This document shows, piece after piece, positions 1 through 54,869 of a stretch of 54,869 nt of DNA; within the stretch, counting starts at the first letter, position 1; each line of letters begins with the position of its first letter. The notes under the pieces were generated by a model. It was not told the origin of the DNA. It saw nothing but the letters and a program-made list of their open reading frames with translations, and made no database searches. A program made the position numbers and the translations under genes. The DNA is from an uncultured marine group III euryarchaeote. GTDB lineage: Archaea > Thermoplasmatota > Poseidoniia > MGIII > CG-Epi1. The stretch is from the NCBI GenBank assembly GCA_902531985.1, contig CACAGG010000003.1:1-54869 (forward strand), given 5' to 3'.

Positions 1-438
1 GAAGTAAGAAGTCTTGCTGAATATCTAAATGTTTCAGTTTCCCAAAGACAACCATTTCCAGGTCCTGGATTAGCAGTTAGAGTGATGGGGGAGGCTACTC
101 CCGAAAGAACAGAAATAGTTAGGCAAGCTTGTCATATTGCCGAAGAAGAAATGGAATTAGCAGCTAAAGAAGGAGTTATGGAACTGCCATGGCAATATTT
201 TGCGGTAATTTTACCAGTTAAAACTGTAGGAGTACAGGGAGATGTTAGAGCATACGGTAATACAATAGCAGTTAGAGCAGTACATAGTTATGATGCCATG
301 ACTGCTCAAGCAGCAGAACTCCCTTATTCAGTACTGAAAAAAATATCTGAAAGAATTACGCGAGAATTAAAAAATGACGTTAATCGTGTAGTTTATGATA
401 TAACTGACAAACCACCAGGCACAATTGAATGGGAATAG
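1..438 (+). CDS. guaA: GMP synthase (glutamine-hydrolysing), C-terminal/ATP-PPase-dimerisation part, 5' truncated by window edge
   Basis: Frame open from nt 1: EVRSLAEYLNVSVSQRQPFPGPGLAVRVMGEATPERTEIVRQA...DKPPGTIEWE, the hallmark GuaA C-terminus (RQPFPGPGLAVR, KPPGTIEWE). Confidence 0.95.
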   Translation, partial: EVRSLAEYLNVSVSQRQPFPGPGLAVRVMGEATPERTEIVRQACHIAEEEMELAAKEGVMELPWQYFAVILPVKTVGVQGDVRAYGNTIAVRAVHSYDAMTAQAAELPYSVLKKISERITRELKNDVNRVVYDITDKPPGTIEWE

Positions 439-546
439 TGGTGCCGGGGGCGGGGTTCGAACCCGCGGCCTTCGGATGTCCCAGGCATAGCCGGAACTAT
501 TTTTACCCTATGAGTCCGACGCTCTACCAGGCTGAGCCACCCCGGC
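439..546 (-). tRNA. tRNA-Met (CAT, elongator-like) with a 31-nt intron and encoded CCA
   Basis: Reverse complement GCCGGGGTGGCTCAGCCTGGTAGAGCGTCGGACTCATA|gggtaaaaatagttccggctatgcctgggac|ATCCGAAGGCCGCGGGTTCGAACCCCGCCCCCGGCACCA folds as a cloverleaf only if nt 478-508 are removed (canonical position 37/38). Confidence 0.92.
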
Positions 547-625
547 TCCTTTGTGGTTGAATCAATAGGGGTTTTAAGTTTAAGTTTCGGTGATTCTTTA
601 TAACATCCCCTTAATCCGAGCAGTG

Positions 626-3600
626 ATGGAAGGTTCAAGTTCTCAAAAGCGAACGCCAAACACAGGCAACTATGATCCTGTTTCTTTGGAGACGGAAGTA
701 GCTGAGAGATGGAATAAAGAGAAAACATTTGAGAACAGTATAGAGCAGCGTAGAAATTCAGATCCTTTTACTTTTTTGGAAGGCCCGCCAACGGCTAATG
801 GAAAGCCTGGAATTCATCATGTCTTATCGAGATTGTACAAAGATATGGTTTGTAGATGGAAAACCATGGAGGGTCATTTAGTAGAGAGAAAAGGTGGCTG
901 GGATACTCACGGTTTACCTGTCGAAATTGAAGTTCAAAAACAATTGAATCTAATGTCTAATGAAGAGATAGAGGCTTATGGAATGGAAGCCTTTAATCAA
1001 AAATGTAAGGAAAGTGTTTGGACATACGAAGAAGCTTGGAGAGAAATGAGTGAGCGAATGGCTTTCTGGGTTGATATGGATAATCCATATGTTACATTAC
1101 ATGATGAATACATAGAATCTGCCTGGTGGTCACTTAAGCAAATGCACGATAAAGGCCTTCTTTTTAGAGGTCACAAGGTTTTACCTTATTGTCCACAAAC
1201 AGGTACAAGTTATTCTTCGCATGAGGTTTCATTAGGATATAAAGAAGTAGCAGAACCTGCAGTTTACGTAAAATTCAAATTAGTTGACGATGACGCTTCG
1301 ATACTTGCATGGACTACAACGCCTTGGACTCTTCCAGGTAACGTAGGTCTTGCAGTTGGACCTGATGTAACTTATTGTAGAGTTCGAATAACTGAATCAC
1401 CTTCAGCAAACTGGGAAGGTCGAGGTGGTTCTGAGGTTGGAGAAGAATTAATTTTAGCTAAAGATTTGATGTCTGATGTATTACGTCACCAAGTTGAAAT
1501 GATTGAAGAATTTCCAGGTTCAAGTATAGTTGGTAAAGCTTACCAGCCATTATTTCCTGGAGCAATAGAAAGAGGCGATTCAGATACGGCCTGGACAGTT
1601 GTTCCTGCAGATTTTGTTACGACAACAGATGGTACTGGTGTAGTTCATACAGCTGTGATGTATGGTGAGGATGATTACGCTCTAGGAATGGAAGTTGGTT
1701 TTCCAGCTCAGCATACAGTAGGTATGGATGGTAAATTTATTGCAGGTACTCACAAATCATTAGATGGTCGTTACGTTAAGGACTGCGATTCAGAAATCAT
1801 TGATCTTTTAGAATCCGATAGTCAGCTTTATCGAGAGCATATTTACACACACGATTATCCACATTGTTGGAGAACAGATCATCCTTTGCTTTACTATGCT
1901 ATGGATAGTTGGTTTGTTCGTATGACTGCTGTAAAAGATAAAATCATACAATTCAATTCAGAAGTCGAATGGGCTCCTGAATGGACCGGAACTGGGAGAG
2001 TTGGTGAATGGTTAAGAAACATCAAAGATTGGGCCATCAGTAGAGAAAGATATTGGGGAACTCCTATTCCCGTTTGGATTTGTGAAAAATGTGGACATGA
2101 GCATTGCATTGGTAGTATAGAAGAAATGAATTCTTTAAAAACAAATGATTCACCATCTCCAAAAGAATTGCACAGGCCTTATGTTGATGATGTTAAACTT
2201 CATTGTTCTAGTGAAAAATGTGATGGTTTAATGGTTAGAGAGCCATACGTTATGGATTGTTGGTTTGACTCAGGTTGTGCATCGTTTGCACAATGGCACT
2301 ATCCTTTTGAAAATGAAGATAAATTCAAGGGTAGTTTTCCTGTAGATTACATATGTGAAGCAGTAGACCAAACACGTGGATGGTTCTATTCACTTCTTGC
2401 AGTTTCAACAACTGTATTTGACAGCATTTGTTACAATAGATGTCTTTCCTTGGGCCATATTTTAGATAGCGAAGGAAAGAAAATGAGTAAATCTAAAGGG
2501 AATGTAGTAAATCCATGGGATCATTTCAATAAAGAGGGAACAGACGCCATTCGATGGTACATGACTACTCAAAGTGCACCTTGGAATCCGATGAATTTTG
2601 ATCCTAATGGTGTAAGAGAAACATATGCAAAGATGTTTCTTACTTTATGGAATGTACATCGTTTTCACGCAGACTATGCGGCATTAGACAATTTTGACCC
2701 CAATGATGAATCAACTTTTGTTCCAGTTGATAATAGAACTCCTTTAGATCAATGGATACTTTCTAGGATTACAACAGTTGCTCAAGATTATCATAATCAA
2801 TTCGTGTCATGGGAATTTCACAAGGCAGGAAGAGATTTGGAAAATTTTGTAATTAATGATCTTTCAAATTGGTACGTTAGACGTTCACGTCGTAGATTGT
2901 GGGATGAAGCCGATAGTAATGACAAAAGTGCATGCCAACATACATTGTATGAGGTTTTATGCATTGTAAGTAAACTTATGGCACCAGTTTCTCCATTTAT
3001 GTCTGATAGAATACACCATGATTTAACTGGTAAGTCAGTTCATATGGCCGATTGGCCGTTGGGATCTGCATTAGTTGAAAGGCATCTTCCTCCACAAAAT
3101 CTAGATTTAGAACAAAAAATGGCTTTAGTTCGCACACTCACAGAAACAGGCCGTAGAATCCGTGTTGATTCAGATAGACGTCAAAGATTGCCTTGTAAAT
3201 CTGGTTGGATTGTTGGCGGGACAAATTTGTCAGAATTTCACACAATTATTGCTGAAGAATTAAACGTAGAAAATTTAGAAACTGAGAATAATCTTGATAG
3301 ATTCCAACGTGTAGAAGTAGTCCCAAATCACAAAGTATTAGGTAAAAAATGTAGGGCAGATTTACCTAAAGTTCTTTCAGAATTAGCTGAAATAGCTTCA
3401 GAATCTTTGTTGTCACAGATAGATAACAATGAAGCAAAATTAGCGGGTTATGAAATTACAATGGAAGATGTAATTTTACGTCGTATTGAAAAAGAAGGTT
3501 TTGCCGCGTCTACATTCGCAGATGAAAAATTAGGAGATATTTCTTTAGTTCTAGATATGGAGATTACAGACGATTTATTATCTAAAGGTTTAGCTAGAGA

Positions 3601-3841
3601 AATAACCAGAAGAGTTCAATCCAAACGTAAAGATTTGGATCTTGAGTTAGAAGATACAATTACTCTCAATGTTTGGCTTTCAGAAAATAGTCCAAAATTA
3701 AATACGCCCGATTGGGATTATATTAAATTTGAGACAAGAGCTAGTAATGCAGACTTACAATATGCAGAACCATCCGGCAAATCAGATAATTTTGAAGTAG
3801 ATGGGATGAAAATAAGTTTTCATTTAGAAAAAAATAGTTAA
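626..3841 (+). CDS. ileS: Isoleucyl-tRNA synthetase (ORF opens at GTG 590; ATG 626 preferred start)
   Basis: Class I aaRS motifs: GPPTANGKPGIHH (HIGH) and KMSKSKGN; IleRS-type editing and anticodon-binding regions. Confidence 0.95.
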   Translation: MEGSSSQKRTPNTGNYDPVSLETEVAERWNKEKTFENSIEQRRNSDPFTFLEGPPTANGKPGIHHVLSRLYKDMVCRWKTMEGHLVERKGGWDTHGLPVEIEVQKQLNLMSNEEIEAYGMEAFNQKCKESVWTYEEAWREMSERMAFWVDMDNPYVTLHDEYIESAWWSLKQMHDKGLLFRGHKVLPYCPQTGTSYSSHEVSLGYKEVAEPAVYVKFKLVDDDASILAWTTTPWTLPGNVGLAVGPDVTYCRVRITESPSANWEGRGGSEVGEELILAKDLMSDVLRHQVEMIEEFPGSSIVGKAYQPLFPGAIERGDSDTAWTVVPADFVTTTDGTGVVHTAVMYGEDDYALGMEVGFPAQHTVGMDGKFIAGTHKSLDGRYVKDCDSEIIDLLESDSQLYREHIYTHDYPHCWRTDHPLLYYAMDSWFVRMTAVKDKIIQFNSEVEWAPEWTGTGRVGEWLRNIKDWAISRERYWGTPIPVWICEKCGHEHCIGSIEEMNSLKTNDSPSPKELHRPYVDDVKLHCSSEKCDGLMVREPYVMDCWFDSGCASFAQWHYPFENEDKFKGSFPVDYICEAVDQTRGWFYSLLAVSTTVFDSICYNRCLSLGHILDSEGKKMSKSKGNVVNPWDHFNKEGTDAIRWYMTTQSAPWNPMNFDPNGVRETYAKMFLTLWNVHRFHADYAALDNFDPNDESTFVPVDNRTPLDQWILSRITTVAQDYHNQFVSWEFHKAGRDLENFVINDLSNWYVRRSRRRLWDEADSNDKSACQHTLYEVLCIVSKLMAPVSPFMSDRIHHDLTGKSVHMADWPLGSALVERHLPPQNLDLEQKMALVRTLTETGRRIRVDSDRRQRLPCKSGWIVGGTNLSEFHTIIAEELNVENLETENNLDRFQRVEVVPNHKVLGKKCRADLPKVLSELAEIASESLLSQIDNNEAKLAGYEITMEDVILRRIEKEGFAASTFADEKLGDISLVLDMEITDDLLSKGLAREITRRVQSKRKDLDLELEDTITLNVWLSENSPKLNTPDWDYIKFETRASNADLQYAEPSGKSDNFEVDGMKISFHLEKNS

Positions 3842-3843
3842 TT

Positions 3844-5385
3844 TTATTTTACTACTTTAAATCCAGGTTTCTTTTTTTCTACAGGCTTAAATTTCTTAGG
3901 TTTATCTCCGACAGCCTTGAACTGCGCAGGTTTTTTCTTTTCTTCAAATGAAGGTATGTCTTTAGACATTTCAAAGGTAGGGGCACTACTGATTCCGGAT
4001 GTTTCTCCCCCCATCACCTTTACACCTCCAGAGCCACTTCCTAAAGATAAAGAACCAATACTGCCCGAACTAGTACCTAACATGCTATCAGCATCTAATT
4101 CGTTTAGCTCCATTGAACCTTTATTTTGGGTAGCTTTTGTTTCCGAGGATGGTGTAAATTGAGGTTTTTTATCTACTCCAGCTTCATTCATTTCTCTTAT
4201 AGCTTCTGCAGCAGCATCTTTCACTTCTTTCGAACCATCACTTGTCAGAATAAGTGCTTGGTCCATGACTTCAGGCGGCATTTCCCAAGAAACGCCTTTT
4301 GCTATAGATGCTAGTGCAGTAATTGCAGTTGCTCTAATACGTGATTCTTTGTTTGAAGTTTCTTTCATTACCATTTCAATTAATTTGGTAAATTCTTCAT
4401 ATTTTAGATTACTAACTTCACTCCAGAATTTTTTTACAGCAAATAAATCAGCTTTCAATATAGGCCTCATATATTTTTTCAAGTTTATTTTACCGCCAAC
4501 AGCTTTGAACTTTTTAGGTCCTTTTACTGCCTTCCTTATTATTTTTCTAGTAGGCCTGTTTCCTTTTCGTACGACGGTTTTTTTACCTGATAATTCTCGA
4601 ACTTTGAATATTCTACTATTTGGCCTTCCTGAATTCTTAGGAGTTAATTTTCCTCCTTTTCTTTTAGCAGCAATATCAGATCCACTTTCAACTTCCAGTC
4701 CTACAGGGGGTGCAAACAAATCGTCATTATCATTAGCAATTGGTTTTGGTTCAGGAACTTTTTTTGCAGGTTCTTCAAATGTAACAACTGAGCTAAAAAT
4801 ATCTTCTAAGAAATCTTCAGGTGACATATTTGTATTGCCGTTGTTAAGTTCATTTTGCAAGAATTCTTCTCCGATTGACACAACAAACATGAATTTGTGT
4901 ATGTCAAGGTAATTAGCCATAAAATCAGATATAGATGTGAAGGTACCAACCGGTGTTCTTTCCATTCCTTGTATAAGAATAACGAGTGGTTTCTTTTGAA
5001 GGCTGATAGACGCCAGCTTTTTCATCGATGAGTCAAATTGATGAATCAGTTCCACTCTATTTTCATTTGTTAAATGTGTACTTATTGTTGCAGGGGCAGT
5101 TTCGTTGATTAATTTTACAAGGTCTGCAGTAGCTCCGCTTGTATCTGTGTTCGATTTCAATTCAGTAATTATTTGTTGTACTAAAGGTTGTGATAAATCA
5201 GTCTCAGAAAGATAACGTCTTGCATTAAAATCAATAACACTTAATCCTGCACCATAGAGGTCACTTTCTAAATCAGACATTGCCGATTTTCTTTCTCCAA
5301 GAGATCCTCCATATAGGGCAACTAATGAAGGTGGATTTGCACTTCCAACCAGTTTTATTATTTTTGCAGTAGCCGCAGTCGTCAT
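3844..5385 (-). CDS. Degenerate KAP/AAA-like P-loop domain + basic linker + HEAT-like repeats + FKxV tail; function unknown
   Basis: N-term LVALYGGSLGERKS (degenerate Walker A), VIDFNARRYLSETDLSQPLVQQIITEL (KAP-like), LVILIQGMER (Walker-B position); C-term alpha-helical repeats RIRATAITALASIAKG / KEVKDAAAEAIREMNE. Confidence 0.5.
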   Translation of the reverse strand: MTTAATAKIIKLVGSANPPSLVALYGGSLGERKSAMSDLESDLYGAGLSVIDFNARRYLSETDLSQPLVQQIITELKSNTDTSGATADLVKLINETAPATISTHLTNENRVELIHQFDSSMKKLASISLQKKPLVILIQGMERTPVGTFTSISDFMANYLDIHKFMFVVSIGEEFLQNELNNGNTNMSPEDFLEDIFSSVVTFEEPAKKVPEPKPIANDNDDLFAPPVGLEVESGSDIAAKRKGGKLTPKNSGRPNSRIFKVRELSGKKTVVRKGNRPTRKIIRKAVKGPKKFKAVGGKINLKKYMRPILKADLFAVKKFWSEVSNLKYEEFTKLIEMVMKETSNKESRIRATAITALASIAKGVSWEMPPEVMDQALILTSDGSKEVKDAAAEAIREMNEAGVDKKPQFTPSSETKATQNKGSMELNELDADSMLGTSSGSIGSLSLGSGSGGVKVMGGETSGISSAPTFEMSKDIPSFEEKKKPAQFKAVGDKPKKFKPVEKKKPGFKVVK

Positions 5386-5458
5386 AGATTAGCTCCTTTC
5401 CCTATATTACAAATTACAATGAAGCTCTCTTTAAAGGTTCTCTACATGGCAAAAAAGC

Positions 5459-5545
5459 GCGGGGGTCGCATAGCCTGGCCAATTGCGCCGGACTTAAGAT
5501 CCGGTCCTTAGTGGTACGAGGGTTCGAATCCCTCCCCCCGCACCA
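5459..5545 (+). tRNA. tRNA-Leu (TAA), encoded CCA
   Basis: GCGGGGGTCGCATAGCCTGG...CCGGACTTAAGATCCGG...long variable arm...GGGTTCGAATCCCTCCCCCCGCACCA. Confidence 0.93.
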
Positions 5546-6826
5546 TTACAGGTTCGTCATTAATTCGTTTAATCTCCAAAGGAAGAAGGTAGCAAAAATT
5601 AGTGCAAAAACTTGCCAATTTTGCCTGAGTGCTTCAGCCCAAGTTCTTTTTTCCATTGTAATGAGTGGTTCTATGCTAGTGAAAAGTCCAATGAACAATA
5701 TAGAAATAGTAGTAAGAATAATCCAGAAGGAGATACCAGGCGTAAAAGTAGAAGTGTCGGTGTAAATTCTGTTGTCTATTTGTATAAGACATTCAGTTTC
5801 TCCCCAGATCTTTGGTTCATCCATCCAGCACGTTCCTGCTTTCTCTTCATCTTCATACAACAACCTGTCAGATTCTATTGTATTATCTATTAAGGATGTG
5901 AAAATTAACAAGCTAGCCATTGTGGTTACTAAAGATAAAGTAAAGAATATTGCAATACTTCTTCTATATTTTTCAGCTCTGAAATTTAGAATAAAAACTA
6001 TAAAGCAGAACAATGCGGACAGTGTTAAAAATTGGTCGATAGTACCAAAAAGAGCGCTACGGGAATTACAGTTATAGACTTCCCTAATCTCATCAGTACA
6101 TTTAGGATTTTCATATTCGTTAATTGTTACTGTAAATCCTTGTGTGGTGTTTCCAGTTGTAGTTTCCCAATTATTTGAAAAGTATTTGGCGTCGAAGTAT
6201 ATGGTCTCCTGGAGCACATCGGAGTTCAGCTCTTCTGATTCACCCTCTACTTGTAGCCAAGCTTGATTTGGGCCTAACAATAAACACGCTAAACAAATTA
6301 GTGAAATTATCAGAATACTCCTATCAGCTTCAGCATTAAAATTTTTGAAAGAAAATTTAAATCCATCAAATATAGATCCTGTTTCTTCAGTGTAAACTTT
6401 ATCCTCTCCTAATTTATCATAGTCTACATTTTCAGTTTCTTCATCATTATCTAAATTCTTTTTAAAATCAGTTATGAATTCATCATCATCGTACAAAACG
6501 CTTCTGATTTTTTTTCTTTCCCAATAAAGAGCACTTCCAATAATTGCAACAATTGCGAAAAATAAATATTGAGCGAGATTAAATTTTGAAATTTTTTCTA
6601 TGTAACTAATTTCATCATTAGTCATTTTGCTATCAATACATCCATCTTCGTTTAGGTCTTCACCCTCAGAGGGGGCTTCTCCAATACATTTGTCTTTATC
6701 ATCTGTAATTCCATCTCCGTCTTCATCAGAAGTTATGAGCCTTGGTTCATCATTTCCAGCATAATATGGAAAGATAGCAATTAAGAAAAAGGCAAAAGCA
6801 ATTGCAAGGAAAGGCCCTAATTTCAT
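5546..6826 (-). CDS. Membrane protein with thrombospondin type-3-like Ca-binding motif, unknown function
   Basis: N-term signal/TM, DEDGDGITDDKDKCIGEAPSEGEDLNEDGCID, several hydrophobic helices. Confidence 0.6.
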   Translation of the reverse strand: MKLGPFLAIAFAFFLIAIFPYYAGNDEPRLITSDEDGDGITDDKDKCIGEAPSEGEDLNEDGCIDSKMTNDEISYIEKISKFNLAQYLFFAIVAIIGSALYWERKKIRSVLYDDDEFITDFKKNLDNDEETENVDYDKLGEDKVYTEETGSIFDGFKFSFKNFNAEADRSILIISLICLACLLLGPNQAWLQVEGESEELNSDVLQETIYFDAKYFSNNWETTTGNTTQGFTVTINEYENPKCTDEIREVYNCNSRSALFGTIDQFLTLSALFCFIVFILNFRAEKYRRSIAIFFTLSLVTTMASLLIFTSLIDNTIESDRLLYEDEEKAGTCWMDEPKIWGETECLIQIDNRIYTDTSTFTPGISFWIILTTISILFIGLFTSIEPLITMEKRTWAEALRQNWQVFALIFATFFLWRLNELMTNL

Positions 6827-7200
6827 TACACTTCACACTGGCCATGGCAATGACGTCTTTTAGCTACTTGTTTGTAAATAAAGTCAAGCATTTGCATAGT
6901 TCCTGGTAAATGGGCTAAGGCCCAAAGAGGACTAGCCCACCAAATTTTTCTACAAATGTATACGATTGCTTTCGCCCCTCCGTAAACTTTGTGATCATCT
7001 CCAATAACTTTCATTTCAGGGAAATCATCACCTTCTTTCACATTTAGTATCTTCATTACAGTTTTATTTTGCAAAGGCTTAATTTTGCAATTTCTTTTAT
7101 TAAGAGTTTTTTCGAAAGCATTTACTCCAGCAGTACAAAAAAGGCAAGAAGCATCATACAGCACCCATGTAGATTTCATGATATTGGTGAAATAGTCCAA
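6826..7200 (-). CDS. DCC-family thiol-disulfide oxidoreductase (DUF393)
   Basis: VLYDASCLFCTAGVNAFEK (DxxCxxC) and GGAKAIVYICRK..WALAHLPG typical of DUF393. Confidence 0.8.
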   Translation of the reverse strand: MDYFTNIMKSTWVLYDASCLFCTAGVNAFEKTLNKRNCKIKPLQNKTVMKILNVKEGDDFPEMKVIGDDHKVYGGAKAIVYICRKIWWASPLWALAHLPGTMQMLDFIYKQVAKRRHCHGQCEV

Positions 7201-7904
7201 TACAGATTTGCTACGGCAAAAATAGCAGCAATAATTCCAAAGTAAGCATACTTACTCCAAACGATTATCTTCGATCCATCTAGTGGTTGAACAGGAATCA
7301 TATTGAATCCACCAAGAATAAGGTTGATAATTACAATGAATCTGGCCAATTCCCCAACTAAAGAGATAGGTGATTCCAATCCTACTGTAAAAATGTAAAT
7401 TGGAAACGCAACTAATGCAATTATAATATTACTAATCGGACCGACTGCCGCAATTATTCCATTCTGCCTTTCAGTTATTCTTCCTGAAACCATTACAGCA
7501 CCAGGTGCAGCAAGTAAAAATCCAAAACTAGACATTAATAGCGCGAAAAGTAAACCGTTACGATTTCCTCTGTATTCAGCCCAGCAACCATATTGTTGCG
7601 CCATCCATTTGTGAGCTAATTCATGCAGTAGAAACCCAGTCATAACGGCTCCAAAGGCTAGAGGAAGAGTATTGAGTAAAATCTCAGGACTATTCATAAC
7701 TGGAGCTAAACCGTCGCTTAGGGCAAGAGTAAATGCAATGGTCAATATTCCAATTGATTCAGTAAGTTGTTCTTTTTCATATTTAGAAAAAGACATTTTC
7801 GATCCAGGTCTTCGATTAATTTGAACAGGATCCCCCCATCCTTCAGACATAGTATATCTTACTTGAAAATTTTGATTTCCTCGTGACGGGTCTCTCCACA
7901 TCAA
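7176..7904 (-). CDS. Site-2-protease family (M50) intramembrane zinc metalloprotease
   Basis: HELAHKW (HExxH) and NMIPVQPLDGSKI (NxxPxxPLDG) in a hydrophobic protein. Confidence 0.88.
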   Translation of the reverse strand: MMWRDPSRGNQNFQVRYTMSEGWGDPVQINRRPGSKMSFSKYEKEQLTESIGILTIAFTLALSDGLAPVMNSPEILLNTLPLAFGAVMTGFLLHELAHKWMAQQYGCWAEYRGNRNGLLFALLMSSFGFLLAAPGAVMVSGRITERQNGIIAAVGPISNIIIALVAFPIYIFTVGLESPISLVGELARFIVIINLILGGFNMIPVQPLDGSKIIVWSKYAYFGIIAAIFAVANLYWTISPIS

Positions 7905-7976
7905 TTGATTCTATACAGCTCGTATTAAGATAGTTATGCAACTAATTGTTTAAACAGCGTTACATCTGTTAAAAGT

Positions 7977-8201
7977 ATGAGTGAAGTTGAAGTTCTTAAA
8001 GAAAGAGTAAAAGCTCTTGAAACAGAACTTGAGCAACTTCGTTCGGATCACGAAAAAGAATTGAACAGAATTAAATCTGAGAATTATGATGCATTGGAAG
8101 CGTCTCAAACACGATACCAGGGCGAGCTCGAAATTCAACGGACTAATTTTCAGCGCCAAATTGAGAACCTAAAAGCTAAAATGAAATCATTTGAAGCTTA
8201 A
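7977..8201 (+). CDS. Small coiled-coil protein (74 aa)
   Basis: Heptad-rich sequence MSEVEVLKERVKALETELEQLRSDHEKELNRIKSENYDALE; complete ORF with ATG between two annotated units. Confidence 0.65.
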   Translation: MSEVEVLKERVKALETELEQLRSDHEKELNRIKSENYDALEASQTRYQGELEIQRTNFQRQIENLKAKMKSFEA

Positions 8202-8245
8202 GTCTCACATAATATTAAATTCTAGTGTTCTAAATTGAGTTTTAA

Positions 8246-8323
8246 GCTCTCGTGGTGTAGTCCGGCCCATCATCTCGGCCTTTCGAGCCGAATACCCGGG
8301 TTCAAATCCCGGCGAGAGCACCA
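8246..8323 (+). tRNA. tRNA-Glu (TTC), encoded CCA
   Basis: GCTCTCGTGGTGTAGTCCGGCCCATCATCTCGGCCTTTCGAGCCGAATACCCGGGTTCAAATCCCGGCGAGAGCACCA. Confidence 0.95.
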
Positions 8324-8381
8324 TTTTTTCTATTAAATATCTTAAGGACTTTTCATATACACGTACTGATTCTATGAATTA

Positions 8382-9293
8382 ATGGGATCTGAAAACCTCC
8401 AGAGATCAATGGCGATTGCCATGTTTGGAGGAGTTGTAGTATCTTTTGCGCCTATTCTTTATGCACTTTCAGATGCAAATCCATTAACTGGAGCATTTTT
8501 CAGAATGGTTTACGCACTTCCTTTTCTTTTGATTATTATCTTGTTTAGGAAGGCAGAAGATACACGTTCTGTTAACACAAGATTAATTGCTCTTGTTGCA
8601 GGTTTTGCATTTTCTCTTGATTTCCTTGCTTACCACAGTACTGTTGATTGGATAGGAACGGGAATTGGTACTTTGATTGGTAATTCTCAAGTAATAATTG
8701 TAACGCTAATGAGTTGGCGGTTGTTTGGTGAAAGACCAAATTTATCGATACTAATTTCGTTGCCCATTGTGATGGTTGGATTAGTTCTCATATCGGGTGT
8801 TTTAGATGACGACCCTTATGGAGAATATCCAGTCCGAGGAGTGATTGCAGGAGTTTTTACAGCAATATTCTATTCAGCATTCTTAATTATCTATAGATTT
8901 GCTAACAGAGAATTAGCTCCTGCAGTAAATTTACAATTTGATTCAACAGCAGGATGTGCTCTTGGACTTCTGATTCTTAGTTTTTTACCTCTCAAGTCAA
9001 TCTATGTTGAACCAATTGATTTCGAACCTAAATTCCCTACTCATGGTTGGTTACTAGCTTTAGCTATTTTGAGTCAAGTTATGGGTTGGTTAGCTATTGC
9101 TCATTCTTTACCAAGATTACCTGCAGCTTACACTTCATTCGCAATTCTTCTTCAACCTACATTTACAATAATTTGGGGAATATTACTGTTAGCTGAATCA
9201 CCTTCTTTGCAGCAAGCCATAGGTATGTTTCTTATCCTCGGGTCAATAGTTGCAGTTACAACCAATGGTGCGGTAGAAAATGACACAAGCTGA
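8382..9293 (+). CDS. EamA/DMT-superfamily transporter
   Basis: Ten-TM pattern with two EamA-like repeats (ALSDANPLTGAFFRMVYALPFLL; ILLQPTFTIIWGILLLAE). Confidence 0.85.
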   Translation: MGSENLQRSMAIAMFGGVVVSFAPILYALSDANPLTGAFFRMVYALPFLLIIILFRKAEDTRSVNTRLIALVAGFAFSLDFLAYHSTVDWIGTGIGTLIGNSQVIIVTLMSWRLFGERPNLSILISLPIVMVGLVLISGVLDDDPYGEYPVRGVIAGVFTAIFYSAFLIIYRFANRELAPAVNLQFDSTAGCALGLLILSFLPLKSIYVEPIDFEPKFPTHGWLLALAILSQVMGWLAIAHSLPRLPAAYTSFAILLQPTFTIIWGILLLAESPSLQQAIGMFLILGSIVAVTTNGAVENDTS

Positions 9294-9786
9294 AGATTAT
9301 ATTTGGGAGATTAATCGTGAAGTTCTCATTCATGCTCAAACTTCAAAAGTTTGGCATATTATTTCTTCAGAGGGGCATTTAGAAAAATTCCATCCTTTTT
9401 GTAAAAAAAATGAAGTCAAAGTATGGGACGGTTCTTCGCATGAAGATTCTATAGAATATTACAATAATCGTATTTTGTACCGTAATTTATATAATTGGTT
9501 TGAAGGTGAAGGGTTTGATTTAGTAATTGGAGACTCTAAAGGAAATGATTCTCATGTTTCTTGGAGGCTTTCAAAGACAGATCTGAATACTTTGGTATCA
9601 ATTACAATTAAGCCTTATATTTACAATAAAGGTAGTAAATTGAAGAATTTTATTCCATATTTTACCTTTATTAGACCAAAGTTGGCTAATTATCTTTACT
9701 CAGTTTTGATGGGTCTTAAGCACTATTCAGAAACAGATCAGAAGGTTGTAAGAGATCAGTTTGGTAGCCATTCTTGGTTTTCTTAG
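9280..9786 (+). CDS. SRPBCC-family (START-like) protein
   Basis: EINREVLIHAQTSKVWHIISSEGHLEKFHPFCKKNEV... typical SRPBCC N-terminus. Confidence 0.65.
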   Translation: MTQAEDYIWEINREVLIHAQTSKVWHIISSEGHLEKFHPFCKKNEVKVWDGSSHEDSIEYYNNRILYRNLYNWFEGEGFDLVIGDSKGNDSHVSWRLSKTDLNTLVSITIKPYIYNKGSKLKNFIPYFTFIRPKLANYLYSVLMGLKHYSETDQKVVRDQFGSHSWFS

Positions 9787-9823
9787 TCCAAAGCTTTATG
9801 AAAACCTGACTAAATTTGGTATC

Positions 9824-10012
9824 ATGCTCGAAGTAATGTGCATGGTTTGCAACGCTAAGCCTTTTGAGATAGAAATTCAGGAAGATAGTGAAGAAGTTCC
9901 TGATTTAAAGAAAGGAAATAAATATTGTTTGGATTGCTATAGTCCACTTCAAGAACAATTCAAATTGACATTAGAAGACGTAGCAGATATTTCTGCAGTT
10001 AGTAAAGACTAA
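9824..10012 (+). CDS. Small zinc-ribbon-like protein (2x CxxC)
   Basis: MLEVMCMVCNAKPF...KYCLDCYSPLQEQF; ATG 9824 chosen because the longer ORF (9761) overlaps the upstream CDS and a TATA-like ctttatgaaa lies about 25 nt upstream. Confidence 0.55.
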   Translation: MLEVMCMVCNAKPFEIEIQEDSEEVPDLKKGNKYCLDCYSPLQEQFKLTLEDVADISAVSKD

Positions 10013-10101
10013 AATTAGCGCAAAACACGTCGATTTTTCTCGAGCGCGCGCGTAGGACAGACAAAATAAAAGGTATATATGTCCCTAGACACTAAGACTC
10101 C

Positions 10102-10257
10102 GTGAGTAAGATTGAAGAAAAGTTAGCCGATAAGGCTGAGCCGATTTTAGGATTCAGGCCTTCTTCTAAAGTAAAGAGAGGACGAATTGGCATTATAATT
10201 AGCATAATTTGCTTGGTTTATGTAATAATTGAATTAATCAGATCAGGTATAATTTAA
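10102..10257 (+). CDS. 51-aa single-TM membrane protein (not in ORF track)
   Basis: GTG start; MSKIEEKLADKAEPILGFRPSSKVKRGRIGIIISIICLVYVIIELIRSGII*; TATA-like ggtatatatg 10071-10080 at leaderless spacing. Confidence 0.6.
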   Translation: MSKIEEKLADKAEPILGFRPSSKVKRGRIGIIISIICLVYVIIELIRSGII

Positions 10258-10270
10258 ATTTAACATAAAA

Positions 10271-10357
10271 TGGCGCCGAGGGCGAGATTTGAACTCGCGA
10301 GGGATTGCTCCCACGGGCTTTCCAGGCCCGCGCTATACCAGGCTAAGCGACCTCGGC
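10271..10357 (-). tRNA. tRNA-Ser (GGA), encoded CCA
   Basis: Reverse complement GCCGAGGTCGCTTAGCCTGGTATAGCGCGGGCCTGGAAAGCCCGTGGGAGCAATCCCTCGCGAGTTCAAATCTCGCCCTCGGCGCCA with long variable arm. Confidence 0.93.
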
Positions 10358-10453
10358 TGAGTTACTTCACACAGTAGGGGGGTTTTACAATTATTCGAAG
10401 GCATACGTTTATTACGAGACCTTTCGCCTGAATAGACAGCTATAGAGGTAATT

Positions 10454-10771
10454 TTGGACGAAGATGAATACGTGATGACAGAAGAGCAGCAAAGAATTCA
10501 TGATGAAAAAATGAAGAATTTGAAGATTAGAACTGCATCAGTAATTGAGATGTTAAAAGAAACATATTTTCCAGGTCATTCAACAACAGCTAAACGTGTC
10601 ATAGAGCGTCATTTAATTAGAGAATTTGGACTAAAGCCTCGCGAAGCAACTTATCACGGTGGTTTGATTATTGATGCTTTACATCAGAGAGGTATAATCG
10701 AACATGTTCCCGAAGATACAGCACGAAATGCTTTGTTTAGAGTTAATCTAAGAGTTTTGCAGAAAGCTTAG
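10454..10771 (+). CDS. Conserved-looking hypothetical, helical/winged-helix-like (105 aa, TTG start)
   Basis: Complete ORF; VIEMLKETYFPGHSTTAKRVIERHLIREFGLKPREATYHGGLIIDALHQRGIIE. Confidence 0.5.
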   Translation: MDEDEYVMTEEQQRIHDEKMKNLKIRTASVIEMLKETYFPGHSTTAKRVIERHLIREFGLKPREATYHGGLIIDALHQRGIIEHVPEDTARNALFRVNLRVLQKA

Positions 10772-11949
10772 ATCTCAGAAGATATTTTTTCAAGTATTTC
10801 TTTAGATAAGTCAAATTTATTTCCTTCTGTCCAATTAGTATTTTTCTTATCTATAATTGCTATTTTACTGCTCTTAGCTCCCATTGCCTCAGAATAATTA
10901 GCAATCACGCAGTCAGAATGTTTGAGAAGTTTTTTTGCCTTTTCAGTTAGTTCTTTTTCTTTAATATTAGAACCTAATTTGAAGGAATACAAAATTCCCT
11001 TGTGTTTCTTTCGAATACTATCTATTATTTTAGGAGCCTTTTTCATTTTGAGAGAAATAGGTTTTGAAGAATCTAATTTTCCTTTTGTTTTTGTCGGTAT
11101 AAAATCAGACAGAGCTGCAGGCATTATGACTGCATCATATTTTTTCATACTCTTAATCATATCTTTTAATTTTGCAAGGGTATCAAATCGTTTAGTCTCT
11201 ACCCATTCTCCAGGTTGGTGAATTGCATTACCTAACCATAATTCAACATTGGAACCCATTGCAAAGGCAGTTTCTGATAAGGCCGTAGCCATGAATCCGC
11301 TTGATTTATTAGTAACAACTCGCACGTCATCGATTGGTTCGCTACTTCCTCCCCCTATCACTAATATTTTTTTTCCAACTAAATTATTTGGTCCAGTAAC
11401 TTTGCAAACCTCAGCTACTATTCTTTCCTTAGAAGGTAACTTTGCTTTACCTTCTACCAGTATTGGTTCAATAACAGTACCTATTTTTTTAATATTCTGA
11501 AGGTTTTTTTGAACAATTGAAGATTTAGACATATTGCTGTCCATTGCTGGTGCAACAATCAGAGGTGTTTTTGCTCCAATACAAGTCAATGCAACTAACA
11601 TAGGAGGGTTATCTCCAATGCCATTGATCATCTTACCCAAACTAGTTGCGCAACACGGCGCTATGAGTAGTAAATCAGCTTCATGTCCTGCGATTACATG
11701 TTCAACTTGTCCAGTAATTTCTTTGATGATTGGTTTTCCACAAGCAAATTCAAGTGCTTTTTCACCTACTAATTCAAGAGCAGCTCGATTTGCAACAATT
11801 GTTACGTCTGCTCCATATCTCAGAAGTTCTCTTGCTATTCCAACAGTTTCTACGCATGAAACAGATCCAGTTACACCCAGCCAAATCTTCTTTCCTTTGA
11901 GATAATCCCCTTTAGGAGTTACATTGTTGGCCGGATGGTTTGGGTTCAT
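10768..11949 (-). CDS. coaBC: Bifunctional phosphopantothenoylcysteine decarboxylase / phosphopantothenate-cysteine ligase
   Basis: KIWLGVTGSVSCVETVGIARELLRYGADV, APAMDSNM, ILVIGGGSSEPIDDVRVVTNKSSG, MPAALSDFIP. Confidence 0.92.
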   Translation of the reverse strand: MNPNHPANNVTPKGDYLKGKKIWLGVTGSVSCVETVGIARELLRYGADVTIVANRAALELVGEKALEFACGKPIIKEITGQVEHVIAGHEADLLLIAPCCATSLGKMINGIGDNPPMLVALTCIGAKTPLIVAPAMDSNMSKSSIVQKNLQNIKKIGTVIEPILVEGKAKLPSKERIVAEVCKVTGPNNLVGKKILVIGGGSSEPIDDVRVVTNKSSGFMATALSETAFAMGSNVELWLGNAIHQPGEWVETKRFDTLAKLKDMIKSMKKYDAVIMPAALSDFIPTKTKGKLDSSKPISLKMKKAPKIIDSIRKKHKGILYSFKLGSNIKEKELTEKAKKLLKHSDCVIANYSEAMGAKSSKIAIIDKKNTNWTEGNKFDLSKEILEKISSEI

Positions 11950-11950
11950 A

Positions 11951-12853
11951 TCATTCCTTCAATTTAGTTATTGTCTTTTTGTATTTATCTAGTACTAATT
12001 CAGTTTGGGTTTCAATTTTCTGCCATCCCTTCTTTAGTGATCCCAATCTCAAATGGAATGCACTGGTAGGAGGTCCTCCGTCTGCAGCTCTACATCTTTC
12101 AATAAGTCCTAATGAAATTAGTCGATTCAAGTGCCTATATGCAGTAGGCCTAGTTGTTTCAATCCAAGCAGCGATTTCCTCGGCAGTCCATGCCCTATCA
12201 GGACGCTGAAAGAAGCATTCGTCTAAGATTTTGTATGGCATTGATTCGTGATACGGATAATGATGGTTTGATAGAAGTCCAATTCCTCTTCCAATTGCGC
12301 TTAAGTCGCTTTCGTAGCTTTCTTCTTCATCTCTCCTAATTTCTCTTAGCTCGATTTCAAAAGCTTCTTCTTTATCTAGCAAAATCATACCATCAGGTAC
12401 AACCTCTTTTGATTCCTTTAAAGTGTTATTCAAATTATTAATAATTTCACGGTATGTTTCAAGACATATTCGAGCTCTATTTTCAACACCAGACCAAGCT
12501 TTTTCTAGGTCATAATGCCATAATCTTACTTTTTTTGGATCTTCAGCTTTTCCAGGAAAGTCTTCAGTCAAAAAGCCTACTTCTCTTAACCATTGTAAAT
12601 GTCTGTAAACTCCTTGTAATGGAACTCCTAATTCTTTTGCAATTTCAGATGTTGTCCAAGATTTGTCGGGCTTTGGTATCAAACATTTTGTAAATAATAA
12701 AATTCCAGTTTTAGCTCTTTTTGTTTCTTTGGCTTTTGGTCCATCAGTTCCTAAGAACCCAATTGCTTGTAAGAAATCTGAAACTAATAGTTCCTTAGAA
12801 GACCCGTAAGATTCATTCAAATTTCGTATTCTTAGTTTAAACATTATTCCCAC
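11951..12853 (-). CDS. Putative transcriptional regulator with two winged-helix units
   Basis: Two internal HTH copies: PDKSWTTSEIAKELGVPLQGVYRHLQWLREVGFLTED and PDRAWTAEEIAAWIETTRPTAYRHLNRLISLGLIERC. Confidence 0.7.
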   Translation of the reverse strand: MGIMFKLRIRNLNESYGSSKELLVSDFLQAIGFLGTDGPKAKETKRAKTGILLFTKCLIPKPDKSWTTSEIAKELGVPLQGVYRHLQWLREVGFLTEDFPGKAEDPKKVRLWHYDLEKAWSGVENRARICLETYREIINNLNNTLKESKEVVPDGMILLDKEEAFEIELREIRRDEEESYESDLSAIGRGIGLLSNHHYPYHESMPYKILDECFFQRPDRAWTAEEIAAWIETTRPTAYRHLNRLISLGLIERCRAADGGPPTSAFHLRLGSLKKGWQKIETQTELVLDKYKKTITKLKE

Positions 12854-14712
12854 TCTTTAGCATCTAATTTTTCTAAAATTTTAGCTTTAAATTTCCTAGC
12901 TTTTTGATTTCCAGGATTAATGGCAAGTAGCTTGTGTATGTCTCCCATAGCATCTCCTAATTTCTTTGATTCAAAATGAGCCTCAGCTCTTTCCCACAAA
13001 GCAATTTCATCCTCAGAATCAATTTCTAATATTCTAGATAGAGCCATAATCAAAAGTTCAGCTTTGTCTTGAGCTTTGTAAACTTTAGTTAATTTTCTCC
13101 ATCCGCGTTTTAAATCAGGTCTGATGTTAACAGCTCTTGAGTATCCTTTTGAATCTGCTCTTTCATAATCACCTAGGCCGAAATAAATGTCTCCTCTGAC
13201 CATGTAAGGCCTGTAGTCTTCTTTTAGAATTGCAATTGATTTTTCAACAGATTTTAATGCATCTTTAATTTTCCCTAATTTAGATTGAGATCTTCCTAAT
13301 CCGAGATGTGCTAATCCATGATTGCATTCTAATTCTAAAGCAATTAGATAACTTTCTTCGGCTTCATCTAATTTTTCGAGTCTTTCCTTGGTCTGAGCTA
13401 ACCTTAGCCATGCACTTCCATGTGTGTATTCTATCTCTGTAGCGTTTTGGAAGCATATTTCAGCTTCAATCCATTGTTTTAATTTCCGATGTAAATTGCC
13501 TTTTTCAAACCATATTTCTTCATTTTTCTCTTCAATTTCAAGAGCCATTGAGTAGTAGGTGATTGATCGATCGTATTCTCTGTGACCAGTCAATGCTCTT
13601 GCTTTGCTTAGCCACATTCTTGCATCATGCATCAAAACACCGTCGCGCTGAGCTCGACTCATTAATCGATTTGAAACGTCTAAGGATTTGCTAGGATATC
13701 CGGTTTCTAAGAACTCACTTGCTTCATTAAGCATACTTTCTCTTGCTTCTCTGTCAGTCCTTCGAAGGATAAACAATAATCCAGACCCAGTCATTGGCAG
13801 CCCACCTCCTAAGAATCCTCCAGAAGCCAGATTTGGTTCAATTAACCATCCAATTCCTGCCAATCCAGAAATGTAACAACCTATTACGAAACCAGCCAAT
13901 TGGTATCTTCTATGATGCAGCCCCGCTAATCCAAGTCCCAAGAATAATAGCGGTATCAATAGGAGCCAAACAGACTCTTCAATCCATTCAAAGGCAGACA
14001 TAAGGAGAACAATTGTAAGTATTAGAGATCCTCCAAAAGAGATGGCTAAAGCATAGCCAATCAATGTACGCTGTAATAATCCTAATCCATAGATTAGCAT
14101 TACAACTCCTAAACTACCTGCAAAGACTGCAACAGCAGTTATAGCCCTTAAAGAATCTACATTTACAGGATTACAATTTTCTTCTCTAAATTCGATGAGG
14201 CAAGGATTTTGGCTCAATTCATAAAACATTACAAAAACAGTTAGTAAAACACTTCCAGCAGATAATATAAATCCAGAAATGCGTACATCTTTGTTCTGAT
14301 TTATTTCAATATTATAAACATTATATGAGATTAGAACTCCCAATGCACAGCCTAATAGCAGAACAAATGATAAAACAGTTCCAAAATATTCTAAGTAAGT
14401 GTAATTCGTGACATTCCATACGATGAAATTAATAATACTAATTAAGAAAACAACTAACGTTCCAATTACAACATTTCTACTTTTACCATCTAAATATTTG
14501 ATAAGAGCATTGATATTTCTTACGAAGAAAGGATCCTCTTCCTCCTCTTCTTCTTCAGGACTCAACTTTTTAGAATAATCTATCGGCAATTGAGGCTTAC
14601 TATCTTCATCTTCAAATTCAATATTTTCAGCATTTTCAATAATCTCATCAATGATTTCTTCAACGATCTCTTCGTCGTTATTTTCTTCAGCTAATTTGCT
14701 CTCTTCAGTCAT
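12844..14712 (-). CDS. Multi-TM protein with C-terminal TPR repeats
   Basis: Hydrophobic middle region then TPR units (YDRSITYYSMALEIEEKNEEIWFEKGNLHRKL; WIEAEICFQNATEIEYTHGSAWLRLAQTKERL). ATG 14712 preferred over 14748. Confidence 0.75.
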   Translation of the reverse strand: MTEESKLAEENNDEEIVEEIIDEIIENAENIEFEDEDSKPQLPIDYSKKLSPEEEEEEEDPFFVRNINALIKYLDGKSRNVVIGTLVVFLISIINFIVWNVTNYTYLEYFGTVLSFVLLLGCALGVLISYNVYNIEINQNKDVRISGFILSAGSVLLTVFVMFYELSQNPCLIEFREENCNPVNVDSLRAITAVAVFAGSLGVVMLIYGLGLLQRTLIGYALAISFGGSLILTIVLLMSAFEWIEESVWLLLIPLLFLGLGLAGLHHRRYQLAGFVIGCYISGLAGIGWLIEPNLASGGFLGGGLPMTGSGLLFILRRTDREARESMLNEASEFLETGYPSKSLDVSNRLMSRAQRDGVLMHDARMWLSKARALTGHREYDRSITYYSMALEIEEKNEEIWFEKGNLHRKLKQWIEAEICFQNATEIEYTHGSAWLRLAQTKERLEKLDEAEESYLIALELECNHGLAHLGLGRSQSKLGKIKDALKSVEKSIAILKEDYRPYMVRGDIYFGLGDYERADSKGYSRAVNIRPDLKRGWRKLTKVYKAQDKAELLIMALSRILEIDSEDEIALWERAEAHFESKKLGDAMGDIHKLLAINPGNQKARKFKAKILEKLDAKEWE

Positions 14713-14773
14713 GCTACCTTGTAAAGATATAATGGTAATATAATGCAAGTATTAAAACTGATTGCTTGCCGAT

Positions 14774-15481
14774 TTAGTGACAGCCGCAGCCGCCACCGCC
14801 ATTCTGTTGGGCTGGACTTGCCGAGGTACTACAGCTACCGCCGCTACCTCCACTACTGCAACCACAGCCGCCTCCAGTATTCTGTTGAGGAAGTGGTTGA
14901 GTATAGTAGGGATTCACTCCTTCTGAGTGATTTGTTAAATCTACAATTTCATTTATTTCATCTATTTTTGCAACAATATAGGATTCAACTCCTTGCTTCA
15001 ATGTTACACTAGATGCACTACATCCTTGGCAACCTCCACCCATTGTTACGTATGCTTTTCCATCTTTTACATTGTGAAGAGTAATTATCCCTCCATGAGA
15101 TGCAATGCTAGGATTAACATCATTTCTGATTAATTCGTTAACTTGATCAAACAAGACGCTATTTCCTGCACTCATAACCTCTTCAGTTACTGCAGGTTCA
15201 CCGCTCTTAATTTGGTCTCTAATTACCCCGCCGATTTCTTTTCCGACAGCAGGCCAACTTTCGATATTATCTCCAGTTAGAGTAACTACTTGTCCGGAAA
15301 TATTGACTTCAGCAATATATGGTAAATCTAAAAGATTCTTAGCTAAAGGAGCATTTTCAGTGTCAGATTCTAAGTTAAAAGATACTGATGCCCTTGAAAG
15401 AACTTCACTATCAAGCACAAATCTGCATTTCTGTGGATCTGCAGTTGGCTCTCCTCGGATTCTAATCTCCTGTGCTAACAT
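14774..15481 (-). CDS. Nfu/NifU-like Fe-S scaffold with Gly/Cys-rich tail
   Basis: IASHGGIITLHNVKDGKAYVTMGGGCQGCSASSVTLKQGVESYI (NifU C-terminal CxxC domain); tail TGGGCGCSSGGSGGSCSTSASPAQQNGGGGCGCH. Confidence 0.85.
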   Translation of the reverse strand: MLAQEIRIRGEPTADPQKCRFVLDSEVLSRASVSFNLESDTENAPLAKNLLDLPYIAEVNISGQVVTLTGDNIESWPAVGKEIGGVIRDQIKSGEPAVTEEVMSAGNSVLFDQVNELIRNDVNPSIASHGGIITLHNVKDGKAYVTMGGGCQGCSASSVTLKQGVESYIVAKIDEINEIVDLTNHSEGVNPYYTQPLPQQNTGGGCGCSSGGSGGSCSTSASPAQQNGGGGCGCH

Positions 15482-15520
15482 ATATGTTTAAAATTGAAAT
15501 AGATTAATAAGATTTGCCCT

Positions 15521-16894
15521 CTAAACTTCGAAGGAGGCTTTCTCAACAGCTTCTTCACCCATTTTACGTAAAAATGAGAAGGTGTATATTCCGGCACCAG
15601 CCCCCGGACTTGGGTCATCAAAGGAGAATCTAACTCCATATCTGCCAACAGGTGCAGATTCCAAAATTTTCACATTTGCAGGCACGTCTTCTTCTTTAAT
15701 CAATTTTTCTCCAGTTACTTCATCGACACAATGCGCACAAGGACACATATACCTTACATTAAACGCTGAAATTATGTGTTCCACATTATCTTGCCATTTG
15801 ATCACTAAAGTTTGTCCATCGTTGGTAATATTCATTTCCTGAGGGGCAAAAGGAGATAGTTCTTCGTTAGTAACTACAACCATTGCTTCTACAGCGATCA
15901 AAGAGGCGATACTTTGGATATTTTCATCTGTAACAAATTTACCTTCATCCATTGCTTCTCTTAATTCTTGTTTAATTGATATTTTACCAAGTAACGGTAA
16001 ATCAAATTCTTCTGCAGCTGAAGTTCCTCCACCTTCACCAAAAATATGGAAAACTTCGTCAGATCCAGGTGGAGTAAAACCAGCCATGTTCTCTATAATT
16101 CCTAGAATTGGAATTTTGACCTGCTGGAACATTCTTAATCCTTTTTCAGCTATTGTATGCGCAACTTCCTGAGGAGTTGTTACAATTACGGCACCAGTTA
16201 AAGGAACAGACTGCGACAATGTCAGTTGAATATCTCCCGTACCTGGTGGCATATCTACGAATAAATAATCTAAGTCTCCCCAGTCAACAGCTCCTAAGAA
16301 TTGTTGTACAAGTTGTGAAGCAATTGGCCCCCTCCAGACCACTGGCGTATCTTTGTTAGCAAGGAATCCCATTGACATGATTTTCATACCATGAGCTTCT
16401 ACAGGTTCCAAAACACCTTCATTTGCACCACTTAGCTGATGATCACCTAAACCAACCATGTTAGGAATACTTGGTCCATAAACATCAACATCTAGAATTC
16501 CAACTTTTGCTCCGGCGTTTGCAAATGCTTCAGCAATACAAACAGTTACGGTAGATTTTCCAACACCACCTTTTCCAGATGCAATTGCAATAATGTTCTT
16601 TACACCTCTCAAAGAATTTGGAGTATTGGGTGCATTTAGTGAAGGTAATTTTTGAACTTGCCAATCTTTTTTTATCTCTATTTCACCGATATTTGCTACA
16701 TCTTTTAGTGCATCACGACATTTCTGGGCAAGTTCGTCATGGTTTGGCATAAGAGGTGCAGGTAATCTAAGTGAGAATCGTAGCGTATCATTCCCAATTG
16801 TCATTCCTTTAACATAGCCCAAGGTAATGATGTCTTTTTTGAAATAAGAATCTTTTACCGTGGCTAATGCATCAGTTACTTCTTTTGCATCCAT
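15521..16894 (-). CDS. Mrp/NBP35-family P-loop ATPase with N-terminal DUF59-like and C-terminal DUF971-like domains
   Basis: IAIASGKGGVGKSTVTV, DVDVYGPSIPNM, FVDMPPGTGD; C-term TLVIKWQDNVEHIISAFNVRYMCPCAHCVDEVTGE. Confidence 0.9.
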   Translation of the reverse strand: MDAKEVTDALATVKDSYFKKDIITLGYVKGMTIGNDTLRFSLRLPAPLMPNHDELAQKCRDALKDVANIGEIEIKKDWQVQKLPSLNAPNTPNSLRGVKNIIAIASGKGGVGKSTVTVCIAEAFANAGAKVGILDVDVYGPSIPNMVGLGDHQLSGANEGVLEPVEAHGMKIMSMGFLANKDTPVVWRGPIASQLVQQFLGAVDWGDLDYLFVDMPPGTGDIQLTLSQSVPLTGAVIVTTPQEVAHTIAEKGLRMFQQVKIPILGIIENMAGFTPPGSDEVFHIFGEGGGTSAAEEFDLPLLGKISIKQELREAMDEGKFVTDENIQSIASLIAVEAMVVVTNEELSPFAPQEMNITNDGQTLVIKWQDNVEHIISAFNVRYMCPCAHCVDEVTGEKLIKEEDVPANVKILESAPVGRYGVRFSFDDPSPGAGAGIYTFSFLRKMGEEAVEKASFEV

Positions 16895-16943
16895 GTTTCG
16901 ATATTCAACTAGTGTGTCTATATGGAAGTTATCTTGAAAAAAA

Positions 16944-17062
16944 GTTGACGGCGTACTCGAGTTTCCGTGGGCTCGCGCACCACAGTACCATCGAATACGC
17001 GGGTGGGCTTAACTTCCGTGTTCGGAAAGGGAACGGGTGATCACCACCGCTATGGCCGTCAG
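16944..17062 (-). rRNA. 5S rRNA (stand-alone)
   Basis: Reverse complement contains TGACGGCCATAGCGGTGGTGATCACCCGTTCCCTTTCCGAACACGGAAGTTAAGCCCACC...GCCGTCA; TATA-like element on the minus strand just upstream (tataatatacag region, about 17080-17095). Confidence 0.93.
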
Positions 17063-17165
17063 ACGATTTGCGATTTAGAGGCTGTATATATTATTTGACT
17101 TTAATCAGCCTTAGTTGTTGGGTTGTAGCCACACTATCGCACCGTAATAGAAAAATTAATTGATT

Positions 17166-18071
17166 CTATTTTTTAGCTTCAGCAGCAGCTTTTCTTGATT
17201 CTTTGATTTTCTCAGATGCTTTGCGTCTTGCTTCTCTTTCTATGCGCCTGGATTGTACTCTTTCAGTTATCAGTTTCATGTACATTGCATCGTGTTCCAT
17301 CAATGGTGAATCAGAAATTACGATTACATTGTAATCGTTTTCTAATATTGCTTCTGCTAAATATTCAAACTTAATTTCGCCTTTCTTTATTGGAGAGTAA
17401 TGTCTTTCATTTCCTTCGACATCGAACTCTACTCCTGAGAAATGCATGTAATATTTATCTAATCCCAAAGTTGCTTCAAGATAACTAAATACTCTCTTGA
17501 AACTGTCGCGATCGTTTAGCCAGCGTGCACCTCTAGCGTGAAGGTGAGGCCAATTTATTATCGGAATAACTCCTCTAACTCGGTGACAAAGTTCAGTCAC
17601 TTCCCTTATACTTCCGAATAAGTCAGGTTTACCTGATAATTCGATTCCAAGTTGAGCACTGTAATTATTCTCTAAGAAGTGATTTCTTATTTCTCTGAAA
17701 ACAGGGACTAATCTTTCGATTGCTTCTCTGGATGAAATTCCATGATATGGTCCGATGTGAGTAATGATAGTTCTTGCACCAAGTTTGTTTCCAACTTCTC
17801 CTGCGAATTCTAAGAATTTTCTTGATTTATTTCGCATATATCCATTACCTAAGAAATCCATGTAGTATGGGGCATGAATTGCCATGTGAATATCTAATGA
17901 TTGAGCTATTCCACCTAATTCTTCAAAGTCATCTATCTCATCGACATATTTTCCTCTAACGAGTTGTATTTCCATACAGTGTAAACCTAAGGCGTGAATG
18001 TCTTCAATCCCATCCCTAATAGTTCTTCCTTTGCAGGAAAGAGGAATTCCTGCTGGCCCAAAACGTATCAT
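17166..18071 (-). CDS. AP endonuclease family 2 / deoxyribonuclease IV-like TIM barrel
   Basis: MIRFGPAGIPLSCKGRTIRDGIEDIHALGLHCMEIQ... HAPYYMDFLGN, THIGPYHG, GIELSGK, INWPHLHARGA; xylose-isomerase-like TIM barrel. Confidence 0.75.
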   Translation of the reverse strand: MIRFGPAGIPLSCKGRTIRDGIEDIHALGLHCMEIQLVRGKYVDEIDDFEELGGIAQSLDIHMAIHAPYYMDFLGNGYMRNKSRKFLEFAGEVGNKLGARTIITHIGPYHGISSREAIERLVPVFREIRNHFLENNYSAQLGIELSGKPDLFGSIREVTELCHRVRGVIPIINWPHLHARGARWLNDRDSFKRVFSYLEATLGLDKYYMHFSGVEFDVEGNERHYSPIKKGEIKFEYLAEAILENDYNVIVISDSPLMEHDAMYMKLITERVQSRRIEREARRKASEKIKESRKAAAEAKK

Positions 18072-18193
18072 CGTTCACCGCGGATTGAATGGTCCTATAA
18101 TTACTATTGGTCACTTTTAGCCTATTTTGTGCTAATTTTTGAATCTGGATAGTAGTTTTGTAAGTTTTTAATCCTCCCCCTTCTCGCAGTATT

Positions 18194-21055
18194 GTGAATT
18201 CAAAGGCATTAGAATCAAAGTGGCAAAAAAAATGGGAAGAAGCCAAGGTTTTTGAATCAGAACCTAAGGATAGTCAGGACAAGTATTTCGTTAATTGTCC
18301 GTATCCTTACATGAATGGTTATTTGCACTTAGGTCATGCTTTTACTTATCTTAGAGCAGACATGGTTTCTCGCTATCAGAGAATGAAAGATAAGAATGTT
18401 CTTTTTCCTTTCGCTTTTCACTGTACTGGAACTCCTATTGTGGCGGCCGCTCAAAGAGTTAAAGAAGGAGAAAAAATCCAAATGAGTGCTCTAAAGCAAA
18501 TGGGATTAGATGACAAACTTATTTCAAAATTTTCAGATCCTGAAGAATGGACAAAACATTTCCCGGATAAAGCAATTGAAGATCTGAAAAGATTTGGTTC
18601 TTCTATAGATTGGCGTCGAAGTTTCATAACTACGAGTTTGAATCCTCCATATGATAAATTTATTCGATGGCAATTTAATCAATTACTGAAAAATGATTAT
18701 CTTATCAAAGGTACTTTTCCAGTTGTTTGGTGTCCAAAAAGGGAAACAGTAGTAGGAGACCATGACAGGCTTTCTGGAGAAGGAGAGACTCCGCAAGAAT
18801 ACACTCTTTTGAAATTCAAAGGCGATGGAGAATATCTTGTAGCTGCAACTTTACGCCCTGAAACAGTCTTCGGTCAAACAAATATTTGGGTTGACGGAGA
18901 AGGTACATACACAAAAGCAAAAGTTGGAGACGAGACTTGGATTATGTCCAAACAAATGCCTTTCAAATTAACGTTGCAAGGTCATAATGTAAAGGAAATT
19001 GGCGAAGTAAATGGTAAAGATTTAGTTGGTAAAAAATATGTTGCTCCTGAGATAAATACAGAAGTCATGGTTCTTCCTTCTAAATTTTGTGACGCCTCTA
19101 TTGGTTCAGGTATTGTGACTTCAGTTCCAAGTGATTCACCAGATGATTACCAAGGTTTAATGGACTTGCAAAATTCCAAATCAGATTGTAAAAAATGGGG
19201 TTTAGATTATGATTTTGTTAAATCCCTTGAGCCTATTGCAATACTAGATTCAGGAGAAATGGGTACGTTACCAGCTCCAAAATTATGTAAAGAATTAGGA
19301 ATAAAAGATCAAACACAACGTAAGAAATTGGAAAAAGCTAAACAAGATTTGTACATGCATAGTTTCAACAATGGAATAATGCTTGATTCAGCAGATTTCG
19401 TTGCAGGAAAGCCAGTTGAAGAGGCTAGAGAAATTGTAAGAAATAAATTAGTGGAAAAAGGCCAGGCAGCCATTTACTATGAATTAACCGGACCAGTTCA
19501 ATCAAGATGGCTTGCAGATTGTGTTGTAAAAATTGTAGATAATCAATGGTTTTTGGCTTATGCTAATGAAGAATGGACTGAAACCACAGAAAAGGCACTA
19601 AAGGAAATGAATCTTTATCCAGAGAAAGCTCGAAATCAGTTTGAATATGTTCTTCAATGGTTAAAAAATTGGGCTTGCGTTCGTGAAAAAGGTCTAGGAA
19701 CAAAGCTCCCATGGGATGATTCTTGGGTTATTGAATCATTAAGTGATTCAACAATTTACATGGCATATTATACCGTAGCTCATTATCTCCAGGAACTGAA
19801 AGAAGAACAACTCACAGAATCTCTTTTTGATGCAATTTTCGGTGCAGGAAACACAAAATTAGCTTCAGAAGAAACTGGCATTAATCAGTCTACAATACTA
19901 GGATGGAGGAACGAATTCAACTATTGGTATCCTTATGATCTTAGAATAAGCGGTAAAGATTTGATTCAGAATCATCTTTCCTTTAGTTTGTTCAATCACA
20001 CGGCAATGTTTGATTCAGACAAATGGCCCAAAGGTTTTGCAGTAAATGGGTGGGTTCTTGTTGAAGGCGAAAAAATGTCTAAGTCTAAAGGTAATTTTTT
20101 CACTATGAAAGAATTGAATGAAAAATACGGTGCGGATGTTGTTAGGTTTACATTGTGTAATGCAGGAGAAGGTTTAGACGACCCAAATTGGGAAGTCTCA
20201 TTTGCCGAAACTGCAGGAAAGAAGTTGTCGAATTGGTTGTCTTTTGTAAAAGATAGCAAGGGAAAAGGTCGAACTACAGATCATCCTGTAGACGAATGGT
20301 TCAGAGAAATTATGGCTGATGTTTCTTACAAAGCACATCAAGCTTCAGAACGATTAAAATTCAGAACTTCAACACGCCTTCTTTTCTTTGAATTACCTCA
20401 ATATTTCAAATGGTATCTCCAAAGAACTGGTGAACCTCATGCTGAAATTTTAGAGGAATATATGTCCATTGTCACTAGAGGTATAGCCCCAATAGTGCCA
20501 CATACTGCCGAAGAAGCCTGGTCGCTTTTAGGAAATGATGATTTTGTTCTAAATCAACCATTTCCCGAAGGACATGAGCCTAATTCTGACATAATTATGG
20601 GAGAAAATTTAGTTAAGCAAACATTAGAAGATACCCGAGCAATTCTAAACCTTGCTAAAATTGCTGAACCAGAAGAAATAGCCTTCATTGTGGCACCTAA
20701 GTGGAAATGGGATGCAGTTCGTACAGCTGGCGAATTAGCAGACGGCCGTGGCCAAGTTAAACTAAATCAGTTGATTTCGACAGTCATGCCTTCTATTCCA
20801 AATGAATCAAAAAAATTGGGAGCTGAATTTTTGAAGAAATGGGTTTTGAAAGACATACCTTCTTTGGGTCCTGATTGGCAGAAAAAGTACAGTCAAGAAG
20901 TCAATGAAGAAGCAATTTTGGCAGCATCTAAAGAATTTTTTAGCAACCTTTTTGGATGTAAAATAACAGTCGTTAATGCAGACAATGCTCGTTCGATAAT
21001 GGTAGCTAAAGGTAATCAAAGTTCACCATTAAAACCAGCAATTTTCGTCTCTTAA
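18194..21055 (+). CDS. leuS: Leucyl-tRNA synthetase (archaeal type), GTG start
   Basis: CPYPYMNGYLHLGHAFTYLRADM (HIGH), KMSKSKGN; archaeal LeuRS organisation. Confidence 0.94.
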   Translation: MNSKALESKWQKKWEEAKVFESEPKDSQDKYFVNCPYPYMNGYLHLGHAFTYLRADMVSRYQRMKDKNVLFPFAFHCTGTPIVAAAQRVKEGEKIQMSALKQMGLDDKLISKFSDPEEWTKHFPDKAIEDLKRFGSSIDWRRSFITTSLNPPYDKFIRWQFNQLLKNDYLIKGTFPVVWCPKRETVVGDHDRLSGEGETPQEYTLLKFKGDGEYLVAATLRPETVFGQTNIWVDGEGTYTKAKVGDETWIMSKQMPFKLTLQGHNVKEIGEVNGKDLVGKKYVAPEINTEVMVLPSKFCDASIGSGIVTSVPSDSPDDYQGLMDLQNSKSDCKKWGLDYDFVKSLEPIAILDSGEMGTLPAPKLCKELGIKDQTQRKKLEKAKQDLYMHSFNNGIMLDSADFVAGKPVEEAREIVRNKLVEKGQAAIYYELTGPVQSRWLADCVVKIVDNQWFLAYANEEWTETTEKALKEMNLYPEKARNQFEYVLQWLKNWACVREKGLGTKLPWDDSWVIESLSDSTIYMAYYTVAHYLQELKEEQLTESLFDAIFGAGNTKLASEETGINQSTILGWRNEFNYWYPYDLRISGKDLIQNHLSFSLFNHTAMFDSDKWPKGFAVNGWVLVEGEKMSKSKGNFFTMKELNEKYGADVVRFTLCNAGEGLDDPNWEVSFAETAGKKLSNWLSFVKDSKGKGRTTDHPVDEWFREIMADVSYKAHQASERLKFRTSTRLLFFELPQYFKWYLQRTGEPHAEILEEYMSIVTRGIAPIVPHTAEEAWSLLGNDDFVLNQPFPEGHEPNSDIIMGENLVKQTLEDTRAILNLAKIAEPEEIAFIVAPKWKWDAVRTAGELADGRGQVKLNQLISTVMPSIPNESKKLGAEFLKKWVLKDIPSLGPDWQKKYSQEVNEEAILAASKEFFSNLFGCKITVVNADNARSIMVAKGNQSSPLKPAIFVS

Positions 21056-21132
21056 TACAGCTTTTATCGACCATAGAATAGTTTTGAAATCACCCTCAAA
21101 ATAGTTACCAATCTTTATAAATGCCTCCCTTG

Positions 21133-21170
21133 TCCGGCGGACCCCAAGTGAGAGCATTTGCTCTCCGGAG
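21133..21170 (+). promoter_or_regulatory. Candidate structured leader / SD-proximal hairpin
   Basis: GAGAGC(21150-21155)-ATTT-GCTCTC(21160-21165) abuts SD GGAG (21167-21170); TCCGG 21133-21137 / CCGGA 21165-21169 alternative. Confidence 0.45.
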
Positions 21171-21178
21171 ATAAGAAT

Positions 21179-23455
21179 ATGACTGAAAAGCGTAATTCGC
21201 GAATAGCCTTGCTAGCCGTAGTAATGCTCCTGTCTGGAGCTTTGTTAGGGCTTATGTCTGAGGACTCTTCAGCTGCAGATAATAATGCAGTTGGATTCAT
21301 TTCCTCAGCAGACCCATCTGGAGTAGATGTTACAATTATCAACCAAGCCACTGGCGAATCCAGCAGTGTAACTAGTGCTGATGACGGTTCCTATTCTTTT
21401 GAAGATTTAGCTAGTGGAGATTACTCAGTTAGATATTCAAAAGCAGGTTACTTGTCAGTTCTTAACAGCTGGAGTATTCCTTCAGACTTACCTTTAGCAG
21501 GTGTGTCTATGGAAGCAGCACCATCTGGTTCAGAAACCGTTACAATTAATGTTCAAGACGGGGCTGAAGGAAATGTTGAAGATGCAACTGTTTACCTCAT
21601 GTCTTCTACTACGGAAGATTCATGGTGGTCAGGTGTTGATGTAGGATACACAGTATCTACAACCACAGGAGCAGATGGTAATGCAGACTTTTCAGACCTT
21701 GCAGCAGGCTCTTACGATGTTAGAGTTGAAGCTGAAGGGTATGCCACAGGTCTTGGATCTACGGATGATGTAGGTTCTTTCAATTTAGCAGAACTAGATG
21801 ATACAAACAAACAAACAGTTCGTGTTTTTGACACTGCAGGAAATCCACTAGGCGATGCTTCAGTATTCATGTATGACGCAACTACATCTTCCTGGTATGA
21901 CGCAGAAAAAGTAGGATACACCTACTATCTACACCCATCAACAGGATCTGAAGTTTACGTTTATGCATATCACGGTACACATAGTCCAGCAGTTGGAAAG
22001 ATTGCATCTGTTGCAGGAACCGATAGTCACGATATGACTGTAGGCGATAATTCAGCAGCAGATTCAGATACAGTCTACATTAACGCAGCACCATCAAACG
22101 GAGGCCAGTCAATGGCACCAATGAAAGGTGATAAGATGGTAAAACTAAATCCAGGACCTTCAGCATCAGTTGATGTTTCAGGAACTACTGATTTAGATGG
22201 AAATCATGTTATAGCAGCAGGTTCAACAGTTAACTTCTCAGGTTCAGCTTCTACTTCACCAGTAGGTGGATTAGGATACAACTGGGGAGGATCAAGCGGA
22301 GCAGATTACTCAGCAGAATTTGAAGCAGGAGAGCACACAATTACTTTGACAGTAACTGATGCTTTCGGAGCAACAGATTCAGACTCAGTAACAATTACCG
22401 CAGACGGAGCCGCTCCAACACCAAGTTTCACAGCAATCGTCAAATCTAATACAGATGACGAAGGCGAAACTTACAATGGAAGTAATGTAGACGAAGATTT
22501 CGATACAGTAATTTTCAATGCTTCAGCATCAAGTGATGCAGTAGGCATTGACTCATATAGCTGGGATTTCGGCGATGAGAGCTCAGACACAGGAGATGTT
22601 GTAAGTCATATGTTTGAAGATCCAGGAACTCACACAGTTACTTTGACAGTAACTGATGCAGCAGGTAATTCAGCATCTGAATCAATGAGCATTTCTGTAA
22701 ACGATGTAACACAACCTAGTGCAGAATTTAACTGGTCTTACACTAATGAAACTGGCGGAGTAGTTCTTAATTCAGCAATGGAAGGAGAAGCTACAAATTT
22801 CAACGCAGGTGGCTCTTCAGATAACTCAAATGGTGCTTTAACCTATACTTGGGACTTTGGAGACGGTAGTAATGTTAGCACAGGAGAAACTGTACCTCAT
22901 ACCTTTACAAGCATTCCAGAAGATGGATTCAATGTAGTCCTCACAGTAACAGATGCTTCTGGAAATGAAGATGTAACTTCTTACAACATAAAACCAGCAC
23001 AAAAAGAAAGACCTGATTTATTCATTTCATCATTGACATTTAGTGATGATAATCCTGAAGCAGGCGACACAGTCACTATGGACGCAGTTGTCAAATTATT
23101 GGGATTAAGTATCAATGAATCTTTCGAAGTTGGTTTCTTCTTAGATACACTAGATGGTGAGCAAATCGGCAGTGTTTCTGTTGACGGAAGCAATCTAAGT
23201 GTAGGTATTGAAAACGGTTTCAATGTCTCAGCTAGTTGGAAAGCTACCTCTGGAGCTCACACTATCTATGTAATCGCAGATCACACAGATATAGTCGACG
23301 AAAGCGAAGAAAAGAATGAACTCTCTAAGGTAATCACTGTCAAGTCAGATAGCGACGAAGATGATGTAACCTCAATGGTAATGATTATTGCAGTAATCCT
23401 ACTTGCAGTAGGTTCAGTTGGATATATTTACAGAGATAATCTCTTCAGTAAGTAA
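21179..23455 (+). CDS. Secreted/cell-surface PKD-domain protein with carboxypeptidase-regulatory-like and CARDB-like domains, C-terminal TM anchor
   Basis: Signal peptide RIALLAVVMLLSGALLGL; PKD motifs YSWDFGDES..HTVTLTVTDAAGN and YTWDFGDGS; C-term MVMIIAVILLAVGSVGYIYRDN. Confidence 0.88.
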   Translation: MTEKRNSRIALLAVVMLLSGALLGLMSEDSSAADNNAVGFISSADPSGVDVTIINQATGESSSVTSADDGSYSFEDLASGDYSVRYSKAGYLSVLNSWSIPSDLPLAGVSMEAAPSGSETVTINVQDGAEGNVEDATVYLMSSTTEDSWWSGVDVGYTVSTTTGADGNADFSDLAAGSYDVRVEAEGYATGLGSTDDVGSFNLAELDDTNKQTVRVFDTAGNPLGDASVFMYDATTSSWYDAEKVGYTYYLHPSTGSEVYVYAYHGTHSPAVGKIASVAGTDSHDMTVGDNSAADSDTVYINAAPSNGGQSMAPMKGDKMVKLNPGPSASVDVSGTTDLDGNHVIAAGSTVNFSGSASTSPVGGLGYNWGGSSGADYSAEFEAGEHTITLTVTDAFGATDSDSVTITADGAAPTPSFTAIVKSNTDDEGETYNGSNVDEDFDTVIFNASASSDAVGIDSYSWDFGDESSDTGDVVSHMFEDPGTHTVTLTVTDAAGNSASESMSISVNDVTQPSAEFNWSYTNETGGVVLNSAMEGEATNFNAGGSSDNSNGALTYTWDFGDGSNVSTGETVPHTFTSIPEDGFNVVLTVTDASGNEDVTSYNIKPAQKERPDLFISSLTFSDDNPEAGDTVTMDAVVKLLGLSINESFEVGFFLDTLDGEQIGSVSVDGSNLSVGIENGFNVSASWKATSGAHTIYVIADHTDIVDESEEKNELSKVITVKSDSDEDDVTSMVMIIAVILLAVGSVGYIYRDNLFSK

Positions 23456-23485
23456 ATTCAAAACAATAAGACAAAGGACTAGGTT

Positions 23486-24124
23486 ATGGAAACAGACCTA
23501 GTTCTCGGCCTTACCTTAGCAGGTATAACTCTAGGTATAGTTGAAGGTGTAAAACCAGGACCACTTCTAACCACAGTAATCAAAGAAACATTGACTGCAG
23601 GTTTTAGAGGAGGAATGCGCGCAGCTTCCGCTCCAATCTTTACAGATGGACCATTGATTCTTTTCAGTATCTTTATGGCAGGTTGGATAGCAACTCAACC
23701 ACTCGTATTCTGTGGAATTGCAATACTTGGAGCTATTTTCCTGACTAGGATGGGTATCGAATGTTTCTATCCTGAGATTCCAGATATTGATCCTAATGAT
23801 GTAGATCTTTCCAAATCGCTGAAGCGAGGAATTCTGACAAATCTTCTGAATCCTAATGCTTACATTTTTTGGTTGTTAGTAGGCGGACCATTGATGGCTA
23901 CAGCTGCAGACACAGAACCTATAGCGCCTTATGCCTACGCAGTATCATTCATTCTCAGTATTGTTTTAGTTAAGATGACAATAGCTTATTTCTTTAGCAA
24001 GGCACAAGTTAATTTTTCATCTAAAAATTATCAATTAGCTTTGAGAATATGTGGAATAGCTATGCTATTTTTTGCATCAACTCTAGTCTACAAAGCATTT
24101 GAATTGTGGCAGAATGGCCTTTAA
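23486..24124 (+). CDS. LysE-family translocator
   Basis: LGLTLAGITLGIVEGVKPGPLLTTVIKETLTAGFRGGMRAASAP (LysE/RhtB motif), NLLNPNAYIFWLLVGGP. Confidence 0.85.
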   Translation: METDLVLGLTLAGITLGIVEGVKPGPLLTTVIKETLTAGFRGGMRAASAPIFTDGPLILFSIFMAGWIATQPLVFCGIAILGAIFLTRMGIECFYPEIPDIDPNDVDLSKSLKRGILTNLLNPNAYIFWLLVGGPLMATAADTEPIAPYAYAVSFILSIVLVKMTIAYFFSKAQVNFSSKNYQLALRICGIAMLFFASTLVYKAFELWQNGL

Positions 24125-24176
24125 TGCATTCACAAATTTAGGAAATTGATATATAATCTGTAAGTTTAAGGAATTT

Positions 24177-24293
24177 ATGGCAAAAGATGATGGTGGATTA
24201 AGTTTTGGAGCTAAATCTTTTTTATATGTGCATGGAGGACTCATAATAATTTGGATTGTTCGACATGTGTTACTTTATTTCGGATTAATATGA
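24177..24293 (+). CDS. 38-aa small membrane protein (not in ORF track)
   Basis: ATG..TGA MAKDDGGLSFGAKSFLYVHGGLIIIWIVRHVLLYFGLI*; TATA-like atatataatc (24149-24158) about 25 nt upstream. Confidence 0.5.
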   Translation: MAKDDGGLSFGAKSFLYVHGGLIIIWIVRHVLLYFGLI

Positions 24294-24340
24294 GGGGTCC
24301 AAACTTTACCCACCCCTTTTTGACCCCTACCAAATTAGGG
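24293..24340 (+). promoter_or_regulatory. Leader with two mutually exclusive stems, one occluding the SD
   Basis: AGGGGTC (24293-24299)/GACCCCT (24322-24328) versus CCCTA...TAGGG overlapping the AGGGAG Shine-Dalgarno. Confidence 0.4.
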
Positions 24341-24344
24341 AGAT

Positions 24345-26804
24345 ATGAGCAAGGTGTTCTTGTTGACAATTTGCCTGCTTTTGACCTCTTTTACAGGATG
24401 TATAGAAACTGAAGATAATAATGATACTACGGTAATTGAGGAAACTGAAGATAATAATGATACTACGGTAATTGAGGAAACAGAAGAAAGACCCACCGAA
24501 CAATGGACCTTTTACCGCGACTTTGTTGAATGTGATCCAAATAATGATTCCATAGTAGCTTACGGTGAATTTGTCGATTGTCTAAATATGGATTTGATGA
24601 ATGATGGAGAATCTGTGGTTGCTGCATCGTCAGAATTTGCTAATGAGATGTTTAACATTGCTGATTTAGATATGGATGGAAAATTAACTTCGTCAGAATT
24701 TGATTACATTAAGAATTATCCTCATGAATTGATAAAGGGTTGTATGAATTCTACTGCTAATAATTACAATGCAAATGCTACAGAGGAAGATAATACGTGC
24801 GACTATGATCTGGATGATGATGGAGTATTAGATACAGATGAAATTCTTGGATGTACTGATTCTACTGCTAATAACTATAATCCAGAGGCTACAGAGGAAG
24901 ATAATACATGCGACTATGATCTAGATGATGATGGGGTATTAGATACTGATGAGATCCTAGGATGTACAGATTCTAATGCCAATAACTACAATGCAGAGGC
25001 TACAGAGGAAGATAATACATGTGCGTTTAATTTTCAACCTGAAAACAGAGATGAGCTCAAGACTGCAGTAGATGAATGGATAGCTAATTCAACTGACGCA
25101 AATTCAACTTATGGTCATATCAACACCTGGGACACATCATTGATTACAGATATGTCTGAATTATTTTACTATAAGTATACATTTAACGATAATATTTCAA
25201 ATTGGGATGTTTCAAGTGTATATGATATGAGGAGTATGTTTCAGGCTTCAGGTTTCAATCAAGATATAGGTAGCTGGGATGTTTCAAGTGTAGCTGAAAT
25301 GAGTTTTATGTTTCATCATGCACATAGTTTCAATCAGGATATCTCAGATTGGGATGTGTCAAGCGTAACTTACATGGAGAGTATGTTTAATTTTGCAGGT
25401 AGTTTCAATCAAGATTTATCAGATTGGAATGTTTCAAGTGTGACTAATATCAAAGGTATGTTTTACGAAGCTGGAAGTTTCAATCAAGATATTGGTGATT
25501 GGGACGTGTCAAGCGTGATTTATATGGGTTATATGTTTCAGTATGCAGATAATTTCAATCAAGATATTGGCGACTGGGATGTGTCTAGTGTAACCACTAT
25601 GGATGGTATATTTAATGGAGCTGCGAATTTCAATCAAGATATTGGTGATTGGGATGTTTCAAATGTAACTGATATGAGTTATATGTTTTATGGAGCTGAA
25701 AGCTTTAATCAAAATATTTCAGATTGGGATGTTTCAAGTGTAACTTCTATGGGTGGTATGTATTCAATGTTTGCTTTAGCAGAGAAATTCAACCAAGATA
25801 TTTCCGCTTGGGATGTTTCAAGTGTAATTGAAATGAGGAGTATGTTTGATTATGCAAATGATTTGTCAGATAATAACAAATGCGCAATTCATACAGAATT
25901 TAGTTCTAATGAAAATTGGCCTTATGATTGGGAAGATTATTGTCCCTCACAATACTTCCAACCTGAAACCAGAGATGAGCTCAAGACTGCAGTAGATGAG
26001 TGGATAGCTAATTCAACTGACGCAAATTCAACTTATGGACATATCAGCACTTGGGATACATCATTGGTTACAGATATGACTGAATTATTTTACTATAACC
26101 AGACATTTAATGATGATATTTCAAATTGGGATGTTTCAAGTGTAACTACTACGGAAAAAATGTTCAAATTTGCTGAAAGTTTCGATCAAGATCTATCAGG
26201 GTGGGATGTTTCAAATGTGGTTTACATGAATGAGATGTTTTACTACGCTACCGATTTTGATCAAGATATTGGATATTGGGATGTTTCAAGTGTTACTGAT
26301 ATGGAAGGCATGTTCTTTGCTGCTACCTCTTTTAATCAAGATTTAGTAGGCTGGGATGTTTCTAAAGTAACTGATACCAACGGAATGTTTTATGCTGCTA
26401 TAGATTTTAACGGTGATATTTCACATTGGGATACTTCTAGTGTGACTAAGCTAAATTCAATGTTTTATGCTGCTACCAGTTTCAACCAAGATATTTCAGG
26501 TTGGGATGTTTCAAATGTAAATGATTGGTACGGTATGAACTCAATGTTCTATGGTGCTGAGAACTTTAACCAAGATATTTCAGGTTGGGATGTTTCAAAT
26601 GTGAACAATATGTATGGAATGTTTTACAATGCTAATAGTTTCAACCAAGATATATCAAGTTGGGATGTTTCTGGTTCAATTAATATGAATGATATGTTTG
26701 AGGGTACAGATGACTTGTCTGATGATAACAAATGTTCTATTCATGGTTCATTCAGTTCTAACGATAATTGGAACTATGATTGGGATGAATATTGCAGCGA
26801 TTAG
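24345..26804 (+). CDS. BspA-like/DUF285-repeat lipoprotein-like surface protein with EF-hand-like and GCTDSxANNYNxxATEEDNTC repeats
   Basis: Lipobox-like LLTSFTGC; about 20 copies of FNQDISxWDVSSVTxMxxMF; EF-hand DLDMDGKLTSSEF. Confidence 0.9.
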   Translation: MSKVFLLTICLLLTSFTGCIETEDNNDTTVIEETEDNNDTTVIEETEERPTEQWTFYRDFVECDPNNDSIVAYGEFVDCLNMDLMNDGESVVAASSEFANEMFNIADLDMDGKLTSSEFDYIKNYPHELIKGCMNSTANNYNANATEEDNTCDYDLDDDGVLDTDEILGCTDSTANNYNPEATEEDNTCDYDLDDDGVLDTDEILGCTDSNANNYNAEATEEDNTCAFNFQPENRDELKTAVDEWIANSTDANSTYGHINTWDTSLITDMSELFYYKYTFNDNISNWDVSSVYDMRSMFQASGFNQDIGSWDVSSVAEMSFMFHHAHSFNQDISDWDVSSVTYMESMFNFAGSFNQDLSDWNVSSVTNIKGMFYEAGSFNQDIGDWDVSSVIYMGYMFQYADNFNQDIGDWDVSSVTTMDGIFNGAANFNQDIGDWDVSNVTDMSYMFYGAESFNQNISDWDVSSVTSMGGMYSMFALAEKFNQDISAWDVSSVIEMRSMFDYANDLSDNNKCAIHTEFSSNENWPYDWEDYCPSQYFQPETRDELKTAVDEWIANSTDANSTYGHISTWDTSLVTDMTELFYYNQTFNDDISNWDVSSVTTTEKMFKFAESFDQDLSGWDVSNVVYMNEMFYYATDFDQDIGYWDVSSVTDMEGMFFAATSFNQDLVGWDVSKVTDTNGMFYAAIDFNGDISHWDTSSVTKLNSMFYAATSFNQDISGWDVSNVNDWYGMNSMFYGAENFNQDISGWDVSNVNNMYGMFYNANSFNQDISSWDVSGSINMNDMFEGTDDLSDDNKCSIHGSFSSNDNWNYDWDEYCSD
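24408..24479 (+). repeat. Perfect 36-bp tandem duplication (2 copies) inside the surface-protein gene
   Basis: actgaagataataatgatactacggtaattgaggaa at 24408-24443 and 24444-24479, identical. Confidence 0.95.
24738..25025 (+). repeat. About 111-bp coding tandem repeat (2 full + 1 partial copies)
   Basis: GCMNSTANNYNANATEEDNTCDYDLDDDGVLDTDEIL / GCTDSTANNYNPEATEEDNTCDYDLDDDGVLDTDEIL / GCTDSNANNYNAEATEEDNTC. Confidence 0.92.
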
Positions 26805-26832
26805 TAAAGATTTTACAAATTTTACTTTAGTT

Positions 26833-27825
26833 TTAATGTCCGCGTTTTGCCATCTTAGTTTCAAGGCTTGATTCTTCTAATCCAGGCATTGACTCTCCAA
26901 GATTTCTAGAAACATCTCCGACTAATTTAGCGTCTTCAAAGTGGGCTGTAGCTTCTACAATAGCTTTAGCCATAGTGGTTGGATCTTCAGATTTGAAAAT
27001 ACCTGAACCAACAAAAACCCCATCCATTCCAAACTGCATCATCAGTGCAGCATCTGCAGGAGTTGCTATTCCTCCAGCTGTAAATGTAACAACAGGTAAT
27101 CTACCTAATCTCTTGATATCCTCTAAGATTCCAACGATTTCACTTTCTATTGTTGCTTTATCCTTTCCAAATGGATTGAAATCGGTTGATTCCCCTAAAT
27201 TTTCTTTAGCTTCATGGTCTAGAACAAAGAATTTTTCTACAATTCTCTTTGCAATTTTACCTAGAGTTTTAGATTGTTTAACGACTTCAATTTCGGCTTG
27301 CAACAATCGTGCATGCCTCATTGCAGCAACAACATTGCCGGTTCCAGCTTCACCTTTAGTTCTAATCATAGCTGCACCTTCCCAAATTCTCCTGACAGCT
27401 TCTCCTAAGGAAGTAGCTCCACATACGAATGGCACTGTGAAATCGTCTTTTACGACGTGATAGTAAGGATCAGCAGGTGTCAAAACTTCAGATTCATCGA
27501 TCATATCAACACCCAAAGCTTCCAAAACCTTAGCTTCGGCAGTGTGCCCAATTCGGCATTTTGCCATAACAGGAATACTAGTATGGTCTACAATCTCTGT
27601 AATCATAGTTGGATTTGACATTCTAGCCACTCCACCATCTGCACGAATATCAGAAGGCACTCTTTCGAGAGCCATAACTGCAACAGCTCCGGCTTTTTCA
27701 GCTATATCAGCTTGCTCAGCATTAACAACATCCATGATGACTCCCCCCTTTTGCATTCTTGCAAAGCCTCGTTTAACGAGCTCTTTGCCGTGTCTTAGCG
27801 ATTCCAAATCTAGTTCCATAGTCAT
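26833..27825 (-). CDS. pdxS: Pyridoxal 5'-phosphate synthase subunit PdxS
   Basis: [56 protein letters not shown]; full-length PdxS. Confidence 0.97.
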
Positions 27826-27902
27826 TTCATTTCCTCAATGGTTAGTTTGTCTTTCCGGGCAGACAAATATAACCTTGCATATAGTGTCTAAAAAATTTAT
27901 GT

Positions 27903-28724
27903 CTAAATGACACCCATTGCTTCCAGATGTTTTGCAGCAGCATTACTCAAATCATCATAAAGATCCTCGTCCTCAACATTGGAATAAGATACATCTCCGC
28001 CTTTTTTACGTTCCATTTTCATTATTTCAAATTCAGGATTAAAACTATCTGCGTATGACATAATTGCATATTCTATGCCTTCAACTTCAAGGGCACCATG
28101 TACTTTCATTCGTACTTCTTCCCCTTCTTCATTTTCAAAGATTTCTAAGTCTTCATCATCAATAATTGGCTTTGGTTCCTCTTTTGCTTTAGAATTAAAG
28201 AGTGAGCTCATCCATCCTTTTACTTCACTTTCTTCTTTAGTAATCTTTCTTCCCATTCCATTAGACCAAGCATCTAAAATTTCTTTCTTGTTCATACCGG
28301 TCTTTGCTTCAGCTTTTTTCCAGTTATTTAGAATCCATGGAGGAGTTTCAAACTTTGTAGCTAAAGCCTGTAAGAACATTTTCAAGTCATTAGGATTATC
28401 AGAACCTAATTTTATCTCAATCAGCGAATTACTAGGAGTACCGAATAGTCCTTTGTATTTCATCGCGCTCAATCTGGCCTTGTATCCTGCGAAGCGGAAC
28501 GATACACTCCAATTCATCTCATCAAAACCGCTAGTTCTAAGTCTCAGTTTTGCATTATCATCAACAGTTGTGCAAGCTTCCCAAAACTTTTCTCCAAAAT
28601 CAGTAAACCATAGAAGACCGAAGGTTCCACTGGTCTTACTTACATACTTTCCAGTTTTTAGCGGTCCCGTCTTGAGAAAAGGGTATTTGCTACGTGGTTG
28701 AGCTATCAAAGTGACAGATTGCAC
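27903..28724 (-). CDS. Hypothetical protein with DUF1292-like C-terminal region
   Basis: C-term DDEDLEIFENEEGEEVRMKVHGALEVEGIEYAIMSYAD...FEIMKMERKKG; N-terminal part unrecognised. Confidence 0.45.
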   Translation of the reverse strand: MQSVTLIAQPRSKYPFLKTGPLKTGKYVSKTSGTFGLLWFTDFGEKFWEACTTVDDNAKLRLRTSGFDEMNWSVSFRFAGYKARLSAMKYKGLFGTPSNSLIEIKLGSDNPNDLKMFLQALATKFETPPWILNNWKKAEAKTGMNKKEILDAWSNGMGRKITKEESEVKGWMSSLFNSKAKEEPKPIIDDEDLEIFENEEGEEVRMKVHGALEVEGIEYAIMSYADSFNPEFEIMKMERKKGGDVSYSNVEDEDLYDDLSNAAAKHLEAMGVI

Positions 28725-28903
28725 TAATTTAGCACGAATAGGCGTGCATAAAATATCACCGCTAGTTTTAATAACGCCACACTACCAGCAAAGTTAGGCC
28801 ATTAGGTCATTTACGGTAATCAATTCACAACCAGCTCTTAGTTTTTGACTTTGGGCTTTTACACGGATTAATCCGCACTTGGTTTAGGGCTGAAAAGTAA
28901 AAA

Positions 28904-30169
28904 GTGGTTAAAATGAATATAGACCCAACAAGTAGTAAATACGTAATTAAAGCTTCAATTCGGGCTAACGGCGTCGTTAACAAATCAGACGTTGTAGGTG
29001 CCGTTTTTGGTCAAACAGAAGGATTATTAGGTGACGAATTAGATCTTCGTGATCTTCAGAAAAGCGGACGAATGGGCCGTGTTGAAGTAGACATAAGAAG
29101 CGATAAAGGCAAGTCAACAGGAGAAATAGTAATTTCTTCTAGTATGGATCAAGTTGAAACATCTGTTTTTGCAGCAGCATTAGAAACTGTAGAAAGAGTT
29201 GGACCTTGTAAAGCAACTGTAAAAGTTACATCATTAGATGACAGTCGTGCAACCAAGCGTGAAGTAATCATTGAACGTGCAAGATCATTATTGATTAGTT
29301 TAATCAAGGATTCACGAAGTGCAGGTTCTAACATTACAGACACAGTCCGTCAAGTTCTTCAAACAGAAGAAATTGTTCGTTACAAAGGCAAATTGCCAGC
29401 AGGTCCTAATGTAGAATCTAGCGATGCAGTAATTGTTGTCGAAGGTCGAGGAGATGTTCTTAATTTGTTAAGGCACGGAATTAAAAATTCAGTCGCAGTA
29501 GAAGGTACTAATGTACCTAAAGAAGTTGTAGGCCTAAGTAAGGAAAGAACAGTTACAGCTTTTGTTGACGGAGATAGAGGTGGCGAAATGATTATTCAAG
29601 AATTGTTGCAAGTTGCAGAAATTGATTTCATAGCTCGCGCACCAGATAACACTGAAGTTGAACATTTGACTCATAAGCAAATTATGAAGTCTCTGAGAGA
29701 CAAAGTTACAGCAGAATTGTTCATGGAGCAAAACAAATGGGCTAGACCTGGATCTAACTCTAAAGCTTCAGCAAAGAAACCTCCTGCTAAAGGTGGTAAA
29801 GCTAAAGCTGCTAAAAAGCCTGCAAAGGAAGCAAAAGCAGCAGCTCCAGCAAGTGAGGCTAAGCCAGAACCTGCAGTAGCAAGTCCACATTTCTTAGAAC
29901 AATTGGATCAATTAGATGGTTCAAAAAATGCTAGGTTATTGATGGGTGAAGAATTAGCAGATGAAGTTTTGATTGTAGGACTTCCTGAAATTCTTGAATC
30001 TCACAAGAACAATGGAGTTGACACATTAATTATGGATGGTGTAATTACGCCTCATTTAGTCGATTTAGCTCCTAAGGCAGGAATCAAAACAATTGTCGCT
30101 AAAGGAAAGGCAGTTCTCCCTAGAGAACCAATAGGTCTTTCTTTGTTTACAAGAGACGATTTAGCATAA
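28904..30169 (+). CDS. dnaG: Archaeal DnaG primase (TOPRIM)
   Basis: KYVIKASIRANGVVNKSDVVGAVFGQTEGLLGDELDLRDLQKSGRMGRVEV; TOPRIM VVEGRGDVLNLLRHGIKN..AFVDGDRGGE. Confidence 0.96.
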   Translation: MVKMNIDPTSSKYVIKASIRANGVVNKSDVVGAVFGQTEGLLGDELDLRDLQKSGRMGRVEVDIRSDKGKSTGEIVISSSMDQVETSVFAAALETVERVGPCKATVKVTSLDDSRATKREVIIERARSLLISLIKDSRSAGSNITDTVRQVLQTEEIVRYKGKLPAGPNVESSDAVIVVEGRGDVLNLLRHGIKNSVAVEGTNVPKEVVGLSKERTVTAFVDGDRGGEMIIQELLQVAEIDFIARAPDNTEVEHLTHKQIMKSLRDKVTAELFMEQNKWARPGSNSKASAKKPPAKGGKAKAAKKPAKEAKAAAPASEAKPEPAVASPHFLEQLDQLDGSKNARLLMGEELADEVLIVGLPEILESHKNNGVDTLIMDGVITPHLVDLAPKAGIKTIVAKGKAVLPREPIGLSLFTRDDLA

Positions 30170-30229
30170 ATCCTGCAAGTATTTAGTTAGCCAAATGGTT
30201 ATATCTAGCTCTAGTGGTGAGCTTATGCT

Positions 30230-30457
30230 ATGGCCGATGAAGTTAACATAGATGAAGAAGGTTTAAGACGTTCAGCTCGAAGTCAGATTATAGTTGATAC
30301 TATCGAACGCAGTTTGGAAAAAATGATGTTCGTAGAATCGAATCTTGGCAAAGAGATGGAACCTCAGGATCTTTTCCAAGTAAAAAGAGAAGCAGTAGCT
30401 TCAGTTGCTGAACTCAAGTATGCGATTTCAATACTAACCGGGAAGCTCGAGATTTAA
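30230..30457 (+). CDS. Hypothetical 75-aa helical protein
   Basis: Complete ORF overlapping start of pyrF by 1 nt (ATTTAATG), between dnaG and pyrF. Confidence 0.6.
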   Translation: MADEVNIDEEGLRRSARSQIIVDTIERSLEKMMFVESNLGKEMEPQDLFQVKREAVASVAELKYAISILTGKLEI

Positions 30458-31080
30458 TGTCTTCACGGCTTGTACTCGCCTTGGATGAAACAGATCCAGC
30501 GCGTGCTCTAGAGATTGCTAAACAAGTATCTCCTTTTGTCGCTAAAATAAAAATCAATTATCCTTTAGTATTATCTGCAGGTTTAGAAATAGTAACTGAA
30601 ATTTCTAAATTTTCTCCAGTAATTTGTGATTTTAAGGTCGCAGATATTCCAAATACTAACCGACTTATTGCAGAAGCTGCATTCAATGCAGGAGCTTCAG
30701 GAATTATTGCACATGCATTTCCAGGTCCCGAATCATTGAAAGCATTAAGAGAAGTTGATGCGTCAAAAGATTTGTACGTAGTTATCACAATGTCTCACCC
30801 TAAAGGCGGACATTTCTTCGATATCGAAAGTTTCTGTTCACTTGCTCTTGAGATAGGTGCTACTGGTGTTGTTGCACCCGCAACTAGGCCTGAGGATGTA
30901 TCTAAAGTTAGAAGCTTAATTGGAGATTTGGAAATCATTTCTCCAGGAGTAGGCGCGCAAGGTGGGAGTTCTAAAGATACACTAAAAGCAGGTGCGAATT
31001 TCATAATAGTTGGTCGTGGAATTTATCAGTCAGATGATCCTGCTGCAGCTGCAGAAAAATATAGTAAAGAATTGGTTTAG
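30457..31080 (+). CDS. pyrF: Orotidine 5'-phosphate decarboxylase
   Basis: LVLALDETDPARALEIAKQVSPFVAKIKINYPLVL...VICDFKVADIPNTN...ISPGVGAQGG..FIIVGRGIYQSDDP. Confidence 0.94.
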   Translation: MSSRLVLALDETDPARALEIAKQVSPFVAKIKINYPLVLSAGLEIVTEISKFSPVICDFKVADIPNTNRLIAEAAFNAGASGIIAHAFPGPESLKALREVDASKDLYVVITMSHPKGGHFFDIESFCSLALEIGATGVVAPATRPEDVSKVRSLIGDLEIISPGVGAQGGSSKDTLKAGANFIIVGRGIYQSDDPAAAAEKYSKELV

Positions 31081-31704
31081 ATGATTAAATTAAATGCATT
31101 TTTCAAATCTTTTGGACCTAAGAAAGTATTACGTGGATTAAATTTAGAGACTGAATCGGGTGAAATCGTAACTTTAGTAGGAAACAATGGAAGTGGTAAG
31201 ACAACACTTCTTCGAATCCTAACTACATTAGACGTTCCAGACAGCTATAATATTGCTGAAATTGATGGTTTTGATTTGTCAACTAATAGAGAAGAAGTTC
31301 GGTCACGTATAGGTTATCTTTCTCACAATCCACCATATTATCCTGAGTTAACAGGAGTTGAAAATCTAAAATTCTGGTTAGACTTGAATTCAATTGAGAA
31401 TTCGGAAGAGAAAGCTCGTAATTTACTCGCTCAAGTTGGTTTGATTTCTTTTAGTGATGATTTATCAGGTAATTATTCCAGAGGAATGATCCAAAGGTTG
31501 GGTTTTTCGATGGCAATTTCTCATTCCCCAACAACACTTCTATTGGATGAGCCATTCACAGGTTTGGATAGTGAAGGAACAGAAATAATAAAAGAATTGT
31601 TATTGAAACAGAAAGAAGATGGTTGCAGTATAGTCATAGTTTCTCATGATGAACTTTCTTATTCAGATCGAACAATAAAATTAGAGAGAGGTGAAATCGC
31701 TTGA
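31081..31704 (+). CDS. ccmA: ABC transporter ATP-binding protein, CcmA-like
   Basis: GNNGSGKTTLLR (Walker A), LSGNYSRGMIQRL (signature), LLLDEPFTGLD (Walker B); followed by a CcmB-like permease. Confidence 0.75.
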   Translation: MIKLNAFFKSFGPKKVLRGLNLETESGEIVTLVGNNGSGKTTLLRILTTLDVPDSYNIAEIDGFDLSTNREEVRSRIGYLSHNPPYYPELTGVENLKFWLDLNSIENSEEKARNLLAQVGLISFSDDLSGNYSRGMIQRLGFSMAISHSPTTLLLDEPFTGLDSEGTEIIKELLLKQKEDGCSIVIVSHDELSYSDRTIKLERGEIA

Positions 31705-32351
31705 ATCCTCTAATAGTTCTAATTAGAAAAGAATTGAAAGTTGAGTTCCGTTCCTTACAAGGAATTGTATCGTCAGCTTTACTTTCTTTTATGATATTAA
31801 TGACTTTTAAATTTTCAATGTCTTTAGATTCTAGTTTTGAAGGAACTGGTGTTCTTTGGTCAGTAATTCTGTTGACTGGTTTAGGATTGATTACTCATAT
31901 TTCAACCAGAGAATCAGAGCGTGGGACATTTGAGCTTCTCAAATTGTCTTCCATAACAAGGTATCAATTATTTTTGGGAAGAATGGCCGGTTCTCTTCTT
32001 CTTCTTTGGATATTGAGCACAATAATTACAATTCTCTACGTTATCTTATTTGAAAATCAATTTGGAAATAATTTGCCGTTAGCTTATCTGGTAGTTTTAG
32101 TTGGATGCGTTGGAATAGCTGCAGTAGGCACCTTAGCAGCTAGCACAGCAACACCATTGCATGGTGGGTGGATGATCACATCTCTTTTTTCCATTCCAAT
32201 ATTACTTTTCACAGTAATAGAAGCATCATTGAGAGCCACAGATTCGTTGATTACCAATGATTCAGACTTTCAATTAGCCTTCATGTTATTGATTTTGTAC
32301 AACCTAGCTTTTGTGACTGGTGGAGCTTGGTTGAGCGAACTTTCTGAGTAA
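31701..32351 (+). CDS. ccmB: CcmB-like heme exporter permease
   Basis: RKELKVEFRSLQGIVSSALLSFMILMTFKF...RESERGTFELLKLSSITRYQLFLGRM; six-TM CcmB pattern. Confidence 0.75.
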   Translation: MNPLIVLIRKELKVEFRSLQGIVSSALLSFMILMTFKFSMSLDSSFEGTGVLWSVILLTGLGLITHISTRESERGTFELLKLSSITRYQLFLGRMAGSLLLLWILSTIITILYVILFENQFGNNLPLAYLVVLVGCVGIAAVGTLAASTATPLHGGWMITSLFSIPILLFTVIEASLRATDSLITNDSDFQLAFMLLILYNLAFVTGGAWLSELSE

Positions 32352-32392
32352 AATAGTTAATATTTAATATAACAAGAATATCTGTAATTTGC

Positions 32393-32950
32393 ATGCAAGT
32401 AAAAGTTAATCCTGGCGAAATGATCACGCCAGCTCTGTTGACTTATTTAATTTTATTAGTTGTAGTGTGGTATTTTTGGCCTGAGAATGTAGAAACTAAT
32501 CCTGCAGAGATTATAATTTTCTCAGTAGGTGTTTTTGTTGGGGCGGCGTTAGTTCATGCTTTTTATTATTTGAGTTTTGACGAAAAACAAGAAGAAGTTG
32601 ATGAGTTCTTGACTAAATCAGAGATAGATATCAATCAAAAAAAGTCTGAATTGAAATTGCACATAGGTCATGTAAAAGACAGAGAAGAGTTTTTGCTAGA
32701 AGCAATTGATAGATTAAATACAGAATCTAATGAGTACACCCCCAGTCCCGAACCTGAAGAAGTGAAAGAACCAGAAGAGGAGCCTGAAGAAGTGAAAGAA
32801 CCAGAAGAGGAGCCTGAAGAAGTGAAAGAATCAGAAGAGGAAGTTGATTACAAATTAATGACAGTAGCTCAACTTAAGGAAATTTTAAAGGAAAAAGGAA
32901 TGTCGACATCTGGTAAGAAGACTGAGCTAGTTTCTAGACTGAAAAAATAG
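32393..32950 (+). CDS. Membrane-anchored protein with acidic repeats and C-terminal SAP domain
   Basis: Two N-term TM helices, (EEPEEVKEPE) repeats, SAP motif YKLMTVAQLKEILKEKGMSTSGKKTELVSRLKK. Confidence 0.75.
   Translation: MQVKVNPGEMITPALLTYLILLVVVWYFWPENVETNPAEIIIFSVGVFVGAALVHAFYYLSFDEKQEEVDEFLTKSEIDINQKKSELKLHIGHVKDREEFLLEAIDRLNTESNEYTPSPEPEEVKEPEEEPEEVKEPEEEPEEVKESEEEVDYKLMTVAQLKEILKEKGMSTSGKKTELVSRLKK
32753..32842 (+). repeat. 30-bp coding tandem repeat x3
   Basis: cctgaagaagtgaaagaaccagaagaggag repeated, third copy with one or two changes. Confidence 0.9.
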
Positions 32951-33088
32951 AATACTTCCTTTTTGTCTATACTTTAGATGAAAAATACCGAAATTTTGAT
33001 AAATTAAATTCTCAAAAGACTAGATTTACCTATCTGTCTATAGTTTAATTAAGCGTAAAGAGATAATTTTGTCGACGACGTCTATAGT

Positions 33089-33463
33089 TTATTTCAATCT
33101 CATTGAAGCTGAATTAATACAGTACCTTAATCCAGTTGGTTCAGGCCCATCATCGAACAAATGTCCTAGGTGAGAGTCGCATTTTGAGCATACAACCTCA
33201 ATTCTTTTCATTCCAAACGAAACATCTTCCTTTTCACCAATTATTGTGTCATTTGCAGGTTTGTAAAAGCTAGGCCATCCAGTTCCAGAGTCAAATTTGT
33301 GTTCAGATTCAAATAATACTTCATCGCAACAGACACAATGATATTTTCCGCTATCTTTACAATCCCAATATTCGTTATCGAACGGAGGCTCAGTAGCACT
33401 ACATCTACAAACTTGATATTGTTCTGGCGTTAACTTGTCCTTCCATTCATCTTCGCTCATCAA
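33089..33463 (-). CDS. msrB: Peptide-methionine (R)-S-oxide reductase
   Basis: [45 protein letters not shown]. Confidence 0.96.
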
Positions 33464-33516
33464 TTAACACCTTTAATCACAGTAAAATAGTTTATTCTAC
33501 TTTCTAATCAAGAATT

Positions 33517-33762
33517 ATGTCTGAAATTAATGGAATTGTGGAAGCATCTTGTGGTCAATGTCTATTTGATATGAAAGAGAAGGAAGGCTGTGATCTAGCC
33601 ATTCGGATTGACGGTAAACCTTACTTTGTGGATGGTGCACACATAGACGATTTTGGTGATGCTCACGCAGAAGATGGTTTTTGTTCAACAATTCGTAAGG
33701 CTGAAGTGGAAGGTGAGTTGAAAAATTCTACATTCTACACAAAATCATTCAAGATAATATAA
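33517..33762 (+). CDS. DUF6370-like small protein
   Basis: GIVEASCGQCLFDMKEKEGCDLAIRIDGKPYFVDGAHIDDFGDAHAEDGFCSTIRKAEVEGEL. Confidence 0.7.
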   Translation: MSEINGIVEASCGQCLFDMKEKEGCDLAIRIDGKPYFVDGAHIDDFGDAHAEDGFCSTIRKAEVEGELKNSTFYTKSFKII

Positions 33763-33772
33763 AGTTAAAGAA

Positions 33773-34465
33773 TTATTTTCCTAATATTTCCTTCTTCATC
33801 TGCTTGAACTCGTCGTCTTCAATATGGCCTTTCTCTTTCATTTCAGTCAGTTTTTCTAATCTGGCGAATCTGTCATCTCCACCAGTTCCAATATTAGAAC
33901 GATTGATTACACTGTCCTTAACAATAGTATCACGGTCATCGACGTAGTCTCCGTGAACTACAGTTTGGTCCACTCTTTTCTGGTCAAGAATCTTTTGCCT
34001 TAGTCTTTTGGCATCCTCTAATTTTCCAAATTTTTCGTAAGCAGCTATTGCTGAGTTATAGTCTAATCTTTCTTCTAATATCTCACCTTGTCGAGATTTA
34101 ATCAATTTGGTTAATTTTTTATAAGGACTTCTTGCGGTTTCAGAGTGCAATACAATTTGGTTCACTCCTACTGCGTTTGGTGGTTTTTGCCCTTCAGATA
34201 AATAGACTAACTGCTCATTCACAGCTTTTGTTATCGGCCCAAAAAAGATCCCTCCATCTTCTATGACTTCGTCTATATCCATTTTATCTAATCCGAGTGT
34301 GCCTATGTCATATGTATACGTTCCTTCTCTTGGCGCGATTAGATGTCGCTTTTCTAATTTAGAATTATCTAATTTTGGTACTATCACTCTAATAATAGTG
34401 TCGTAGATCTCTATTATTTCATATTCTTCGCACTTAAATCTTTCTAGGGGTTTGTTTTCTACCAC
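33773..34465 (-). CDS. Array paralog E: unique N-term + TPR-like hairpin + shared 'KDSVxNRSxIG'/SHOCT-like C-terminal module
   Basis: AIAAYEKFGKLEDAKRLRQKILDQKRVDQTVVHGDYVDDRDTIVKDSVINRSNIGTGGDDRFARLEKLTEMKEKGHIEDDEFKQMKKEILGK. Confidence 0.8.
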   Translation of the reverse strand: MVENKPLERFKCEEYEIIEIYDTIIRVIVPKLDNSKLEKRHLIAPREGTYTYDIGTLGLDKMDIDEVIEDGGIFFGPITKAVNEQLVYLSEGQKPPNAVGVNQIVLHSETARSPYKKLTKLIKSRQGEILEERLDYNSAIAAYEKFGKLEDAKRLRQKILDQKRVDQTVVHGDYVDDRDTIVKDSVINRSNIGTGGDDRFARLEKLTEMKEKGHIEDDEFKQMKKEILGK

Positions 34466-34571
34466 GATACAGATTAATGAGATGTATTTAAATTATTAAT
34501 TTTAAACTGCAATGTCTAAATAATCACCAGGTGCATTGGTAAAATTTTGGTCTAATCCCGGAAGTATTCAT

Positions 34572-35078
34572 TTATCCAATAATCTCCTTCTTTATTTTTT
34601 CAAATTCTTCATCACTAATAAGTCCTTCAGCAAGCATTTCTTTGAGTTCTTTGAGTTTTGTAAATTTATCTTCTCCACCAGAGCCAATATTTGATTTGTT
34701 GACTACGCTGTCTTTAATTTCAGTTTTGGTAACTTCGTCACCGTGGACCACTTTCTGAGAAACTTTTACTCGCTTCTCAGCCAATAATTTATTGTTTATT
34801 CTTTCAATGTCTTCGTGATACAGATTGTTTTCTATGGGCTTAAACTCTTTGTATAACCTATCAGCTTCTCTGTAATTCTCTAATGCTTGATTGTAATCAT
34901 TTAAGTCTTCAGATATTCTTCCATCCTCGTATGCAGTCTTCGCCATTCCTTCTAAGTCTGGCCAAATTTCTTCAGAAATAGTTGATAACCCAAAACCTAT
35001 AAGAATCATTAACCCAAAGATTACTAATAGAAGAAATCCCATTACAATCAGAAACACTATTACGCCACTAGCAGTCAT
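34572..35078 (-). CDS. Array paralog D: TM N-term + shared C-terminal module
   Basis: MTASGVIVFLIVMGFLLLVIFGLMILIGF...VVHGDEVTKTEIKDSVVNKSNIGSGGEDKFTKLKELKEMLAEGLISDEEFEKIKKEIIG. Confidence 0.8.
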   Translation of the reverse strand: MTASGVIVFLIVMGFLLLVIFGLMILIGFGLSTISEEIWPDLEGMAKTAYEDGRISEDLNDYNQALENYREADRLYKEFKPIENNLYHEDIERINNKLLAEKRVKVSQKVVHGDEVTKTEIKDSVVNKSNIGSGGEDKFTKLKELKEMLAEGLISDEEFEKIKKEIIG

Positions 35079-35698
35079 TTCCCCAGAATCTCCTTCTTCA
35101 TCTGCTTGAACTCGTTGTCGTCAATAAGACCTTCTTTTTTCATTTCAGTCAGTTTTTCTAATCTAGCGAATTTGTCATTTCCACCAGAGCCTATCGTTGA
35201 GCGATTTAATATGCTATCTTTGATGACTGTATCGCGGTCATCTACATAGTCACCTTTAATGTAATTTCCTTTGACAACAGTTTGTTGTTTTGATAATTTT
35301 TCATAGTTTACTTTTGCCCTCATTACTAGGCTTTCTACCTCACTCCATTTCCTTTTGTTTCTGAATGCATCATCGCTTTTAAAGTAAATTATATGATTAT
35401 GATTATATTTTTCATTTTTACCGAATTGTATGTGACCATGTGAATTACCAAAAAAGCTAAACGATGGTTTAAGATGACTTATTGAAATATTATCAAAGCT
35501 TATGTGGGCTTTGTATCCATTGCCGTGTTGACCAAACTGCGGCATAGGCCAAGATTCAGTCCAACCAAATCGTTTAATTTCTATTTCGATATGATCTTCA
35601 AATATAGTTAGTGTATCTCCTCTTTCGTTTGTAAATTCATATAATAGGTACCCTTTATCGGTGTCAGCTTGTTTCTGTAAAAAATCGTCAAAACTCAT
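35075..35698 (-). CDS. Array paralog C: beta-rich N-term + shared C-terminal module
   Basis: YLLYEFTNERGDTLTIFEDHIEIEIKRFG...VVKGNYIKGDYVDDRDTVIKDSILNRSTIGSGGNDKFARLEKLTEMKKEGLIDDNEFKQMKKEILGK. Confidence 0.8.
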   Translation of the reverse strand: MSFDDFLQKQADTDKGYLLYEFTNERGDTLTIFEDHIEIEIKRFGWTESWPMPQFGQHGNGYKAHISFDNISISHLKPSFSFFGNSHGHIQFGKNEKYNHNHIIYFKSDDAFRNKRKWSEVESLVMRAKVNYEKLSKQQTVVKGNYIKGDYVDDRDTVIKDSILNRSTIGSGGNDKFARLEKLTEMKKEGLIDDNEFKQMKKEILGK

Positions 35699-36369
35699 TT
35701 GCCCAGAATCTCCTTCTTCATCTGCTTGAACTCTTCGTCGTCAATCAGGCCTTCTGCAAGCATTTCTTTCAGTTCCTTCAATTTTGTAAATTTGTCGTCG
35801 CCACCAGAGCCAATACTAGATTTACTGACGACGCTATCTTTGATTTCGGTTTTGGTGACTTGGTCTCCGTGGACAACTGTTTGATCCACTTTTTTCAGAT
35901 CTGTAACAATTTTTCTCACTCGCGCAGCTTCCTCTGGTTTACCCATCTTATCATAAATTTCTATAGCTCGTTTATAGTCAAGATGTTCTTCACACTGTTT
36001 TGCTTTTTGTATGCGGGCCTTTGGTAAAAGGTCCTCTAAATGAGCTTGTGCTTCTTTTATTGACTTACTCCCCATTAATATGAAACTTGTGTACGTTCCA
36101 TCATCATCTAATGCATCAAAGCTAGGGCACTCCAAGTGTTTATTGAAAGTAAATGAATCTATATTTCCCAAAGAGACTATCAGTGACTTCTCTTTTGCTT
36201 CGAAAATAATCCGTTGATTTGTAATGTAAAGCGAACCTGGTTTATATTTGTCACGAGGTTTTCCTTCAATAATCAGAGGTTTACACAAAACGGTATGTCC
36301 TGAAAAAAAACCTGATTTATTATGTTTTACAAATATTACGTGTTCCCCTGTATGTAGATCAGTTTTCAT
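35695..36369 (-). CDS. Array paralog B: GRAM/PH-like N-term + TPR-like hairpin + shared C-terminal module
   Basis: GSLYITNQRIIFEAKEKSLIVSLGNIDSFTF (PH/GRAM-like) ...VVHGDQVTKTEIKDSVVSKSSIGSGGDDKFTKLKELKEMLAEGLIDDEEFKQMKKEILGK. Confidence 0.8.
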   Translation of the reverse strand: MKTDLHTGEHVIFVKHNKSGFFSGHTVLCKPLIIEGKPRDKYKPGSLYITNQRIIFEAKEKSLIVSLGNIDSFTFNKHLECPSFDALDDDGTYTSFILMGSKSIKEAQAHLEDLLPKARIQKAKQCEEHLDYKRAIEIYDKMGKPEEAARVRKIVTDLKKVDQTVVHGDQVTKTEIKDSVVSKSSIGSGGDDKFTKLKELKEMLAEGLIDDEEFKQMKKEILGK

Positions 36370-36941
36370 TTCCCTAGAATCTCCTTCTTCATCTTTTCAT
36401 AGTCATCTTCATTGATTAATCCTTCATCGAGCAGGGATTTCGCCTCGCGTAATTCTTCAGCCTTAGATGATTTTCCGCCAATATTGGAACGATTGAGAAC
36501 ACTGTCTTTGATTTCTGTTTTGGTTATTTGGTCTCCTTGAATTACGGTTTGATCTACTTTCTTCTGATCAATTATTATTTGTCGGATTCTTTTTGCTTCT
36601 TCATGATTGTTCATATATTCCCATAATTGGATTGCTTCATCGAATCGAAGTAAGTTTTCAAGTTCTTTGGCTTTTATTTCTCGGAGTCGGTTTCCCTCTT
36701 CATCAATTATTTCTTTAGCTTTGATTCTGTAGTTCTTTATGTCTGAGATTGTTTTTTCATCCATTCCATATGTATGGTGTTTTAGTATTTTTATTGCTTC
36801 TTCAATTTTATCCAAGTCATGAGAATCAATATATGTTTTCGCTTTTTCCAGCGAATCATCCCAATATTTCCGGAATTTTTTGATTGCCTCCTCGTTGTCA
36901 TCCTGAACTTTAGATGATTTAGAGTTTCCGAACCAGCCCAT
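36366..36941 (-). CDS. Array paralog A: helical N-term + TPR-like hairpin + shared C-terminal module
   Basis: FDEAIQLWEYMNNHEEAKRIRQIIIDQKKVDQTVIQGDQITKTEIKDSVLNRSNIGGKSSKAEELREAKSLLDEGLINEDDYEKMKKEILGK. Confidence 0.8.
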   Translation of the reverse strand: MGWFGNSKSSKVQDDNEEAIKKFRKYWDDSLEKAKTYIDSHDLDKIEEAIKILKHHTYGMDEKTISDIKNYRIKAKEIIDEEGNRLREIKAKELENLLRFDEAIQLWEYMNNHEEAKRIRQIIIDQKKVDQTVIQGDQITKTEIKDSVLNRSNIGGKSSKAEELREAKSLLDEGLINEDDYEKMKKEILGK

Positions 36942-36967
36942 TATTTCCCCAGAATCTCCTTCTTCAT
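36941..36967 (-). repeat. Orphan copy of the array 3' tail (mini-ORF MKKEILGK*) overlapping the start codon of paralog A
   Basis: Minus strand ATGAAGAAGGAGATTCTGGGGAAATAATGG; encodes exactly the terminal octapeptide of paralogs A, B, C and E, stop TAA overlaps ATG of 36941. Confidence 0.85.
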
Positions 36968-37000
36968 AAAATATTTACTGCACAGCAATAATTATTTCAA

Positions 37001-38188
37001 TCATATTATTCCAGCAGATTTGCCGCCTTTCTCAAATGCATTCAGTGCATGATCTAAATCTTCTTTTTCTAATCCAGCACTCATCATTACCCTAATTCTT
37101 GATTTATCTGGAGCAACCATTGGGAAAACAATTGGTAATGCAAATACATCCATATCCAGTAATTTTGCACTTAATTCTTTAGCTTTGTGTGATTCTCCAC
37201 ACATTACTGGAATAATTGGAGTTTCAGATACTCCTGTATCGAATCCCATAGATTGAACTTCTTTTCTGAAATATTCTGTATTAGACCATAATTTCTCGAC
37301 GTGCTCAGGTTCGCTTTCCAATACTTCTATCGAAGCTTTACAAGCTGCAATAGTAGCAGGAGGTGCTGAACCAGATAGTAACATTGTTCTTGATTTATTG
37401 AAAGCGTAGTCTACCATGTGCTTTTCACCAGCAACAAGGCCACCTACGACTCCAAATGCTTTGGAGAAAGATCCCGATTCCATATCTACTTCATCCTCAA
37501 CGCCAAAGTGAGCTCCAATTCCTCTTCCACCAGCCAAAACACCTTCACCATGGCAGTCATCAATGTAGGTCATAGCACCATACTCTCTAGCTAATTTTGT
37601 TATTTCATCAAGTGGTGCAATATCTCCATCCATAGAGAATACTCCATCGCTAATTACTAGAGTTTTTTCACTTTTCTTTGTGGCTTCCTTTAACCTATCT
37701 TCTAATTCACCCATATCATTGTGAGCATAGATTGTTCGATTTTCTTTTCTCACACCAGATAACCTCACTCCGTCAATGATTGATCCATGATTTAGCTGAT
37801 CAGAAATAATAGAATCATTTTTCCCTGCTAATTGAGGAATCAGCCCTGAATTAACTGCAAATCCTGTTTGATAATACAATGCAGCTTCCCGATTTTTAAA
37901 TCTAGCAATTGTATCTTCAAGTTCATTGTGAATGTCCATGTTACCAGCAATAGGTCTAACACTTCCACTTCCCGCTCCGTGTGATTTTACAGCATCAATA
38001 GCTGCCTGTTTGACTTTAGGATGATTACTCATGCTGAGATAATTATTTGCACAAAGCATGATTCGTTCTTTGTCATCAATAATAGCTCTACCAGTTGATG
38101 GCCCGCCTATTACGGGAGGTTTCCAATCAAAACCTTTCTTAACTAATTCGTCATATTCACTTTTCATCCAGTCTGTCGGGCTACTCAT
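37001..38188 (-). CDS. kbl: 2-amino-3-ketobutyrate CoA ligase (glycine C-acetyltransferase)
   Basis: LCANNYLSMSNHPKV, HGAGSGSVRPIAGN, DGVFSMDGDIAPLDEI, GSFSKAFGVVGG. Confidence 0.92.
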   Translation of the reverse strand: MSSPTDWMKSEYDELVKKGFDWKPPVIGGPSTGRAIIDDKERIMLCANNYLSMSNHPKVKQAAIDAVKSHGAGSGSVRPIAGNMDIHNELEDTIARFKNREAALYYQTGFAVNSGLIPQLAGKNDSIISDQLNHGSIIDGVRLSGVRKENRTIYAHNDMGELEDRLKEATKKSEKTLVISDGVFSMDGDIAPLDEITKLAREYGAMTYIDDCHGEGVLAGGRGIGAHFGVEDEVDMESGSFSKAFGVVGGLVAGEKHMVDYAFNKSRTMLLSGSAPPATIAACKASIEVLESEPEHVEKLWSNTEYFRKEVQSMGFDTGVSETPIIPVMCGESHKAKELSAKLLDMDVFALPIVFPMVAPDKSRIRVMMSAGLEKEDLDHALNAFEKGGKSAGII

Positions 38189-39107
38189 TTAGTCTCCTTA
38201 GATTCGTAATCATTTCCTCAGTCATTTTTGATATATCAAATTTTGGTTCCCATTTCCAATCATTTCTTGCGTCCTCGTCATTTATTGAAATTGGCCAAGT
38301 ATTTGCAATATCTTGCCTGTAATCAGGTTGGTAAGTACATTCAAAATCGATATGAGAAGAAATTTCATCAGCTAATTCTTTAGCTGAAAAACTCATACTA
38401 GACAGATTATAGTTAGAATGGTAATTCAATGAATCTAGAGGAGCATCCATTAATTCAAGAGTTGCCCTTATTGCATCGTCCATGAACATCATAGGTAATC
38501 GGGTGTCTTCGCTCACAAAGCATTCATATTTTCCATTTTCAATTGCATCAAAGTACATTTCAACGGCATAGTCAGTTGTTCCTCCAGTAGGTCTGTGTTT
38601 CCAACTAATTAATCCTGGATATCTTATCCCTCTAACGTCAATATTGTGTTCATTGAAATATAGATCACACAATTCTTCCCCCTTAACTTTAGTTATACCA
38701 TAAACAGTTTCAGGATTTAATTCAACATTTTGTGGTGTATTTTCTCTTGGAACATCAGGTCCGAAGACAGCTATTGAGCTTGGACAAAATAGGCGTTGAT
38801 TGCATTTCTTTGCAACTTTAAGAACATTCTCTAAACCATTAACGTTGACTTTCCTGCACAATTCAGGATTCTTTTCGCCTGTTGCAGAGAGTATAGCGGC
38901 TAAATGGTAAACAATTTTGATTCCATTCTCGTCATTTATTTTATCATAGGAATTCAAATCTGTAACATCACATTTTACAAATTCGCCATTATAATTTCCG
39001 GGTTCTTTCAAGTCTGAAGCAATTATTTTGTCTTTACCGTATTTTTCTTGTAACGCAAGGACTAATTCAGTTCCAATTTGCCCTAAAGCTCCAGTTACAA
39101 GAATCAT
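38181..39107 (-). CDS. NAD-dependent epimerase-type L-threonine dehydrogenase
   Basis: ILVTGALGQIGTELV, HLAAILSATGEKNPELC, YGITKVKGE, LRYPG-type GIRYPGLISW; overlaps kbl by 8 nt. Confidence 0.85.
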   Translation of the reverse strand: MILVTGALGQIGTELVLALQEKYGKDKIIASDLKEPGNYNGEFVKCDVTDLNSYDKINDENGIKIVYHLAAILSATGEKNPELCRKVNVNGLENVLKVAKKCNQRLFCPSSIAVFGPDVPRENTPQNVELNPETVYGITKVKGEELCDLYFNEHNIDVRGIRYPGLISWKHRPTGGTTDYAVEMYFDAIENGKYECFVSEDTRLPMMFMDDAIRATLELMDAPLDSLNYHSNYNLSSMSFSAKELADEISSHIDFECTYQPDYRQDIANTWPISINDEDARNDWKWEPKFDISKMTEEMITNLRRLNE

Positions 39108-39156
39108 TTTAGTTAATAGATAGATTCCTTTATATTGATTCCCAAAGGGTCATTAA

Positions 39157-39852
39157 ATGCGCGTTTCATGGGATATTATGCGTGATGGTCTTCCAATCAT
39201 AATTGTTAATCTCAAAACGTACGAGCAAGGTTACGGTGCAGACGGTTTCGAACTCTGTAAGATAATGGAAGAAATATCCTTAGAGCATAATGTAAACCTA
39301 GCAGCTGCAGTTTCAGCAATAGACTTAATCGATTACAGTGATAATTTGAAAATACCAATCTTTGCACAACATGTTGACGGAGTAACTTACGGTTCGAACA
39401 CTGGTTCTATACTTCCTGAAGCAGTCAAATATTCAGGAGCAGTCGGCACTCTGGTAAATCACGCAGAATGTCAAATGAGCTGGGAGGAGATTGAGAAGAC
39501 AATAAATCGTTGTAAAGAGCTTGGTCTCTCGACTGTACTTTGTACGGCTGATCTAGAGTCTTCAGAGAAAGGATCGCATTTGAATCCCGACATGATTGCA
39601 GTTGAACCTCCTGAATTGATAGGTGGAGATATCTCAGTTTCATCAGCAAAACCTGAGATCATTTCAGATACTGTAGAAATAGTAAAGGAGATTAATTCAG
39701 AAATTTCAGTTCTTTGTGGTGCAGGTGTTAAAAACCAAGAAGATGTTTCCAAAGCAATATCTCTGGGTTCCGAAGGAATTCTTCTTGCATCAGGAGTAGT
39801 AAAATCTTCAGAGCCTCGAAAAGTTTTAATGGATTTAATTAAAGGATTATAA
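39157..39852 (+). CDS. tpiA: Triosephosphate isomerase (archaeal)
   Basis: PIIIVNLKTYEQGYG, IFAQHVDGVTYGSNTGSILPEAVKYSGAVGTLVNHAE, VEPPELIGG, VLCGAGVKNQEDV. Confidence 0.93.
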   Translation: MRVSWDIMRDGLPIIIVNLKTYEQGYGADGFELCKIMEEISLEHNVNLAAAVSAIDLIDYSDNLKIPIFAQHVDGVTYGSNTGSILPEAVKYSGAVGTLVNHAECQMSWEEIEKTINRCKELGLSTVLCTADLESSEKGSHLNPDMIAVEPPELIGGDISVSSAKPEIISDTVEIVKEINSEISVLCGAGVKNQEDVSKAISLGSEGILLASGVVKSSEPRKVLMDLIKGL

Positions 39853-39867
39853 TCAATTTTATATAGG

Positions 39868-39930
39868 GGCTGGAGTAGACAACCTCAGGTTGCCTACTGC
39901 TTGTAATTGTTACAACTCGTCAGGCCAGCC
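39868..39930 (+). promoter_or_regulatory. Three-way-junction-like dyad structure upstream of groES (RNA leader or operator)
   Basis: P1 GGCTGG 39868-39873/CCAGCC 39925-39930; P2 AGTAGaCAACCtcaGGTTGcCTACT 39874-39898; P3 TTGTAA-ttg-TTACAA 39901-39915. Confidence 0.65.
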
Positions 39931-39954
39931 TATCCTTAAAATGGAGGAAAAAAA

Positions 39955-41893
<1,939 letters not shown>

Positions 41894-41898
41894 GGATT

Positions 41899-42384
41899 TT
41901 ATCCTTTCAATTCAATAAGTCTTTCCAAAACAGCTTCTGCGTGACCTTTAGCCTTTACTTTAGTCCAGGCTTCAGCAATTTCACCAGCAGGATTAATCAG
42001 GTAAGTAGTTCTTACTACTCCCATGTAGGTTTTACCATACATCGATTTTTCTTGCCATACTCCATAATCAGAAAGCATAGTTTTCTCAGTATCTGCTAAA
42101 AGCTCTACAGATAAATCATGTTTTTCAATAAATTTACAATGTTTGGCTTCAGTATCGGGACTTATTCCGTATATTGCAGCTCCATGTTCCTTGAATTTAT
42201 CGCTTAAATCAGAGAATTCCTTTGCTTCTACAGTACAACCTGGAGTATCATCTCTAGGATAGAAATAGACTACAGTCCATTTGTCTAATAAATGTTCTAA
42301 TTCAATTGTTTTTCCATTTTGATCTGGTATCGAAAAATTTGGAGCCTTTTGACCCGCTTCTAAAATTTCAGTCATACACTTCAA
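41899..42384 (-). CDS. bcp: Peroxiredoxin, Bcp/PrxQ type
   Basis: GQKAPNFSIPDQNGKTIEL, VVYFYPRDDTPGCTVEAKEFSD, GISPDTEAKHCKFIEKH. Confidence 0.95.
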   Translation of the reverse strand: MKCMTEILEAGQKAPNFSIPDQNGKTIELEHLLDKWTVVYFYPRDDTPGCTVEAKEFSDLSDKFKEHGAAIYGISPDTEAKHCKFIEKHDLSVELLADTEKTMLSDYGVWQEKSMYGKTYMGVVRTTYLINPAGEIAEAWTKVKAKGHAEAVLERLIELKG

Positions 42385-42406
42385 CTAGATAGAGGATAAT
42401 TAAAAT

Positions 42407-43951
42407 TTACAGAGGAATATTACCATGCTTTCTTTTTGGCATTTCTTCTCTTTTACTTCCGTATCTTTCTAGGGCTACAATCAATTCATTTCTTGTATCG
42501 CGTGGGAAAATTACTCGGTCAATATATCCTCGTTCTGCTGCGATGTAAGGGGATGCAAATTTTTCTTTGTATTCGTCAGTCAATTCCTTGTGTTTCTTTT
42601 CAGGATCTTCAGCCTCGCCAATTTCCTTTCTAAAAATAATATTAACAGCACCATCAGACCCCATCACTGCAATTTCAGCAGTGGGCCATGCAACATTTAG
42701 ATCTGCACGTATGTGTTTTGACGACATAACATCGTATGCACCACCGTAGGCTTTCCTGGTGATTACAGTTAATTTAGGCACAGATGCTTCTGAAAAAGCA
42801 TACAATAATTTCGCACCATGCCGAATTATGCCTCCGTGTTCCTGTGCAGTTCCAGGCAAAAATCCTGGAACATCAACGAAAGTTACTATTGGAATATTGA
42901 AAGCATCACAAAATCGAACAAATCGGGCAGCCTTTGTTGAAGCATCAATATCTAGACATCCAGCCAAGACAGCAGGCTGGTTTGCTACAATACCTACAGG
43001 ATGTCCTTTTAATCTTGTAAAACCAGTAATTATATTTTTAGCCCAGTGAGGTTGTAATTCGAATAATCTTTCATCAAATATTAGATTGATAACATCCCTC
43101 ATATCGTAAGGTTCATTTGAATTATTTGGAATAATTGAATCCAATTCTTTTATTCCTTTAAGTTCCTGTTTATCATAGTTAGAAATAGGTACTCCCTCAG
43201 CATTATTTTGAGGAATATAGCTCATTAATTCTCTGAGTGAATCAAACATATCTTCCTCAGAATCACATGCTAAGTGTGCAACTCCCGAAGTTGAGTTATG
43301 AGTCATAGCACCTCCTAAATCCTCAAAAGTAACATCTTCATGAGTTACAGTTTTGATCACATCAGGCCCTGTAATGAACATATGACTTGTATTCTTAACC
43401 ATCAAAGTAAAATCCGTCATGGCCGGACTGTACACAGCACCTCCAGCACATGGTCCAAGTATCAGAGAGAATTGAGGAATAACTCCTGAGGATTTTACGT
43501 TTCGATAGAAAATTTCCGCATATCCTCCTAAACTTGCTACACCTTCTTGAATTCTAGCCCCACCTGAATCATTAAGCCCAATGATAGGACATCCTGTTTT
43601 TGCAGCCATATCCATAACTTTGCATATTTTTTGTGCATGGGCCTCTCCTAAAGCCCCCCCGAAAACAGTAAAATCTTGAGCGAAAACGTAGACAGTTCTA
43701 CCATTAATTGTACCATGACCAGTAATTACTCCATCTCCATCAGGTTTTTTCTTGTCTAATCCAAAATTAGAACTTCTATGCTTGACAAGTGCATCAAGTT
43801 CAACGAATGAGTCGGAATCTAATAACGAGTTAATCCTCTCTCGTGCAGTCATCTTACCTGCATTATGTTGTTTTTCGATTCTCTTAGGGTCTCCTTTAGA
43901 TATTTCTTCTAATTTTTTCTCAAGATTTTCAATCTTCTCTGATGTACCCAT
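42407..43951 (-). CDS. pccB: Acyl-CoA (propionyl/acetyl-CoA) carboxylase, carboxyltransferase beta subunit
   Basis: [85 protein letters not shown]. Confidence 0.94.
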
Positions 43952-44039
43952 TAAACTCCTATCGAAGGAGTTCTATAACTTTGTGCCTACTATTGTGTGG
44001 ATGCCCAAAGCACTTATCATATGGCTTCAATAACACTAC

Positions 44040-45296
44040 GTGACTCAAGGCGTACGTGGCACTCGAGATTTCTATCCTGAGGATATGAGATTGAGAAATT
44101 GGCTGTTTGACAATTTCATTGCAGCTTCGCTTTTACATGGTTTCGAAGAATATGATGCTCCTGTTTTAGAGCATGAAGGATTGTATACTCGAAAACAGGG
44201 AGAGGAAATAACAAAGCAACTATACAATTTCCAAGATAAGGGAGAACGTAAGGTAGCTCTTCGTCCGGAAATGACACCTTCGTTAGCTCGTATGGTTATG
44301 GCCAGAGCTGGAAGTTTACCAATGCCAATCAAATGGTTTTCAATTCCACAATGCTGGCGCTATGAAAGAACGCAAAGGGGCCGTGGGCGCGAACATTATC
44401 AGTGGAATGTAGATATTTGGGGAACAACAGAATTATCAGCAGATGCTGAATTGATTTCAGTTATTGTAACATTTTTTGAGGAAATAGGTTTAACATCAGA
44501 GGATATTGTAATTCGAGTAAGTAGTCGTAAAGTATTGGAAGAGGTCCTAGGATCATTGGGTGTTGAGGGAGATTTGTTTGCTAAAACATGTATTATAGTA
44601 GATAAGATGGACAAATTATCTTCAGAAGTAATTGAAGAACAATTATCTGACTTAGGCCATTCATCAGAAGTTATAGGAAAAATCCAGTCAGTTCTTGGAA
44701 TAAAAGATATGAGTAATTTAGTCGATGCATTGGGAAAAGAAAGTGCAGCAATTGCCGAATTGACTACATTATTTGATTTAATTGATTCATATGGAATGTC
44801 TGAATGGATTCAATTCGATGCCTCTATTGTCAGAGGCCTTGCATACTACACAGGTTCTGTTTTCGAAGCCCATGATAGAGAAGGTAAATTCAGAGCAATA
44901 TGCGGTGGTGGAAGGTACGATAATCTTCTATCAACATTAGGAGGAAAAGATTTACCAGCAACAGGTTTTGGCTTTGGAGACATGGTAATTATGGAATTAT
45001 TAGCTGATAAAAATTTAGTTCCTGAACTAATCGGTGGAGTGGACGATATCGTTCTTCCTTTAAACCAAGATTTAAGAGATATTGCAGTTAGAGTGGCAGC
45101 AGCATTACGACTTTCAGATCGAACTGTTGATTTAGTCTTAGAGGACAAAAAAATGAAATGGGCTTTCAAGCATGCTGAACGAGTTGGTGCTAAACGTTTA
45201 GTTCTTCTAGCTCCCGATGAGTGGTCTCGTAAGATGATTAAGGTTAAAGATTTAGAAACTGGTGAAGAAAAAGAAGTATCTTTGAAAGATCTTTAG
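44040..45296 (+). CDS. hisS: Histidyl-tRNA synthetase (GTG start)
   Basis: GVRGTRDFYPEDMRLRNWLF, ALRPEMTPSLARMV, RGLAYYTGSVFEA, FRAICGGGRYDNL. Confidence 0.96.
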   Translation: MTQGVRGTRDFYPEDMRLRNWLFDNFIAASLLHGFEEYDAPVLEHEGLYTRKQGEEITKQLYNFQDKGERKVALRPEMTPSLARMVMARAGSLPMPIKWFSIPQCWRYERTQRGRGREHYQWNVDIWGTTELSADAELISVIVTFFEEIGLTSEDIVIRVSSRKVLEEVLGSLGVEGDLFAKTCIIVDKMDKLSSEVIEEQLSDLGHSSEVIGKIQSVLGIKDMSNLVDALGKESAAIAELTTLFDLIDSYGMSEWIQFDASIVRGLAYYTGSVFEAHDREGKFRAICGGGRYDNLLSTLGGKDLPATGFGFGDMVIMELLADKNLVPELIGGVDDIVLPLNQDLRDIAVRVAAALRLSDRTVDLVLEDKKMKWAFKHAERVGAKRLVLLAPDEWSRKMIKVKDLETGEEKEVSLKDL

Positions 45297-46567
45297 ACTT
45301 CACATTCGTTTAGTGGTTTGTCATCACGAGTTCGAATGATAATAGGAAATTCAAAACATAATTGTCCTTTATCATTTCTTTCTTGTCTACTTTGATATTC
45401 TAATTCGACAGCAAACCAATCTTTTTCATTTAGTTGAGTGTCCTCTAAAGTATATCCTTTTTGAATTAATTCAGAAGTCAGATTATCCATATTTTCTTCA
45501 CCTAAACGACCGCCGCCAGCCCATCCACAGTCTACTAGAACAGGTTCATCAAAAAATGGGCTTTTTTCATACTGCCCAAGCCTAAATCGTGCAAATCGAA
45601 CCTCGTGTTTACCTGAACCTGGACAGACTCTGGTTACAATACAATCGGTAGTTTCAATGAATTTAAATTTGTAAGCCCCTTTTCGCTTAGGTTTTCCATT
45701 CATTGTAAAAGTTATAGTATCTTCAGCTTGTCTTAGAATGAATCCTTCCCATTCTTCTTTCTTTGCTTGGGCTGCCATGTTTTCAGTGAAAGTACTAATT
45801 TCACGTTCTCCGAAAAATTTAGTTATCTCTAATCTTTCCAAAAAGGATCTATCAGTAACATCCTCACCATACCAAAAGATAACATCGAATACATTGTATC
45901 TGAATTTGTATCCTTCCGATACTAGCGATTCATATTTTGATTTGGCCTTTGCTTCAGTAGTAGTTTCTGTAGTAACTGCTTTCAAAACTTTAGGATCTTC
46001 ATCTCCATTATTATCAAATGCTACTAATTCTCCAATGATTAAGGATTCATCAGGTAATTTATTCAAATTAGTTCTTAATTCTTTAACAACAGATAAGATT
46101 TCAGTTATTGGTTTTATTCTTCTTGTATAGCCTATACGCTCTTTTCCAGTATTATGTAGTAAAATACAGGATCCATTGTATTTTCTTTCAGCCAGCCAAG
46201 TTTCATCATATGGGTCATCTTTGTCTTTGATTTTGCTGATTGGCTTACATGGAGCAAACGATTGTGTCAAGGTCGAACTTACGACTATTTCTTCGCCAAC
46301 TATTGCGTCTTCCTTGTTTTCAACATACCCTTCTTCTTTTTTCTTCTTCACTTTTCTTTCAAATTCTAAAATAGTTTGTTCATCATCTGAGGTTTCATTT
46401 GATCGACCTTTATTTTTGCCATGTACCGTTTCTTTAGTTTTCTGTTTTTTACCGTCTTCGTCTTCCTTTGATGTCCACCATTCAGTAATTATTTCATTTC
46501 CTTTTGCTTCTATTACCATATGTTTCAATCTTCCGGTAAGATGTAATTGGTACAGAGTTGTCTTCAT
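45293..46567 (-). CDS. WGR-like N-terminal domain + ATP-dependent DNA ligase-like adenylation domain
   Basis: N-term MKTTLYQLHLTGRLKHMVIEAKGNEIITEWW (WGR-like); nucleotidyltransferase-like motifs ERKYNGSCIL (I, KxNG not KxDG), LIIGELVAF (III), WEGFILRQAED (IV), AYKFKF (V). Start moved to 46567 because the longer ORF runs through tRNA-His. Confidence 0.65.
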   Translation of the reverse strand: MKTTLYQLHLTGRLKHMVIEAKGNEIITEWWTSKEDEDGKKQKTKETVHGKNKGRSNETSDDEQTILEFERKVKKKKEEGYVENKEDAIVGEEIVVSSTLTQSFAPCKPISKIKDKDDPYDETWLAERKYNGSCILLHNTGKERIGYTRRIKPITEILSVVKELRTNLNKLPDESLIIGELVAFDNNGDEDPKVLKAVTTETTTEAKAKSKYESLVSEGYKFRYNVFDVIFWYGEDVTDRSFLERLEITKFFGEREISTFTENMAAQAKKEEWEGFILRQAEDTITFTMNGKPKRKGAYKFKFIETTDCIVTRVCPGSGKHEVRFARFRLGQYEKSPFFDEPVLVDCGWAGGGRLGEENMDNLTSELIQKGYTLEDTQLNEKDWFAVELEYQSRQERNDKGQLCFEFPIIIRTRDDKPLNECEV

Positions 46568-46600
46568 CGTTAATCTCCCATAATTTAGGACTATAAAAAA

Positions 46601-46678
46601 TGGGGCGAAGCCCGGGAATCGAACCCGGGACGAGGGAACCACAATCCCCCAGTTTAACCAAACTAGCCTAGCTTCGCC
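46601..46678 (-). tRNA. tRNA-His (GTG) with encoded G-1 and CCA
   Basis: Reverse complement G-GCGAAGCTAGGCTAGTTTGGTTAAACTGGGGGATTGTGGTTCCCTCGTCCCGGGTTCGATTCCCGGGCTTCGC-C-CCA. Confidence 0.93.
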
Positions 46679-46722
46679 AAGTCATTGCAAAGAAGCAGGG
46701 GATTAGATAAAATTACGTGAGA

Positions 46723-48342
46723 TTACAAAATTTCTTTTGGGCGATATTCTCCCCAAACTTTTCGCAGGGAATTACAAACTTCACCAATAGTTACTTTGTT
46801 ACTTACTGCTTCAATAATATAAGGCATCAAATTTTCATCAGTGGATGCTATTTCTTCAATTTTTTGAATATATTTTGAAACTTCTCCTCTTTCTTTTCTT
46901 AAAACAGATAATTTACTGATTTGTTCTTTTATTGCTTCTTCATCTATCTTTGTAATTTCTTCACTCCCACCTTCATCATCTTCCAAATATTCATTAACAC
47001 CTACTATGATTCTTTCTTTTGCTTCAACTTCCTTTTGAAATCTGTAGGCAGAATCCATGATTTGTGATTGAACCCATCCTTCTTCGATACATTCTAGCAT
47101 TCCTCCCTTATCATCTATTTCCGTGATTAAAGCCATAGAACTGTCATAAAGTTCTTGAGTCATTTTTTCTATAGTGTAGGAACCTGCTAAAGGATCTACA
47201 GTGTAAGGAACTCCTGATTCCTCTGCGATTATTTGTTGTGTTCTAAGGGCTACCTTTGCAGCTTTTTCAGATGGAAGCCCTAATGCTTCATCTAAGGCAT
47301 TAGTGTGTAAACTCTGAGTTCCTCCTAATACTGCAGAAAGTGCTTGTATTGCAGTTCTAACCACATTGTTGTGAGGTTGTTGTGCAGTTAGCGTAGATCC
47401 TCCTGTTTGAGTGTGAAATTTCATAGTCATTGATTTTTCATTTTTAGAACCAAATCTCTTTGATATGATATTAGCCCACAGTTTCCTTGCAGCTCTAAAT
47501 TTCGCAATTTCATAAAGAAAATCATTATGTCCGTTAAAGAAGAAAGTCATCCTAGGAGCAAAGTCATCGATATCTAATCCTTTTTCGATTGCAGCTTCAA
47601 CATATGCGATTCCATTAGCAATTGTGAAAGCTAATTCTTGTTCAGCAGTACATCCAGCTTCTCTTATGTGGTATCCAGAAACAGATATTGTGTTCCAGTT
47701 AGGAACTTTTTTAGCACAGTATTCAAACACATCAGTCGTCAACCTCATGGATTGTTTAGGAGGGAAAATGTAAGTTCCTCTTGCAATGTATTCTTTTAAA
47801 ATATCATTTTGAATTGTTCCTCTTAATTTTTCTTGAGAAACTCCCTGATTTACACCACTAGCAATGTACATTGCTAATAGAATCGATGCAGGAGCATTAA
47901 TTGTCATACTAGTTGATACCTTATCGAGAGGAACTTGATCGAACAGAGCATCCATGTCTTCAACAGAATCGATTGCGACTCCTACTTTTCCAACTTCTCC
48001 CATAGCCATGGCATCATCACTATCATAACCAATTTGAGTTGGTAAATCAAATGCTACAGATAATCCACTTTGACCCTCAGCCAACAAATATCGGAATCTT
48101 TCGTTTGTTTCCTTCGCAGTACCAAATCCTGCATATTGCCTCATGGTCCAAAGTCTGCCTCTGTATCCGGTCGCGTGTATGCCTCTTGTGTAAGGAAATT
48201 TTCCAGGTAATTCTAGTTTAGAATCATTTACATCTTCAGGAGTGTCTAGTATCTCGCGTTCATCCAATAACGTTTCTTTTCTTTCGGGATATTTGTCCAG
48301 AGTTGGCTTGAGTGTTTCTTCTTCCCATCGTTTCTTACTCAT
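46723..48342 (-). CDS. Methylmalonyl-CoA mutase, large-subunit catalytic domain
   Basis: [86 protein letters not shown]. Confidence 0.96.
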
Positions 48343-49048
48343 CTCTAGCTTTCTCAAATCTCCTGATATATATTAGCATTTTTTTATGCAATTCATCTGC
48401 CTTTTTTTGCGCATCTCCAGGGCCAACTTTCATTGGTTTCAGCCAAAAACAATATGCATTAGTTTTAACATCATTCATGTAGAAATCAAGCATACTTCTG
48501 AAAAGATCTTTTTCAGTACCATTACTGCCCCAATCTACCATAGGATTATCATAGCAAAAAACTAAAGGTTGAATCATGTGTCCGCTATTTTCAGCAGCCT
48601 TGAAAACTCCCATCTTAAAAGGATCTAATTTACCAAAGGAAGAAGTAGTTCCTTCTGGAAAAATCCAAAGTGGATTGTTAGTTGCATCCCATCTATTCAG
48701 TAAGTCAATCACTCCTTTTCTTGACTTACGATTTTCTCTATTTACCCATAAAGTTCCAATTTTTTCCCCAATAGCTCCAAATAGCAAGTAACTTTTAACT
48801 TCCATTTTAGCAACAGCACCACCTGCTTTGAGTGCTAAGACGACTATAGGATCTAGATAGCTGGTATGGTTGGCAGCTAGAAAGCCAGGTTGGGGTTTTC
48901 CATGAACATATAATCTTGTATTGTAGCGTTTTACTAATTTTCTAGCCCTGTACGTTACTAATTTTTTGTATTGTTCCCTATCATAAAATTGCGTTTCTAA
49001 CCTGAGCAAAAGCAAAATGTAAAGAAAGTACAATACTTTGAACAACAC
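48335..49048 (-). CDS. PlsC-family 1-acylglycerol-3-phosphate acyltransferase
   Basis: [12 protein letters not shown] (HX4D), [15 protein letters not shown] (FPEGT). Confidence 0.88.
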
Positions 49049-49089
49049 AATTTGCCTATGGCTTAGTTGTTAAAAAGAAAACTCTTTAT

Positions 49090-49704
49090 CTAAATTAAAG
49101 GAGCTTCATAATCGTCAATGGTTTCTTCAAGTTCACCATCTGCCGGTAATTCGCCTTTCATTCTTAGTATTTCTCTTGCCATTAACCAATAAATTAAGGC
49201 TAACGATCTCCTACCTTTGTTGTTTCCAGGAACTATGATATCAATATCTGTAGTCAAATTATTAGAATCGCACATTGCTATAACTGGAACATCTATGTTT
49301 ACAGCTTCTCTGAAAGCCTGAGCATCTGCAGCAGGATCAGTCAAAACTATAACTTTAGGTTCAATAAAGAAACGCATTTCGGGATTCGTTAGCCTTCCAG
49401 GAGTAAATCTACCAGCTATGCAAACAAATCCACAAGCGTCTGCAAATTTCTTTGCAGGTTTCCATCCGTATTGTCTGGCTGAAACTACAAGAACATCTTT
49501 TGGCTCATAATCCTTTAGGAAAGTAGCAGCTTCAGTGATTTTTTCAGATGTTAGATTAACGTTTAAAATTCGAAGTCCGTCGTCTCTTACTTTGTAGACG
49601 TAAGGTTCCATATCTTTGCTTTTCTGTTTTGTTCCAATGTGAACACCACATGTTAGGAATGTGTCCTCGTCAATCAGCAAATTTTTCTCTTCGGTTTCAG
49701 TCAT
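49090..49704 (-). CDS. rps2: Ribosomal protein S2 (uS2)
   Basis: LTCGVHIGTKQKSKDMEPYVYKVRDDGLRILN, AGRFTPGRLTNP, DPAADAQAFREAVNIDVPVIAMCDSNN. Confidence 0.95.
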   Translation of the reverse strand: MTETEEKNLLIDEDTFLTCGVHIGTKQKSKDMEPYVYKVRDDGLRILNVNLTSEKITEAATFLKDYEPKDVLVVSARQYGWKPAKKFADACGFVCIAGRFTPGRLTNPEMRFFIEPKVIVLTDPAADAQAFREAVNIDVPVIAMCDSNNLTTDIDIIVPGNNKGRRSLALIYWLMAREILRMKGELPADGELEETIDDYEAPLI

Positions 49705-50723
49705 CTGAGTTGCTCGCTGATTCGGACCAGTTCATTAAGCTTTGCAATCCTTTCACCGCCCATTATTCCAGTTTTTATTGCATGCGATCCAAACGCTACG
49801 CCGAGGTGTGCAATAGTAGAATCAGTTGTTTCACCACTTCTATGGGATATGACAGTTGCCATGTCTGCTTTATGTGCTAAATCAACAGCTTTTTGGGTGT
49901 CCGTTAAGGTACCTATTTGATTTGGTTTAATTAGAATTGAATTTGTAGATTTCATCTCGATTCCCTTTTGCAATCTTTCAGAATTGGTAACATATAAATC
50001 ATCTCCAATAATTAGTGCATCAGTTTGTTCAGTTAATGAAGCCCATGATTTGAAATCTTCTTGTTCAACCTTATTAGCAGCTTTAGCGACTAATTCGAGC
50101 GCTTCAACATTTTCCAAAGGTGCAACCCATGCTCCTTCGTCCCCTTTTCCAAGAGCTATGTTAGGGAATTTCTCTTTTAGTAATGATTTAACAGTTTTAT
50201 GAACTAAGGAATTCGCTTCAATTGCAGTAGAAAAATCATCATGGAATGCAGTTACTAAGTATTCTTGTATGTCAGTACCTCCTACTGCATGAGCACCTCC
50301 ACCAAGTACATTTGCCATCGGTGCTGGTAAAGAATAATCATTATCTTTACTCAAGTACTTAAATAGAGGAATTCCTTTTGTGTTTGATGCGGCTTTTGCA
50401 GTAGCCAATGACAATGCTACAGCTACATTCCCGCCTAAATTGGAAAAGTTAGCAGTATTATCAATATCCTTGAGACGCTGATCAAATTCTTCTTGTCTGT
50501 CTGCAGATAAGCCAATTATCTTTGGAATTGTCTTTTCCTCTGCAAATTTCATTCCCTTTGATACGCTTCCTTCAGGCCAAGCCATTACTTCATGTGTTCC
50601 TGTCGATGCTCCAGCAGGAGCTGCAGCCCTTCCAAATCCACCTTCAGTAGTCACATCAGCTTCTACTGTAGGATTTCCTCTTGAATCTATAATTCTACGT
50701 ATCTTAATATTTTTGATAATCAC
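49701..50723 (-). CDS. eno: Enolase homolog with internal deletion (340 aa)
   Basis: RRIIDSRGNPTVEADV, PAGASTGTHE, GGGAHAVGGTDIQEYL, KGDEGAWVAPL, IGDDLYVTN, LIKPNQIGTLT, ISHRSGETTDSTIAHLAV-like; DxAASEFY and SIEDP segments absent. Confidence 0.9.
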   Translation of the reverse strand: MIIKNIKIRRIIDSRGNPTVEADVTTEGGFGRAAAPAGASTGTHEVMAWPEGSVSKGMKFAEEKTIPKIIGLSADRQEEFDQRLKDIDNTANFSNLGGNVAVALSLATAKAASNTKGIPLFKYLSKDNDYSLPAPMANVLGGGAHAVGGTDIQEYLVTAFHDDFSTAIEANSLVHKTVKSLLKEKFPNIALGKGDEGAWVAPLENVEALELVAKAANKVEQEDFKSWASLTEQTDALIIGDDLYVTNSERLQKGIEMKSTNSILIKPNQIGTLTDTQKAVDLAHKADMATVISHRSGETTDSTIAHLGVAFGSHAIKTGIMGGERIAKLNELVRISEQLR

Positions 50724-50902
50724 TTGTTCTCACGATCAACAATATCTATAGGAATTACATTTTGGTCATATTCCATTTGTGCAATTATTACTGGATCAAT
50801 AATATCTTTAGGCACTTTAATGTCTACTGGAGCTCCCATAGAAATCTGGAGTGCTCTGGCACCTATGACTCGTGCTTTTTCAAATCTTGAATGTTCTCTC
50901 AA
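50720..50902 (-). CDS. rpoK: DNA-directed RNA polymerase subunit K (RPB6 homolog)
   Basis: SRFEKARVIGARALQISMGAPVDI; immediately upstream of eno-rps2 as in many archaea. Confidence 0.88.
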   Translation of the reverse strand: MREHSRFEKARVIGARALQISMGAPVDIKVPKDIIDPVIIAQMEYDQNVIPIDIVDRENK

Positions 50903-51055
50903 ATTTCGACCTTCTACCCAAACAATAAAGGGGTATGTTTCCTAATGACCCAACTATAAAAGGTTTCCTAATAATCAGAATTGTAAAAAATAAATTCTAG
51001 GCTCATACTGCATTTTTCAGAACCTTTTTAAATACGTGTTATGATGAGATAAGTT

Positions 51056-51090
51056 ACCCTGCGTCTATGATGTAGGGTTTTTTAGGACGC
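51056..51090 (+). promoter_or_regulatory. Interleaved-dyad (pseudoknot-like) leader upstream of surface-protein gene
   Basis: ACCCT 51056-51060, GCGTC 51061-51065, AGGGT 51074-51078, GACGC 51086-51090 in ABA'B' order; TATA-like tttttaaata (51025-51034) suggests a TSS near 51055. Confidence 0.5.
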
Positions 51091-51105
51091 AAAAAAGGTG
51101 AAATA

Positions 51106-53136
51106 ATGGAACAAAATGCAAGAAATTTTGGTGTAATCCTCGCTACTTTAGCTTTGATTGCATCAGTTTTAGTAATGCCTAATGTAAGTGCAGACCATGG
51201 TGGAGATCTTCACGTCTCTGTTAGTGGAGATGATGGAGTAACTTCCTATGCATCTTCATATGGACATGCCTCATTTACGGCAGAAATAACTAGCGATGCC
51301 ACAAATACAAATGTAGTATTGTCAGCAAGTTTTGCTGAAGGCTCTGGTTGGGTTGCAGATCAAGCAAACTTTACAGATTGCTCAGATGATGCAGTAGGAA
51401 CAAGCACATACGATGCAGGTGACATGATTGGTGGAGATACAATGACAGTTTGTATTACAGTCAGTGTAGCTGAATCTAATTCTGAACCTGGCGATGATGC
51501 AGAAATGACTATTTCAATTTCATCAGACGAAGATACAGATGGCTTTTCAACTAACGCAAGAATTGCAGTTTCCGATTGGAGAGCATATTCGAATGATCCA
51601 GTTCAAAATTATAGCGAAAATGCAACTAACACATACACTATAACGGTTGAAAATATAAAAGTAGACATGGATGGAGATGGAGTCGCTCTTGAAGATGACG
51701 TATTCATCAGTTTATCTAATGCAGGCGAAGGTTGGAATATAGACAGTGAGAATAGTGCTTGGGATAAGATGGAGTTGAAGGCAACTGTAAGTTACATTAC
51801 TGCAGGAGGCACTTTTGACTTAGAATTAGACATACAGTTAGTAGGAGGTATTGTTCCAGCTTCTTCTTACATTAACAGTAATTCTAATATTGTATTCAGT
51901 GCAAATGATGATGGTGGAGTTTACCAATTAGTTACTCTGGAAGCTAATGTTGCAGATAATTTTGCATTAAGTTCAACAGGCTCAGGTAATGAATATGTTG
52001 ATAACGGGTGTGATGCAGATGATACGGCATCTCTCGGATGGACACCTTCTATCAAGAATTTCGGTAATACATTAGACAGTTTCAGTGTTACTTTTGATAC
52101 CTCAGATGCAGGTGCAGCAGGTTGGCAAGTAGACAATGCAGATAATTTCAACACAGGTAGTTTATTACCTAAATTCGAAGGTGGAAGTTATGGTTTTAAT
52201 GTAGGATTACAAGTTCCAGGAGGATTGGCTGCAGGAACTTCACATGGTTTCTCAATGACAATTACTTCAGATAGTGATTCATCACAAACTCAAACACAAA
52301 CTTTCTCAGCTACAGTTAACCAATGTTATGGAATGACTTTAGCAGTTGATAAGAACAGTGATAACGCAGATCCTGGGGCTTCAGTAGACTTTACTATAAC
52401 AGTAACTAACGACGGTAATGGCGAAGATACAATGGATTACCAAACAATGGGTGCTGCAGAATGGTCTCCTTCTTTATCTGAATCGTCATCAACAATAGCT
52501 AGCGGAGAATCAGCACAGATTGTTTTCACATTAACAGTTCCAAGTGATGCCAGTGCTAATGCACAAAGTGGAATGGCAATGGTACATGTTTATTCAGAAG
52601 CATGTGGTGATGATAAGATGGGGTGTGATTTCGAAGAACACGTGAGTGTCTCAGTTAAAGCTAATCAAGTTTATGACATAACTGCAGGTTACTATACTAA
52701 TGAAACAGGCGAAGTCAAGAATAGCGCATCAGTTCAAGAAGGTATGGCGGTTCAAATGAAATTTACTTTAACAAACAATGGTAATGGTAATGATGAAGTT
52801 GCTCTTTCTCTAGTCGATGCACCAAGTTGGGTTGCTCTAGGATCAGATAGTGATGTATCATTGATTGGCCCAGGTCAAACAGCAACATTAACAGTTGATG
52901 TTTTGGCTCCAGCTTCTGATGCACTTGGCGATCATACTTTCCAAATTTTAGCTACTTCAGCAGATGGTACAGCTACCTCAACGACAGATATTTTCACAAT
53001 CACAGTTGTTGAAAAATCAACTGGTAGCTCAGGTCCATCTACAGAAGATGTAGAGGAAGATGATAGTCCAGGCTTTGGAATATTATCTGCAATAGCTGCT
53101 TTGAGTGCAGTACTCTTGTTAAGACGTAGGTCTTAA
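51106..53136 (+). CDS. S-layer/surface protein with CARDB/NEW3-like repeats and PGF-CTERM-like sorting signal
   Basis: Signal peptide FGVILATLALIASVLVMPNVSA; VDFTITVTNDGNGEDTMDYQ repeats; C-term DDSPGFGILSAIAALSAVLLLRRRS. Confidence 0.85.
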   Translation: MEQNARNFGVILATLALIASVLVMPNVSADHGGDLHVSVSGDDGVTSYASSYGHASFTAEITSDATNTNVVLSASFAEGSGWVADQANFTDCSDDAVGTSTYDAGDMIGGDTMTVCITVSVAESNSEPGDDAEMTISISSDEDTDGFSTNARIAVSDWRAYSNDPVQNYSENATNTYTITVENIKVDMDGDGVALEDDVFISLSNAGEGWNIDSENSAWDKMELKATVSYITAGGTFDLELDIQLVGGIVPASSYINSNSNIVFSANDDGGVYQLVTLEANVADNFALSSTGSGNEYVDNGCDADDTASLGWTPSIKNFGNTLDSFSVTFDTSDAGAAGWQVDNADNFNTGSLLPKFEGGSYGFNVGLQVPGGLAAGTSHGFSMTITSDSDSSQTQTQTFSATVNQCYGMTLAVDKNSDNADPGASVDFTITVTNDGNGEDTMDYQTMGAAEWSPSLSESSSTIASGESAQIVFTLTVPSDASANAQSGMAMVHVYSEACGDDKMGCDFEEHVSVSVKANQVYDITAGYYTNETGEVKNSASVQEGMAVQMKFTLTNNGNGNDEVALSLVDAPSWVALGSDSDVSLIGPGQTATLTVDVLAPASDALGDHTFQILATSADGTATSTTDIFTITVVEKSTGSSGPSTEDVEEDDSPGFGILSAIAALSAVLLLRRRS

Positions 53137-53147
53137 GGAGATATTAG

Positions 53148-54869
53148 ATGAAAATTAATAGAAGGCAAACCTTGCCGTTTGTCGCTGCATTGATTATGCT
53201 AGTGTCAGCGTTCACTTTTGCACCAGTAAGCGGTGAATCAGGGTTTACAGTAAGCGCTTCCGGGTTTTACAACCATTATTCGTTTGCTTCACATAATGGA
53301 ACGGCAACTTATACCTTGAATATGGAAAATACAGGAGATTCAGATATTAATGATGTAGTTATAACTCCCGAATTTCCAGATACAAGCTGGTTTCCTGATA
53401 ATGTAACTTTTTCAGATGGTTCATCTGAAGAGCTAGGGTTCTTTGCAATAGAGACATTTGCAGCAGGCACAACACAGCAGCTTACAGCTTCCGTTACAGT
53501 TGGTTATGGTGTGAAAGTGGATTATCCTGAAGTTTCTGTAGTATTTAATGCAGATTCAGGTAGTTCTACTATAGGCTCAACTGATGTAGTTTTAGTGATA
53601 ACTAATTGGATAGCTTATGAATCTAATTACCCAGATACACCAGATGCAGAAGTTTATTCAGTAGGGCAAAATCATACTTATCAATTGACAGTAGACAATA
53701 TTGCAGTTGTTAAAAATTCAGATAATACAACTTCACCTATGGCAATAAGAGATGCTATCCAAGTTCAGTATTCAGGAATTTCAGGTTGGTCTGTAACTAG
53801 CGATGATGAAACTTGGCATCCATTTTATGGAGGCCAGTTAGCAGGAATGGACGCTGGTGCCAGTAAAACATGGGATGTTAAAGTTGAATTGACAGGTACT
53901 GTTAAAGCAGGCCCAGACGTAATTAATTTCCAAGCATCAAGTACAGATCCTGATGATCCAATGGGCGGAATGCCCTACTATCAACCATATGGTTTGTCAG
54001 TTATACCAGTTTCAGCAGCTGAAGCATATGGAGTTGATGTTTCAGGTTCAGGTATGAGGAATGCCGATGTTAGCGAAGGTTCATCCTTACAAGACTGGCA
54101 AGTTGGAATTCACAACATAGGGAATACAGAAGACACTTTTACTCTAACATGGGATGTGACAAATGTACCTATGGGTTGGACAATTAGCGCCTTACCCGAT
54201 ACTTCTGGAGAGATAGGTTGGCAAGGGTCTTACAACTTTGATGTGGCACTTACAGTTCCATCAGATGCCTTAGCAGGATCCTCAGCTTCTTTTACAATGA
54301 CTGCAGATTCATTTAATTCAGATGAAAGTGCTACGCAAACATTTGAAGTGATGGTAGATCAACATTATGGTCTGTCATTATCAGCAGATTCTACATCAAT
54401 GGAGGCTAATCCAGGTTCTACTGTAGATTTCAATTTTGCACTTTCAAATACAGGTAATGGCGAGGATACATTTGGAATAAGCATAGAGGGTCCGGCTTAT
54501 TGGTCCCCTGTTACTAGCGTTTCTAATTTAACAGTAGGCGCAGTAAGTGATGGTCAATTTTTGGCATCAGTTACAATTCCAGAAGATAGAGATGCAGGGG
54601 CCGAAAGTGGAGATATAGTAGTAACAGTATCATCATCAGATGGAGAAACAACAGCTAATATGACAATATCAGCTATGGCTTCCCAAGTATTTGATATATC
54701 TATGGAGCACACCTCCGGTTCAGATGGTAAAGTATCTATTATACAAGACACTTCAAAACAAGTCATTATGAATGTAACTAACAATGGTAATGGCGTAGAT
54801 ACCTTATCATTAAAATTGGTTGATGCACCTAGTTGGGCATCTTTGGGCGCTACCTCTTTAGATATTGGT
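53148..54869 (+). CDS. Second surface-protein paralog, 3' end beyond window (not in ORF track)
   Basis: ATG 53148 open to window end (574 codons): MKINRRQTLPFVAALIMLVSAFTFAPVSGESGF...NPGSTVDFNFALSNTGNGEDTFGIS...LVDAPSWASLGATSLDIG. Confidence 0.88.
   Translation, partial: MKINRRQTLPFVAALIMLVSAFTFAPVSGESGFTVSASGFYNHYSFASHNGTATYTLNMENTGDSDINDVVITPEFPDTSWFPDNVTFSDGSSEELGFFAIETFAAGTTQQLTASVTVGYGVKVDYPEVSVVFNADSGSSTIGSTDVVLVITNWIAYESNYPDTPDAEVYSVGQNHTYQLTVDNIAVVKNSDNTTSPMAIRDAIQVQYSGISGWSVTSDDETWHPFYGGQLAGMDAGASKTWDVKVELTGTVKAGPDVINFQASSTDPDDPMGGMPYYQPYGLSVIPVSAAEAYGVDVSGSGMRNADVSEGSSLQDWQVGIHNIGNTEDTFTLTWDVTNVPMGWTISALPDTSGEIGWQGSYNFDVALTVPSDALAGSSASFTMTADSFNSDESATQTFEVMVDQHYGLSLSADSTSMEANPGSTVDFNFALSNTGNGEDTFGISIEGPAYWSPVTSVSNLTVGAVSDGQFLASVTIPEDRDAGAESGDIVVTVSSSDGETTANMTISAMASQVFDISMEHTSGSDGKVSIIQDTSKQVIMNVTNNGNGVDTLSLKLVDAPSWASLGATSLDIG

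Follow-up and report, generated by a model that had tools for sequence, protein, structure and literature searches.

SHOCT is a common C-terminal domain that is carried by many different heads and is frequent on oligomeric membrane proteins, although initial experiments by the authors who defined it gave no support for a role in oligomerisation (PMC3581485). Tandem one-gene cassettes with repeated junctions and variable content at a fixed slot are known from integrons, including those of archaea described in a paper whose text has no mention of Poseidoniia or Marine Group archaea (PMC9668308); genes bounded by short sites and shuffled as modules are known from the dif (pdif) modules of Acinetobacter plasmids; and in archaeal viruses a conserved upstream sequence is shared by small, unrelated anti-defence genes (PMC11065993). 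Here we describe, in a window of 54,869 nucleotides from an uncultured Marine Group III (MGIII) euryarchaeote (genome G000), an array of five minus-strand genes (33773-36941; Table 1) with unlike heads and one common tail, and we think it rather probable that the locus is made up of mobile one-gene cassettes, arrayed between kbl and msrB and joined by coding junctions.

Table 1. Features of the array and its flanks, in positions of the window.
Feature	Position	Strand	Description
kbl (glycine C-acetyltransferase-like)	37001..38188	-	left edge of insertion slot
sixth block copy (ATGAAGAAGGAGATTCTGGGGAAAT)	36943..36967	-	before gene A, outside any tail gene
gene A	36366..36941	-	helical head (weak resemblance to DUF4363), helical hairpin, shared tail about 36369-36569
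junction block A/B	36368..36392	-	end of tail A, putative ribosome-binding site, B start
gene B	35695..36369	-	PH/GRAM-like head, helical hairpin, shared tail about 35698-35901
junction block B/C	35697..35721	-	
gene C	35075..35698	-	beta-rich head without assigned family, shared tail about 35078-35287
junction block C/D	35077..35101	-	
gene D	34572..35078	-	hydrophobic stretch at the N-terminus, a likely TM anchor, then helices; shared tail about 34575-34775
junction block at D end	34571..34595	-	diverged, 76%
xer-like tyrosine-recombinase 3'-end relic (GLDQNFTNAPGDYLDIAV*)	34502..34558	-	57 nt, between D and E
gene E	33773..34465	-	head without assigned family, helical hairpin, shared tail about 33776-33985
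junction block at E end	33775..33799	-	80%, last of array
DUF6370 gene	33517..33762	+	between array and msrB, in G000 and G008
msrB (SelR)	33089..33463	-	right edge of insertion slot

The five genes that share the tail are open reading frames at the places given in the original prediction, which was also right in describing different heads on a common tail; tail similarities within the genome have E values of 1e-19 to 1e-38, and a sixth paralog lies elsewhere in the same genome (G000:C7:2199-2921). A 4-nt overlap (ATGA) joins A to B, B to C and C to D, and a 106-nt gap separates D from E. In this gap the xer-like relic comes first, then a stretch that is AT-rich and promoter-like, and then gene E. 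The relic, absent from the original prediction, is the 3' end of G000's own xer-like gene. The shared tail, of about 68 aa, consists of the motif VVxGDx..IKDSVxNRSxIG and a SHOCT domain. Its second half, previously called SHOCT-like, is a real SHOCT domain (PF09851): with a cut-off of 27 bits, genes A, B and D score above (27.1, 34.3 and 34.1) and genes C and E just below (24.3 and 22.3). The first half has no match in Pfam. As to whether the tail would turn out to be a characterised family with a known function, it does match SHOCT, but SHOCT is a widespread domain without established function. The helical hairpin said to recur in A, B and E is borne out by alignment and is the best-predicted part of the AlphaFold2 model of gene B (pLDDT above 90); in the same model SHOCT is predicted as two helices, 191-205 and 211-222, with the conserved G207 in between (pLDDT ~85). 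In the monomer as modelled by AlphaFold2, the motif preceding SHOCT is disordered, with pLDDT below 50. The model of B was built on a 17-sequence alignment (mean pLDDT 60) and that of C on its single sequence (41), and in neither is anything beyond hairpin and SHOCT predicted with confidence; a PDB fold search with the two models gave nothing below E 0.001, and the head region of the B model is of low certainty, too uncertain for such a search. The PH/GRAM-like character proposed for the B head is weak when that head is taken alone (bPH_3 0.012, Vps36 0.009, GRAM 0.02) but clear in the sixth paralog (bPH_3 2.5e-9); against the bPH_3 cut-off of 23 bits, the sixth paralog scores above (37.9) and the B head below (16.5). 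Designed armadillo proteins, returned by a PDB search with the tail profile, were taken to be spurious low-complexity matches and rejected.

The array is an accessory insertion between kbl and msrB. It is missing from 13 of the 16 genomes of the host genus, which is one half of a refuting condition named in the original prediction. The slot is empty, with kbl overlapping msrB or directly before it, in G001, G002, G003, G009, G013 and G015, and is filled, with tail genes between kbl and msrB, in G000 and G008. The flanks of the two filled slots are the same in kind; the cargo is A-B-C-D-E in G000 and three genes in G008, with D alone in common, and a leftover of the msrB start forms the beginning of the first gene in G008. 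In the fragmented assembly of G006, a tail gene joins msrB by ATGA and a promoter-like gene stands after kbl. Recurrence of tail relatives as tandem arrays, which the original prediction proposed to check, is seen in G008 at the same locus and with the same flanks, but elsewhere several tail genes stand alone, at other loci with boundary repeats of their own. The full tail is present in 7 of 23 MGIII genomes; searches of the 324 other Poseidoniia and of a sample of the phylum gave no instance of it. The relatives are mostly draft MAGs or single-cell genomes, and some contigs stop at the repeats; small contigs of G016 resemble contaminants or chimeras, and their sequence identity with other genomes was discounted.

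The junctions are made of one 25-nt block that encodes the C-terminus KKEILGK and contains a putative ribosome-binding site and the next start codon. Translated, the sixth copy of the block gives a mini-ORF of 8 codons, MKKEILGK*, that leads straight into the start codon of gene A (TAATG), and further copies, out of frame or free-standing, occur in G008, G011 and G019. The end coordinate of the original prediction, 36967, is the end of the sixth copy. In the terminal block, pairs of the same residue use the same codon at a frequency of 0.70 versus 0.56 expected (above all 300 simulations), and in SHOCT helix 1 at a frequency of 0.48 versus 0.46 expected; the codons fixed in the block are rare ones in the genome (for example AAG, 100% versus 26% usage). 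A ribosome-binding site as sole cause of this fixation is rejected, as fixed codons reach 25-30 nt upstream of GGAG and persist in genes with no gene behind. Because copies of the block lie outside tail genes and the same codons are fixed within it, the junction appears to be a DNA-level one, and we conclude that the block is, as judged from codon choice, conserved as DNA and not merely as protein.

Between the D genes of G000 and G008, identity is 94-100% along most of the head, drops to 44% in SHOCT helix 1 and returns to 88-100% at the end. A head common to G006 and G021, which belong to different genera, has a DNA identity of 93-97%, versus 64% for xer and 38-47% for the tails. Both types of tail motif are found in all combinations with the SHOCT types, and the tail gene of G016 is foreign in composition, with a GC content of 42% in a surrounding locus of 65%. 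We conclude from these sequence comparisons that heads and tails have demonstrably been recombined and that transfer across genera has occurred. MGIII also carries a second cassette population, in which boundary DNA is conserved, small ORFs are interchangeable and some of the cargo consists of single tail genes: at G006:C5, a tail-gene cassette with boundary repeats stands precisely before a 91-aa cassette, and the orthologous slot of G004 holds the same 91-aa cassette alone. The boundary of this population, searched for a known RNA element, has no Rfam match. Behind a further array, G006:C43, lies a 330-aa protein; an SPFH identity suspected by eye has no Pfam or PDB support and is rejected.

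What the comparisons show is an insertion slot, repeated junctions, conservation at the level of codons, swapping of parts, transfer between genera and, at other loci, tail genes as the cargo of single-gene cassettes. According to the cassette reading, each cassette would be one head plus the common tail, and the tail gene would close with a repeated junction of ~25-45 bp that has two jobs, encoding the C-terminus KKEILGK and supplying a putative ribosome-binding site and start codon to the next gene; given this double role, any cassette could follow any other and be serially translated, with translational coupling of successive genes. Recombination at or within the repeats, by a site-specific enzyme or through short homology, would add, remove and swap cassettes, mixing heads with tails. 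The five genes would then share one tail because they are apparently interchangeable single-gene cassettes. The heads (PH-like, transmembrane, HEAT, coiled) most likely let each protein place or bind something different, and we infer that the constant hairpin/motif/SHOCT tail most likely docks all of the proteins onto one common partner. A counterpoint to the cassette reading is that tails of ~200 nt are long enough for plain homologous recombination.

An integron is rejected: no IntI was found in a genome only 75% complete, and the integron-integrase model, with a cut-off of 265 bits, gives 64.6 to the tyrosine recombinase next to the sixth paralog, with XerC/XerD/XerA models scoring higher and still below cut-off. 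Single-strand folding of the five junctions gave z-scores of -0.76 to +0.77, and no inverted repeats of at least 20 nt were found within 33700-37100; because the junctions fold no better than shuffles and inverted repeats are absent, there is no attC site of the integron type. A transposon or insertion sequence is rejected for want of a transposase among the array genes and of inverted repeats in the array, and a tRNA-targeted element is rejected since the window array is not beside a tRNA. Tail genes of G016 and G018 and a tail relic of G019 have a common 3' flank next to tRNA genes.

That the cassettes are moved at dif-like sites by a site-specific recombinase, for which the host's Xer-like enzyme is a candidate, seems to us rather unlikely. 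The boundaries are precise (~25-48 bp), an xer relic lies within the window array, tail genes stand just after xer in G000 and G006, and the junction of the second cassette population has an imperfect dyad, CCTGAAGTCTT..AAGGCGTCAGG; but that imperfect dyad is the only candidate for the 28-bp XerC/XerD sites (11-6-11) that mark the borders of dif modules, the KKEILGK block has no dyad, the junctions fold no better than shuffles, and the Xer-like protein falls below every curated cut-off. The Xer-like gene is single-copy, occurs mostly in MGIII and adjoins tail genes only in G000 and G006, and the recombinase as mover of cassettes is only a lead. We also consider it unlikely that the genes are an ordinary tandem family, in which copies of an ancestral SHOCT gene arose by duplication, their heads diverging or being replaced through fusion, and gene conversion homogenises the tails with no cassette movement. 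Tails do recombine by tracts, and a domain so common at the C-termini of many heads (PMC3581485) suits such a history, but the heads (TM, PH, HEAT, coil) are not diverged versions of one another, the block also occurs outside tail genes, synonymous codons are fixed in the terminal block only and not in the whole tail, and congeners have the slot either empty or with other contents, and several other loci carry tail genes with their own boundary repeats.

A further account, which we regard as quite unlikely, holds that cells and viruses trade the tail genes, along with the remaining small cassette genes, as cargo for defence or anti-defence, with an arms race keeping them diverse. It would suit an accessory, patchy content with fast turnover and horizontal transfer across genera, and the conserved sequence before unlike small genes that also marks archaeal-virus anti-defence genes (PMC11065993). 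One HEAT-repeat head weakly matches candidate defence families, but PADLOC has no match for the five window proteins and its matches for the HEAT-headed relative are to HEAT-repeat models only; weak tail matches to the phage families phrog_2700 and phrog_888 fall in the SHOCT region; and no tail relative is found in 2.9 million viral contigs, a search that reaches close relatives only and on which a viral origin is rejected. Improbable is the original prediction's own reading, co-assembling subunits of one complex with the tail as shared assembly interface: tightly overlapping genes, the common tail and the frequency of SHOCT on oligomeric membrane proteins speak for it, but it is not supported because a fixed complex is expected to keep its partners, yet slot content varies (G008 shares only D) and several members are solitary, and the SHOCT experiments (PMC3581485) and the disordered motif also argue against it.

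If the cassette reading is true, it bears on modular protein diversity in archaea: recombination junction, C-terminus and next translation start would be one short piece of DNA, cassette exchange would become domain shuffling, and each cell would have its set of heads on one constant tail. MGIII, which to our knowledge has no cultured member, would gain a recognisable engine of gene turnover. The two boundary repeats would serve as handles for finding MGIII accessory genes, mostly uncharacterised small membrane proteins, and SHOCT would gain a natural experiment, one tail on many heads.

In keeping with the novelty claimed for it, no described system with such an architecture was found in the libraries or literature searched, and MGIII may, as a tentative proposal, have an undescribed non-integron cassette system, with one-gene gain, loss and shuffling at fixed slots via coding junction repeats. 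Known SHOCT-domain proteins, including bacterial bPH+SHOCT architectures, likewise end in a small two-helix domain placed behind a wide range of unrelated heads, the bacterial likeness being the bPH_3 head of the sixth paralog; the tail genes add the MGIII-specific motif and the hairpin before SHOCT and form arrays linked by a coding DNA repeat. The likeness to integron cassette arrays lies in their layout, whereas for the MGIII array neither IntI nor an attC-like fold was found, and its junction codes for the end of one protein and carries the start of the gene behind it. The dif modules share modular shuffling between short sites, which in MGIII are putative, but have XerC/XerD sites at their borders, for which the only candidate in MGIII is the imperfect dyad of the second population. 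The second MGIII population resembles archaeal-virus anti-defence genes in its conserved upstream DNA, whereas MGIII cassettes conserve both upstream and downstream boundaries and sit in chromosomes between housekeeping genes.

The five minus-strand ORFs, their overlaps, and their common tail, as described in the original prediction, were confirmed by ORF calls, sequence comparison, and alignment, and the observation proved to be correct and even understated. The genes are transcribed in the order A, B, C, D, E, and the tail comprises two halves: the motif VVxGDxVxxxxxIKDSVxNRSxIG, which has no match in Pfam, followed by a SHOCT domain, a domain with no established function (PMC3581485). A sixth paralog, with a clear bPH_3 domain as its head, lies elsewhere in the window genome (G000; 0.97 Mb, 75% complete), directly behind a tyrosine-recombinase gene, and the heads of relatives' tail genes include TM segments, PH-like domains, HEAT repeats, and repeated hairpins. 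The complete tail is present in 7 of 23 MGIII-family genomes, from three genera (G000 and its congeners G006 and G008; G016, G018, and G021; G017), and is absent from 13 of the 16 genomes of G000's genus. Searches of the other 324 Poseidoniia yielded no complete tail and weak SHOCT-only matches in three genomes, searches of a phylum sample of 393 genomes yielded one further weak SHOCT-only match and no complete tail, and the viral contigs searched yielded no tail match. Another MGIII-type tail-gene array, on the 2.1-kb contig DUAL01000266.1, which is filed under a Flavobacteriales MAG, is probably misbinned, given its 34% GC and the near-zero coverage stated in the record title.

Positions of the array genes and of associated features
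Feature	Location	Strand
Gene A	window 36366-36941	minus
Gene B	window 35695-36369	minus
Gene C	window 35075-35698	minus
Gene D	window 34572-35078	minus
Relic of xer-like gene 3' end (57 nt)	window 34502-34558	minus
Gene E	window 33773-34465	minus
DUF6370 small protein	window 33517-33762	plus
185-aa protein	window 32393-32950	plus
Decayed tail end	G019:C66:3191-3222	
Two genes without tail	G006:C43, excerpt 3359-4857	
5' boundary copy, other family	G244:C27, excerpt 3182-3300	
Second-population loci	G011:C39, G006:C5, G004:C10, G008:C11, G011:C42, G014:C2, G000:C1, G000:C50	

The array sits between kbl and msrB in G000 and in G008 (AH-321-L02); kbl overlaps or abuts msrB in G001, G002, G003, and G009, and lies only a few bases from it in G013 and G015. 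The left leader behind kbl and the right flank are the same in G000 and G008; the cargo differs, being A-B-C-D-E in the former and three genes in the latter, with only D in common. In G006 (single-cell genome AG-343-N02), which is assembled in pieces, a tail gene joins msrB through ATGA on one contig, and kbl is followed by a promoter-like stretch and then a new gene on another. In G008, the array's first gene opens with ~27 nt from the start of msrB, which is the scar of an earlier tail-then-msrB state still visible in G006. A DUF6370 small protein (114 bits) is encoded beside the array in both G000 and G008, and the 185-aa protein encoded nearby has an N-terminal hydrophobic segment, acidic repeats, and a C-terminal SAP domain (PF02037, 1.2e-12).

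The D genes of G000 and G008 are 94-100% identical in DNA over nearly the whole head; identity falls to 44% in SHOCT helix 1 and recovers to 88-100% at the end, which is the pattern of a tract swap inside the tail. A head common to G006 and G021, members of different genera, is 93-97% identical in DNA over long stretches, as compared to 64% for the xer-like recombinase gene (xer) and 38-47% for the tails; each of the two motif types is found with all major SHOCT types; and a G016 tail gene has 42% GC inside a 65% GC locus. These data show that tail genes have undergone horizontal transfer and recombination. Between D and E lie the 57-nt relic of the genome's own xer and then a promoter-like stretch; the probable source of E is therefore the slot behind xer, which holds other tail genes in G000 and G006.

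A 25-nt block (ATGAAGAAGGAGATTCTGGGGAAAT, coding strand) occurs in six copies in the window, one at every tail end and one before A, where, outside any tail gene, it forms an 8-codon ORF (MKKEILGK*) touching the start codon of A; thus, A to D each start just behind the same DNA. The block has GGAG, a putative ribosome-binding site, ~11 nt ahead of the next start codon, and translation of successive genes may be coupled. G008 and G011 (the latter lacking tail genes) likewise carry copies that are free-standing or out of frame, as does G019, in which a 45-nt tail relic has been fused out of frame to another ORF. The decayed tail end in G019 (CAG to TAG) is fused to a membrane ORF out of frame and adjoins a tRNA gene; its 3' flank is that of the G016 and G018 tail genes, also beside tRNA-Ser genes.

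Among genes of G000's genus, codon choice agrees in 70% of same-residue pairs in the terminal block, where codon usage predicts 56% (no more than 67% in any of 300 simulations), and in 48% of such pairs in SHOCT helix 1, where 46% is expected. Because the codons fixed in the block are rare ones in the AT-rich window genome (e.g., AAG, 100% vs. 26% usage; CAG, 100% vs. 22%) and are the same in the GC-rich genus, protein-level selection alone is ruled out as the cause of fixation. Nor can a start signal alone be the cause, as codon fixation sets in 25-30 nt ahead of GGAG and persists where no gene follows.

From upstream sequence common to three tail genes, we traced a second cassette population, bounded by two conserved sequences. 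Its 5' boundary (...CCACCAAAGAACAAAACAACCACAGTATTAAATTAAACAAAGGCGTCAGG) has 16 occurrences, spread over 11 of the 23 MGIII genomes, and its 3' boundary (AAGCCGGATGAGGAAGCCTGA; an in-frame reading gives KPDEEA*) has 27, spread over 15 of the 23; reversed control patterns gave no match. The ORFs between the boundaries are small, unrelated, and mostly encode membrane proteins; one orthologous slot, flanked by a 104-aa gene and a redoxin gene, is occupied by a different ORF in almost all congeners; and tandem cassettes are linked by ...GCCTGAAGTCTTAAATTAAACAAAGGCGTYAGG. In G006:C5, a tail-gene cassette lies exactly ahead of a 91-aa cassette that is the sole occupant of the orthologous place in G004, and a G017 tail gene carries the second-population 3' boundary. 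In G011, that boundary is followed by the 25-nt block, and the two junction types are thereby linked. On a 102-kb, 49% GC contig from another family of the class, the 5' boundary recurs as an exact 28-nt copy together with the ~23-aa ORF (MWSAISEVLNLIFALFRGKRK) also present in G000:C50, which suggests cross-family transfer or contamination.

For B, the AlphaFold2 model was confident in the helical hairpin and in the SHOCT helices; the intervening motif came out disordered, and the head was not usable. Defence models gave no match for the five window proteins. Two genes without the tail lie behind a four-gene tail array in G006, and an SPFH resemblance noted by eye in the 330-aa protein there had no Pfam or PDB support. 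The original prediction proposed co-assembling subunits; because one constant tail is carried on exchangeable heads, a tail docking to a common partner would fit better than a fixed five-subunit complex.

The best-supported reading is that of one-gene cassettes joined by repeated DNA junctions, the array being part of such a system. An Xer-like recombinase as mover is a lead: an xer relic lies in the array, xer lies near tail genes, and the second-population junction has an imperfect dyad. These points do not hold up as evidence: the gene is present in MGIII both with and without tail genes, and the junctions fold no better than shuffled sequences. Recombination through short homology, or ordinary homologous recombination, may instead move the cassettes. 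Because IntI is absent and the junctions do not fold like attC sites, an integron is ruled out. We found no description of such a cassette system among open-licence papers. We conclude that the array probably belongs to an apparently undescribed cassette system, rather than being a fixed complex.

Follow-up and report, generated by a model that had tools for sequence, protein, structure and literature searches.

The palindrome at 39876-39896 of the DNA analysed here, a stretch of 54,869 nucleotides (the window), is very probably the operator of an autoregulated heat-shock repressor resembling Phr and HSR1, which would lie over the groESL transcription start and be common to the promoters of grpE-dnaK, hsp20 and the regulator gene. 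The groES loci place the window's organism in the Marine Group III (MGIII) euryarchaeotes of the class Poseidoniia. The features of the locus are listed in Table 1, and the tpiA/groES neighbourhood is as it had been placed in an earlier sequence-only reading of this DNA.

Table 1. Features at and upstream of the groESL operon (positions in the window)
Feature	Position	Strand	Basis and remarks
tpiA	39157-39852	+	5' neighbour of groES
TATA box TTTATATA, putative archaeal core promoter of groESL	39858-39865	+	Sequence; TCAATTTTATATA invariant in relatives; function by consensus
P1 5' arm GGCTGG	39868-39873	+	Without support as an RNA stem: in several relatives it no longer pairs with 39925-39930
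Putative operator palindrome TAGACAACC-TCA-GGTTGCCTA (P2)	39876-39896	strand-neutral	Core ACAACC-N3-GGTTG at 39879-39892
Predicted groESL transcription start	39886-39890	+	About 26 nt past the TATA-box centre; inferred
P3 TTGTAA-ttg-TTACAA	39901-39915	+	In the groES 5' leader; stem conserved only in closest relatives
groES ribosome binding site (tggagg)	39942-39947	+	Sequence; GGAG invariant among relatives
groES (Cpn10)	39955-40221	+	Pfam PF00166, E 2.1e-24
groEL, bacterial-type (group I) chaperonin	40232-41893	+	In operon with groES; NCBIfam TIGR02348 GroEL, 729 bits vs cut-off 582

The palindrome (centre 39886) begins 10 nt 3' of the TATA box, and the TCAATT upstream of this box probably carries a BRE. 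Since archaeal transcription usually starts some 26 nt past the centre of the TATA box, we predicted the groESL start to be near 39888, within P2. Comparison of the groES, grpE, hsp20 and regulator promoters revealed that, by position relative to TATA, the palindromic site is in each case 3' of the TATA box, at or after the predicted start; the distance from the start of TATA to the start of the site was about 21 nt at groES, 27-32 nt at the regulator, 36-41 nt at most grpE and 29-31 nt at hsp20 promoters. The transcripts of grpE and of the regulator gene may include the site.

Alignment of groES leaders revealed that TCAATTTTATATA was invariant in 11 same-genus leaders and that GTAGACAACCTCAGGTTG was likewise invariant within the genus, the P2 core being unchanged in every same-genus leader. 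In more distant MGIII the palindrome was kept as GACAACCGCCGGTTGCCTA, and in MGII as TAGACAACCTCAGGTTGTATAG, the remainder of the leader having changed or being missing in both.

An exact search for the pattern ACAACCNNNGGTTG in 40 related genomes yielded 49 core matches in 21 genomes of the same family (MGIII), compared with 6 for the reversed pattern used as control. These MGIII genomes contained 44 distinct exact sites, which, tallied by hand, were distributed as follows: 40 at four promoters (18 groES, 13 HTH regulator, 6 grpE and 3 hsp20) and 4 within ORFs. In a gene-centred check of promoters, which allowed mismatches and sought the site 3' of the TATA region, the palindrome ACAACCnnnGGTTG was found in MGIII at 1) groES in 19/19 genomes, 2) grpE(-dnaK) in 19/19, including the window's own genome and two copies from one partly contaminated genome (G006), 3) hsp20 in 12/12, and 4) the gene of an ArsR-type winged-helix regulator in 16/16, one of them degenerate (in L112, where 3 mismatches separate it from the palindromic form). 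The site was present at 0/18 MGIII thermosome promoters, where the best candidates had 3-4 mismatches, and the same check found a good site missing before four MGII groES genes and before MGII grpE genes. The sequence-only reading had mentioned, as its alternative, an operator over the groESL start; by comparative genomics this alternative is strongly supported, and the heat-shock theme of that reading is upheld by the promoters at which the site occurs.

The window's own genome has a grpE promoter made up of TTTTATATA (TATA), then ACAACCTCAGGTTCA, then the grpE start; dnaK was seen after grpE in a relative (G007), and hsp20 was not found in the window's own genome, which is 75% complete. The consensus of 59 distinct sites is T-A/T-N-ACAACC-TNA-GGTTG, with AAC and GTT the strongest positions, and the sequence flanking the site differs among the four genes. 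A scan of the own genome with two mismatches allowed gave 23 places versus 26 in the reversed control; because there was no excess, weak matches alone carry no meaning, and those places that were inspected had a promoter context at groES and grpE only. Among the matches listed, a motif scan of viral sequences gave scattered hits of no informative value, and two viral GroES loci were distant (36% identity).

Two further occurrences of the site were noticed. The grpE promoters of genus g2 (L069, L072, L133 and L142) carry half sites that overlap, CAGGTTGACAACCTGAGGTTGAC; two dimers might bind there. In three MGII genomes, an almost perfect site (CTATACAACCTCAGGTTGAGTAGTG in L137) precedes the gene for a protein of about 200 aa (L137:1242-1868; likewise L138 and L145), which was dropped from the hsp20 count because the L137 protein had no Pfam or NCBIfam match; its C-terminal end resembles, by eye, that of a small heat-shock protein, so that it may be either an sHsp that has diverged or a heat-shock protein of a new type.

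The candidate regulator is an HTH protein, 223 aa long in the close relative L097, with matches to Pfam HTH_20 and HTH_5 above cut-off. Its best PDB match was 2p4w (E 3.5e-13, residues 4-160), which we take to be Phr of Pyrococcus furiosus, the entry title saying only that it is an ArsR-family regulator. The best NCBIfam match was Phr_regulator (NF053602; 57.6 bits, E 1.2e-15), far under the curated cut-off of 320 bits. Judged by its homology, the position of the site, the autoregulatory site and the targets, the system is of the Phr/HSR1 kind, though its regulator falls outside the curated Phr family. A homologue was present in 139/146 related genomes, and the palindrome was situated directly 5' of the regulator start codon across MGIII and in most of the MGII genomes sampled. 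The segment (S/T)QQAVVKHL, which is expected to hold the recognition helix, was kept between MGII and MGIII, the whole proteins being about 32% identical. Among eleven homologues from outside Poseidoniia, several had a promoter with a related site, for example CTATACAACCATTAGTTGTAAACC in L335, and others had none. In the window's own genome a contig end cuts the regulator gene, leaving just the C-terminal 32 residues, with the promoter lying beyond the contig. It was also noticed that some MGIII regulators (L097-L101:1501-2169) have four extra residues, KMHK, inserted into the winged-helix domain immediately ahead of the conserved QLS segment; the insertion is absent from other homologues, and the operator is unchanged in its carriers.

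We infer that the site is bound by the Phr-like regulator, with repression as the consequence and heat as the cause of release. As a dimer, this ArsR-type winged-helix protein of the Phr/HSR1 kind would bind ACAACC-N3-GGTTG and, at normal temperature, would block RNA polymerase at the TATA-bound groESL promoter, the same repressor occupying the promoters of grpE-dnaK, hsp20 and its own gene. Heat or unfolded-protein stress would then release the repressor, and all four units would be transcribed. Poseidoniia also encode other winged-helix proteins, for example (by eye) the HTH-like protein at window 11951-12853, and such a factor might bind the palindrome as the operator of the chaperone regulon, with the Phr-like regulator being merely one of the targets. 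However, this is unlikely, since the promoter of the regulator gene itself has the site in MGIII and in most of the MGII sampled, and has a related form of it in some other Thermoplasmatota; moreover, autoregulation together with a heat-shock role is the hallmark of Phr and HSR1, its nearest relatives among characterised proteins (PMC9133787).

Phr binds at a site composed of TTTA at -10, TGGTAA at the start and AAAA at +10, which overlaps the start site; it blocks RNA polymerase and controls hsp20 and its own gene (PMC9133787); its regulon is also covered in PMC10746257. The MGIII system resembles it in having a homologous regulator (the 2p4w match given above), a site over the start, predicted in our case, and targets that include hsp20 and the regulator gene, whereas it differs in the site sequence, in having bacterial-type GroESL and GrpE-DnaK as targets and in its host, which is a marine Poseidoniia archaeon and not a hyperthermophile. 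HSR1 of Archaeoglobus fulgidus autoregulates from CTAAC-N5-GTTAG, and its gene shares an operon with hsp20 (PMC9133787). The AAC-N5-GTT core and its spacing are common to this operator and the MGIII ACAAC-N5-GTTGT, as are the own-promoter site and the control of hsp20, predicted in MGIII, a likeness of operator and targets; in contrast, the outer operator bases differ, and the MGIII regulator gene is a separate unit. In bacteria, HrcA-CIRCE and HspR-HAIR follow the same logic, a repressor palindrome at groESL and dnaK promoters, but their sites are unrelated in sequence and spacing to that of MGIII, and the MGIII candidate regulator is ArsR/Phr-like. CIRCE is TTAGCACTC-N9-GAGTGCTAA.

A 2022 review named Phr and HSR1 as the only known archaeal heat-shock regulators (PMC9133787). 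Our analysis predicts a third such system beside them, in abundant uncultured marine archaea. The kind of repressor was already known, and what would be new here are the different operator consensus and the bacterial-type chaperones as targets; no description of the MGIII operator was found in the open-access literature searched, which misses most subscription journals and makes this absence weak evidence. We lean slightly towards the broader view that one Phr/HSR1-type repressor with an ACAAC-N5-GTTGT operator serves much of the phylum Thermoplasmatota as its heat-shock switch, controlling bacterial-type GroESL and GrpE-DnaK in Poseidoniia and leaving the native thermosome outside. The arrangement suggests how bacterial-type chaperone operons joined archaeal TATA/TBP promoters under an archaeal repressor, and the predicted operator, regulator and target list are open to in vitro test.

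The three inverted repeats that the sequence-only reading had described between tpiA and groES are present, with arms at 39868-39873/39925-39930 (P1), 39874-39884/39888-39898 (P2 as then drawn, with one A-C mismatch) and 39901-39906/39910-39915 (P3), and the minimum-free-energy RNA fold of these 63 nt is the structure drawn at the time (-21.6 kcal/mol). The accompanying statement that such nesting is unlikely by chance does not hold for the single sequence: the fold had z = -1.79, with 14/200 dinucleotide shuffles reaching equal folding energy, and the window contains 15 inverted repeats of the 9-3-9 type (<=1 mismatch) versus a mean of 9.8 and a maximum of 16 in 30 Markov simulations. Since the single sequence is within chance, the case for P2 rests on the relatives, among which P2 is distinguished by its conservation plus its recurrence at heat-shock promoters.

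The main proposal of that reading had been a three-way junction acting as an RNA leader or riboswitch. An RNA element in the groES mRNA, be it a leader hairpin, a riboswitch or an RNA thermometer, would agree with the fold; any transcript starting upstream of P2 could also fold it into a hairpin whose loop is 3 nt long, and, as noted for grpE and the regulator, the site may fall within transcripts. However, among ten distinct same-genus leaders the standard pairs were kept at 80% in P1 and 78% in P3 (3/6 P3 pairs deviating solely through unpaired cells), and P3 was absent from the g2 and MGII groES leaders. P2 was 100% paired in the same set, with 8/10 pairs invariant in sequence, a pattern typical of protein recognition and not of RNA pairing. 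Covariation analysis, proposed as a check in the earlier reading and run on the leaders of relatives, gave a score of 0.119 versus 0.113 in shuffles, 178/500 of which reached the observed score, so that covariation above chance was not found, an outcome that the earlier reading had named as counting against its proposal; RNAalifold revealed no pair changed on both sides in these leaders, and an Rfam scan of the window detected tRNAs and 5S rRNA alone, with no RNA family at the groES leader. The differing flanks at the four genes also speak against an RNA element, and because the groES start is predicted inside P2, the mRNA would lack the 5' half of each of P1 and P2. An RNA element is thus highly improbable and the three-way junction is not supported; for P1 and P3, a chance origin is quite likely. 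That the inverted repeats of this intergenic region are all due to chance agrees with the fold and palindrome statistics of the single sequence, but it is refuted for P2, which is conserved and recurs before the same set of genes in different genera and families, and carries next to no weight.

Two features elsewhere in the window were observed in passing. Five paralogous small proteins are encoded in a tandem array at 33773-36941 (-); they have a common C-terminus, KVDQTVVHGD...KDSVVNKSNIGSGG...LKEMLAEGLI, and an N-terminal part that differs in each. One of the Rfam tRNA matches, at 442-546 (-), is 105 nt long and was without an ARAGORN counterpart; its length suggests an intron-containing tRNA.
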